Source: Utricularia gibba (Eukaryota; Streptophyta; Magnoliopsida; Lamiales; Lentibulariaceae). Taken from it: a stretch of DNA of 64,000 bases. This document shows positions 1-64,000 of this stretch, piece after piece. How positions within the stretch are numbered: the stretch's first letter is position 1; every line of letters begins with the position of its first letter. The notes beneath the pieces are model-generated. The model searched no databases and was not told where the DNA came from. It saw only the letters and a program-made list of their open reading frames with translations. Location: the NCBI GenBank assembly GCA_002189035.1, contig CM007990.1, positions 2,170,001 to 2,234,000 of the forward strand. Direction: 5' to 3'. The position numbers and the translations under genes were made by a program.

Positions 1-2379
1 AAAGATCATTTCATATTAATATTAATATTCTCTTAGTGGCAACACAAGGAACACTATATCATATGGTTTGACTTTCTAATCCAACAAGGTTCACAATAAT
101 AATAATATATTATTAATATTCTTAATATCTTCTTTATATTAGTAATAAGAAAAAAACCATAATGGGAAAAAAGTACACAATTTGAAACATTTGAGGCAAA
201 AATACACATTTAAAACCTTAACAGACGTTAGGATATTTTTGCATTGTCAAAAACATTTGAGGACAAAAATATATTTTTCAAATATGTGTGGCATATTAAA
301 ACATTTTTGAAAACATTTGGGGCATTCTTGCATTTGTGTGTGAACTTTAGGGTTAATTTGCACCACAATAAACTATTGGAGCAAAAAAGTTCGTGTGTGC
401 AGTTGAGGGAAAAAAAAAACTTGACCCCAATTAAAATGCACCAAACTCTTGTTCAGGTCTTCCTTCTTTTTGTATATGGACATCAAAGTAGAGTTAGTTT
501 GGGCATCATTGATTGGTCGTAATAAACCTTGTGTATAACATATATTTTGGAGTTATTTCTATAAATTTGAACTAAATCATGAATTACTTTATAAAACTAA
601 CACCAAGATTTCAACCCAAAAATTCTTTTATGCATGGACACTAAAGATAATATATACGTAAACTATAAATAGAAAAGAATGAAATAATGAGAAAAGGGAT
701 TTAAGATAAGAATGCAACCACAAAAAAAAAAAATTGAATAAGATATTGACTCTAAGACCAATGCCTCCCATGAGGAAAGAATAACACAAACCATAGAAAA
801 TACCATGAACATTACTGAGAAAAATAAACAATTAACAAACAAAAAATTAGGAAAATGAGATTAATGAAATCAAAATCTCATTCAATAGTAGAGAGTACAA
901 TAGTAGGTTATAAAGCTATATGTGCAATAGTAATATTATAAGGATTATATTTCTAACACTCATTAAGTGGAACATGGATATCAAGTTGGCTCAACTTGGA
1001 CGATAAATGAGGATGTTGAATGATCCTAAGTACTTTTGTGATTAATTATTTGCTTGCTCCTTTGTACAGATGTATTTTATTAAAATTTTGTGCTTACTTT
1101 CTTTTTCATGAAGATAGTGCCAATAAATATCAAATCCATCCATACTATGTTAGATTCTTCACATTTCTTATGGTTGATTGATTTTTGCAATATCAAATTT
1201 TGTGGCTACTACTTGATCTCAAAAACTTTTAGTAGATTTTGGATCCAAGATATCTCACATGACCTAGTAGACATGTGAGATATTTTGTGTTATTTAAATT
1301 CTTTGATAACAAAAGCAAGTGTCTTTAAAATGCAAATTATCTTACTAAATAAATTTACAAGCCTAATTCATACATAATCATAAAACAAATACGAGCATAT
1401 TAGATTAAGATCGAATACAAAGAGTTTTGTGTTTGTCATGTATAGACTAATGTATTCTGTTTTTGTCATAATAAAAATTAAGTCTAATGTAATACTAATA
1501 CAATCTTACAATAAATGTAGAAAAGTAATAAACGAGCAAATCAGATTTCTGTCTAAACTGAAAGAAGATGATGTCTTGAGACCTCTAGAAATAACATGCT
1601 CATTACCCTATTTATCCTACCCAAACCAAAAATCATGCATCTAACATTCCAAAAATTCAAGTCTACCTAAACCCTTAACTAGGGTTGTTTAAAAAAATAT
1701 TTATCCCCACTCTTGGATCTATTTTAGTTTGTTAATGAGAAATGTGATTATACAAATAAGATAGTTTAATGAGAATTGTGCATGCTTATTCTTTTTGTCC
1801 CAAAGAACCACATGGTATTTAGTTACTCATATTAAGGAAAAATAACACAAGTTTATAACATAACATCAAAAGGATGTTCATATTGCAGTTTAATATGAAC
1901 AAGATAAACAGAAACGAAAATGCAAATAGTTTAGTGCGAAAAACTAAAATGTTTCTTGCAATCTACTTTCTCCTCCATCCTCTTTGTCGTTCTACAATTT
2001 TTATTTTAGAACCCTCTCCCCATTATCTCAAGTGTTCTACCAAGAGTAGAGATATTTTTCTCTCTCTATCTTATCTCTATTTTTATTCAAAATCTTTCTT
2101 TTTCATCCTCTTAGATTTTATGCTTCTCTTTTCTCCCTTTTGTCTCATTTTTCTGCTACTTCTACTGTATACTTTAAACTCCTTACGATTTGGACTATTG
2201 AAAATGTGTTGCATTGCTCGAAGAAAGTGATTAAAATAAAAATTACGGTTTACATCCAGGATTTAGTCCTACTTTGGAATAAAAGACATAAACATTGCTA
2301 ATCACAAAAATACATAAATACCTAATAAAATCATAATTTTGTAGTACGATATTAATTATTTCTTAGTCCTAAAATATTG
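1..2379. other. AT-rich intergenic DNA, no gene seen
   Basis: Short open frames occur on both strands but none shows recognisable motifs, codon bias or splice context. The start of the stretch is rich in TAATATTAATATT-type runs. I see no RNA gene or complete element here. It probably belongs to the same decayed-transposon landscape as the copia relic that follows. Confidence 0.5.
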
Positions 2380-3530
2380 AAAATTATGTGTTATCACTCT
2401 TGCATTCCATCATGTTTCTTAAACTTCAACCTTATCATGTTATCATCCCAAAAAATCTAGAAACCGCATATCAATTTTTTGATGTTGGTACAACATACCC
2501 AATCACTATTACTATAGGCTCTAAGATGCTAATCTGAAGTGGTAGAAAAAAATACAACTTTGTTTGGCTGCCCTTCAAATACTGAAGTACTCGCATTGCA
2601 CAATTTGGAATGCATTTCTTTTAATTTATCCATATGCTTAGCTAGAATCTATAAAACATAAGCAATATCATTTCTATTAAATATTATATAAATAAGCTAG
2701 TATCATATATTTTGTGACATCCTCTAGCAATGGTGAAGTGGATTCATCCATCTTGTATCAAGAAACGAATGGAGTGTTATAGTTGGCTTGATTGCAAGAA
2801 AATCATATTCTAACATATATTTTCTTTGAAATATATTTACTCTTTTTCGTATTTACTGACTTGAAGTTTTAAAAAATACTTAAATGCTCCTAAGTTATGA
2901 AATTTAAACTCAAATACATTATTAACTTATGAATTTTAATGAAAAAATTACTATTTATTAGTATGTCATTGATATATATTAATAGAACTATAGTTGTACC
3001 ATTATGTGTGATTATAGTAAAAAAGTGAGGAATCAATATGCAATTGTTTAAACTCATAACTAACTAAAAAGTCGAATTTTTGTTTTATTCCATTGATGCT
3101 TGTTTGATTCCATAAATCACTTTCTTCATCTCATAAGTAGATTTCTTTATCTTTCTACGAGTGAGTATGTTATTACAACAGAAAGAACTTGTATGCAAGT
3201 TTGCTTTTGGAAGATACCATTTAGGAATATATTACATATGTCTATTTGTCTAATTGTGACTATTAAAACAAAGACTAGTCTTTACAATAGTATGCTTGAC
3301 AACTAACTTGAATGTTTCATTGTAACCAAAGCCATGTATTTGGTTATATCCTCTTGTAACTAACTTTCACTTATGTCACTTTATCATTTCATTGGCATTT
3401 ATGTTGATTTGCAAAATCCACTGTCACTCAGTTAATCGAGCATGTTTCAAGAACTAGAATAACTTCCCTTGTATCAGTTGCTTCTAGTGTTAAAGGTTTT
3501 AAATTGAATCACTTCAACCCAGTTTAATGA
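2380..3530 (-). pseudogene. Ty1/copia reverse transcriptase/RNase H relic
   Basis: Reading the minus strand from about 3530 down to 2380 gives, in shifting frames, the landmarks of a copia RT-RNase H region in the right order. First comes an LVTRGYNQIHGFGYNETF-like stretch (about 3355-3300). Then comes QIDICNIFLNG (near 3250), where intact elements have QLDVNNAFLNG. Next are YGIKQASMEWN (about 3110-3080) and IYINDILI at the catalytic YVDD position (about 2970). Finally there is LRAYSNSDWVCC with CGF-IFWDDNMIRLKFKKH (about 2520-2400), matching the RNase H end of copia polyproteins. Stops and frameshifts are frequent and the catalytic YVDD is degraded to YIND, so this is dead. No LTRs were identified. 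The family call rests on several motifs in order; the exact boundaries are uncertain. Confidence 0.75.
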
Positions 3531-4614
3531 CTTTGTTGCTTGCTAATAGGTGAAAGGTTCATGAGTTTTTGAAACATTTTTTAGTGAACTCATAGTGCGT
3601 TTTCCCTAGTCTTGTAGTTCTTACGATAGCATATAGGTATAAATATTTTTCTAGTCATCTTATTTTTTTTTTAGAGTCTTTCTACAAGTATGAATTAGGA
3701 TTACCTTGGTAAGACGAAGGAGGGGCTTGAGTTGATGAATGTTTGAGAGGGCCTTATCTTGTCCAATAGAAGATGAGGGACATCAAAAAGAGTGCCATTA
3801 GAGTGTGTAGAGGATTTATGAAGCTTATGGTGAGAGGATCCTTGCAACTCGACAATGTATGTATTTGTCTCTAACTTTATTCATATTGTTGCACTGTACA
3901 TCAAGATTTAATCTATTTCCTCAACTTGGAGAAATATATCCATATGAGCGTATCACCAACAAGGTAAGAAAAGCTCTAGTATTCTTGTTCTAGGGGTTCA
4001 CTTTGTTCTTACGATTTTATAATTTCATAATAGAAATATGTTTACTAGCATGTGAGCATGTCTAATTTTCCGATTTTTCAGGTTATCATTTCTCAAGTCC
4101 TTATTCGCTTTCTCCAATCATGCCTAAAGTAGCATGAATATTATGGAAATTTTGTTAAAAATAGATAACATTCATAAATCCCATAATAGTTATGAATATT
4201 GCATAATAGTCTTTTTTTTAGCTATTAAGTATAACATTAAATGCACTAAAGATCTAGAAATCAAGAAAAAGGAACAAAGAAGTGTTAATTTGAAAAACAA
4301 AAATTGAGGTTGCTTTCACATGAGGGAAAAGATTTTCACTAAAGAAAATATTTGAAAATACATGAATATACTCAAAAAGGTTGCAATAAACTTCAATTAT
4401 ATATATACTAGCATTTAGATTTGACAATCAATGATAACTTCAAAAGTGGCAGATATCATCCATATTCTTTAATTACTTACAATAATTAATAAAATATACT
4501 ATATAATAATAATTATATATATATGATAAACGGAAATTTTTCTAATATCATTGCAAATAAAAATAGAAAATCCGTATCAAATAAATTTATTATCCCTAAT
4601 CTACATAAAATACA
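3531..4614. other. intergenic DNA, nothing recognisable
   Basis: No open frame with motifs. The region around 3700-3850 is less AT-rich than its surroundings and could be more of the upstream (integrase-side) part of the neighbouring minus-strand copia relic, but I could not align it to a domain. Confidence 0.35.
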
Positions 4615-5100
4615 AATTTAGAAAACTTGTATAGTGGATATTGGGGTCGATCACGAAGAGCTTGTGCTTGCTAAGTGTTCTAGTAAATGCATAATTCGGG
4701 ATAACAGTAGGTCTTAGTCTAAGCTCGGACTAACAGTGGTAAACAATTTCAGTAAACAAGGTAAGTAAACAATATCAGATCTTGACGCTAAGGTAACAGG
4801 TACTGGTTTTGACTCAGACTAATACGAGAACACCTTAAGGATCTATGGGTGGTGTCATACTAAGGTTCCTAACTTAATTTACCATTTTCCTACACTCATA
4901 ACTTCAAATAATCTAGGTCTACCCTGATCATTCATCATATTTTTTGCTTAAACTAGTCCCCAATGTCATAACCCACATTGCAATTAGGTCTACCCAGATG
5001 CAAGGCATATAGAATTAGGTCTACCCGGTTTTACTGGTTTTACCCTAGACTAACACCGACTACTCCCGTCTTGGTTTGTTGATCTACCTCTAAACCAAGT
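4615..5100. repeat. dispersed repeat, copy 1 (second copy at 22425-22870)
   Basis: This stretch is co-linear with 22425-22870. Shared blocks include GGTCGATCACGAAGAGCT versus GGTTGATCACAAGGAGCT, the CTAACAGTGGTA block, the 'TACTAAGG...CCTAA/CTAATTTAATT' block and the 'CAATTAGGTCTAC...' versus 'CAATTAAATCTAT...' block, ending at 'CTAACACC'. The pair is diverged but gap-poor over about 450 bp. It has no coding capacity, and resembles the non-coding internal part of large plant retroelement derivatives. That class assignment is inference. Confidence 0.6.
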
Positions 5101-6173
5101 ATCTAAGTTGTGAAACTACTTGCTTCCCTCCTTAGGTCTACCCATGGTTTGTTAGAAACAAGAGTTAAGGAATACACATAAATTTCATCATCAAACCTAA
5201 GCACACACCACACCACTTCACCTTAAGGCATCCCTAAGACTCTAGCCACTCATGTTTGGAAAATAAAACACGATTTCATTCATATAAGTTGGCCAAAATG
5301 GGAAAAACATTGTAAACAAGTCAAATGCAGAAACTCGAAATGGTCAGAAAACTAAAAAGTAAATAAAGATTGTCCTTCCGCCCGTTAGCTACTGTTCACA
5401 GCCCGGAACAGTAGCGCTTGACTAGGCTCCGATGCTATTCTTGGTAGTGAAGGCCCTCCTTCCCCCTTCTGGTTGGTGTTTTTCACATTGGGGAAGAAGA
5501 CCCCCATTTGCGTCCCCCTTGCTATTCGCTTCAACTTCCCGCTCACTCTTTCTTTTTCAAATTAATTCCCTTTTCTTTTACTTCACTCCATTGCACTGTT
5601 TCTGCCTGCCAGTACTATTCCTGACCGCCAGTACTGCTCCTGGCCTGAACTTGCAGACTACGGTGGCAGCAGAACAATGATCTTTGTCCTTCTCCGGATT
5701 TTGCGCCCTTTTTCGCTTGTTTTACACGCTTGCAAGTCTGATTTTCGGCTCATCTCCCTGTTTGAACTTACTGAGATATCAGTAACACGAGTTCTGAACT
5801 AAATCAAAGGATTTAGTCCACTTTTCAACATAATCACATAGGATTAACATAAAGACCACTAAAGCATGAAAAATCACATTTATCTAACCTAAACCATAAT
5901 AAAATATAATCATTTTGTATTTTGAAATTTAGGAAAAATGTGTGTCATCAATATATATATATATATATAATTTTTTAATTTAAAATAACTAAAATCTATA
6001 TGACATCAAAACAAATCTTAATAATAAAATAATAATTATCGAATCAATTGGTATATTTAGGTTTCAAAAATAATACTCATTTATTTTTTTATTATATATT
6101 TTATTATACTCTTATTAGTATATAATTTTATCATTAAATTTGAATTAGATAAATATATTGTATATTTAGCAAT

Positions 6174-6217
<44 letters not shown>

Positions 6218-7429
6218 AATATAGGTATTTATGAGTATTATACATGAATTTTAATTAAAAAAATATAAATAAATTATAATTTGATTAACTTAAGTATTTA
6301 ATTAATTAATTAATATTAATGTTCATTCCTTACACATTACAATTCTAATTGGATAGAAAATGATGCATAAATTTCCGATAGAGCACTCACCACACTTTTA
6401 TTTATATAGGAATGTTCTAGAAAATCTTTGATACAGTGCACTTGTTTTCATTTCTAAAAATTATATTAATGATATGAATTAATTTTAATAATTTATTACA
6501 AATATTATATATATTCTTTCAATATAAATATGTCTAAGTACAATTCTATACAATTAAAAATAGTAAAAGTACCAAAAAATAGAAATTCTTTATGAGCATT
6601 TTTAACAATATAATTTTTAGGTAATTTTATTATGAATTTGCTGTCTAAGTTTTTAAAATTTGGAAAAACTATGCATAGTAAAAAAAATTTTTTAATCCAT
6701 TTTTTAAAAAATTATAATATATCTAATTTGCACATTTTAATAAAATAATTTTGTAGTGAAAAATAAAGTGAGAATTTCATATTTAAAAGATTTCGATTTA
6801 CCTATAATTTCAATTCAAATTGCATTATAAGAATTAGAAAAGCATCTTGGCAAGACAGACATAAACTATCCTAAACAGTGGGATGTCAACTTTTCAAAAA
6901 GAGGTTATTTTGAATCCTTGTTATTATTCAATATTAATTCAATTAATAGAAAATGTAAAAAAGATTGTTTAATTAGAGTTTAATTTGTTTTAATTTAAAA
7001 TGAGTATATCAAATTTTAAACTTAAATTAAAATTCTTATTTACTTATTTTAAATTGAAAAATAATAAAATTGAATCCAAAAATGACAAATTAAATAAAAA
7101 GTGGTAAAAAATATTGTTTATTTTAGTCAAACAACATTTTTTGAATTAGGTTTATTGTTGGACGTTTTTCTAATTGAAGGTTAAAATAACTATTGTGAAT
7201 GCAAAATAGAATGTCTTTAACAATTCGTCCTCCATAATTGTTAAATTCTCCTTCAAATTAATTTAAATTTTCTCCATAAAACTTGATTGTCTCTAAGCAC
7301 TTGGGTTTCCTATTTCAAGATTTGATGGCATCAATATTATGTCACGAAATTGAGGCTATGAACACTGTTGTACTCTATAATAAACATATTTTTGTTCAGC
7401 ATGAGTTAATCTTTAGATAATATAGACAC
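5101..7429. other. intergenic: probable repeat continuation, then AT-rich DNA with TA microsatellites
   Basis: 5100-5900 probably continues the repeat described at 4615 and contains a 10-bp inverted repeat, GCTACTGTTC (5388-5397) against GAACAGTAGC (5406-5415). A Pro/Phe-rich open frame at 5432-5680 has no motifs and is not called. Runs of (TA)n lie near 5950-5968 and 6175-6214. The rest is extremely AT-rich with no gene. Confidence 0.4.
6175..6214. repeat. (TA)n microsatellite
   Basis: About 20 consecutive TA dinucleotides, directly visible. Likely length-polymorphic; no function inferred. Confidence 0.9.
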
Positions 7430-8560
7430 CATTTGTGATTCCCAAAAAAAGTATTAAATTTCAGAATTTTCTCATAAGCATCTATTAAATCTAAACCTTG
7501 ATCACTTATGATACATACATGATGTTTACTAAATAACATGAATATCAAGATTCTCTAATAATTACTTTAAAGATGAACCTGATTCATAAGGTATATATCT
7601 ATATGTCACATGTAATATATGCTTATTTGCATCAATTGTTATTGTAGCTTACATACTTATAACCACCATATTTAGAAGATTCAATGGCAAACCTAAACAC
7701 CCAAAAAACATATTCTAATAGTTATATCCCTTCAATATGTATATTATTTTTCAATGACAAGCCTAAAAGCCCAAAAAACATATTCTAGTCGTTATTTCCC
7801 TTCAATATCTATTTTATTTTCAAATTTCACAATAATTTGGTAACTCAATGCATGAATCATCCCATGAATTACTTTAACTATTATCTTAGAATTTGCAACT
7901 CATATGCTTTAGTTATAACCATCCATGGTTGTCAATAAAAAATTGTAAACTTATACTCTTTTTTTATGTAAGCTTGAATTACTTTAACTATTATCTTAAT
8001 ATTTGCATCCACTATAAGATAGATGATTCGAGGAGCAATGAGATCGAATGTGAAGTTAACATGCTCTTTAATCAAAGAATTACTTAGTCACATGCATGTG
8101 GGCCATTGAACAAAGAAATCTTTCATATACATGGTCGCGGCCTTGCATTCATATAACAAGAACAATTTGGTTACAAACATTTAATAGCATAAAGTGATTA
8201 TTTCCTCTTCGTAATGTGTGTATTCTATTTAGATGTTGATATTATATAATTTCACATCATCCTTTAAACCTTGATTGTCTTTAAAATGCATGATAATGGA
8301 TAGCTCTTTTGAATCTTCATTATAGTAACTCATTGAATAGCTAGTTGTATAGATGCATCTTAGTTTTCGTGGTAAAGATTGTTCATCTTTCAATAATTCA
8401 TATTTGGGAATCTTCTCTTCAACATCTATCATTATATTAGAAGCATTATCTACATGCATATTATCTGATTCATTGTTATCATATATATTTCGCGTCATCT
8501 TCATCAATGTTAACTTCATCACAATGTTCGAAACATTATAACAAAAAAACATGAAATATT
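7430..8560 (-). pseudogene. MULE (MuDR-type) transposase relic
   Basis: On the minus strand, 7665 to 7440 reads ITIDANKHILHVTY, then PYESGSSLK, LLENLDIHVI and, after a frameshift, MYIISDQGLDLIDAYEKIL. This is the order found in MULE-domain transposases: the second-strand D-G-N-x-x-(I/L)-P-L block, the W-x-W-F-L block and the ISD-(R/Q)-G catalytic block. Stops and frame changes break it. An acidic open frame at 8229-8552 (minus, 107 aa) lies upstream in the same direction. It may be remains of the N-terminal half, but shows no motif I can name. Two MULE relics elsewhere (25270-27710 and 51430-52100) are different, diverged copies. The DDE part is well supported; the extent is a guess. Confidence 0.6.
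7683..7821. repeat. tandem duplication, about 70-bp period
   Basis: Two adjacent units begin AATGGCAAACCTAAACACCC (7683) and AATGACAAGCCTAAAAGCCC (7753) and continue almost identically through CAAAAAACATATTCTA and CCCTTCAATAT. A second nearby duplication, GAATTACTTTAACTATTATC, occurs at about 7866 and 7976. Confidence 0.75.
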
Positions 8561-9773
8561 TATTAAATACTGAAAAAAAATATGTTAATCTTATAAAAAT
8601 ACAAATCTAACCATTTTATTATGTTGATTGTTGATAAGTTGTGGAAAAACCAAAATTAAGATCGAAATACTAAAGTTGTAATGATAGTTGATATCTCTAT
8701 TTATGTTTTAATTCTTGGATTATAGAATATTCAAATTATATGTGTCACTTGAAATTATGAAATTATAAAATTTGACAAATTTTATATAACAAATAAATTT
8801 TAAACAATTAAATAATTACCATGCCAATTAGAAGAAGGAAAACTATTTCAATACTATTCTATATTTTTTATATAAAATCTTTGAAGTGTTTATGTAGAAA
8901 TCATTCAGAAATGTCTGTATGGAATTAAATGTAAATCCTAATATTTATTCAATTCGGATCATCGCCAGTTTTGTTTGGCTTAAAATATGGAATTGCAATG
9001 CTAGATATTAATGATGCATAATAGAGATTTGAGTATTGAACTCAATATCAAACAAAATAAAGAATGTTTGTATTAAAAAGTTATGTTTATTTTTTAGTCA
9101 ATTATTATTGAAGATGAAATTAATATCAAAATAATGACTATTGATGTTATTTCAATTGGAAATTCTATTTTGATTTATAACTTAGAAATTTCAACTAGAA
9201 TTTGTTGATTTCGAAAAGATTACATAAGAATTTCCAATTTAAAACACAATACAAATGAAAATTATTCAAATAACTAAATTTCTATTCATATAATCATTTA
9301 ATTAACTAATATAATCATTTTTAAATAAAAGAAATAATTTTTTAATTAAAGTAAACCATTAAGTTTTATTTTTTACCATTCATTATTGAATAACTAAATT
9401 TCTATTCATATAAACATTTTTTCTAATTATTTAAAAACTTTGACATTAAATTTATACATATATTACTTAAAAAGCGTTATAAATAAACATTTATATACAA
9501 TTTTTATTTTTTCGCATGTTACTATTTTTCTAATTATTTTGAAATAAAACATATTGACTATATTAAATATTAATCAAATAGTTTTAAAAAGGTCAGTTAT
9601 TTCATAAAGATTAAGATGTTCTTAAACCCAAATTCATTTGGAAAAACATAATGGTGTAATAGTGGGGTGGGGAAGAGCGAGCAGAAGAACCCCAATTCTT
9701 CGCCGTGCTCCGCGCTTATTGCTCGGGTGGATAGGAGGAGTAGGAAGCTTGCGGAGGGGAACTTCCCTGAAAA
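8561..9773. other. AT-rich spacer and 5' flank of the ORANGE gene
   Basis: Strongly AT-rich to about 9640, with a locally duplicated block TAACTAAATTTCTATTCATA (about 9271 and 9391). Composition turns GC-richer from about 9655, consistent with the 5' UTR/promoter-proximal part of the following gene. No other gene is visible. Confidence 0.4.
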
Positions 9774-11185
9774 ATGGCGTCAGTGTCCGGTTTCCCCTAT
9801 TTTCGTCCTCTGCACTCCCCGCTTAACTCTTCCACTTCCAGATCGTTTCCAATTCTCTTGAAAACTTTCTCTCCGAAAATCAAAAGTATAATCCCCGCTC
9901 TTCTTCTTTCTCAAATGATAGCCCACTGAACGAAAGGTTTGACTTTAATCTTGTCTACACTTTTGTCTGTTTTTAATATTAAATTTCTGTTGTAATTCTT
10001 GAAATGAAATCATTTTATGGTTGCTCGCTGCTTTCTTATATCCAGCATTGAGATTCTCCGGGGTCCTTTTTTTTCTTTGCAGCTTCTGCATCATACAAGG
10101 GCCAGAAGCGGTTCAGGATTTTGTCCAGATGGAGATGCAGGAAATACCGGATAATATCAGAGCGAGACGCAACAAAATTTTTCTCTTGATGGAGGAAGTA
10201 AACCCCAGAGCCTGTTTTTGTAATTGGTTTTCTGTCTTCCGATTGTTGCATGACATGTTCAAATTCTAGGTTAGGAGACTTAGAGTTCAACAACGCATAA
10301 AAAGCAGGACTGGTATTGAGGACGAAGGAAGAGTAGATGAGATGCCGGACATGCCATCATCCATTCCCTTTCTTCCTCTTGTGGTGATTTCCCACCCGAA
10401 GCTTAATCATTTATATGATTGATTCCTCTTCTCTTTGTTTTTTTCATTAATATCCATTCGTCTTTGTTACATACAATTCAGACACCCAAGACTATGAAAC
10501 AGTTGTATTTGACGAGCTTTGGGTTTATAGCTGGTATCATTGTCTTCGGAGGCCTCATTGCACCCACGGTAAGCTTTCTTTTTCTCTGTATGGGTGAGAA
10601 CCCGCTCTGATTTGTTTTCCTGTGTCAGCTTGAGCTGAAACTGGGTATCGGAGGAACGACGTACGCAGATTTCATACGTAACATGCATCTGCCTATGCAG
10701 TTGAGGTACCCTAGAAAGCAGGCAGGAGAACTCAACCTGTTGTGATTTTGGTTCATGGATTGAACGCATCTTGCCTGTTCTAGTCAGGTGGATCCTATTG
10801 TGGCATCGTTCTCCGGTGGGCTGTCGGAGTTATTTCTGCATTGATGGTGCTGGAACTAAACAATGTGGAGCAACAGGAGAAGAAGAGATGCAAGTACTGC
10901 ATTGGAATTGGTAAGCCTAAGGATCCTGTTATAGTTGAGGATTTGATTCAGACTGAATTCATCTACTTGCATATTCTGTTAGGATACTTGGCTTGTGCCC
11001 GTTGTTCAGCCACTGGCTTCTTGTCCACTGGGCCGATTTCAACTGGCGCTTCATCGTCAGCAACACCTGTTAGGTGTAGCAACTGCTCTGGTTCTGGGAA
11101 GGTGATGTGTCCAACGTGCCTCTGCACTGGAATGATGATGGCTAGCGAGCACGACCCTCGGATTGATCCCTTCGATTTGCAATGA
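9774..11185 (+). pseudogene. OR: ORANGE (OR), plastid DnaJ-type zinc-finger protein, with frame breaks
   Basis: Homologues are plastid membrane proteins that stabilise phytoene synthase and promote chromoplast and carotenoid accumulation. Exons I infer: 9774-9936, 10083-10197, 10270-10380 or -10383, 10482-10568, 10629-10705, 10784-10910, 10983-11185, all with GT-AG borders. Recognisable blocks are FCIIQGPEAVQDF, NIRARRNKIFLLMEEV, RRLRVQQRIKSRTGI, two membrane segments (about TSFGFIAGIIVFGGLIAP and the ASFSGG...ISALMV stretch), and C-terminal CxxCxGxG repeats (CKYCIGIG, CARCSATG, CSNCSGSG, CPTCLCTG) ending EHDPRIDPFDLQ. Two problems exist. The ATG frame at 9774 does not match the frame that exon 1 needs at its 3' end (about 9870-9936). 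Exon 6 also lacks one G in the run at 10818-10820, where GGTGGGCTG should encode Gly-Gly-Ala. Without those two changes the protein would be complete. It is either a recent pseudogene or a gene with consensus errors; introns exclude a retrocopy. Confidence 0.88.
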
Positions 11186-14100
11186 AAAAAAAAAAGAAGC
11201 ATCTGAACATCTGAACATGACAAACTACATGCATCTGCTCAACGAACATATTCATGATTTGTAACAATGGCTCAGAACCCAAGTCACTCATATTACAGTT
11301 GTACAAATAAACTTTGGAGCCAAAGTGATCTCTACTCCCATTCTGTAACATAGACTTGAAAATCCAAAGAAGGGACTCATTCAAAATCAGCTACATACAG
11401 CAGCTTGCAATCAGGTGGCGCACATACAACGAAACCGATAAAATCTGCAGCTGTTAGGTGATCTAACAAGTCTCCATTGCAAATCTTGACCAAGAATTGG
11501 AGGGCCTAAAAATGATGCCTATGAGGCAATGAAACAATTTACCGATTGTGTTTCGAAGGTGATGATATTGTGTTTTATTTTAATGTTTAGATTTGAGTAT
11601 AAATAGAGTGAAAATACTTGAATTAGGGAAGGAAATGACCCAAGGCACGTGCACTCAAATTATGCACAAGGAAAACTTGAAGTCATCCAATTTCTTTCTA
11701 ATTTGATGTCAAAGTGGATCTGTTGTTCCGTGTGATTTAACCAATCTATAAGCTTTTTTAGAACAAGGAAAAAATAAAAAATATAGGTTCTAACGAGAAG
11801 TTGAAATAGGAGAGAGAGTATGAAAAAAAAAGGTAATCTCGAGCACACTCCTAGCAAACAATTGGGGGAGATATTTTCTGATAATTTATGGAGGAAATGA
11901 AGAACACAAGGAAGGATCTAACTTCCAAAGAGGAGCCAAAGTATACAGTCAAATCTGCGTTCTATGGAGAGAAGACAAGCCGAGGCAAAAGGAGAGACAG
12001 TTTACCTGTTGGACGAAAGGATAGTCTGAAGGAGAACCTGTGTCATGAGTGCTAAGAAGAGATTTGCGTGCTTTAGATAGTTTGAAAAAGAAAACAATTT
12101 AAAACGCTTTACGGATTTTCATATCGGGTCTTTTATTAAAATATCCACTGTACCACTCTTTCTCACACACTAAAATTATTTTTTTCAACGCAAAATAAGT
12201 ACTTTTATCATACAGTTAAATTACAATGGGTATTTTTTCAAATTAACTCTTTTCATGTCTTTTATTTACACATCATGGCCAGAATATTTAATTATCTTGT
12301 TAGTTGTTTGGCTCAGCTACTTGCTACATCTTTACTACTAGAGATGAATATGACACTAAATACAATAGTTCCCAAATTCAAAAATTGCTCACTTCTTTTA
12401 TCCGCACAAGATGCTTATTTTATTTATTTTTTTATTGTTGTTTTCATTCTGTTTAATTTGGATAATGTTTTATGAATTTTCTACATTAGTTGCCTTCACT
12501 ACAAAAGTATATTATTTTCAAACACTTTAGCAAACCCCTTGTTTAATCTAGACTATAAGTAAGACTTACAACTAAAAACTAATTACTCTTTATGAATTAA
12601 CTTGGATTAACCGTTACTATATTTATTTTCCTATATAAATGTTTTATGGAATGTCTGTTCACCTTATAAATGTTTTGATGATGAAAGTTTTTAGATTAGT
12701 GACAAATAGAGAATTTACATTTCATCAAATGGTTAATCGACTCAAAGTGCTAGGAATTAGGAAAGAATAGTTTGCACTAGCTCAGAAAATTCTACACTCC
12801 TCACTGCTACAATTGGAACTAAAGATCAACCTTTTGAAAGATAGACCTCGTTATGAATGTTGCGAAAGTGGCAGCTCCCTTAAGGCCTTTGAGCATCATG
12901 TAATGAGACACAATACAACACTTGAAAGAGCTCTCAAAATGTTGCAACTTCATACAATATCTTAGGGAACAACAACATATTAAAAGAGAGGAATAGCAAG
13001 AGTAAGAAAAATAAACTTCCACTTAACATATGAAAAATTCTAAAGATATTGAGAGCCTAAAGATTTTTGTTATCAAAAGATATTTATAAAACTGAACAAA
13101 CATTTTACATCATATTCATTAAAAAAATAATGAAGTAATGATAAATTCAAATTGATCCATAAGGATTAAACAGAGGGTTTTTGTTGAGAGGTGAGTTTCT
13201 ACTTTGTAAAAATTCATAAGATGGCTTCTATAGTAAAAACATACAACACATTACATAAATCAGCATTTCTGAAAGTTTAAAAATAAGCATTCAACTTAAT
13301 CCTAAAATTAACTATACTTAAAAGATAGCCCAAACATGCTCCAATTACTATTCCGATTCACGCATGCAAATAGTAAATAGCATAACAAAGAAAACATGCT
13401 AAGTTGAAAACACTCAAATAAGGTAAACATTCAAGTAGGAAATTTAGATAAACTAGCAAATCATGAAAATGCAGAAAATTAAAAGTTTGATTCTCCAAAT
13501 CAGTTCTTGCACACGTGTCTTCTTCTTCTTCTCTAACAAACTGGTTCTAAAGCTTTTTTGGGAAGGTTCCTAATGTTCTAGTGTCGTTCTAGGCAATGGA
13601 GGTGGGTCTAATGTCACTCTAAAATTGATTACGTCATCTTCTTTGCACAGAAAAGTTTTTGTTCTATGGGCTTCAGGTGCTAGAGGTGAGTTCTACAGTC
13701 ACACTGGAATTGTCCCTCATTCGTCTTCTTCCATGATACTGGTTCAAAATCACCAAAAAGAAACCTCTCCTAATGTCGTAAATCTTCGTTCTCTTTCTAC
13801 TCAATCATGTCTGCCCCTATTGTGTTTCTTGGGGAGGCTTAGCATCTCATTCTCTATTTTCCATCGAATGGTCTTATCCCCTCACACATGTAGATGTGTG
13901 ATTCCCATTTTGTCCTTGGATTAATAATTATTATGCAATAGAATATACAGCTCAACCTAAATGGGGTGGTTGTTACTGAGCTTGGATAAACAATAAATTC
14001 ACCCTAACAAGCATAACAAGCAAATTAATGCAAAATAGATCCAAAACAAGTTTTTACATGAAATGAATTTGCTAACTCTAATTTTAACTTTTTTACCTAT

Positions 14101-15958
14101 TTTAATTCACCTAATTCGTCATCCTAACACTAAAAACACCATAAATACAACCTAATTTATTCTCTTTCTTCATTTTCCTAATTGTGTATTTTTCTCGCCT
14201 TTCTGCTTTGTTTCTTTTAGTTTTTATGCAGTTAGGCTCATCTAAATTTCATCCATGTCTTAGATATAAGTGAGAAATTTTGCACCCATTGGATCAAGAC
14301 ATCAAACCAACTTTTCTTACAAGAAAGAGGGTGCAAGCGTATTAATTCATTGGTGACACATTGGCAACACATGTACTTATTTGAGTCCCCATAATACCTG
14401 TGAACCTAGGAAAACAATGTCAAAGAAATTTTCTAATTTTGTCAAAGAAATCATATTCAACATAGTTATTAAAAAATTATACAAGTTTGATAAATATTAT
14501 TTAAAATTTAATATAAAAATATATAAAAGTTTGTAATAAAAACATTCCTAGATTCTTTTCCAATGCTTGTTTGTCCTTGTGTTTGGTAATGCACATGTGT
14601 TTCGTTTTTCTAGAAGTTCCACGCATCAATTAGGTCCTAGGCTTGCACTTGTTTGTTCGTATGCATGCTCCTAATCAGATCTGACGCTATGCCTCTCATT
14701 TGGGGCTACCCATTCACAATAGGCAGACGATTTGCCGATCCTTGTTCCCTTTTTATACGTCAGCAAATTGAATTAATAACCCTTCATTGCTAAATCCTAG
14801 GATCTATTCTCATGGACTATTTGGTTTATACATTACCAAAAAGTCATACTCATTTCCAGAATGTCTTCAAGAGATGTGTCTCTTTCGTTGTTCACGTACT
14901 CGTTGATTTTCCAAGCTAATTCTCGGACAAGTCCTATCAATTTCTAAATCCAACGGGTATAGCTCGATTGAAGCTCTACACTGGTCATACAACACAAATT
15001 AATAGCAATCAGTTGCACAGTTGTGAAAAATAGATAAAAAATTCAAAAAATAACAGAAAAATTAAAATAACATGAAGCAAGATAAAAAAAAAAAAAAAAC
15101 CTAATGGATTATTCCCTGAAAATAGCGCCACTTGACGATAATTTTATAAGTACATAGAAATCATCAAAATAACAGATAAAGATTATTTCTACAAAAAAAA
15201 TTAATTATTTAAATTTCTTAAAAGGAATTGAAAATAAACAATAGAAATATAGAAAAGTTGTTTTGGATTAAGGCTGTATCATACACAAGCTTTACTCAAT
15301 GTATGTATGAAAGTATGGATTATCACAAGAGGTGAAATGATTCTGGTGACGTAGTTGATTTTATAATTCCATAAAACAAGTGACGGTGTTATAATGGTCA
15401 TCAAATAATACTATTTTAGAATAAAACTCCAAAAACTTGTACAAGCAGATCAGTTTTCAAGACTTGTATACATGGAAATATGAATTTTGAACAAGGTGGA
15501 TTTTAAATTCAAGGTTACTTTTTTTATTGTTTTTAAAATTAAATCTTTCTTTTGTTTTCAGTATTTTTTAGTATTTATTTAAAAAGAAAATTCCAAAAAT
15601 TACAATTTTATGTGAATATGATATTATTTTATTATTTGATGGTTTCTATACAATTATATAATTAATATCACCTTTATCATTCCATATATCAAAAACAATA
15701 TTTGATTTGATAGTTAATCAAATTCTTCCAATACTACTAAATAAATGCATCCTAAAACAATAATTAATGGTCAACCACATCATCATGAAGTTGCTCACTA
15801 CACATTCGCTTGAAACAGGCCTACTTTTACAAGACTAGAGCTTCACATCGCTCAGACACTCGCACTTTATCAATCACTTTCCCAAATTAAAAAAAAAAAA
15901 AAAAAACAAAAGAAATTGTCAATCTCTCTCTCTTCTCTCTTTCTCTTGATTGTGGAAA
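11186..15958. other. long intergenic stretch, no gene seen
   Basis: The first few hundred bases are presumably the 3' UTR and downstream region of ORANGE; an A-run follows the stop at 11185. From 12100 on the sequence is AT-rich with short motif-free frames. 13160-14300 resembles the non-coding parts of large retroelements in texture (a mix of moderately GC-rich and AT-rich blocks), but I could not align it to the repeat pair at 4615/22425. An (A)n run lies at about 15890-15907. Confidence 0.35.
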
Positions 15959-17286
15959 TCAGCAGTCGCTGGCATGAATCTTTTGCTGCACCCACAAAGG
16001 TGACAAAACGGGACTCATTTTGGCCTCCCTGGAGCTTCCCATCCCAACCACGCCCTCCTTTTCATCACCTCCTTCCATATCTCTCACATCAACTCTCCAC
16101 ACCTTCAGCGTCTGATCCGCACTCGCACTGTAAACCAGCAAACTCCTCACCATGTCCACCGCCCCCGTCGCAGTCTCCATCGCCGCCGCGAGGCACTTCA
16201 CTGGCCCACGGTGCCCCTCGATCACAACCAGACAGGCGTGGAACGCGTTCCCATCATCCCGTTTCCATATCCGAACCGTTGAATCCTCGGATCCACTCAG
16301 GATCAATTCCTCAATTGTGACTAGAGACAGAATCGAGAAATGATGCCCCTGTAGAAATCCCGCGTGGTTGTACCGCCCTGAGTTTTGCTCCTTCTCCCAG
16401 AAATTAATCAGCCCATCTGAAGATCCCGAGTACAGAAAATGAGAAGAATTGGTGCAGCTGAGAGCCAGTGAATTGACAGGGGAGGGCTGAAACTTGAGCG
16501 TCATTGTGAGAAAATGGGGGAACTCGCGCATTACCCTTCTCCAGATTTTGACTGTCCCATCCGAGGAACAGGTGAAAACGCATCCATCGAATTGGTTCAG
16601 GACAATGGCGTTGACATTCGCATCATGAGCAACGAAAGAATCAACGCAGCTTTTTTCCATCAGTTTCCACACTTTGACGGTGTGATCCCATGACCCTGTG
16701 TACAGCAATTTCTCCACGCTGTTGATCGCCAAACAGGAGACCCGAACCTTGTGCCGATTCGAATTCTTGGAACTCGAGAAAAAGGATCTTGTTCTTCTCG
16801 GGAGAGTCATTATTTTCCTGGGCTTCAACTTCAAGTCGCTTTGTCTATGCATGTGCGTGATATCCCATAGCCGAACTCTGCAATCGCCGTGCGCGGTGGC
16901 GATGCTCCGCCCAGCTGCCAGAATTGCCCGTATTGGCCCCGAGGGAGTTTTGAAACTGCCTGCTTCCGTACAGGTGGGCTGCCCCAGGCTTGAATTTTGC
17001 TTCCGCTGGAGGCGGTGAAGATATAGTCCTTATTCACCGCTAGACAGGAGACGCTGGAATCGCTCCAATGGAGGGATGCTATGCAATGATAGACAAATGG
17101 GCGCGATCGCGACGGCGATGTGCTCCCTGGCGCCGGAGACCTCGTCCACGGCGGGAAACCTGAGGCGGATGAGACACAGGACGTCCTGGCGGAGGAGACC
17201 TGGGAATCGAGCTCTCTGCTGACCTCGAAGGAGAATCTCGCAGCTGCAGTGAAGCTCATGCCTGCATCGTCGTCGTCGCCGTCCAT
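15959..17286 (-). pseudogene. WD40-repeat protein, JINGUBANG-like, with one frame break
   Basis: Intronless gene encoding about 440 residues and seven WD40 blades once the frame break is allowed for. Blade ends visible in order are IFTASSGSKIQAW, then IATAHGDCRVRLWDI, LYTGSWDHTVKVWKL, VFTCSSDGTVKIWRR, LYSGSSDGLINFWEK, LILSGSEDSTVRIWKR and LVYSASADQTLKVWRV. A Ser/Pro-rich N-terminus precedes CIASLHWSDSSVSCLAVNKDY. This layout is that of the plant JINGUBANG family (Arabidopsis JGB restrains pollen germination); the family is usually intronless. The ATG at 17286 (MDGDDDD) is my preferred start, with an upstream in-frame ATG at 17415 possible. The open frame ends prematurely because the C-run at 16982-16985 (G-run on the coding strand) is one base short; the second half continues in the next frame from there. 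Everything else is intact, so a consensus error is as likely as a true mutation. The exact paralogue is not resolved. Confidence 0.85.
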
Positions 17287-20200
17287 TGTTTTGTTCTTAT
17301 TCTTTTGCTGTTTCAGGGGAAATTGGTTTGAAAGAGATGGAGTAGTGCGGAACAGCGCAAGGGAGTTGTAATTCGTGTTGAGATATGAGGACCTATCTTC
17401 TTCACCTAAAACCATTCATTCCTCTTTTTCCAGAGAATGGTACACATTTACGCAGCTGGGCTATGGGCTAGGTATGCGTAAGTGTGTGTTGCTGAAATAA
17501 AAACTCACGGCAAGGTTTGGTGTGTGTTGGTGGTGGGCTTAAAATTGTTTGCATTTATGCAGTGTCGAGTACGGGAACAATTTTGGAGGGGAATACCGAC
17601 ACTCGTATTTCCTCTATGTGTATCAACCCACTATCTTCATCTTGAAATTCTCATCTGAGTTCCAATCTTGTACTGTTCACGTGTGCTATCGAAACGGATG
17701 AGAGATTTGAGGTCAGCATGCATTTCGTTGTATTAGAATTATTGATTATCCCACGGCACGGCGAATACGAACACAAAATAAGACGGAATTATTGATTACA
17801 TGATTTGGCGTAGACGATCAAACATTCCGTATTTGTTTAGTATTATTTACTGATAATGCATACATACGAGTTCTCTTATTGCAATTTGGTCCAAACTATT
17901 AACATATCACATAAAGAGCATATTTCAAAAAGATTCCAATTATTGTTCTTTTTCATTATAACAGTTCACAAAAATGTTCTTGCTAACAATTAAAGTTCTA
18001 ATCATCTGCTGAACATGGGTTTACCTTTACATGATGAAATATGTTTATTTGATTGAATTCAAAATAATAAAACAAAATTATTATTCTGTAATATTTAAAT
18101 CAAGCATAACCTTTTAAAAATTCAACTCTACCGCCCCCAAAGGAAACCTTCAACTCCTAGTGTCTTACTATTATAACTTAAGGTTCTGTTTAACATATAT
18201 ATATGTCTTATTATGAAATCTGCTATAAAACACGATATAAAACATATTCAAAAAAACCTTTTGTAGCACTTGGAAAAATGTTGCATATCTCCATCTAATT
18301 CTCTTCGTAAATCATGGAACCTGTCTCATTTGAAAGCGACTTTGATAAGCAAAGCACATACAAAACAAGTTCTTTGCATAAACATATAAACTTCTTTTGA
18401 AACTCAAAACAATTCATACAGATTTGAAAGACAATATAAGACATATGTAATGAAATTACTCTCTATTAGAGTTTTCAAATGATTTCACCAAATATAGAAA
18501 CTAAACTCACAAAAAACTGAAATTGTGAGAATACCAAAAAGTAAAACAAGGAGCCATTTGGCTCTGAAATTTCACATTTCAGAAAAGAACAGGATTCCTA
18601 TTCCAAAGACTTTGTAAAGCAATTTTGAAATGCTCAATAATGTTTATTTCATTTACCTTGCCTTTTACCTTCCACTACCTCTAGTCTATACTTGAGAGCT
18701 CTTTAATACTTTTTCCTAATTTCTTGTGTACCTCTTTGCCTTTTCCCTCTTATGCTTATTTCACAACTATAAAAATGATATTTATAATATTAAAAGCATC
18801 TTTTAAATAGACGATTTTGTTGAATCATTATTAGTATATCTATTTGAAAGAAACACACCTTCTTGCCAATGATTTTACTTTTTCTTTTCTCCTATTTTCC
18901 CTTCATTAGGCAAAATTTTTACCATGCCCCTGGCCAAATTCCCCTTGAGGTAAAGTCCAAGTATTGATTATAGCTATGGAAAAAACTCCATATTGCTTTC
19001 CTACAGAGTCAACCTAATTTGTTTTCGAAATTCAGAGAAAATTATGAAACATACTTTTATAAATCCTCATATTCTCTTTATCTTGTGGAATTTTCATCTC
19101 GAAACTCTCACTTTGTAGTGGCAAGTTATAGATATTCTACAAGAATGTTGCGTTCCACTTCCCATAGAGCTTCATCCTCTCCACGGTTAGACCATTGCAC
19201 TTTAATCATTGGTATGAATTTTCTCCTCAGCATTTGCTTTTCCCTTGCCAAAAGTTTCATTGGAACTTCCTACTGAGTCAATTGAACATTCGAAACAAAT
19301 TAGATTGATTATGTATGTAGGGAGACAATGCTGAGGTTTTTTTTGTCACAGTCATAAGCAATACTTGGATTTTAGCACAAGGGGAACTTAGCCAAGAGAA
19401 CATGGGTAATAACTATGTATAACAAAGGGGAAATAGGAGAAAAGAAAAAACAGAACCATTGCTTATTTATCACGTGTTTGAAACTCGTGCAATCACATGT
19501 ATTTGAAATAGACATGATAACAATAACTAAAAAAAATGATGATTTTAGTACCATAAATATCATTTTTCGAGCTTTGAAAAAGGAAAGATGTATAAGAAAT
19601 TGGAAAATGCAATAGTAACCTCCAAGTGTAGAAAAGGAACAGTGAAGTGTAAAAGTCAAGATGAATGTGATAAATATTACTCAATGTATCAAATTCGTTT
19701 TACAAGTACGGTTATTAGAGAATACACATTTTCATTTTCTGATGAGTGTAGTAAACAACAAGACAAAAGCAATTTTACTTTGAATTTAGTTGAATAATAA
19801 TCATTTTTTCTTCGATTTTGAAAACATTATTTATTTATTTATTAATTTGAGTGGGTGCAACTGTGCACGTTCATTGCATTACCCGTAGGGTTAGATGTAG
19901 TTAATTAAAACAAAGGCCCCTCCCTAGACCCATTACTATGTTGTATGCAATTGATTTCGATTAGTTATATGCGTCATGAGGAGAGGTTGGTAACCGCATT
20001 TACTTGGCATTTACAATTTGCACCCCACAAGTGGAGCGTCCTTGTCGGAATCCTATCTTCCGTTGCACCTTACACCATGTCTTTTTTTAAAAAAAAAAAA
20101 TGCACATATTATTGAGTAATATATATTTGATATTAGGCTGCTTACGCAAGAATAAATATTTAATCTAGATCAATATTGCAATTTTAGTTTAGATCTTTTG

Positions 20201-20746
20201 AATTAATATACTTATATGAGAATCATTTGTTTTCAAAATATATTTTTTTCAGAATTTATCCAATCCTTGTAATAAATCTAGTATCCTTATGAGGAAATTC
20301 AAGTAATCGTTATTTGAAGAAATTTGATTTTCGACCATGTCAATAATAAAAAGTATTATTTATTATAGTCTACACAATTATTATACAAGGGACAGCCATC
20401 GCATTTGTGTATTCCAAATGGGACATTCGAATTGATCGTACACAGGAATGTCTTTCTTGTGAGTCGGTGGACCGGACTCACAAGAGCGCATAAAAAGGGC
20501 CTTAGGTGGGACCCATAGGTAAGGAAAATGTATATAAAATAGAGGTTTGGCGGTGGTCGGGAGGGGAACTTGGATGGAAAGGGAGGGAAACCGCCGGGGT
20601 AGCTCGAGGTTGACGATGAATTGTGGCACGATGCGGCTGGAAAGCATGGTTTGGGCTCACATAAATGCCTAGAGAGCTGACAATGTGAAATTATGTCAGG
20701 TTATTGGCGATTGTGTGAGAGTTGCACTTGCGTTGAATGAGTTGAT
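17287..20746. other. intergenic DNA upstream of the WD40 gene
   Basis: The first few hundred bases are the probable 5' UTR and promoter of the minus-strand WD40 gene. The remainder is AT-rich with motif-free frames. A possible Cys-containing small open frame at 19588-19797 is listed separately. 20381-20650 is locally GC-richer without recognisable coding content. Confidence 0.35.
19588..19797 (+). CDS. small Cys-containing open frame, unknown, possibly degenerate
   Basis: A 69-residue frame with four cysteines: CRKGTVKC, KSQDEC and, further on, SDEC. The spacing faintly recalls small secreted Cys-rich plant peptides. There is no signal peptide in this frame; the sequence before the ATG is open in another frame. 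The ATG is not in an obviously good context. I do not recognise a family, and it may be noise in AT-rich DNA. Confidence 0.15.
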   Translation: MYKKLENAIVTSKCRKGTVKCKSQDECDKYYSMYQIRFTSTVIREYTFSFSDECSKQQDKSNFTLNLVE

Positions 20747-21384
20747 GTTGGAAATTCTTGTATTGGAAAAGAGGTAAAGATCTCACATTGCTAATTGAAA
20801 TCCTCGTCAACTAATTTATATAAAATATCAATGTATTAGTATTGATGAGCTACAAAATTAATTGCATCTTGCATGTGTGTAGGGTCTAATTTATTAGATT
20901 GGGTTGAGTTTCAGGACAGCCTCAAAACCCAAAAAGCTACGCATGCAAGAGGGTGCGAATCCGACCCCGAAAGCCTCTTGTGTGTGTGTGACTATCGATA
21001 GTGTTCTCGAAGAGTCTATTGAATCTAAGGGGATCAAGAAATCCTTTAAAACATGTTATATGCATGAGGTTTTGATTGTTTCCCGTTTTTGGTGTTTGAT
21101 TTACAGCAATCTAAAAGAGTTATCTTGATGGATCCAGCTACCACCCTTATAAAAATCTTAATCCTATGTTGTTAGCACTGTTGGTCACCAATGCTCTATT
21201 TATCGATGCCACAATGCCTTCAAAGCAGTCTCCTCTGATGCAGATCTGTTTGCTGTGCTGCTTTCGACAAACCCCACTATCCAAAATCTGCATGTGTCTG
21301 CTTATCTGCCATGAGTCACCTCCAGTGTTTACAATTTGTCACTGAATCATCCGATTATTGATCGATTGTTCCTTGACAGTTCAA

Positions 21385-22095
21385 AGATTGAACCTTTTGA
21401 TGGCCAAAACTTCCGATGCTGGAAAGATTAAATCTTTGAATTGCTAGATATGCATAATGTCTCCTGGGCCCTCGATGTCACCAAACAGGAAGCAAAGAGT
21501 TCTAAAATCCTTGCTGTGGATTGGGATTGAGCCAATCAGGTATGTGGTCATACTATAATTACCACCCTTGCTAATATCCTCTTTGATTTATATATAATCT
21601 ACAAAGATGTTGACTCTATATGAAAGTCGATGATTGCTAGATACATTGGCGAGGAGGTTGTTAAATCTTGAGTTGTAGCCACCCATTATCTGCAAAGGAA
21701 GATGTACGATGACAAGGAATTTCATTGTCTCTTGGACAACATGGCTGTTCAAAATATTAATATGCCTCTAGAGTTTGTCACTAATTCACTGATTCAAGAC
21801 ATGGATTCACCAATGTGATCACAACACGACGCTAGATCATTTAATTAATCACATTGTAATTGAGGATAGGAAAAGGAAAATTAGCAAGAAGCCTATCAAT
21901 CATGAGTATCAAATGAATGTCCTCAAGAATAAATAAGGGAGATACAAATTTCACTCAAAAAGTTCTGATTCAGTTTCACATATTATCTTAGTTCCAAGTT
22001 TCGACTAACGATGGTATAAAAAAGATAAAGGGTCATTATTTTGTTTGTGGTAAGGTAAAATACTTTGCAGCACAATGCTCATTATGATGAGATGA
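21385..22095 (+). pseudogene. Ty1/copia gag relic
   Basis: The frame starting near 21385 reads EPFDGQNFRCWKD, then IFELLDMHNVSWALDV, the diagnostic opening of copia-type gag proteins. It continues as HTIITTLANILFDLY, SMIARYIGEEVVKS and THYLQRKMYDDKEF, with several in-frame stops. Near 22035-22080 a broken zinc knuckle, GHYFVCGKVKYFAAQC, is visible; the CCHC pattern has lost residues. No pol region follows in register. A TGTTGGAAATT start near 20747 could be an LTR border, but no second LTR was found. It is non-functional. Confidence 0.7.
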
Positions 22096-22424
22096 TTATA
22101 AACATGCTTATTTATTTTGATAAGTGGTTTTATGTCGTTTCAAAAAGTATTTTTCTATTATTCTTGAGTATTATTTTTACTTGACTCCAATATATCTACA
22201 TAGTCATCATCTCCTTGTAATATGTTGTCTACATACTTTTGTTGTAATAAACTCTCAAGAGGATCATCTAGATCAATGATTCGAATAAAGCTGTGGATAA
22301 ATGCACATGCTAAGATAATGAAATTGAGTATATCTACATTGTAGAGTGATAAATAAAAAATTTCTTAAAATATCATTGTGAGAAATGAAATTTTCGTATC
22401 AAATAATTTTATAATTCTTAATCC

Positions 22425-22870
22425 TTACAAAATACAAGCTAAACACGAAATATAAAGTAGAGTTCAGGGTTGATCACAAGGAGCTGGTACTTGCAAAGTA
22501 TTTTAACAAATGTAGAATTCAGAATAAATGTTGTTCTTAATCTATGTTCAAACTAACAGTGGTAGACAAGTTCAATAAAAAAGATCAAGTCTCAACGCTG
22601 AAAATAACAAATACTAGTTTTAGTACAAAGTAATACTAAGATGTTTTAAGAGTATGAAAGTGATGTGGTACTAAGGCCTCTAATTTAATTCAAAAAATTT
22701 TATACTCATAATTTCAAACAACCTAAATCTATTTAGGTTATTCATCATGTTTTCGGCTAATATAGCCCTCAATATCATTACCAACGTCGCAATTAAATCT
22801 ATTCGCATACAAAGTATATAGAACTAAATCTATCCGATTCTAGTGGTTTGACCCCAAACTAACACCTATT
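22425..22870. repeat. dispersed repeat, copy 2 (copy 1 at 4615-5100)
   Basis: Co-linear with 4615-5100: GGTTGATCACAAGGAGCT, CTAACAGTGGTAGAC, GTACTAAGGCC, the 'ATACTCATAATTTCAAA' block and the 'CAATTAAATCTATTC' block ending at CTAACACC. Same orientation as copy 1. This copy shows more C-to-T and G-to-A differences than copy 1, which would fit decay of methylated DNA (inference). Confidence 0.6.
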
Positions 22871-23640
22871 TTTTGGAAATGAAAAACACCCTAAATGAGG
22901 CAAAACCATTTTCTCCCATATTAACTTTCTTAGAAATATGTTATTACACAAGTTCATATTGATTCTTTTTTCCAATAATGTGAGAGCACCCTCAATTTTC
23001 TTGTTTTCTAAGTTACCACCTATTTTCTCCTTACATACTTTACAAGATCACCTCAAAGTGGGTAGAAAGAATGATAATTCTGATAAAAACCTATAAGACT
23101 CATAACAAGAGGCATTGTTGAAGATAACAGCCCAGATAGAATGTTGTGGGCCTAATAAAGCTTGATCCAAAGTTAGTATTAGCCTTTGGAAGTGAAGTGC
23201 TTACATTTCATATCTACTTTAGGCATATCATCCATTGTAATGGGTTGAACTCTAAATGCTGGTATATGGTCGGGGCTCAAGTACTTACTAGGAAGGCCTT
23301 GAAATAAAGTCATGGAAGGTACTATCACAAAGATTCAACATAGTAAGACCCAACAAGGACTTGTTAGGAATGTCTAAGAATACCTCATGAAGTGGATAAG
23401 GTAAACACTCGGCAGAGATCCTAAAGGCTTTCATCTAAGATAAGCTTCTTGGGTGTGATACATGATAAGCTAGACTCTATACGGTTTTGTAGACCCGGAA
23501 AAGATCTTAAAGGTATATTCCATTATTGTTTTGTCTTTGCTACCATTTCCTTACCCAATTACTTGCTTTCCTAAATTTCTGGCCTACTCAATGTTAAATT
23601 CCTCAAGTTCTTACAGGTCTAAAGAGTCGATTAAATGAGG
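22871..23640. other. intergenic DNA, nothing recognisable
   Basis: No coding motif. Moderately GC-rich patches at 23100-23520 suggest old transposon sequence, but I could not assign a domain. Confidence 0.3.
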
Positions 23641-24245
23641 GAAATACGTTTACTTTTTGCAAATATTTTATAAATTAATATTAATAATTTTAATGAAATT
23701 TCGTATATTATTATTAATGATATTTATATATAATAGATGAAAAAAATAAAATATTCTTTTTTTGTAAATATGTACTTATAACATTATACCTATTGGAATA
23801 TATATATATATATTTTTTTTTTGCAAATCAAAATAGTTTTACAAATGAATATTAATAATTTTGATGAAATTTTGTATATTAATATTAATGATATTTATGT
23901 ATAATAGATAAAAAAATTATTATTTTGATAATTACTATAATACAATTATTTATACTTTACTCACTTGTAAAGAAATAAAATATTCTTTTATTGTAAATAT
24001 GTACTTGCAATATTATAATTTTTGAAATACATATTTTGTAAATCAAAATAGCTTTATAAATGAATATTAATAATTTCAATGAAATTTAGTATATTAATAT
24101 TAATGATATTTACATATAATAGATAAAAAAATATATTATTTTGATAATTATTATAATAGAATTGCTTATATTTTACTCAATTGTGAAGAAACAAAATATT
24201 CTTTTTCTTATAAAGATGGATTTGGAATATTATGATTTTAGAAAT
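23641..24245. repeat. AT-rich tandem array, three diverged units
   Basis: The block AATATTAATAATTT(T/C)(A/G)ATGAAATTT recurs at 23677, 23848 and 24063. Each is followed by TATATTAATATTAATGATATTTA, 'ATAATAGATAAAAAA' and 'AAATATTCTTTT...GTAAATATGTACTT'-like sequence. Unit lengths are about 171 and 215 bp; the third unit has lost part of its end. A monomer near 170-180 bp is in the size range of plant satellites, but three copies do not make a satellite array. Confidence 0.6.
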
Positions 24246-25269
24246 ACCTTAATTCTACATGAAGCAAAGAATTTACATTTCTTTTCAAACAAGTTTTTGG
24301 GTAATTGTGATTCCATAAAAGGGGTATGAATTCTCATTCTTAATTGCACCTATCACATCTCCCCCCTTCTACTTACATGCTTCATTACGCCTGATTGTGA
24401 TTGTCAAAACCATAATTAAGGTTTTCTATGGAGGAAACATCATGAGAGATGATCATGGCTATGAGTATATGACAAAGATACTGTCAAAATAATAAGATTA
24501 AAGCATAATACTGCATATAAAAAACTTGTTGAATATATTGTAGAGGAATTAGACTTAAATTTAAGCCAACTCAAATTTAATATAACAGTTAAATTCTATG
24601 AGTCAGATACTTGTAATACTAATTATGTAGATTTAATTTAATAGCTAAATTCTATGAATCCAACACTGATAACACTAATTATGTATTAAATCCAAGTAAT
24701 TCTCATAGACTTATTTGTTCATACAAAACCTAAATAGAGTGGTGTTTCATCAAGCCATCAAGGTATGTTCTTTATTATATTTTTATTCTTTAGTTCATAA
24801 TATTATTAGATTTATACAATTACTTTTTTCTACATATCATTTTTTATATTAATATTTTCTTAGTTTTTTCAATCTTTATTATTATTTATCTTTAATCTTA
24901 TCCTTACACTATTTCATATAAAGCAATGCAATTCTATTATTTCATTATTATTTCCATTCTTCAATATGTTAAATTATATTTTTATTTTTTTGAAAAAATA
25001 GATTGATAATTTATGTGTTCTAAATTTTCATTTTTGCTTATTCATGCTTTAAATAATTTTTTTGTTAGATGTGTTTGACCACTATCATCTCATTGTATGA
25101 GAAGAGTATCCATCCTTAGTGTTAAAAACTAACATATTGTGTGAGACATAAGGTGATGGTGGCCACTTTTCTAAATGGCCCTCCTCAATCATCGTAAAAT
25201 GAGGAATTCGATCCTTTTTGGAATGCACCTTTGGAATTCGGTAAAATTCAGTATTTCACTTTGCATGGT
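24246..25269. other. AT-rich spacer before the MULE relic
   Basis: No gene. 24545-24660 contains a short imperfect duplication around AATTCTATGA(G/A)TC. It may include the 5' terminal region of the MULE that follows, but I could not identify its terminal inverted repeats. Confidence 0.3.
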
Positions 25270-27715
25270 TTTCATTTGATTGACTGAATGACGTAATTCG
25301 GGTAATGGTTGTAACTATAGGTAACGTGAATCATGCTTACGTTCCAGAATATATGAAACTTGATGAAATTTTTCATGGACATGCATACACGAATCCACCC
25401 TTGACTCAAAATTTCGAGGCTTCTAACATTAGTGATGACTCCACTTATAGATCTAAAGATGATTGAGAGGAAACAAACTCAGAAGAAATTTCTGATAATA
25501 TAGACACAGATAGTGAGGAAAAGAGTAGAGAGGAGGATGAGTCTTCTCATGAAGATGTTGACGAATACGAGGACTTTCACACTTGACAACAACCCAACCC
25601 CTTCATTTATATTGAGGATCCACCTAGCGTCAATGATGGGAGGGATACATACGATGATACAAACAAAACTCTAAGAGAAGGGACACACTTCATGAGTAAG
25701 CAAGAGCTGATTGATGTAGTTATATACTATCAAGTAAAAGTTGTGCACACTGAAGTAAGAGTGGCAAGTAGTGACAAGAAACAATATTGTGTCCACAGTC
25801 GATAATTCAAGAAAGAAGATCCCAAATCATGTACTTACTATTTCTTTGCAGGCCTACAAAAATGAACAGGGACGTGGAAGATCAGTAAACTCATAGAGAC
25901 TCATACGTGCCAAATGACTTTGGCTCTTTGAATGCGGAATTCAAATTTTTCGATAAAATTTATCACACCACATCTAAAGGAACTTGCTCCTGAGAAACTC
26001 ACTGCAAAATTTGTTCAGCGATATGTTCAGTAACAATGGAGATGCAAGATATCAAAGTGGAAGGCTTGGGAAAGTGTAGTTCGTGCGCATAGTTAGAATA
26101 TGGAGCATATGAATCATCTGTAAGAGAATTATCAAGGTATGTTCATTAGCATTTTTAATCTGTAATTTATAGTTTTATATTAGTTATAAAAATATATATG
26201 TATTTACAAAATATAGTTTATCGTTATAGGTTTCCTCAAGAACTTAAATCATAGAATCTTGGTAATGTTGTTGTATGGGAACGCAATCAAAATTTTCATG
26301 AGAAAAATTTGTTTAGATATGTCTTTTGAGCGTTTGGTTTTGCTATCCATGAATTTTGATATTTTTGGTCAATGCTTTGTATTGATGCTACACACCTTTA
26401 TGGTAGGTACAATTACAAGTTGTTGTTGTGTGTAGCTGTAGATACAAACAATTGTGTATTCCCTATTGCGTATGCCTTTGTCCACAGGGAATCAAAGGAA
26501 GATTGAGAATTCTTCATCTGACACCTTGATAACTATGTTATTTGTGGCTGAAATGATGTGTGCATGATAAGTGATCGAGCTCCTGGTTTGATTGCAGCAT
26601 ACTCTAATTATCCACGGTTTGATCATTCTCATGGGGTACATCGTTGGTGCAATTTCCATGTACAAAAGAATTGCATTGCATTTGCATCTTCAAAAGCAAA
26701 AGATCTTGGACGGTGGATCCAAAGAGCATCATATACTATAAACAAAAATGATTTTGATGAGGCAATGATTGAGGTAGCAAATTTGTCAGTTGTTTCTGCG
26801 ACATACTTCTAGGAAATACCAAAGAGCAAATGAACTTTACTTTACTATAAAGGGCACCGATAAGCATCTAAATACTTAAACACTATTTTTATGTGAAAAC
26901 AAGATTGAGCTCTTGTATTTGAATAGTCATTCAATCATGACCACAAACCATGTTGAATTCATGAACAATGTTCTATGAGTTGCTCGTTGACGACCTCCCA
27001 CTGCATTGGTAAAGGTACAAATTTAATATATATATCATTTTTATTGACTTCAATGTTATATTTTAAAATCACATTTGAAAAGGCACAAGAGTATTTAGAT
27101 GATCATCAAACAATTGGTTTTTTTTTGGGTGAGAAATGTTCATGAAAAATATGAAGCAGCATCACAACTCATACCAAATCTCACTTGCACATCATATGAC
27201 TCAAGGAATCAGATGTGTAATGTGAAGGTTTGCCATCAACATCATCAAGACATGAAAATTGTGTGTGTCCATGATGGAACCTGTGAGTGTGGAGTTTGGC
27301 AAATAAATGGATATCTATACACTCATGCCCAACTGGTAAATATTAAATTTTAATTTAATTCTTTTTTACTTACTAACTCCAAAGTAAACATCTTGGAGAC
27401 ATGCCATCATTTCAATGTAAATCCCCTACATAAGATGAGTTCATATCATAGAATTACATTTCTAGTCAACATGTATGTAGGGGTAGTTAATCCTTTAAGG
27501 GAGGAGTATCTTTGGGCAGATGACGCATTCCAATTCTTCGTAGATCCGTTGAGAAAAAGAAAAAAATTGGGACGCAACAAAACCACAATGTACAAGGGTC
27601 CCGTTGATTTTCAGCAATTTGGAACACATAAATCATCATGCAATACAAAAGAGTTAAATATTACTTTGACGGATGAACGGCAAGATAACATTCTTCCAAC
27701 ATTACTTTAAATCTT
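25270..27715 (+). pseudogene. MULE (MuDR-type) transposase relic
   Basis: Domains appear in the expected order. An acidic linker (about 25440-25580) precedes a MuDR-type DNA-binding region beginning GTHFMSKQELIDVV (about 25680), with SSDKKQYCVHSR and KISKLIETHTCQ. The MULE catalytic domain follows: CIDATHLYGRYNYKLLLCVA with the first Asp (about 26370-26440), AVDTNNCVFPIAYAFVHRES, CMISDRAPGLIAAY with the second Asp (about 26560), and the H-R-W-C-N-F-H block at about 26640. TTNHVEFMNNVL (about 26940) follows, then a SWIM-type zinc finger (C-E-C-G-V-W at about 27280, His at about 27325). It ends with an RNKTTMYKGPVDF-like tail (about 27570-27700). Stops (for example around 26505, 26550, 26810) and frameshifts show it is inactive. 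Confidence 0.85.
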
Positions 27716-28725
27716 TTCTTCAAACCAATCATATAGACAATCCTCAATGCAGGAGGGACATTGCACATTAGGAAGCATGGTTACTTTCAATGCACAATAT
27801 TCAATATCGTTTGCAGGATTGACAGCACTGACCTTACCATATTTTAGATAAGGTTAAAAAAGTTTTATGTAAGTGAAAAAAATGATATCATAATTTGTAT
27901 TACATTTGTGGTTTTATTTATATAACTTTGGTATTTATAATTATTAGATTTATTGTGCATTTTCAATTAATTGAAAAAAATTGAATATTGATCTACTAAA
28001 AAATGAATAAAGCCTTATGCATTTTTTATATTCCAAATCAATCACTTTTAATATTTTATGTAATATTAAATTAAACATTAGATATGTTTTTATATAATAA
28101 AATTATATAAAAAATCATTATAATTTTTTATTTACAAACCGTATGCATTTTATAAATATTTTACAAAATATCATGTATTTTATAACATGTCAGGTAAACC
28201 TCAGGTATTTTTCAAATAAATTTCTCCAGATATATAGAGAACCCACCTTAGCCCGAAAGAGTCCTTGTTATCTTTTCAGATTATCATTTGTTTGTACTTT
28301 CTTGCTTTTCTAAAACCTTCCCAAGTATTTAATGTTACAAAAATCTATCAATTTTAAAACCCCCAACAATTTTACTTGTGGTTTTTGGCATTTATTCAAC
28401 AATCTTATCCTTTGAAGAGGCGTTACTAGACACAGAATACCGAGCGAGTGCTCGGAAACCAATAAATGACTCCTACACTTAAAATGAGTCATTTTTTAAA
28501 TTAAATGATGAGGGTCAGGGATGGAAACTTAAATAAGATAACGAGTTATCTTGGGAACTCTTGTTTGGTATCCGCATGTTACTAATTTTGGTAGATCGGT
28601 TACAGGTACCAGAATGTGTACGGAAATGGCTTCTGTTTGTTTTTCCTCTTGCTTGGAGTTTTCTTCAGGTTAATATCTTTAGTCAGAACAGTGTACAAAT
28701 CTCTACTAACTCACAATGAAAGGAG
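27716..28725. other. intergenic DNA between MULE relic and PPR gene
   Basis: AT-rich to about 28250, then ordinary composition. No coding motif. 28430-28460 contains the small palindromic element CCGAGCGAGTGCTCGG. Confidence 0.35.
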
Positions 28726-28875
28726 ATGATGAGCAATAGGGAAGTTAACTTGACTCAACTGGAATCCAAGTTGCCTGCACTAACATGGAGAGACATGGAT
28801 TCAAAGGTTGGGGAATCCAGCAAAATACTTGGCTCGTTCAGACGCCTCATGACTCAACTGAAAGGAGAAAGCTAA
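28726..28875 (+). CDS. 49-residue open frame, unknown
   Basis: Starts with two ATG codons (28726, 28729) and ends at a TAA at 28873-28875, 12 bp from the convergent stop of the PPR gene. The peptide is hydrophilic, with LTQLESKLPALTWRDMDSK in the middle and RRLMTQLKGES at the end. It has good coding texture and no low-complexity sequence. It could be the last exon of a plus-strand gene, because a TTCTTCAG acceptor lies about 60 bp upstream. It could equally be chance within the PPR 3' UTR. I do not recognise it. Confidence 0.2.
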   Translation: MMSNREVNLTQLESKLPALTWRDMDSKVGESSKILGSFRRLMTQLKGES

Positions 28876-28887
28876 GAGTTGTCACCT

Positions 28888-29739
28888 TCACTTCCCATAG
28901 AAAAAACTGAGCATCGTCCGGTACACCGCCCTTCGGCTGTTATTTCTCATTGCTTCCCTCAACTTACCCTCCTCCGGCGCCGCTCCTTTCTCCCTCAGCA
29001 TCACCAACAACTTGTTGGCCTCATCCCCCATCTCAACCTTCAACAACGCCTCCATAATCGCCGCACAAGTCTCAACATTCGGCCTCAAACCGCGACCCGC
29101 CATCTCCACTACGTACTTGTTAGCTTCTTTCACCATCTTCACATCCCCACTCTCAGCCAATCCCCTTATCATAACCCGATAAGTATAAGCATTTGGTAGC
29201 ACCCCACTCGCCAGCATTCGAAGGTATACTTTGTGAGCCTCTTTCGGGTGCCCTGCATTCACGTACGCCTCAAGCACCGCTGTGTGCGCCACCACATCAG
29301 GCATTTGCCCTTTATCTTTGATTTGGGCGAATAGCTCCAGTGCTTCGTGGGTTAATCCGTCCTGAGACAGTCCGTCGAACATCTTGACGGCACTGTTCAT
29401 CAGGCCGTCCTCTCGAATTCTGGCGAACACTTGCTGGAGATTCTTCGGGTCCTCTCGTTCCTCCACAGCAGGCTTTTTGTCGAAGGGATTATAGGGCGGC
29501 GGAAGCTTCGATTTATCCATCTCCTTAGCTACCGTCGCAGTTTCCGAATCCGACTCTGAATCGGAAGGGAGTGCGAAGTTCACCAATTTAGGATTGGGCT
29601 TCTTAGATTCCGTAGGGGTGCAGAATGATCGCACAACCGAGGGAAATCTCTGAAAAAATGACCCAGTCGGGGTGGAGGAGTAGCGGCGGAAGAGGTAGAA
29701 GGCAGGGGCGAAGGCTTTCATAGGGGGGACAAATGTCAA
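28888..29739 (-). CDS. pentatricopeptide-repeat protein, At4g38150-like
   Basis: Intronless, 283 residues, intact. The N-terminus (M7 KAFAPAFYLFRRYSSTPTG) is Arg/Ser-rich without acidic residues, as expected of a mitochondrial targeting peptide. An acidic SDSESDSET linker and the PPYNPFDKKP block follow. After the helical DPKNLQQVFARIREDGLMN region come P-type PPR motifs starting around residues 125-135 (GLTHEALELFAQIKDKGQMP), 150 (VVAHTAVLEAYVNAG), 185 (AYTYRVMIRGLAESG) and 225 (VETCAAIMEALLKVE). Length and motif order match the short PPR protein At4g38150. PPR proteins bind single organelle RNAs and act in processing, editing or translation; the target of this one is unknown. M1 (29739) and M7 (29721) are both possible starts. 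There is no frame damage. Confidence 0.9.
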   Translation of the reverse strand: MTFVPPMKAFAPAFYLFRRYSSTPTGSFFQRFPSVVRSFCTPTESKKPNPKLVNFALPSDSESDSETATVAKEMDKSKLPPPYNPFDKKPAVEEREDPKNLQQVFARIREDGLMNSAVKMFDGLSQDGLTHEALELFAQIKDKGQMPDVVAHTAVLEAYVNAGHPKEAHKVYLRMLASGVLPNAYTYRVMIRGLAESGDVKMVKEANKYVVEMAGRGLRPNVETCAAIMEALLKVEMGDEANKLLVMLREKGAAPEEGKLREAMRNNSRRAVYRTMLSFFYGK

Positions 29740-30762
29740 GCAGCGTACGAGTAGCTGGAGATGGAGAAGGCAGAATAAAGACGAGATGAAACTGCAAAAG
29801 CCGAGAGAAGAGAATTGTGGAATTGGAGGCGAGGAGGAATGAGCAGGGAGAGCATATATGATTCTCAGCCTCAGGCACCGGCGCAGAACACAGAGTTGGG
29901 CTGGGCTGCAACTGCAATCATGGACCTGTTCTGTGTAGGGGTGGGTAATTATTAGGGTTAACGGAACCCAAACACAATAACATAGCCCAATGGATAACTG
30001 AATAACATATTAATTGATCATTGTAACTGAATTGAATTAAATCAGGCTAACCGAATTAACCAATTTTCAAAAAAAAAATTGTTTTACCAAGGGTGATTAT
30101 TGGTGTTAATTGAAATCGAAATTGAGCTGATAATTCAATAAATTTGTAAATTGATAATCAAAATTGAATTAAAAACAAAAATTAATAAAATTTGTTCAAT
30201 TATCTAAAAATGATTAATTTGATAAATAATTGAACTAACCGGTAACCAATTTATGCCAAATTTTACTAACCGAAATCAAAAAACGGTTTAGATTCTATGC
30301 GACTTCGGTTAATTGATTTTTTCAGATATTAACCAAAATTTGATCACCCCTAGGCCTAGGCCTAGGCCTTACTGCCATCCATGAAATTTAGAAGTTAGCA
30401 TGGTTAAGGCTCTACAATCTGCTGATTTAAAGCTCCTTGCTTCAACCGCAGGTGTAGTACTCACCATTTTAATTGCTCTTCCATGAAATGGATCTCAAAT
30501 ATGTATAGAGAGCAGAGCAGAGCAGATTCAATAGTGGGCCAGGTTGACAACAACACCCAACCAAGCAACGCGCACCATGCCCTTGTTGTAAACACACAAG
30601 TCCCTTGTGAGACTTGCTTCTATAGCTTGGAAGGAAGATTGAATCTCCTTCCCTATAGCGCCACGAGTATGGACAAGGAAATTTGACTAACTCCTTATTA
30701 TGATGCATTCGGTGGGGGTTCAGGATAAATCCCCACCCGAGACCGAGATGATCATACAATAG
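29740..30762. other. PPR 5' flank and spacer to the Harbinger element
   Basis: 29740-29940 is the likely 5' UTR/promoter of the PPR gene. 29938-30355 is AT-rich and begins AGGGGTGGGTAATTATT and ends near AATTTGATCACCCCT. That gives weak terminal inverted repeats resembling short hAT-type MITEs, but no convincing 8-bp target duplication is visible. (CCTAGG)n-like sequence follows at 30351-30368. No gene is seen. Confidence 0.35.
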
Positions 30763-30960
30763 GGGCGCGTTTGGTTGTTGGGTTTAGGTGGGTTGTGACA
30801 TGGGTTTAGTTATAAACCCACGTTTGGTTCGTGGGTTTCAGGTGGGTAAAAATAAACCCACCTGTTGACCATAAACCAGACGGGAACCCGTGAAGCTGGG
30901 TTTAGCTAAACCCAGGGGAGGGGGAGGGGGGTCGGTTTAGCTAAACCCAGTTCGGCACTT
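30763..30960. repeat. left terminus: TIR plus subterminal TGGGTTTA repeats
   Basis: After the TIR, the motif TGGGTTTA or its complement TAAACCCA occurs about eight times within 200 bp, often as back-to-back palindromes such as GGGTTTAGCTAAACCCAG (twice, near 30899 and 30938). Clustered subterminal motifs in DNA transposons usually bind transposase or its accessory DNA-binding protein; here that role is inferred. Confidence 0.75.
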
Positions 30961-31235
30961 CCACTTTTGCCCTTGCGTGAACTGCATTTGAACGCAGGTC
31001 TACAACCCAGCATTCGTTCATGCTTTGCCAGTGGCGTCGCCTGTTTGAGCGCAAGAGGGTGGGTCTTTCGGTAAGTATGCTTTCTGTTCTTGGTGGATTG
31101 GTCCACGGTAGCATTGTGAGGGGCCAACCACGGCAGCACCGCGCTTGTGGATTTTTATCTGTGAATTTCCAATTTCAGAATCTGTGGTGCTGTGGTGGAT
31201 TTATTTTGCTCGATTTTGGTGACTATTGAGGGGAC

Positions 31236-32581
31236 ATGGATTTTTTCACGGAGGGTCATGTCATCTTGAGTGCGGCAGCGGCAGTTTTGACTAAATACTT
31301 GGTGCAGATGAATGTGTTAGTATACTTACATTCAAGGAAATAGCGTAGGGGATATAGGCTGAGACGCAAGTATTAACTTACAGACAAGATTTCTAGACAA
31401 GTTGAGTTTATTAGTAGGTTGGTGAGTGATGTGAACAGCGCATCCATTGAGAATTTGAGAATCAGCCGAGATGCATTGGGTGTTTTATGTAGTCTATTAG
31501 AAAATCGTTCTAACTTAAAGGCTGGAAAATATGTAACGGTTCCGGAGATGGTTTGCATGTTTTTAGGAATATTAGGTCATCATAAAAAAATGCAGGTGCA
31601 GAAGCATACCTACGGGAGGAGCACCGAGACTGTGTCTCGGTGCTTCCAAAAGGTGTTGCATGTGGTGCTTATCCTCCATGAGGTGTTGTTAGAGACCCTC
31701 GGTAGTCGCTGCAGAACGTGCATCCGAAAGAAAGTTTAAACACTTCCAGGTTGACACATCTTTCATGCTTCTTTTTACGAATGTGTATCCTAAAATTGAT
31801 TATGCATTTGCAGGGTTGTGTTGGAGCCATAGATGTCACATATATCGGTATACGAGTTAACAAATGTGATGCTGCAAGGTATAGAAATCGAAAGGGGGTG
31901 ATATCCACCAACGTGCTGGGTGTATGTGATGAACACATGAAATTTATATATGTGCTTGCTGGGTGGGAGGGGTCTGCTGCAAATAGTCGGGCTCTCAATG
32001 ATGCACTATCACGATCCGACGGCTTCCGTGTACGCCCAAGTATTTCACTTGTTTAGCCCTTGCACATGTGATTCCAATGATTTTATGCACCTGGTATACG
32101 CGATGACACATGAACATATTACCTATGTGACAATGGATACGTCAATAGGGAGGGCTTTTTGGCACCATACCGTGGAGTCCGTTACCACTTGAAGGAGTGA
32201 GGCCAGGGAAATGAAGCACCCCAGAATGCGAAGGAGTTATTCAACATGCGGCATGCATCAGCCAGAAATGTGATCGAACGAGCTTGGGGCTTGATGAAGA
32301 TGCGGTGGGGTATACTACGGACGACTAGCTACTATTCCGTAGACACACAGAACCGCATTGTATTGGCATGTGCTTTACTTCATAACCTCATTCGAAAGGA
32401 GATGGTGGTCGATCCCTTGGAGGATCAGGCCCCATTGGACTTCCAGGATGAAGCTGGGGACACGAGTGATCCAAAAGATGTCACGACATCTGCCGGAGGG
32501 AATCAGGCATGGAATAGGTGGCGTGACCAGCAAGCCGAGGGGATGTACATCGAGTGGCTGGCATCCCGCAGGCGCCGCTAG
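31236..32581 (+). pseudogene. HARBI1-like (DDE_Tnp_4) transposase, inactivated
   Basis: Three exons are apparent. 31236 to about 31749 carries the N-terminal LRISRDALGVLCSLLENR and VTVPEMVCMFLGILGHHKK block, with a stop and a frame change. 31814-32039 carries GCVGAIDVTYIGIRV and FIYVLAGWEGSAANSRAL. About 32117-32581 carries YYLCDNGYVNREGFLAPYRG and, near the end, RNVIERAWGLMKMRWGIL with LLHNLIRKEM. In active PIF/Harbinger transposases the triad is D (in AIDGT), D (in A-x-D-S-R) and E (in VIER). Here the first Asp and the Glu remain, the second is Asn, and the Gly after the first Asp is Val. A TGA at about 32188 replaces a conserved Trp codon just before GQGNEAPQN. The acceptor of the last exon is not clear. 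Non-functional. Confidence 0.85.
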
Positions 32582-32730
32582 TGTAGCATTGTTTTAGACA
32601 TTGTCAACCTAGTGGTTTTCCTTAATTCCCGTACCGAACCTATCGTGTCGTTTGTACTCCAACTTGAACTTGAAATTGCAAAGTATTTGGTTGTTGATGT
32701 ACAAATTATTGGGATTGTACAAAAAAATAT

Positions 32731-32764
32731 CGTGTGTTACCATGTGGTAACATGGTAACACACG
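32731..32764. repeat. perfect 14-bp inverted repeat, 6-nt loop
   Basis: CGTGTGTTACCATG (32731-32744) pairs perfectly with CATGGTAACACACG (32751-32764). It lies 150 bp downstream of the transposase stop, so it could act in 3'-end formation or be a remnant of another insertion. Confidence 0.85.
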
Positions 32765-32780
32765 GTGGATCATTGGAGCC

Positions 32781-33270
32781 AACACCGCGATCTTCAGTTG
32801 AGGTGCTACAAATGCTTGTAGCACACCACCGTTGTGGGCAGCACCACGTGTTTCACCGTATCCGGTGCTCATAAAAATTAAAGATTAGATGAGTGTGAAT
32901 CTGATGCATAGTAGTGAGGGTATTTGGTAGTACAACAAATCGTCATTTGACCGAACACCGCGAACCGTAATATGTAGTGCTTTTGTACGCTTGGGCTATA
33001 CCGCGTTCAGTGCTGCACCGGATGTTTCCTCATATCCGGTGCTGTCAAAATTTAGAAGTAGATGTGTATGCAGCTGGTACATGTTAGCGTGGGTGATTGG
33101 TAGTACAATAATACTCCATTTGACGAAACACCGCGATCCGTAATATGCGGTGTTTCTAAATGCGTGAGGTACGCTACGCATTCCACAGCACCGAGAAAAC
33201 ATAATCCGGTGTTCTGAGTTCCAAAAACAAAATACCATAAAATATTGCAGTTATCTAGCATTAAATGCAA
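32781..33270. repeat. three-unit tandem repeat, exact 173-bp period, hairpin-rich
   Basis: Units begin AACACCGCGATC at 32781, AACACCGCGAACCG at 32954 and AACACCGCGATCCG at 33127. Both spacings are exactly 173 bp although the units differ at many positions. Shared landmarks are a central CACCG...ATCCGGTG(C/T)T hairpin-forming pair about 65-90 bp into each unit and TTGGTAGTACAA in units 1 and 2. The third unit is truncated or diverged after about 120 bp. It lies between the transposase gene and the captured coding block. Confidence 0.75.
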
Positions 33271-33579
33271 AAGACGGTTGACAACTGCTCAGTGCTATTA
33301 ATACCCCCTGCGCACAATAAAGACGTCTGACATTGTGCACTTTCCAAAACAACTTCATTAATTCTACCCATCCAACTCCACCCTTTCGGCAAACGTACAG
33401 CAGCACCGCGAAAACAATCTCCTCGGCAACCTCTCTAGAACAGCGCCACGACGGTAGGCACCTTTGCCTTTTGTGTTTCAAATTCTTCGTTGCCATTGTC
33501 GAGTAACACGTCTATTGTTTTCCAGTTGTTGACGTGCGAGAAACTACGTGTCCGCTTCTCAATTTCATACAGTTACACG

Positions 33580-34233
33580 ATGTGGGATAAACAGCCGGGC
33601 GAAACGTCCGACGGCGAACCGCCATCCAGAGTTGGCGGTTCGGGATTCACCGTCAGCACCGAGCACTTTCGGTGTGGATTGCGACTCCCCCCGCCCCCTT
33701 TCTTGGTGCAAATACTTGCTGCACTCCAGATCCCGCTCTCCCACCTCACACCGCGTTCTGTGACACACATTCTCGCATTTCTGCAGATCTGTGAAGAGGA
33801 GGAAATACCCCCGGAAATGCGTGTCTTCTTTGCGGTTTCTGTTTGTGTCCCACGCAAGGGGAGTCCGCACTACTCGCTTCATGGAAAACTTGGTGTGGTA
33901 CTGGTTACAGACGTGAGAAGCGCATATGATGATTGGTGGACTAGTTTTGTATGGGTATGCCCACCCACCGCTGTAGAATGGCCAACAACGTTGACAATGC
34001 CAGAGAATGTGGGACACCCATCAGGTAATCATAAACAATTATTTCGGATATTCACACGTCTTGTTGAACAGTACTCATGTTTTTTTGTTGTTTGCGTTAT
34101 AGGCATGGAGGTATTGCCAAAACGTGCGGCAAGGATGAATTTATTCTCTTGCAGAACAAAGTACTTGGAGGACGTCTTGCCCCTCTTCATCAATGCCCCT
34201 AGGACACAGCATCTGTGGTGCGGAACCCCTTGA
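33580..34233 (+). pseudogene. Transposase_28-like (plant gag-like) coding block inside the Harbinger element
   Basis: From the ATG at 33580 the frame reads FRCGLRLPPPPFLVQILAAL, then LSHLTPRSVTHILAFLQICE, IPPEMRVFFAVSV and, later, YDDWWTSFVWVCPP and EWPTTLTMP. This order (L-P-x-P-x-F-L-V, L-T-P-x-S, F-L-x-x-C, F-F, W-x-x-x-F-x-V) is that of the plant 'putative gypsy-type transposon' domain PF04195, found in gag-like proteins. An intron may run from 34024 (GTAATC) to about 34102 (TTATAG), with EVLPKRAARMNLFSC after it. The frame ends at 34233 without a clear C-terminus. How it entered a Harbinger-type element is unknown. It may have formed one chimeric transcript with the phosphatase-like exons just downstream. 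Confidence 0.6.
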
Positions 34234-34275
34234 CACTGTAGACAACGTAGGAGTACAAATGATGATCTTGAGGAG

Positions 34276-34974
34276 ATGACCCATGAAGAGGATGAAGATG
34301 TGCAGCCAGAAGTCGGGGGAAACACGGAGGGGCCAACACTGATTTCGACACACGACGACGGGTGCGGTGCTGCCACTGCAAAGTATATCCAAATGGACAA
34401 ACTGTATGCAGAGAATCTTGATCTCTGTGGTCGGCTTGCATGGTATGAAGCAAGGTGGCCATACGGTGGACCATCGAGTGATAACACGGCCCCACCACGG
34501 AAGTTGCTTATATTTGACATGAATGGCGTACTTGCGGACATTGTGTATCCTCGCGAAGTCAGATGGGGAGCGCCGAAGCCTGATGACGTCATTTACAGGC
34601 GAAACGGTAATGCAATGTCATTGATATGCATTTAATATTTGGTGCATGTATCAGTACTATTTCTTGTGCTTGTAGTGTATCTTCGACCAGGTGCACGTGA
34701 GTTGATACAGTTTTGCATGGAACATTTTGACGTCGCCATCTGGTCTTCAAGAGGGCGGTAAGACTGACCACCTAGCAGACAAGGGGGTCCGCATTCCTGC
34801 TGGCATTTTTTTTTTCTGACGACATGTGGCAGTGAACAATTGCATGATGTGATTCAGTGTTACTAGGGACTGTAGCAGCCAGCAAGCTCGTCTTCCAATG
34901 GGATGGATCCAGGTGTGTGGACACCGGCTATCCGGTGCCGTCTCTGGATTTGAAACCTTGTGTCTAGACGTGGT
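34276..34974 (+). pseudogene. captured exons of an FCP1/NLI-like HAD phosphatase
   Basis: Exon A (to 34606) ends with KLLIFDMNGVLADIVYP, the HAD motif I of plant FCP1-homology proteins. The nucleophile Asp is present and the second acidic position is Asn, as in other plant 'LDLNG' members. Exon B (34676-34757) reads VYLRPGARELIQFCMEHFDV then AIWSSRG, the motif II strand. Exon C (about 34866-34972) reads AASKLVFQWDGSRCVDTGYP, matching the family's F-x-W-D-x-x-x-C-x-D-T-G block, and hits a stop. Splice borders GT at 34607 and 34758, and AG at 34674-34675, are intact. Upstream of motif I is KYIQMDKLYAENLDL, which is not family sequence I recognise. The downstream part of the catalytic domain is missing, so the product cannot be a full phosphatase. 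The capture is inferred from its position within the TIRs. Confidence 0.65.
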
Positions 34975-35023
34975 GCTTCGTAATATGCAGCACCAATGCG
35001 GTGCTAGTCCACTTATCGCGATA

Positions 35024-35049
35024 GCACCGGATGTTTTAACATCCGGTGC
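35024..35049. repeat. perfect 12-bp inverted repeat, 2-nt loop
   Basis: GCACCGGATGTT pairs with AACATCCGGTGC. The same core GCACCGGAT/ATCCGGTGC forms a hairpin in unit 2 of the 173-bp array (near 33014-33041), tying this region to that array. Confidence 0.85.
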
Positions 35050-35454
35050 GTTCACTGGATATGCTTCTCTTGTGAGAGTCTTCCACCACGATTGGGCTGT
35101 GCATACCTGCAATCTATGCTGGAGGAAAGAAAACAGCAAGAAAAAAGCACCTACACCGAGCACTTACCACAAGTAAACCGTAAAATTCACTCAAAATTCA
35201 ACGGATTTCGAACGACAAACTCTGCGCAACGAAGGGAGTATACAAACTGGCTATAACCCATGGCTGTTCACTCTCAATTACTTGTGAAATTGAGAGATCT
35301 CGTCGATCGGCAGCACCGCGACAACCGAGTGTGAAAGTCAGTGAACGCATTGGGAAAACTTTGGTAATAAAGAGGGATATGTCGTATTGGTAAAGTCGGT
35401 GTGGAGGGCGGTAGACGAGTGTGAAAGGCTATATTGGTAAATTTCCAAAAAAAT

Positions 35455-35627
35455 TATGTATAAACCCAATTTTATACCCACCAACCAAACGTGAGTTCAT
35501 TTAAACCCAAATAATGTAAACCCATCAACCAAACACGATTCCTAAACCTAAACCCACAAAACCGGGTTTCCTAAACCCAAATAAACTAAACCTGGGTTTA
35601 GGTCAAACCCAGCAACCAAACGTGCCC
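35455..35627. repeat. right terminus: subterminal TAAACCCA repeats plus TIR
   Basis: About nine copies of TAAACCCA or its complement in 170 bp, mirroring the left end. The sequence ends in the TIR CAACCAAACGTGCCC at 35627 followed by TAG. Confidence 0.75.
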
Positions 35628-36960
35628 TAGGAATAGGTGGATGGAATCCAGGGAAGGAGAAGAGAAGACATCTCACACTCACTAGCCACCTCATTTGGTG
35701 GTGTCAAATATGCCCAAATGGACTTATCTTCCAAATTACATCTAACAACAAGGGGATGCTAGCTCATTTCACGAGGTGTGTGAGGCTCGGGAGGTTGGTG
35801 TGCGGTAAGTTTCCTTACAATGTTTACTTCGGTTTTGATTCAGGTTTTGACTTCAATTTTCCTTTCAAACCGAATCCCTTGGTATTGAACCTCGTGATGC
35901 GACCTACCTCACAGAAGGAGACAAAGGTGTCAGATCTTTTGCAACTCCAAATCCAACTTCGGATGCCAAGGAGATGCCGAAAAGCATCAGTAAGGGAAAG
36001 GAGAAACTATCGCTTTCTCCTAAAATCAACTTGCTCCCCGCTCTCAAGATGCTTCTGCATGGGTGCCCCCTTTTGCTGCTACCAAGGACCCTTAGGCCTC
36101 TTCGAGTCAAATTCATGCCGAGTTGCATGCGGCATTAGACAAGACGGTTTCCAAATCTCCTATGTTTCCGAAGGAATCGGTTTTGGGAGGCATTTGGTAG
36201 GTTGGTTTCCCCTCAAGTTTTCCTATTTTGAGGATCCATCAGGTCTTCACAATCGATTTATCTCTCAGATGGAAACTGGCTCAAGGACTTGAGTCTCTTA
36301 GCACGAGGGGTTTAGAGCTCAAAACTATAATAGCGGCAAAGGACTTAGAGATTGAACATTTGCAGGATGAGGAGAGTTCCCTAAAGGCCAGGATAGGTTG
36401 GTAAGCGGTCCTATCATGAAGCGAAGCTAGAGATTGTCATGAGTGAATGGGGAAGATGATTGATAATACCAACCTCGAGAAAGAGGGCTTTAAAGCTAGG
36501 TTCGAGGAAATCGACTTGGATCTCATTCATGCAAAAGAGTGCATCTCGGCACTGGAGTCCGAATTACACAATCAAGAGTTGGCTTGCCAAGAAATATTGG
36601 ACAACTTTGTTTGCTCTGGCTGCTTCTTGGAGCTTTCCGATCTTTACTCGGGGCGACTTAGTCGGTCTACTACTGTATTGGCAGCTGCGCCAGATCGCGA
36701 CTATATTCAGCATCTCGTTTATCGACCCTTGTTGAGATCAGGTGGCTTCCCTTGATAAGGATGAGAATATGCAGGAAGTCCGACTCGATCAAATTGAAGC
36801 TCTGGAACTCGGATTCACAGCCGACTTGCCATGCTTCGAGGCCATCATTCGAGAAAGGATGAAAGAGGAAGACACTGCAAAGTTGGACACCAAACTAAAG
36901 AGGCATGTTGGCTCGTCCACCAATCCCCTCTCTTGAACATTTATTTCTAAACTTCAAGTA
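35628..36960 (+). pseudogene. gag-like coiled-coil relic (uncertain)
   Basis: Between 36060 and 36935 several fragments in different plus-strand frames look like the C-terminal coiled coil of plant gag-like proteins: HAELHAALDKTVSKSPM, GLELKTIIAAKDLEIEHL, EIDLDLIHAKECISALE with ESELHNQELACQEI, and, after 36740, VRLDQIEALELGFTADLP. Stops separate them. The family (PF04195-type gag elements) is suggested by heptad-rich texture and the closing short ORF, not by a diagnostic motif. Confidence 0.35.
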
Positions 36961-37139
36961 GAGTTAATTGTTTTGCCCCATTTTGGGGTTTTTTTTGTAC
37001 TTGGGTCCCGGTTTGATTTCTCCCAATTTGGGAGTTTTGGTTTTATGCATATCTTCATCTACTATTGTGCCATCTCTTTGATTGAGTTTTTTGCCTAAGT
37101 TTTTTCTTATACACGCCGAACCACTACTAGAGATGTGAG

Positions 37140-38540
37140 CCATTACCCCTTGTGGGCTGAGTCACTTCTCCAATCTGAAAAAGATGTAAGCAATAGTTTA
37201 AAAAATTGGGTGATGGATTTAAGACCCTATCAATTCATCAACTATGTGTGCCTCTATTAAAATGTGTAAAACAAGAATTACATATTTGGATTGATAGCAT
37301 TCGAGCCATTTGGTCTAAGACTGATAGTACAATTATGGGAGATGATTGGACAAATGCTTGTTTACGTAGCCTCATCAATTTTTTGATTTATTGTCTCAGA
37401 TGAACTATTTTTTATCAATCTGTTGATGCTTCTTAGAAAGTAAAAGATGCAACTTATGTTCTAATTTCAAGGGGTCAATGAATGGGTTGATTAGAAACAT
37501 CATATTGTATTTGACAATGCATCCAATTATATTACTTCTGAAAGGCTTATTGAAGAGCATTATAGCTCAATTAATTAGTCTTCGTGTGTTTCTGATTGTT
37601 TGAACTGGATAATGAAGGACATTGGAAAAATGAATTGAATCAAACAAATTGTTGAAGAGTCTTTAAAAATTAGTATATATTAATAAAAAATGGCTTGCAT
37701 GGTTGAGCCGAAGAGAAACATGGAGAGAAATAATGAAAAAAGTGTACACAAGATTTGAGATCATATTTATTACATTGCATAGTTTGATTAAATTTAGAGA
37801 GGGTCTTGAGACATTGGTTGTTCAATGAGAATTTTGTCAATCAAATGTTAACAAAGACAAAAAAAGAGTAGAGTTTAGAAAATTATTATTGAATGACGGA
37901 ATGTGGAATGACTTTATATGTCATTATGAACGTTGTGCAATCAATGATGCGTATGCTAAGGATCTTAGATGTTGTTAAAATTGAGAATTCATAGGATTAA
38001 AAATGCAATCATTACTATTTTTTAAGGTTAAAAAAATTGTATGAACCATTTGTTAGAGTAATCGAGTATCGTTGGGATAAATAGTTTTACGAAGATATTC
38101 ATGCAGCAGTCTTTTGGCTTAATCCACTATTTCAATATGATCCAAATCTATGTGAAATGATAAATGGTGTAATGAATATGTACTTATTAGGAATTAAGAT
38201 TTTTCTCAAAGATTAGAATGTTTCAATTGAGATATTGCTTTAAATATAAACTATTCAAAAAAGCATGAGCATGATAAACTCATTGAATCATTTAACATTT
38301 TTATTTATATATATGTTTTTTATTTTTTCAGTTTTAATTAACTTTAATTTAACTGAAAATTGGTGGAAATACTTTGGGGAAATGCACCAAAATTGAAGAA
38401 ATTAGCAATCAAGATCCTTTGACAAAAAGCTTTACCTTTAGATTGTGAACATAACTGGAAAATATTTGACTAAATTCATTTGAAAAAAAGGAACAAATTG
38501 ATTATGACAAGTGATTTTGTTTCGTTTCAAAAAATTTTAT
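37140..38540 (+). pseudogene. hAT transposase relic (DUF659 and hATC regions)
   Basis: Plus-strand fragments in order: WIDSIRAIWSKTDSTIMGDD and CLRSLINFLIYC (37290-37400), SVDAS (about 37420), FDNASNYITSERLIEEHYSS (37515-37570) and CLNWIMKDIGKMN (about 37600). Then come LAWLSRRETWREIMK (about 37695), ITLHSLIKFREGLETLV (37770-37820) and FRKLLLNDGMWNDF (37875-37915). Near the end are ENWWKYFGEMH (about 38355) and CEHNWKIFD followed by IHLKKRNKL (about 38440-38500), which is the C-terminal hAT dimerisation region. The TIMGD-W, D-N-A-S-N-Y and C-E-x-N-W blocks are diagnostic for plant DUF659-type hAT transposases. Stops are frequent. Terminal inverted repeats and an 8-bp duplication were not identified. 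Confidence 0.85.
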
Positions 38541-40552
38541 TTCAATACTCCTATGTATTGTTTTTATTTATTTTATACACCACTTTTTCATTATTTTTAA
38601 TTAATTTTACATCTTTTACACTACTTTAATCATTTTGTAGAGAAAATATAGTTTTTGGATTTTTAGGACATTTTTGTATCAATTTGAGGATAAATTGATG
38701 TTAATTCTACAAGTGAATACAAAACGTCAAAGTAATAAAATAATATCATATCCACATGAATTGTTATTGGAATTTTCTTTCAAAACAATGATTCAAAAAG
38801 ACCAAAAATAAAACAAATGATTGGGTTTAAAAACAATGTAAAAGTAGTTTTGAATCTAGAATTCACTGTTGCGTGTCGTTTCCTCAACAAATTTTAAATA
38901 TTTAAAATGTAGGACACTAGAAAGCATAGTACGAGTATCGATCTCAGAGAGTTGTTTTTCGTGGAAACTGTTTTGTAAATAACTTCTACAAAATATCACA
39001 GTTTTTAAGATGCAGAAATAAAAGATGCAACCTAAGTGATGGGCCTTGACTACGGGACGCAGTTCCTGGGAATAAGACTCCATCTCCTTCCTTTATCCGT
39101 CCTTGCCTCGGTTTTCATTGATTTCTTCCGAATAGCTGGTTATAGGAGCAAAGAATAGTCTATTCTCCCTTACACTCTGATTGACAAGGAGGCACGGGAA
39201 TAGCCTCATGTGATTCCCTCTTGGACGATTAGGAAGACAAGAGGATTGCCTTCAAAACCGAATTGTGCGCGTGTGCCCAGCTGTTGTCAATGGCCAGTGG
39301 CAGGTCCGAGGTCACAACCTATCCACTGTCGCGGTACCTAGGCCACAAACAATCTACTACTTCCCTCGAACCAGCAGGGTTGGAGTTGATGCTCTTCACC
39401 TTGATCTTCATCAAAATCCGCGAGAAGTGGCCTGCTACTTATGGATCTTGACTAAGAGTCATTACAGAAAGACTGTAACAAGACGCGTGGAAGTATGCGG
39501 AATCCGAATAGAATTCAGTGAAGAACCGAGTGTATTGCTCAGGACTTGGAAGGAAACTTCATCTACTTCCCAGAAACTAAAGGTTTTTAGCCCGAAAGGG
39601 CCATAAAAACAGAAACGAAAAGGAAGCTAAGTGTTCTTTCTCCTTAAGGGGAGGAAAAACCTAAAAGTTCTAAGTACAAAAGAAAATGTTCAAAAGTTCT
39701 AAACTAAGTGTTCCAAGTGGCTTTTATATGACTTCCCACGTGTATTAACTCCTTTGGGTTCACTTCCCATCATTCCTTCTGTCTTGCGTGCACCAGCAGC
39801 CTTTCTTTGCGTGCAAGTTTGCGCCCAATAATTGCTGCAGACTTTGACATGCCGTAAGTCATGGGCCTTGACCAGTGTCAGTCTTCCACCCACAATCATT
39901 CCAACTCGCGTACAAGGCACGAAAACTCAGAGTATGACCACCTGCAATACTCTTGCAACACTCCTAACAGTCTCCTAACATGCCTCGGTCAAAGTGTGAG
40001 AAAAAAAAAGGCATAAAATATACACAAAATGGGAAAATAGGAATTTTCTAGTAAAAATCAAATACTTAATAATAAGACTCCTAATTGGGCGACTTAGCAC
40101 TTAATTAATACATAATAATACCTAAATAATAACTAGAAAATGACACTTAACATTCACCTTGCTCAAAACTCGCTCAAATTTATGTATTTAAACTTTGAGT
40201 ACTAATATGCTTGTGCAACTTATAAGAGTATTAATTTAAAATAGTGCTACTAAGTGACGATTATAACAATGTTCTTTGTTTGATAGAATTATAAAATCAA
40301 CCATGCTACGAAGACCATTTCATCGCTTATGATAACTTGTGTCTTCCTCACACCTAAAACTAACCCCCACACTTCACATCTTACAAACAAATTAGATAGA
40401 ATTTGTCTTACCAACGATGTACTATTGAACTCTTCTGCTTAGGTGCTTGAGGTCAAAAAACATAGTAAATCAATCACATATGCAACACTTACATAAGTAA
40501 GACTTTATCGCAGATCTTTAGCTATTAGCACCTACATGCAAACACTTGATAC
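38541..40552. other. intergenic: probable retroelement-derived non-coding DNA
   Basis: 38880-40010 is GC-richer than its surroundings and opens with GAGTATCGATCTCAGAGAG. Its texture is like the repeat pair at 4615/22425 but it does not align with it. The 113-residue frame at 39265-39606 has no motif and overlaps another open frame. I see no gene. Confidence 0.35.
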
Positions 40553-40968
40553 TAACATAAAAATAAATGTAAAAATAGGGAAAAATATAAAGTAAAAGTG
40601 GTCCAAAAACGTCTCTAATAGTTGAGAAAGTGAAGCATTTATAATAAAGGAAATTCGAATCTTCATATTAAATTTGTTTGATGGACTTGAATAAGATTTT
40701 ATATTCAAATCTTTTATCTAGATTCTCCAAGATTCTCTTTAAATCTTTATTCTATCCACGAATCTTAGACCAAATTTTTATCATTTGACTGAGTTTTGGC
40801 TCAGATTTGTGACCCATCAAACCCATAAATTATTTGAGTATTAATTTCTCATCGAATTGATTCAAAAATGTTCCAAAAATTTACAAAATACACTTTCAAC
40901 TATTAAAGATATCTTTAGACTGCTTTTCTTTTGTATTTTTCCCTATTTTCAATTTTATTTTCATGTTA
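40553..40968. mobile_element. MITE with about 75-bp terminal inverted repeats
   Basis: The left end TAACATAAAAATAAATG, continuing AAAAATAGGGAAAAATA and AATAGTTGAGAAAGTG, is matched in inverted orientation at the right end (TAACATGAAAATAAAATTG, AAAATAGGGAAAAATAC and AATAGTTGAAAGTG on the minus strand). The element is 416 bp and non-coding. I could not fix a target-site duplication, so the superfamily is open. Confidence 0.65.
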
Positions 40969-41724
40969 AAGTTAACCTTGCATATGTAAGTTCTTATTTT
41001 ATGAAGATTTAGATTTCATTTATTCAAATAAATAAAATGATGATAATGATGTTGAAGAAGAAGATATGGTTTATCTTTTTATAAATATTAATATTCTTTT
41101 AAAATTATTAAAAAACTATTTTTTTTTATGATATTGAATTTAAAAATTTTAAGAATTAATGATAAGAGATGATGATTATTTTGGATCTCTCATTATTCCA
41201 GCTATAAATGAACAACATGAGCTCAAATGGGAGCGAAATGGATTATTAAAATTATGCTTTCATTGAAATATTTTATTTATTATACTATTTTTCTTGATAG
41301 TTGTAGTGAATTTATTAAAAAGTTAATTTATACTTTGTATAATCATATTTAAAAAATATATATGTTTTTTAACAAACATGTGAATCAGTGGGCCATTCAT
41401 CCAGAACTATCACAAAAATGGTCCGAGTTATGCATCCCAGTTGAAAACGTGGTTTGGAACATGAATTCATTCGGAGCTTGAGCTCAACGTGTGGGCCTTG
41501 ACAGAATGTGGGTGTCCTGTCCTACCTTATCATCGTCGGTTCCTCCTTTGAAACCGTTAACACCACCGTAGTGGAAGGTCTTTCTTTCCGGAATCAGTCC
41601 CCGTGCAATTTTAATCACTTTACTTATTCCATCATTTTTAGTGAGAACAAAGAAGAATAATGCGCAACACACAAACATGAGTGAACCTTCCTTCACCCTC
41701 TTATAAGAAGCATTGTTTGAATCA
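40969..41724. other. AT-rich DNA and 3' flank of the glycine-rich protein gene
   Basis: Mostly AT-rich to 41390. 41484-41700 (minus strand) would be the 3' UTR side of the following gene and has no independent coding motif. Confidence 0.35.
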
Positions 41725-42037
41725 TCACGGATAGCCGCTGTCGCCGCCGCCACCTCCACCACCGCCACCGCCTACTCCCTTTCCGTAACCGACCGTGGCA
41801 CCCCCGAACCCAAATCCTTTACCATAACCAGAACCTACACCTCCACCACCGCCGCCGCCGCCTGCAGCTGCGTAACCTCCAGGTCCCGAAATGACACCCC
41901 CTCCGCCGCCAAATCCGACGCCTTTCCCAATCTGATCAAACCCCCACTTTTGCTCACCGAGATCACCGGCGCTCAACTGTAGCCCTAACATGAACACTAA
42001 AACAAGGCACAGAGCCTGCTTTCCTTGACATACTCAT
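41725..42037 (-). pseudogene. secreted glycine-rich protein, one frame break near the start
   Basis: The body (41725-41997) encodes LGEQKWGFDQIGKGVGFGGG, then Gly runs interrupted by Tyr, Lys, Val and Phe, ending DSGYP. The hydrophobic segment LCLVLVFMLGLQLSAG just upstream is a good signal peptide with a cleavage site after SAG. The ATG at 42037 starts MSMSRK in the correct context, but the A-run opposite 42020-42022 is one base too long, shifting the signal peptide out of frame. Allowing for it, the protein is about 103 residues, typical of plant cell-wall glycine-rich proteins. A TATAAA on the minus strand (42087-42092) lies about 50 bp upstream of the ATG, supporting a real promoter. The function is structural or defence-related in the family; no RNA-binding motif is present. 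Confidence 0.7.
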
Positions 42038-42086
42038 CGCAATGGCTATACTCACTCCGCATCCATCTGTACAATTCATGTGCCAT

Positions 42087-42092
42087 TTTATA
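42087..42092 (-). promoter_or_regulatory. TATA box of the glycine-rich protein gene
   Basis: TATAAA on the minus strand, about 50 bp upstream of the ATG at 42037, flanked by GC-richer sequence. Position fits a core promoter with a very short 5' UTR. Confidence 0.45.
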
Positions 42093-45000
42093 GACGTGGA
42101 TGGATATGCTTTCGCATTAAGTGCCGCCCCAATTAGGAGACCGACACACGAACCTAAGAAACTCCACTTTACTCATGCCATCCACTTTCCTCATGCAGTT
42201 ATGCACATCAACAACATACACAAAAAATTTCCCAAGAACATACCTATTTTACACAAATGGATCAATTGTTGAATCCGATGAGCGTGTACGAAGTCAAATT
42301 ATATAAAATGGATCATATTTGGAAATATTATATCAGATTAATTAATAGTGATTCATAATTTTTTATATATTTGATTATATCAATTTAATTTTTTTATATA
42401 AAGTTGTTTTCTAACACATGTTCAAGTCAAACAGATTTTGATTCAATTAAGATTTGATTTTTTTTTATTATTATAGATATTGTTCGAGGTCAATCTAATT
42501 TTCATTGTAAAAACTCAATGCATCATCTTGGTTCTTTATTTTTAACCAAAATTGTGACCAACATGAAACATATCTTGGCTATTCAAGTATTGTTGCAATA
42601 TAAATGATCTAATATTATATTGAAATTAAGAATTTAACAAGTTGAAAGAGACATGTGTAACATTCAATTACATAAAAAAATATAGATCAAATTTTAAAAA
42701 AATTACTTTAATCAATTAATAATGATTTATAATTTCTTATATTTTTAATCAAATTATTTTAATTTTATATTATTTATTCTAATATCAGTTCGACACTATT
42801 CTGCCAACATTTATTTATTATTATTATTATTACTATATAAAAATGCAACACTAAGGCATGCCTTGTGCAAATAATTAATGACGGGAATAAGCTTTTTAAT
42901 TTACATTGTATTTGCTATGTCATAAAAGCTCACCAAACCTTGAATGCGCGCACATTTGTATCGCACATGGGATGCGACGTGCTGTACAAATAAGCCACCC
43001 CACAAGTCTGATCTCCTGCGTTGTAATTTCTTTTTGTTCGAATCGAGACGCGCATGGATGAAAAACACATGATCCAATGATAATCCATGTGTTCCACTGA
43101 AAATGGAATTATTCTAACTAACTTTTAACAGCAATGCAAGGCAGCAACCCGAAAGTCAGGGGCGGCAGTGAACAGAACAATCCCTTTGACTAGTTATTTG
43201 ATGGAAGAACGATCAGCTATGGTGATTTGGTGCCACGTGTGAGCGATCTTGACTGCTTGAAGATCCAATTGTCCAATAACAACTTATTAGAACCGATAAG
43301 AACTCTCCTATCCTTCTGATCAGTTGGTTTTGCATTGAGGATTTCGTTTAATTCGTGAAGTCAACTCAGTCATTATATAGGTGAATCTTCCTTCTTCCTC
43401 TGTTGACTTTGTGGCAAAGATTTGGGTTTCTGACTACTTTATCTGGCATGCTGCTGTTGTCAATCCCAGAATCCATGGGTCTTTAGAGAAGAGTCGCAAG
43501 TCCCTGCAGCTACTGCGAGCCCCCACTTTCTCTTTTTACTTTCTGCAGCAACGGGAAATCATTTAGGAATCGGGGAATGGGCTGGTGAAGGTGAGGATGG
43601 GCTCTGTGTGTGCGCATAGGAGCCACGCTTGATTTGGCTGGGAAACAGAAGAATGTGTTCAAGTGATGTATAAAAGGAAACATACAAATATGCATATGCA
43701 GAGCAGAAAGGGCAGCAACAAGAACAAAGCATAAACTAGTAACTAGAGGAAATCTTTCACACTTTATTCATCATAATTATGCCTTATAAAGGTACTTATA
43801 TGGACAGATACAGGAGTTACAAGAGTGTTGCTAATTTCAGAACCATTATAACCTTATCTAAATAACACTTCCTCTTGATAACATAATGAAAACGTAAATA
43901 ACACTTCCTCTTGAATGTGAGTATTGATTGGAAAGAAAGTTTTGTGGTGTACTGAAGATGATTCTCAACTCCGGTTCCGTCTTTGATGGTGCGTTTTAGG
44001 GGCTTTTATAGATGTTCCTAGAAGATTCAATCCCCGAGGTTATGAGGCATTCTAGATTTTCTCCCTTTGATAAGGTGCTATAGTTTCCTTCCAAGCCACC
44101 ATCGGATTAGGGGAGGTTGTGTGAATTTCTCCTTTCCATATATCCAGAGTAGATAGGTAGGTGGCTTCACCGAACTCGCCAACCATTCAATAATTCTGGT
44201 CTCATGAGCTTGAGAAAAATCTAGTGGGTTGGTCTTGTCCAAAGCATCAAGTGCTGCCTTTCATACATGTTACCGGGAAGGAAAAATGGCATTTACTTAT
44301 TTTCTCATTTTTCTTCAACTTTCACTTGTCAACCTTACCATCTAACTAAGCTCTGCTTGACAAGGCCTAAAGAAGGGAAACTGAGCCTGACAAGGTGAAC
44401 CTTGTCAAAGATTTGTCCCGCAGGGCATGTAATAAGATCTCTTAGGGGTATTCACCATTGCTCGAGACTCGATAAGCTCCTGCTGGTGTCGAGTTATAAC
44501 TTCACATACTACACAATAAAATTCTATAGCGTATAACTGAAATGGGGGGGAATATGCCACTTTTGGTAGAAGATAATGTCTGAGGACAGACCGCGAAATT
44601 ACAATCTTTTCAATACCTCTTTTTGCACGTATAATAGGACCACCTCATGAGTGCACACTATTCTTCCCTCATCAAGTATCTTTGATTATAAGTTTTTTCA
44701 TCTGTGGGATGCTTACATGCATAAGCTATAGTGATATTTTGTCTACTTTTTACTGGTTTGGGGCTATTAGTGATAGCTATCCTTACATGCATAGGCCCCA
44801 AACTTGTCGAGTCATTTGATGTTTGTTTTGGGGCTATGACTCTTTACACATGACATTATGTAGATAGAATTATTTTACACTTGATAATTCTCCACATCTT
44901 TTACATGGAAACTCATGTAGTGGAACATGAAATAATTCACATGATATTTTTAAGATGTCGTCATTGAGGCGAGACTCAACAAGGAAGCATTCCCTCCCTC

Positions 45001-45228
45001 CACGGTGCCCAAATGATTTGAAACGAACTTGTTAGAATATGCAGAAGGTTTAACGTAAAATTAGATCAAATATGACATTTTCTTCAAAGTAAAAATGATT
45101 TTGTACCGGTAAGCTTTTGGTGTAGCTAGAAATGCACTTCCCCATCACATTAAAAACGATCAATTTCGATTAGATATTCCAAGTTCTCCGGTTCCATCTT
45201 TTGCTTCTCTCTTCACACTTGGCGCGGT
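42093..45228. other. intergenic stretch, no gene seen
   Basis: 42336-42400 and 42711-42775 share an AT-rich block around TTAATA(G/A)TGATT(C/T)ATAATTT. 43380-45000 is of moderate GC with retroelement-like texture, including repeated TTGGGGCTAT near 44757 and 44819, but no domain. Nothing else is recognisable. Confidence 0.35.
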
Positions 45229-49219
<3,991 letters not shown>

Positions 49220-50087
49220 CTTTGATCCTCGCCAGCCCTAAAGATTCAAAAAGATCACCCTTCATACAGTGTGCAAAAAATCACATAGAAGTGAAGCAAC
49301 TCAAAGTGAAAGGAAAAACGCATATTAAGTCCCTTTAAAGCCACCATGGTGACAGGATAAAAAAGCTCTAAAAGTGACTGAAGCATGCCTCTCCTATCAC
49401 AACCTTAAAACATTTCACGCTCTACATATCTCCACGAAATACATGATGTTAGGCTAAGCTCAATGAAATGTAAACGAGTATGAAACTCCAAGTATACCAG
49501 GAATCCAGATTAAGGTGAAAAAAGGAAATAAAGGATCAGGTACGAATGCTGTGCTTCGTAATCCACCGACGCCGCGGCCACGGAGCAGAGAGTAGCAGAG
49601 GCGGGAGAGGATATTACCTTGGGTCACTAACAGGGTTTTAGACCGTTGAAAATATTTCAATTGGGCCTTTTATGCTGTTTTATGTCAGTTTATTTATGTT
49701 ATTAATTACATTATTCGACCTCCCTAATAAAAATACATCGTTTGTTTATCATTGTTATCATCCGATTGTAAGAATACTAATATACTGAGCTTGTTAAAAA
49801 TACTCTCTCACACCTACGGAAGAGGTGAGTGATGGGGTCCCCATTCAAAAATGTGCCTCTGTCACATTAACATGTTTCTCATTTATATACATTCAAAAAT
49901 TATTTTTCTTCTCAAACCCTAGTCGCTATGTTTTTTCTTGTTGATCTTCGATTGTTATAACGTAAACCTCTATTCTCGAATATGAAACATATAATTTATT
50001 ATATACTTTATAATTAAGTATATACATATCTAATTATACTATACTTAAATATATTAATATTTTACTATCAACGATATATTATAAACA
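49220..50087. other. 5' region of QTRT1 and spacer
   Basis: 49550-49650 is GC-rich and contains a minus-strand donor (AAG then GTAATA), compatible with a non-coding first exon of QTRT1. Beyond 49680 the sequence is AT-rich with no gene. Confidence 0.4.
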
Positions 50088-50220
50088 TAACTAGACTTTC
50101 ATTGGACACATTCAAAATGCATTTAATTGGAATGCAACGCAAATTAGTTTCTTTTTATTCAATGGTTGACTACAAGGCAAATTGATGCATTTTGATTTCA
50201 AAGTGGCTATCCCTTTTATG
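50088..50220. repeat. copy of a 135-bp segment also present at 55005-55147
   Basis: ATTGGACACATTCAAAATGC, ATTTAATTGGAATGCAACGC, GGCAAATTG(A/G)TGCATTTTG and CCCTTTTATG occur in the same order and spacing at both places. Same orientation. The matching ends at CTTTTATG, which is also the start of the foldback element. Confidence 0.75.
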
Positions 50221-50500
50221 TAGCTTCAACTCCAACAATTTGCTCACTTTGTTGGAGTCATGATTCAACAAAAATGGGATATCACTTTCGCATAAAAATG
50301 GAGTCATGGCTATCCATTTTTTATCGTAAAATGGATAAAATGCATTCAACTCCAACAAAAATGCCCATTTTTCAAATGCATGGATAGCCATGACTCAACA
50401 AAATGGGATATCCCTTTTGCAGAAAAATGCATAAAATGGAGTCATGACTCCAACAAAGTGGGCAAATTGTTGGAGTTGAAGCTACATAAAAGGGGTAGCT
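50205..50500. mobile_element. foldback MITE, about 300 bp
   Basis: The left arm CTATCCCTTTTATGTAGC, continuing TTCAACTCCAACAATTTG, is matched inverted at 50443-50500 (CAAATTGTTGGAGTTGAA, GCTACATAAAAGGGGTAG). The middle repeats the same words (GGAGTCATG, ATGGATAGCCATGACTC) in both orientations, so almost the whole element can fold. Non-coding; superfamily open. Confidence 0.7.
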
Positions 50501-51429
50501 ATTTTGAGAGGGCAAATTTCTTCTCCCACCAAGGTTTAGATAGAGAATTTCAAAACATCACTAACATTATCTTTTATTGTTAAATAAATTTTCACATCAA
50601 TATTTTATATTATTTTTTGAATGTAAATTTACATAAATACACTCTTCTTGAAAAAAATACATTTAATTATATTTTATATTGAAAAATTTAAATATAATAT
50701 ATTATAATTCAACTATATTACAATATTTATATCAACTAATAAGTTAAAACATAATCGATTAAATGCATGCACAAATTATACAATAAAACATAAAATAGTT
50801 GCATAAGCAATATTATTTAAATTAAAATCTTAAAGTCTCGAAATTATATCCATTTAAATATCTGAAATTGAAATTAATCAACTCTTGATTTTTTCTTCAA
50901 ATGTATATGAGGTAAACTATTTGAAAATGGTTTTGATTTAGTATGATCTCTAATAATCACTTTTTTTACTGGATTGTGAATAAAATTAAATGGAGACACA
51001 CTTCATCCACTCTTAGGAATTGGTGGATTAAATTGACTTTTGTATATTTTCGCAAGTATTTTTATTTAATAATATTTTGAAATATAAGAACTTAAATTTT
51101 CATTGAATTCCTTATACACCTAGGATAGAAACAAAGTTAACAATTATTATGATATTGTAAGTAACATGATATATCATAAGATAATTCTTACTTGAATAGC
51201 ATGCGAACACATAATAGTTTTATGTTGTCACTTTCCATAAATATATGTCAAATCTGTCGAACAAACAATATAATAATGTCTGTTTTTTCTAGAACTTTTG
51301 ATTTGAGACATCATGATGACACTCATTTACTCTGCATTGTATTTCTTGATCTTATAGTTAGTTGATTTTTTATTACATCTCCTATAAACAAAGAGTGAAT
51401 ATGGAGTAAATAATTAGCCCCTTTCCATG
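50501..51429. other. AT-rich spacer, no gene
   Basis: Very AT-rich, only short motif-free frames. Confidence 0.4.
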
Positions 51430-52100
51430 AGTAAATCCATCTTCGCTTTATTATTAGTGGAAATCTTAACACATCGCTCGAAATGGACTCAACAAGAGCT
51501 TTTGGAGGTAGTCTTCGTGCTCCACGTAAAACATTGTTTAATGATTCAGAGATACTTGTGATATATATACCATATTTACAAAAATAAGAATTATAAGGTT
51601 AACATAGTAATAATTTGAATAAAATTATTCCATTTTGAATTACCTTTTGCCATTGTCATACAATAATGTCTATCGATTTGCATCGATTTTATGAAGATAC
51701 TCAAATACTGTTGCATTCTAATTTCTGAAATTGGACATGAAATTGACAAGTAGATGTTGCATACAAAATCTGTAATATCTCATAGGTTCATTGAAAGTAA
51801 TTATATCCTTAATTGCAAATAACAATCTTGGACCATGATTAGTTATTACACAAATACGACATTCTTTCATAGTATGCTTAATTAAAATGTTAAAAAATCA
51901 ATAGTAGAATTCATAAGATTCTTCCTTAATTATAACAAATGCAAGTGGAATTATAGTGCGATCATCATCAAGTATGTATAATATTAGAAGGTGATATCTA
52001 TATTTTGCATATAGATATGTTTTATCAATAGTAATAACCGATCAACAATATCGAAAAACATGAACACATGACCCAAAGCCCAAAATACATGGTGTAATAT
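51430..52100 (-). pseudogene. MULE transposase relic, minus strand
   Basis: From 52045 downward the minus strand reads YRYHLLILYILDDDRTIIPL, LAFVIIKEESYEFYY, then HTMKECRICVITNHGPRLL, AIKDIITFNEPMRYYRFCMQ, HLLVNFMSNF and, near 51560-51480, SISESLNNVLRGARRLPPKA, LVESISSD. This is the order of the MULE catalytic domain up to the conserved SE-x-x-N-x-x-(L/I)-(R/K)-x-AR block. Several stops and the loss of the catalytic ISD motif (here ITN) show it is dead. Upstream remnants may extend to about 53400. Confidence 0.75.
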
Positions 52101-54009
52101 TAATTTGTTATTATGTAAACAAAGATTTTCATATTCAAAAATGGTATTTGTGATAAAAAAAATATTAGTAAACATCAATGCTCGTAAAATAATAAAATGA
52201 ATTACTTTGGATGGTTTACTTGATAAATAACAAATAGAAAGGAAGCTTTGTTATAGATTCCTTCCAAGTATCATATATATGCATGATAATATTGCTATCA
52301 TTTCTAATAGTAATGCTATATAAACCCATATCCTTGGATTCACTTTAACCTTACTCATGATATAAAAAGACATACATTTTAACCAGTTCTGGAATTATTA
52401 AAAAAGCAAGTATGAGTCCTCTTGTATTATGTCACAGTCCAAAATTGAGTGACATTGTTATTCCATACCCTAACATGCCATTCATATAAAAGCGTTGCAT
52501 TTTAGTGAATACAATTTATTTCATATTGCTTGTTATTACTATTTTCAACATGGAAAGATTTTTTTAGCTTCGTGATACAGTAATAATTCAATGCTTCCTT
52601 CATAGAAGTTTTATCTTTAAAAAAACCTCCTTGCATGGATTGCTAGCTATTCTATTGAAGAAGTTTAAGTCTTTTTAAACTCAAACGTCGTGGGAATTTT
52701 CATTGTAACATTGTTTTCATAATATATGTCTTCTATTTCTTCATCATCATCATCACTTGAAGAAAGTGCAAATGGAATAATTTCTTATATTATTTTATAT
52801 TCAATTTACTTAGTAGCATCTTCCTCATATAAATGATCTCAATCCCATAATGTGTTTTCATCACAAGGTGATTCGAGTGGTGAAAGATTGTGATATGTTG
52901 ATTATGATTGATTAATGTTTCTTCAATATTAACTAGAGATTAAAAATGTAACATACCATTAATCTACTTTAATCATATGAATTAAAAAAAACTTTTAAAT
53001 GTAATTTAAACTAATAATAATATAATTTATTTAGAAAAAAACAATTTACATATCATTGTGTTGTTGAATAACTAAATTCATGAAACTTGGAGTTGTATTA
53101 ATATGCATATCAGTACTTAAAACTATATGACTTTGATTAAAAATCAAAGATAAATTATCATTCATTTGATCAAGAGAATGACATTACTTTTAAAAACTCA
53201 TTTTTGGATCTATAACAATATAATTCACAATAATATTAATAGAATACTCAATTGAAAATAATTGTATAACTTCAAAAATCAACAACGATAACATGAATAT
53301 TGAAGTATCTAAAGCAACCTAAGTAGAAAATCGTAATGGTGAGTCATAGCACACACCATTGTTTTCATAAAATAAGTTATCTTCCTAATATAATTGGATC
53401 TCAATTAGAGAGTAAGCTATTGAAATTATGGGAGAAAGAAGAGGGGAAAAATGATAATATGATAAATGTATTCCATAATATTTTTAGCTTTTGAATTTTA
53501 AATTGGAAAAAAAGACAAATGAATTTAATGTTATACTAAATTTTTTTTAGAATTTCAATGCTAAAATCTAAATATGACAATATTACATGTATATTATTGC
53601 ACTGAATGGATTATTTATGATATAATATATATATATAATAAATACAATATTCTATTTATGTGAATTTACATTCAAAAATTAAACACAAAATGCTATTATG
53701 GAAATTTGATTAAACACTAAAGTACAAAGTTGATCATGTTTTTGAATTCTTTTTCCAATATTTGATGGTAGAAAGAATTTTCTCTCCTTTGAGATGTTCT
53801 AGATATTAGGGTAAATTCCTTCTCGCATCATCTATTAGAGAGAGAATTACAAGATATAATCAACTTGTCATTTAGTGGTAAACTTAATTTTCACATTATT
53901 TTTTGTATTTATTTTTTAATGTATATTTATTGGAGAGAGAATTACTAATGTGTTTATTGGTTTTTATATTCCTTGTCAAAATAAAAATCCATTCAAACAT
54001 TATGTGTTA
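52101..54009. other. AT-rich DNA, possible further MULE remnants
   Basis: Acidic-linker-like CATCATCATCATCA runs near 52743 and short minus-strand fragments up to 53400 could be the N-terminal part of the MULE relic, but no motif is decisive. Confidence 0.3.
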
Positions 54010-54398
54010 AATAGATCGAATATATATTTTATTAATTTTAAATTTTTATTCATACTAGATCCTTAGATTGGCATTGGATCCAGTAAATATTTTTTTTAAT
54101 TTTAAATTTTTATTAACATTATCTTCTTAGATTTTCTTTGAATCGAGTACATATTTTTAATTTTAAATTATTATCACCACTTGATCTTTAGTCTCTTGTT
54201 AGATCAAGTGCATATTTTAATTTTTATTAGTCTTTGATCCTTAGGTTCTTGTTGGATCGAGTGTATATATTTTTACTTTTTAATTTTTATTCACGCTATA
54301 TCCTTAGACTCTCGTTAAATTGAGTACATATTTTTTTATTTTAATTTTTTATTAGCACTCAATCCTTAAGCTTTCTATAAATCGAGTGCATATTTTTT
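54010..54398. repeat. minisatellite, about six units of about 60 bp
   Basis: Each unit has the pattern AATTTTTATT-(A/C)-x-x-CT, then GATCCTTAG, TT(G/A)GATC(G/C)AGT and CATATTTTT. The GATC(C/T)TTAG-like core recurs near 54058, 54120, 54183, 54236, 54299 and 54363. Units differ by about 20-30 percent. No open frame. Confidence 0.7.
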
Positions 54399-55004
54399 TG
54401 AGAAAAGGGAGATTGAAACGCACGCATTCACTTTTCATTGTAATACACAAAATCCTATACGGGCATGGGTTAAAATGTAAAGGAAAAACATAGGAATTCA
54501 ATGAGTGAAACACACGTATTCACCTTTCTTTACAATGGAAAGTGAATATATAGTTGTGCTATATTGGAAAAACATATATTAATGAATAATATATAGATAT
54601 TTTGATAAAGGAAAAATTTGTAGATATTGTAAGTATACAAAGTTCTCTATCAAATAAAATTTATAAACTTAATTCATAACCAATTATATAAAAAATATGA
54701 ATATAATGGAATAAAGTCGAACACATGAAACTAAGTAATTGTGATGTAAAGATTGATAGAAGTATTTGGTGGAGGTCTCACAATAATCCTAAGTGGATTG
54801 CTACAGTTAGGAGTGTTTTGTTCATTTTTTTTTTTTGAAGAGATGTTTTGTTGGTCTTTTTCAGAACATCAAAGACCTGTTGATTTTTTCTAGTAGAAAT
54901 GTTTCTCTTTAATGTGAACATCAAGTTTGGGCGCACCGGAGATGCAACTGGACAGGAGAATGGAAAAGGTTACTCCCTGTTGCTGTGATGGTCGGGGTAT
55001 CTCT
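54399..55004. other. spacer and promoter-side region of the Ser/Arg-rich gene
   Basis: No gene. Composition becomes less AT-rich after 54890, consistent with promoter-proximal sequence. CTTATAAACATA at about 55003 could serve as a TATA-like element for the next gene. Confidence 0.3.
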
Positions 55005-55147
55005 TATAAACATAACCAGCCTTTAATTGGACACATTCAAAATGCATTTAATTGGAATGCAACGCAAATTCCTTTATTTTGTTTTGAATAGCGGAATAGG
55101 AGGCAAATTGGTGCATTTTGATTTCGAAATGGTTCCTCCCTTTTATG
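55005..55147. repeat. copy of the 50088-50220 segment, in the 5' region of the next gene
   Basis: Same order of blocks as at 50088: ATTGGACACATTCAAAATGC, ATTTAATTGGAATGCAACGC, GGCAAATTGGTGCATTTTG, CCCTTTTATG. It ends about 55 bp before the likely start codon at 55202, so it lies in the promoter or 5' UTR of that gene. Confidence 0.75.
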
Positions 55148-55201
55148 ATACGCCGATCCCAGAACGGACAGCACACCACCTCGGCTTCGACTCCAGCAAA
55201 A

Positions 55202-57843
55202 ATGCCCTCCTCCGCATTCAAATCCACGACTCAGCGGACCCCAATCTCCCCTGCTGCTGCTGCTGCAGCCGCCGGAAACTCCAGCGCGCGCCCTTTGCGA
55301 CGTTCTCGTAGTCATTCCCGATTTCCGCGTCCGATTTCTCCCTCATCTGAGGACGACTACAATAGGATCGTGCCGAGGGGCAAGTTTGTGAACACTGCCA
55401 GGGGCTCGTCGACGCCGTTTTCGGAGATCAGCTTGGATGATCTAGCGCTTGAGTTCTTCTCTTCTTCTTCCTCTTCTTCCACATTCAAAAACGACAACGT
55501 GCCCGAACGTGAGCGTCGGGAGAGTAGGAGGTGGGCTAGTGACACGGCATCGTCCAGCAGAAGGGGGAGATCGGTTTCTGTCAGCCGCAGGGATGCAGCT
55601 GCCTGCTCCACCGTTAAGGGCAAAAATGCTACTTCATCCGATGCGGTTTCCCGGCGGCGGAGGTCACTTTCCGTGGTTCGAAACCAGGTTCAGGTTACTC
55701 CGTTACCTTTGAAATTAACGGTTATTATTCAAAATTCAGGAGGTTAATTCTGCGGGGGGGTTTCAGTTTTTGGCTAATTCATTGGGGAGATATCAAAATT
55801 GGCATCAGATGACGTTTTTCGTTTACGGTGCAGTGGCTCATGTATTTGAGAAAATGTGTCCAGAGCTTGATATCTGCATTTGTAATATGTTACCAGTACT
55901 GTACTCGAGGAGATGAATTCATGCCTTTTCATTACATTGCCAATACAGACTGATGTACATTCTCATAAATCAAGGAGTCGGGCTACTTCAAATGCTTCCT
56001 TTGGTGATAATGGCGGAATTCGTCCATCAGTGAATCGCTTCAGCGTGAATGAACTGCACAAGGGAAGGTCTCGAAGCCGCACTGATATTTATCCTTTCCC
56101 ATGCTATGATTACTCAGTAAGATCTGCTTCTCTTTCCCTCGTACGCAGCTGCTATTATTCCATTTTACATATTCAAATACAAGTTTGTATATGCAGCGGT
56201 TTGATAAAAGCATGATGTGCTGATACTTAATTGTCTAATCTTTTCAGAGCCAATCTTCAGCCCTGACAGATGATGAATCAAAGGATATTCAGGTTGGGAA
56301 AACTGCATTTGGGAAGGCATATGAGGCTGCTTATTCTCTGGAAAAGGTGTAATATCATGCCTCGCTTCCGTTAAGATTTTCCAGGCTACTATTTGGGATC
56401 GCAAGGATACTATTGTTTGTTTATTTTTTTGGTTGGTATGTTGAGGCTAACCATTGAACTCAGGATTTTGAGAGTGGACTATATGAAGCAATGAGAAAAG
56501 AGCTCAGATGTGCTGTTGAGGAGATTCGATCTGAGTTCAATCAGGTAACGTAGTCTTTGTGGTTGTTGACATTTTTTAGTTATTCATTTTTTGAGCACCC
56601 GTATGTTTGCTGAAACACAGCTGAGGACACATGGTGACTGCATTCAAATGGAAAACTCAGTGAGCCATCGGGAGTTGCCTATAGTCCCAGAAAAGTGTGC
56701 ACCAAAGTTGAGAAAGGTGTTCAAGCTACACCTAAATCTTCTCATTTAAAAAAAAAAAATCATATAACACCCTTTCAGTCGCTTTATGACAACAATGAGC
56801 AATATTTATCTCTGTCGTTCATTCCTCTATGAAAACTGAAATGAAATGATCTGAAGTAGTTAGCAAATTGGGCAACAACTTCATCTTTATGGTCTTCGCT
56901 GAGGCAAAATTTTTTTCCCATTTATGTTTTTGATTTTACTGCTACCGTTTATAACTTTGATACTTCATTGTGCACTGACGGTAATAGTTCTCCTATTCTG
57001 GTGTTAATAGAGAAGCTGCGACAGAGGCAGTGTTTCAGAAGCTTTGATTGAGGAGGCCGAAAAATATTTTGTGGACTTCATTTGTAATATTGACGCAGAC
57101 AGATCTTCCATCGATGAAGAGAAAACCGATGAGGGTTCCTCCTTTGGAGTTGGAGGGGTTGTTGAAGTACCAGATGCACCAAACACAGACTATGCAGGTT
57201 CCATTTATGGAGGATTAACTAAAGCAACTGATGTTTCACCCAGAGAGCATGGAAGTTTCATAACTCCAAGGATCCACACTGCTGAAATGGACGGCGTTGT
57301 TCTGCCCTGGTTGCAATGGGAAACAGTTGAGAACAGTTACTCTTCATCAAGTGCGAAAAATGAGCCATCTTCCGTGAGTTGTACGCCTCAAAAATGTGAA
57401 CCCAACAAGGTTTGCTCATTCTTTGATTTTTCTTCCAAGATGTAGTCAGCCATTTGTAGATCTTTCTTATGGTAGCAACTATTCAGAAGCATGAATTCGC
57501 ATGCGTTATCCATAGTTCGCTTTGAAATGTTGAGGTTTTGTAGTTTCTAAGCTGGCTGAGGGTCTTCGAGGCTTCGTGTTCTTTTTTTCTTGTCTAAGAA
57601 ACGTAGTTCAAGTGTAGTGAATTTGCAAGATGTGTTCTTTTTCAGGAGGGTGAATTGGATGGCGATTCAGCGAGCAGTAGTTGCAGTCACGGTGGCAGTT
57701 GGATTCCTTGCCAGGGAAAACGCATTAACGTAGAGGAATACCTCAGCCTGCGCGACGACGACCAACTTGTGTTTGAGATGTACAGAGAAAAAAACAGAAT
57801 CCACACCGGAGGTTTGTTGATGTGTCGCCCTACTCTTTATTGA
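55202..57843 (+). CDS. Ser/Arg-rich plant protein of unknown function, seven exons
   Basis: Exons: 55202-55693, 55949-56116, 56248-56346, 56464-56544, 56621-56716, 57011-57409, 57646-57843. All borders are GT-AG and every exon is a whole number of codons, so all introns are phase 0; the product is 510 residues. The N-terminus has a poly-Ala run, RPLRRSRSHSRFPRPISPSS, a poly-Ser stretch and several RRGRSVSVSRR-like basic patches, resembling nuclear or cytoskeletal low-complexity regions. The middle has GKAYEAAYSLEK and a helical MRKELRCAVEEIRSEFNQ. Later come EALIEEAEKYFVDFICNID, an acidic linker, VVLPWLQWET, and a conserved-looking C-terminus EEYLSLRDDDQLVFEMYREK, ending HTGGLLMCRP. I do not recognise the family; no enzyme motif is present. 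I chose the ATG at 55202 (MPSSAF) because the upstream in-frame ATGs fall in the duplicated repeat segment. Confidence 0.8.
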
Positions 57844-58191
57844 TGCATCCCTTTTCCCCCCTGGCATTCGTGCTAGCTGCTTCATACATTTCACCCATTC
57901 GGAAGTTAACTTTTCAATGTTCCAACATTTTCGGCAATTCAACCGCAAGAATGGATGGAAAAGCCTTTTTTCTATTCAATGTACGGTTGCAACATACACA
58001 GGAATTACTTCAAAATGACCATCGAAATCAGTTTTTAAAAATTGGAACATCAGGAGCTTTAAAAAGGCAGCTGGGTTTGCAGAGTACCATTTTGTGCTGT
58101 TATCATAATTATTCTAACTCAAACGAAGCCATCCGCCATGCTGCCAAGAGACTAACGAACCAGAGTAGTATCATCAAAAAAAGGATAATCA
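57844..58191. other. convergent 3' flanks, nothing else seen
   Basis: Holds the 3' UTRs of the Ser/Arg-rich gene (+) and the LYR gene (-), which converge here. The open frame at 57822-58208 has no coding texture. Confidence 0.5.
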
Positions 58192-59397
58192 CTAGCTTCT
58201 GCTGCTGAATTTGCGACCTGTTGAGTTCTCAGCTTCATAGAGCATGTGATTAATAAGCCCCCTGGCAGCACTGCCGATGGATGTGATGGGACAATGTAAA
58301 CACATGGCTAAAATATTGCTGTAACAAAGGCCCAAAACAGGATATAGGGTAGATACACAACTGAACTTACTCATCTTTCAGCTTCTGAATTTTCTCTGGA
58401 TCTGTCTCATCCTTGTGCCTTTTGAACTGCTGCCGAACTATGCCCATCAGAAGCTCGGTGTTATAGTTCTGCAATAAAAAATGTCATGATTGCTTATTTT
58501 TATCGAGTGTTGGAGACCCAGTGAAATTAAAAGAATTCGAAGGCAGAAGCTAAATAATGTAAACTGATAAATATATTGAGTTCAGTTTGGGCAGATATTG
58601 CTTAACAAAGCTTGCAAACAAAATGTCCACGTGATGATGACAGAAATACGCCAAATTAAATATGCAAGCAGCAAAAGCTACAATCCCTCTGTGATGGCAT
58701 TGGTTTTATTTCTAGATATGGGTAGAGGGCGTGGCGTTAACCATACTTCCTGGATTGCTACTCCACATTGGCAGCTTGGTTTTCCAGGGATAGGCAGCCA
58801 ACTTTCAGAGTCTATACTATGTGAAAAAAGTACGAAACCTAACCAAAAATGGATCCATAGAATGAGCTAGCAATCATACATACCCTGGATAAGCGAAGAC
58901 AACAGAAATGAGCATACGAGGTACACAGATCAGCTGCCGCTAGATGACGTTATTTTAGTAGTGTTCAATCATAATTTCACAAAACAATCCATACTGTTCA
59001 CCAACATAAACACAAAAAAGGGAGGAAATCTGCACCAGGGTAGTTAGTTACCTTAGAACCAATGTACTTAGCTCGCCTCAGGCATTCGCGATATAACTGA
59101 AAATAAAAGGAAAAACAAGAGCACCCTCAACACCATATTATGTGGTGGACTCAGTTAACGAACTAAATCGTTCTGCAAATCAAACGTGCCACTGAGCTCA
59201 TTACAAAAAACGGATGACCAAACCCAAACAACATCTACAGAATTAGAATTGAAGTTCAGGCTCAAAAAACCCTAATTGACAATCAGCTGATAATATTCGA
59301 CGGTGCCAATAGAAAATAAAATCCGGTGCGGAGAAATCCTGACTCTGATGGTGTTATTAGCGAGCTCCGGTGGTAACGCTGTTTGGAGTGACGGCAT
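58192..59397 (-). CDS. LYR-motif protein, EMB1793/LYRM type
   Basis: Four exons on the minus strand: 59344-59397, 59052-59096, 58371-58468, 58192-58270; borders GT-AG, phases agree, 91 residues. It starts MPSLQTALPPELANNTIR, followed across the first intron by LYRECLRRAKYIGSK with the Leu-Tyr-Arg signature. Then NYNTELLMGIVRQQFKRHKD, ETDPEKIQKLKDDAARGLIN and YEAENSTGRKF. LYR proteins are small mitochondrial chaperones that hand iron-sulfur clusters to, or assist assembly of, respiratory complexes together with the acyl carrier protein. The sequence closely resembles the Arabidopsis EMB1793 (At1g76060) type; which complex it serves is not evident. The gene is intact. Its start codon faces that of the TRP14-like gene 562 bp away. 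Confidence 0.92.
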
Positions 59398-59959
59398 GTT
59401 TTTTTTTCCCTCGGCGAGCACCCGCCAAGCAATTTTACCTACGGCAATTAGCGAGCGACACACAACTGAATTAAATCCAATGGCTGGTCCGACCCAAACA
59501 TGGAATTTGAGCTTCTATTCATGTTATTCGGCTTTTTGCCCTAACCCCGAAATCCTTAACATTGATTTGGAAAGTTATTCATAAGGGAAGTTATTTTTCA
59601 TTTCTCATAAAACCAACAAAGAATTAGTGTTATTTTTCCTTTCTTGTAATAATTACTTTTAGTGGAAGAACAGATTTTAGTTGTACGCATTCAAGGTGGA
59701 GGATAAGATTGACTTTAATAATTTTTTTTCAGTATTTTATTGGAAATTATATTGTTAAAAGACAATATATGAAATGCATAACTAAATATATTAAAAGATA
59801 TATTGTTAAAATTCATAATAATAAAAAGTTCATTGTTTTTTTATTGACAAAGTACAATTTATTTGGAATGAAGGTTGGGTAGAATGGAATCACTTCTCTT
59901 TATTTCTTTGGGTTGGACATTGAGAGCGGCCATCCAAGTCTCAGAAACGAAAGGCGGCG
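59398..59959. promoter_or_regulatory. shared intergenic region of the divergent LYR and TRP14-like genes
   Basis: 562 bp between two start codons on opposite strands. The middle (59690-59860) is AT-rich. No clear TATA box can be assigned to either side. It may be bidirectional (inference from distance only). Confidence 0.4.
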
Positions 59960-60425
59960 ATGAGGGTTCTGGAGGCCAGTGTGTCCACTTTCGATTCCGT
60001 TTTCAACGCTTTCAGAAGCGACGCTACGAATAACACAAGGAATTTCATTCTCTTCTTGGCTGATGCCGATCCTTCCACCAATCTCAGTTGGTGCCCGGGT
60101 ATCAATCGTGTTAGGGTTTGTCGATCCAATTCTGTCCCTCTTGTTATATTACTTATTTCTCCTGTCACTAGATTGTGTTAGGGCCGAGCCAGTGATTCTC
60201 AACAAGTTGCAAGCATCATCCGAAAATGTGCTCCTGTTGAAGGCATTCGTCGGGGATCGGCCCACATGGAGGAACCCGCTGCATCCCTGGCGCAAAGACT
60301 CAGTCTTCAAGCTTACTGGGGTTCCGACATTGATACTCTGGGAAGATGGAGCTGTAAAAGCTCGTCTTGAAGATTATGAGGCACATATTGACCACAAAAT
60401 CGAAGCCCTTCTTTCATCCTCTTAG
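59960..60425 (+). CDS. TRP14/Clot-family thioredoxin-like protein
   Basis: Two exons, 59960-60098 and 60172-60425, GT-AG, giving 130 residues (Arabidopsis Clot At5g42850 is about the same size). The fold is thioredoxin-like: a first helix MRVLEASVSTFDSVFNAF, the strand NFILFLADADP with a residue loop before the active site, and then the redox motif W-C-P-D-C assembled across the intron. AEPVILNKLQ, LLKAFVGDRPTWRNPLHPWR, the cis-Pro loop LTGVPTLILWEDG and a final helix follow. TRP14-type proteins reduce small disulfides and not the usual thioredoxin partners; the CPDC motif and the long loop after it mark this subfamily. Cytosolic by the absence of a targeting peptide. Intact. Confidence 0.93.
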
Positions 60426-62028
60426 CAGGTAAAATTATTGATGCTACTGCTCTGATAAAAATGTGCTGGAGGCGCAGGTGATGGCACTTCGGCAACCATC
60501 TGTGATAAATTAAACCATTAACGAATTCTACCTTTCTGGGTGTTGTTGATGCTTATTCAACAGAACTTGTGCTTTGTTTCATTATAAACATGTTGCTGAA
60601 TTGCCATTGAATTTGTTGTCCAATTCCAATGTGATGAATATTTTTGGCGATGCAGCTGCTGCATTATAATGCCATCGTATGGATGATCCACGTTGCTTTA
60701 GAAGCAGAAACTCAGCTGCAAAGCTTGTTTTTGATTTATTATCATATCTGGTTTGCTAAACTTAATCGTCAACGTTGATAGGAAGCGGGAGGGTTGATGG
60801 CGCCAGTTGAAAATTCCCCACCACAATCATTTCCAAAATTCCGTTTTATAGGGAGACAAGGTAGTGTTTTGATTGTGTTAGCCACCAAAAATCAAATGAA
60901 CTCTCAAGCTTGTATTTGGAATGAAATGGAAATGAAGCAGGGGACCATTGCTGAGAAGGAAAAACTCGCCTCACTTGTTTTCTATTAAACTCAATGAGAA
61001 AACCACAAAGTGAGGATGAAAAACTCGCTTCGCTTGTTTTCTATTACGATGAATTAAAAAAACTACATAGCAACACCAGATTAATAGACATACTGGGTAA
61101 CTTGAAATTTGTTGGTAAATTCAAATTAGAGGTCTCGCTAGACCCATCCAAGTTCATGCGTGCCAAAGCCCCTTTGAGATGCTCAATTGTGTCACCAAAG
61201 AACGTCTAGCCAGGCAAGGAAGGAATGTGCTACACCCATCTCACAGTGAGAGATAACCCCAATGATGCTCCTAAAAAAACTAGTTGGGGGATCGTAGCCA
61301 CCACGATCTCGTGAAAACTTCTTGACTAGAGCCAAGCTCGATCACACACATGGCATCATCTAGGATATCGATTGGCCGTTTCTATGACATAGCAGGAGCT
61401 TAGAACAGACACCTAATAAATGCTAGACCCTTTCAAACCCAAAGAGAGCTCAGAAAGTAAATTTGAACAGCATGGGCTGATGAGCTCGAAAAGTAACTTG
61501 GAACACTACGGGGCTGATAAGAACACTGACTTGGCTCTTATCAAGCTTGTGGTTATTGGGCCGAGTGGTCGGTACCCTGCTGAAAAGCTTCAATCCGATT
61601 GAAGAGGTAGCTAAAGCCTAATTACTTGAATTAACCTTTCTAACTAGGGCTGATGAGTTCTTCATTGGATGCTATAAGGGGGTTCTTGAAGATTGACAAG
61701 GTCGCGTCACATTGATGGTTCACGCCTGTTATTATAGTTCCGTACAATAGTAGATCACTTGAGTGCTAGATATTTTAGTTTCCATCGTTCTTTATGTTTG
61801 CATATAATTAACAGACTATTAATCCATGAAAACTGTGATGTTGTCATCTTTGAATATTTTGTTTGACTTCTCTTCCTCATCTAATTGATCAATACATACG
61901 ATCGGATCCTTGAATTACAGAGTCGCAATTGGATCTATTTGATCTCGCTGTTATCTTGTTTATGGTGCGGTGAGCGTGGATCAAACCGCATATGAAATTT
62001 TTCCTTTCCTCTCGACTACCTCATACAC
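60426..62028. other. spacer with short tandem duplications, origin unclear
   Basis: 60426-60780 includes the TRP14 3' UTR. 60959-60987 and 61018-61046 are near-identical copies of GAAAAACTCGC(C/T)TC(A/G)CTTG at a 59-bp step. 61446-61522 contains a second, diverged duplication of about 37 bp. The open frames here (60794-60988, 60994-61209, 61420-61602) have coding-like texture but no motif I know. The region may be 5' non-coding or LTR sequence of the copia element that follows. Confidence 0.35.
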
Positions 62029-64000
62029 ATGGAAGCAAGTCACAATGTTATTCCAGCAACAATTTCGATCGCCTCAACAATAGACATTGACAGAGATAAT
62101 CCATTGCATCTGAGCGGCTCCGAACATCCAAACACATCACTTGTAAGTGAGCTCTTAACCACACACAATTATTTCGATCGGCGTCAAGGTGTGCGATTGG
62201 TATTAGGTGCTAAAAATAAACTTGGCATTACCTATGGAGATGTTCCCAAGCCTCTGCAGAGTGATTCTTCATATAATCTATGGATGCATAATGATTTTAT
62301 GGTGACTTCGTGGCTGTCGAATTCAATATCTAAAGATCTGGTTTCTAGCTTTATGGGATGCGCAAGTGCACATGATTTATGGAAGACTCTGGAGGCACAT
62401 TATAGACAATTAAAAAATATTTTTTTATAGAGATGCAGTATGATCTCTACAACCTCAAACAGGGTGACTTGAGCATCGCACAGTATTACACAAAATTGAG
62501 CGCTCTCAAGAAGGATCTTGATGATCTGTTCCCTGAAATTCGGTGTGGACAATTTAATACACTGGTTTGTGCTGACAAGATCTTTTCCACGGCGAAGCTT
62601 ACTCAATTTCTCATTGGTTTAGATGGCAAGTATGATACCACACGGAACCAGATTCTGGCAATGGATGATACCATGACAGTCACGAGAGCCTATGCAGCCA
62701 TGCTTAACATGGAGCAACAATTGACTAAGAGCCAGGCAGATGGGGTAAGTATCCATAATGATTCTGCCATGTTTGCCAAGCCTACGTAGAATCTGAACAC
62801 TAATTCACATTTGGGACTGGGACAGAGAAGGGACAATCGATATTGTGTCATTTGCAAGAAGATTGAGCACATGCAAGACACTTGTTTCACGATTAAGGAA
62901 CCTCCACCTTGGTGGAGAAAGAAAAATGGGAAGTCAAGTAATTCTTACCAAAAACCTAATGCTTATCCTCTTGGGCAATAGCAATATTCATATCAATAGA
63001 ATCCTCCTTGTAATGCTCATTTTGTTCCATCCTAGCAATTAACGTCTTATGAGCACTTCAAACCCAAGGGGCACTATGTTGATTCTCCCATGGATGAAAC
63101 TTCGCATTTCCACCTTCCTGCTCATAACACTACATATCTTGACTCTTTTCAGCTCATTCAGTGGGAGCTAGGGAAGATTCTTGATGGAAACAATACTTCA
63201 CACGCACCAGCAACAGAGAACCAGGCTGTCAACTTATCTAAGTTGGAATTTGCAGGTACATGCACTGAATTATGTTTGACCAGTGACATTCTCAAGGACT
63301 TTTTGTGCAATTCTTAGGAATGGATAATAGACTCAGGGGCTATGACTCAAATTGGCTATTCTAGTAATTATTTCAGCACATTATCTGTTTTCAATATTCG
63401 CGTGAACTTGTCGAATGGGTACTCAGTCCCGATGAAATATGCTGGGAACATAAAGCCATCTAATAAACTGCATCTATTGCATAAATTACGCATACCTCAG
63501 TTCAAGTACAACCTTATTTATGTGAAACGTTTAATAGATGATGATGGAATTCATGTGATATTTTTTAGCCAATATTGTGTGTTATAGGCCCCAGATACCA
63601 ATGAGGTTATGACTGTTGGAAGACTTAAGAATGGCCTCTACATGCTTGACAAACGTTCCTTTTTCCCTAATATTCTTAGCAAATTTTCTGCCTTGCCCCA
63701 TGGCACAGATAAGTTGAAAAATGCCTTCATCAATTTTTTGTTACCAAAATTGAGTTTTTTTGCTAGTTCCATGAGCAACGCCGATGAACGTCTATTATGG
63801 CATTGCTGCCTAGGGCATATTTAAGAGACTAAGTCCAAATATATGCATTTTGATTGTGGATTAAATGGTGCTCCATGTGATATTTGTCATTTTGCAAAAT
63901 TCCATAAATTTCCTTTTACATTGAACACGTCCAAGGTGCCCCCCATACTCCATTTGCTTCAGTGTGATTTGTGGGGGCCTTATAAACTAGCTAACATCAA
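62029..64000 (+). pseudogene. Ty1/copia gag-protease-integrase relic, cut by the window edge
   Basis: The gag region begins at 62029 and shows GVRLVLGAKNKLGITYGDVP, then YNLWMHNDFMVTSWLSNSIS, DLVSSFMGCASAHDLWKTLE and, in the next frame, YDLYNLKQGDLSIAQYYTKL. A zinc knuckle C-V-I-C-K-K-I-E-H-M-Q-D-T-C is at about 62845-62890 (one position disturbed). The protease Asp is in W-I-I-D-S-G-A at about 63320-63350. GAG-pre-integrase follows (VGRLKNGLYMLDKRS at 63612, LLWHCCLGHI at about 63795). The integrase start C-D-I-C-H-F-A-K-F-H-K and LLQCDLWGPYK lies at 63875-63985. Stops at 62430, 63588 and elsewhere and several frame changes make it inactive. RT and the 3' LTR lie beyond 64000. No primer-binding site was recognised upstream. 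Confidence 0.85.

Follow-up and report, generated by a model that had tools for sequence, protein, structure and literature searches.

A PF04195-FCP1 fusion gene carried by PIF/Harbinger and hAT elements of Utricularia gibba

The window analysed here is a stretch of 64,000 nucleotides from Utricularia gibba, and its segment 30763-35627 is a PIF/Harbinger insertion that encloses exons resembling a host gene. The question raised by this locus is whether these exons are the cargo of a Pack-type element, in which they took the place of the usual Myb-like ORF1, as the initial annotation had it, or a regular gene of a transposon family. The features of the insertion, in window positions, are:

30760..30762, no strand: left target site duplication (TSD), TAG
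30763..30787, plus: 5' terminal inverted repeat (TIR), starting GGGCGCGTTTGGTTG
31236..31739, plus: N-terminal part of a PIF/HARBI1-type transposase gene, from comparison with the L009 ORF
31341-31343, plus: nonsense codon TAG in the N-terminal part of the transposase
31706..32053, plus: transposase catalytic part 1 with GAID motif (DDE_Tnp_4, E 6.2e-5)
32114..32578, plus: transposase catalytic part 2 with LCDNGY and VIERAWG (DDE_Tnp_4 at 32201-32578, E 7.3e-11)
32198-32200, plus: nonsense codon TGA in transposase part 2
33526..34024, plus: exon with the PF04195 (Transposase_28/TRP28) domain (PF04195 at 33574-34026, E 6.5e-12)
34025..34102, plus: GT...AG intron, from the same region aligned with L009/L014
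34103..34606, plus: exon with linker and first FCP1-like exon (LIFDMNGVLADIV)
34231-34233, plus: nonsense change CGA to TGA in the linker/first FCP1-like exon
34676..34757, plus: FCP1-like exon (VYLRPGARELIQFCMEHFDVAIWSSRG), intron phases common to host genes
34833..34938, plus: FCP1-like exon, frameshifted and shortened by deletion 1
34930..34938, no strand: junction of deletion 1 (521 bp missing relative to L010; FCP1 C-terminal exons gone)
35060..35074, no strand: junction of deletion 2 (1281 bp missing relative to L010; most of the Myb ORF1 gone)
35063..35104, minus: remnant of the Myb/SANT-like ORF1, first 14 codons (MHSPIVVEDSHKRS)
35603..35627, minus: 3' TIR, paired with the 5' TIR
35628..35630, no strand: right TSD, TAG

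The TIRs of the element are of the GGGCRCGTTTGGTTG type and are complementary at 91% over 23 nt (30763-30785 versus 35605-35627), with TAG on both sides, so that the termini were correctly annotated. The 25-mer of the 5' TIR had 96 matches in the genome at three mismatches or fewer; the reversed control had 0. Eight further copies were found to have matching 3-bp TSDs of their own (TTA, TAA, TAT, TCA, ATA), showing that the element in the window is a genuine transposition unit. The 3-bp TSD of PIF/Harbinger elements, usually TWA, was present in nine copies, the window copy with TAG among them, and the TIRs are common to the members of the family. Short TIR pairs with a spacing of about 0.9-1.1 kb were also present.

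The transposase was identified by its PF13359 match and by the D..D..E motifs listed above; its assignment as HARBI1-like was right, for what is now a gene with at least two nonsense codons. The same DNA family, with the cargo inside, was found in more than 30 places at 79-95% identity. At 24 loci or more the order was transposase (plus), PF04195-FCP1 gene (plus) and Myb/SANT ORF1 (minus), the ORF1 of full-length relatives being encoded past the FCP1 exons on the other strand; the full ORF1 in L014 matched PF12776 in Pfam (1.8e-6). With transposase and Myb ORF1 accompanying it in relatives, the cargo counts as a permanent third gene in a family of autonomous type. The initial annotation had described the Myb-like ORF1 as absent and replaced by the cargo. 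Neither description holds: both genes are present at these loci, and the first 14 codons of ORF1 survive in the window copy. The Pack-type label has to be dropped as well, given the gene content of the relatives and the transposase pseudogene kept in the window copy; a PIF/Harbinger element with a gene of host origin is what stands. Another 25 relatives have the transposase (plus) and Myb ORF1 (minus) without the cargo. TIRs and TSDs were also found in further lineages, around L022 (TAA, 7929 bp), L025 (TTA, 7500 bp), L029 (TTA, 4960 bp) and the cargo-less L027 (TAA, 3482 bp). Stops are present in most copies, with nonsense mutations and frameshifts in many, and none of the copies found in the genome could be identified as an autonomous element that is still active. 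The window copy is a dead, internally deleted derivative of a three-gene PIF/Harbinger lineage; it could yield no functional protein and could at most be mobilised in trans.

The cargo of the window copy begins with a block that had been called gag-like. The PF04195 domain in it was recovered, and no gag role is known for PF04195/TRP28. The FCP1-like exons do have splice-site consensuses (at 34025/34102, 34607/34675 and 34758/34832), and the chimeric unit is not intact, as it has the TGA in the linker exon, a 1-bp loss near 34855 that shifts the frame of the last FCP1-like exon, and no C-terminus. When all exons present in longer copies were used, the FCP1-like part matched PF03031 (NIF/FCP1) at 3.3e-9, and its nearest solved structure was UBLCP1 (3shq, 7.9e-7). 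The AlphaFold2 model of the PF04195 domain had a mean pLDDT of 36.7 and was unusable. The DxDx(T/V) catalytic motif of the FCP1/NIF family was not found; the motif is DVNG in hosts and transposons and YVNG in lineage B. The acid/base Asp is thus replaced by Asn in hosts and transposons, and the nucleophile is lost in one lineage. Judged from these residues, catalysis by the FCP1-like part looks impaired.

Plant DVNGLL FCP1-like (NIF/HAD) genes share with the transposon gene the domain homology, the DxNG and (I/L)DDSP motifs and three introns. Since these introns match in position and phase, the FCP1-like part is, on its gene structure, a descendant of intron-containing host DVNGLL FCP1-like genes (DVNGLLADIV type). 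The host genes differ in two additional introns, one following LLFCW and one following ALG, and no PF04195 part was detected in them. Host FCP1-like loci appeared, at C1:1523k, C4:3539k, C98:1242k and C505:1969k, only with a query composed as a generic plant FCP1-like protein, which served for locating only; what is concluded on the host derives from L059 and L060, two sequences of the genome itself. The well-known FCP1/SCP/CPL genes were rejected as parents, as a profile of the transposon FCP1 domain had no match in L036-L041. Overall, this anatomy and ancestry, a three-gene PIF/Harbinger family with a host-derived fused gene, is very probably correct.

The PF04195-FCP1 gene was also found inside hAT elements, and therefore spans two transposon superfamilies. 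Two copies of family hAT_E are enclosed by TIRs and TSDs: C402:1730682-1736332 (TIR TAGAGSTGGGCACGG, TSD ATTGAATC/ATCGAATC) and C451:4971186-4976072 (TIR TAGAGCTGGGCACG, TSD GTTACACC/GTTACATC), their 8-bp TSDs being 7/8 identical. The N-terminal ORF of hAT_E had no Pfam match, and the assignment of this family to hAT rests on TIR, 8-bp TSD and ORF resemblance. A second family, hAT_D, lies upstream of the fused gene in the same order at no fewer than 15 loci, and its transposase has the domains PF05699 (1.9e-21) and PF14372 (6.6e-10). A search for hAT TIRs at the termini of hAT_D found none, the first candidate termini having proved to be those of a truncated copy. Two sets of candidate TIR-free host genes were rejected: L030 turned out to lie in a hAT element, and L032, L033 and L035 belong to the second hAT family.

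Within PIF/Harbinger the fused gene occurs in three deeply diverged lineages with a protein identity of about 40-70%. PIF_A, PIF_B and PIF_C each formed a 100% clade in the PF04195+FCP1 tree; PIF_A and PIF_C were starred in both the transposase and Myb trees, and PIF_B in the transposase tree. The carriers were one branch of the Myb tree (93/95); they were not one branch of the transposase tree, where a single clade was not rejected (0.237). As the cargo phylogeny tracks the PIF lineages, a later, nested insertion of the cargo was ruled out; nor are the exons confined to one locus. The pN/pS values were 0.43±0.08 for the transposase, 0.43±0.04 for PF04195, 0.51±0.04 for FCP1 and 0.36±0.04 for the Myb ORF1; between lineages pN was ∼0.33 and pS ∼0.8 (saturated). 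By these substitution measures the fused gene is old and kept by purifying selection similar to that on the transposase.

A recent, passive capture into a non-autonomous element, with replacement of ORF1, would fit the window copy taken alone, which has host-like exons and no full ORF1; it is extremely improbable, given the ORF1 remnant in that very copy, a cargo constrained to the same degree as the transposase, and its place beside ORF1 and transposase in the three diverged lineages. The gene could also be a hitch-hiking passenger with a constraint inherited from its parental gene, as the many disabled copies and impaired catalytic residues might suggest. A passenger would be expected neither to have such a low pN at saturated pS between lineages nor to persist across at least five lineages and two superfamilies, which makes this reading improbable.

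Somewhat less improbable, and still unlikely, is that the fusion belongs primarily to a host gene family, from which PIF and hAT elements took it up in several independent captures. The PIF and hAT carriers are mixed in the PF04195+FCP1 tree, where hAT_E groups with PIF_C (97/97) and a single clade of PIF carriers had a p-AU of 0.045 (0.208 on FCP1 alone); a single clade of hAT carriers was not rejected (0.218, PF04195+FCP1), and for one carrier, L034, no transposon was identified. Against repeated capture, none of the host FCP1-like loci on C1, C4, C98 and C505 was among the PF04195 matches listed, no TIR-free single-copy PF04195-FCP1 gene was found in the genome, and all transposon FCP1 domains form one clade with the two host genes outside (100/100).

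Because all transposon copies form one clade, a single event is favoured, in which a host gene would have been captured at the DNA level and fused once to a transposon TRP28 gene; the fused gene would then have passed between PIF/Harbinger and hAT at least once. Its presence in a second, unrelated transposon class of the same genome suggests that it probably aids the transposons rather than being random cargo. An accessory role of the fused protein in trans for its carriers is the favoured reading, a tentative one by analogy. In it TRP28 would confer specificity for the transposon, and the domain resembling FCP1 might dock on a host target, for example a silencing factor or the C-terminal domain of Pol II; carriers would thereby be better expressed or escape silencing. 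The replaced acid/base Asp and the nucleophile lost in one lineage argue that the FCP1-like part probably works more via binding than via strong catalysis. The fuller proposal, a trans-acting TRP28-FCP1 module mobile between PIF/Harbinger and hAT, possibly a pseudo-phosphatase, that raises carrier expression or counters silencing, is more speculative still.

Captured plant genes in transposons are mostly short-lived fragments, whereas here one appears as a standard, selected gene of whole lineages. That it is common to two unrelated superfamilies points to a shared benefit; the finding places TRP28/PF04195, whose role in transposons is unknown, in a testable context, and plant gene models annotated as FCP1/NIF or PF04195 may in fact belong to transposons. 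A literature search gave no report joining Harbinger, FCP1 and transposase, and none joining gypsy-type transposon and NLI interacting factor.

PIF/Harbinger transposition requires two proteins (PMC2836001). The present family resembles Pong, Ping and PIF in its 3-bp TWA-like TSDs, GG(G/C)C...TTTGGT TIRs, DDE_Tnp_4 domain and separate Myb/SANT-like ORF1, as well as in its deletion derivatives and short TIR pairs; it differs in the conserved third gene between transposase and ORF1, and in the TAG of the window copy. In maize and rice, Pack-PIF elements are, in the available text of the source, short non-autonomous elements with gene fragments (PMC8903248); these likewise enclose host-derived coding DNA between PIF termini, whereas the gene of the present family has been kept together with transposase and ORF1. 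TRP28/PF04195 also occurs as antisense ORFs of unknown role in Retand LTR retrotransposons (PMC11963269); the Pfam domain is the same, while those are class I elements and an FCP1-like fusion is not reported in the accessible part of that paper. Closer parallels are the KIU genes of Vandal/Kaonashi MULEs, in which VANC is fused to a captured Ulp1 domain (review PMC13317346), and the TET/JBP dioxygenase genes of many fungal DNA transposon lineages, hAT and Harbinger included (PMC12730594). As in KIU, a captured host enzyme domain is joined to a transposon accessory protein in an extra gene kept over deep time; here the carriers are PIF/Harbinger and hAT, the domain is FCP1-like HAD and its partner TRP28 instead of VANC, and any anti-silencing activity would be putative. 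As with TET/JBP, a single accessory gene is common to different DNA transposon superfamilies, here in a plant-type genome and with a HAD phosphatase-like fusion gene, which would make it a plant parallel to both the VANC-Ulp1 and the fungal TET/JBP transposon genes.

The element at 30763-35627 (the window being G000:C2:2170001-2234000 of the genome searched, 100 Mb in 516 contigs) ends in imperfect TIRs, 91% identical over 23 nt, and is flanked by TAG on the left and right. Other copies carry matching 3-bp TSDs of their own (TTA, TAA, TAT, TTA, TTA, TTA, TCA and ATA), so that the TSD is TWA-like and the element is a PIF/Harbinger insertion. Pfam identified a DDE_Tnp_4 transposase, PF04195 (6.5e-12) and, once the exons of longer copies were joined, FCP1/NIF (3.3e-9), which bears out the TIR-bounded element with these three coding parts proposed in the initial annotation. 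The copy in the window is an internally deleted one and encodes no functional protein; its two deletions were placed by alignment with L010, another copy.

31341: nonsense codon, transposase
32198: nonsense codon, transposase
34231: nonsense codon, fused PF04195-FCP1 gene (CGA to TGA)
near 34855: 1-bp loss
34930-34938: 521 bp missing, and with them the last FCP1 exons
about 35060-35074: 1281 bp missing, taking out the minus-strand Myb/SANT-like ORF1
35063-35104, minus strand: ORF1 remnant of 14 codons

Downstream of the element, 35639-36900 contains open coding-like frames of coiled-coil-like composition, possibly retrotransposon remains; 35639-36289 gave no Pfam match. The host-like gene nearest the insertion is a 373-aa open frame on the minus strand (28888-30009), pentatricopeptide-repeat-like by eye.

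More than 30 places in the genome match the window element at 79-95% DNA identity, and fuller copies of its family measure about 5.5-7.6 kb. Protein searches and clustering yielded at least 24 loci in the order transposase(+), PF04195(+), FCP1(+), Myb(-), with identities down to about 65% for the transposase and about 40% for FCP1, and at least 25 further loci with transposase(+) and Myb(-) only; these counts are lower bounds, because only the best candidates were scored. The suggested search for relatives sharing TIRs and cargo was positive, and the proposal that the cargo had replaced ORF1 has to be abandoned: the loci with all four parts hold both (ORF1 of the L014 copy matches PF12776, 1.8e-6), and the window copy lost most of ORF1 by deletion. 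TIRs and TSDs were verified for two more carriers, of 7929 and 7500 bp, and for two elements that lack the cargo, of 3482 and 4960 bp. The terminal 25-mer had 96 matches at ≤3 mismatches versus 0 for the reversed control; some are paired about 0.9-1.1 kb apart and look like short non-autonomous derivatives. Among the matches listed, at least about 46 loci have PF04195 with neither FCP1 nor a PIF transposase nearby, and may represent fragments or transposons of other types.

The search for a parental gene found host FCP1-like proteins of the DVNGLLADIV type at C1:1523k, C4:3539k, C98:1242k and C505:1969k. Three introns are common to the transposon exons and the two host genes read, at the same positions and in identical phases; the host gene has two extra introns compared with the transposon exons.

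phase 1: in V of xV(Y/F)xRP
phase 2: after WSSRx
phase 0: after NP

The transposon FCP1 domains form one clade, separate from the two host genes (100/100). The PF04195 matches listed all lie away from the host FCP1-like loci, so the fusion looks transposon-specific. By sequence, the nearest solved structure to the FCP1 part is UBLCP1 (3shq). Host and transposon copies alike have Asn in place of the second catalytic Asp. All three PIF lineage B copies that were read (L023, L025, L047) have Tyr instead of the nucleophile Asp (F-Y-V-N-G-V), and the remainder of the domain is conserved; judged from these residues, this domain is possibly a pseudo-phosphatase.

Several fused genes lack a neighbouring PIF transposase or Myb gene. 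One of these loci, L030, is a hAT element of the hAT_E family (C402:1730682-1736332) with TIRs TAGAGGTGGGCACGG / TAGAGCTGGGCACGG, TSD ATTGAATC / ATCGAATC, and with a hAT-like transposase and the fused gene in convergent orientation; five loci hold this pair in the same order, and a second copy (C451:4971186-4976072) has TIR TAGAGCTGGGCACG on both ends and TSD GTTACACC / GTTACATC. In at least 15 loci of another family, hAT_D, the transposase (PF05699, 1.9e-21) lies upstream of the fused gene on the same strand; a search for hAT_D termini found none. The hAT_E carriers are sister to PIF_C (97/97 on PF04195+FCP1, 84/84 on FCP1 alone), and hAT_D is placed elsewhere in the tree. Holding the PIF carriers together gave p-AU values of 0.045 (PF04195+FCP1) and 0.208 (FCP1 alone). 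With hAT_E and hAT_D beside the PIF carriers, the fused gene thus occurs in two superfamilies. About 0.7 kb from the L030 element lies an acyl-CoA-oxidase-like exon, recognized by eye (L030:1650-1940). At L034 (G000:C98:2924000-2931000), a PF04195-FCP1 gene on a long tree branch, no carrier transposon was identified.

The cargo is one, and old. PIF lineages A (the window family), B and C each received 100% in the fused-gene tree and are starred in the transposase tree; the Myb tree likewise stars A and C and gives B 92/91. Carriers form a single branch in the Myb tree (93/95) and not in the transposase tree, where a one-clade constraint was not rejected (p-AU 0.237). Pooled pN/pS in lineage A was 0.43 for the transposase, 0.43 for PF04195, 0.51 for FCP1 and 0.36 for Myb, values that are approximate since the count is HSP-based and frameshifted segments fall out. 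Between lineages pN was about 0.33 and pS about 0.8, synonymous sites being saturated. Together, the pN/pS values and the between-lineage pN indicate that the cargo is under about the same constraint as the transposition genes.

The literature searched, with subscription papers and Repbase outside its scope, contained no description of PIF/Harbinger or hAT elements carrying an FCP1-like gene; the components of the system are of known kinds. The data establish the element's anatomy, the host ancestry of the FCP1 part, the constraint on the cargo and its carriage by two superfamilies. By analogy with known systems, we favour a role in trans: the fused protein would be an accessory protein that aids the carriers' expression or their escape from silencing, its FCP1-like part serving binding more than strong catalysis. 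PF04195/TRP28 also occurs in antisense ORFs of Retand LTR elements, where its role is reported as unknown (PMC11963269). The TET/JBP genes of fungal transposons are similar in being common to different superfamilies (PMC12730594). In the KIU genes of Vandal MULEs, VANC, whose proteins cause hypomethylation of related elements, is fused to Ulp1 (PMC13317346); there, as here, a transposon-specific domain is joined to an enzyme domain captured from the host, and the fused gene is retained next to the transposition genes.
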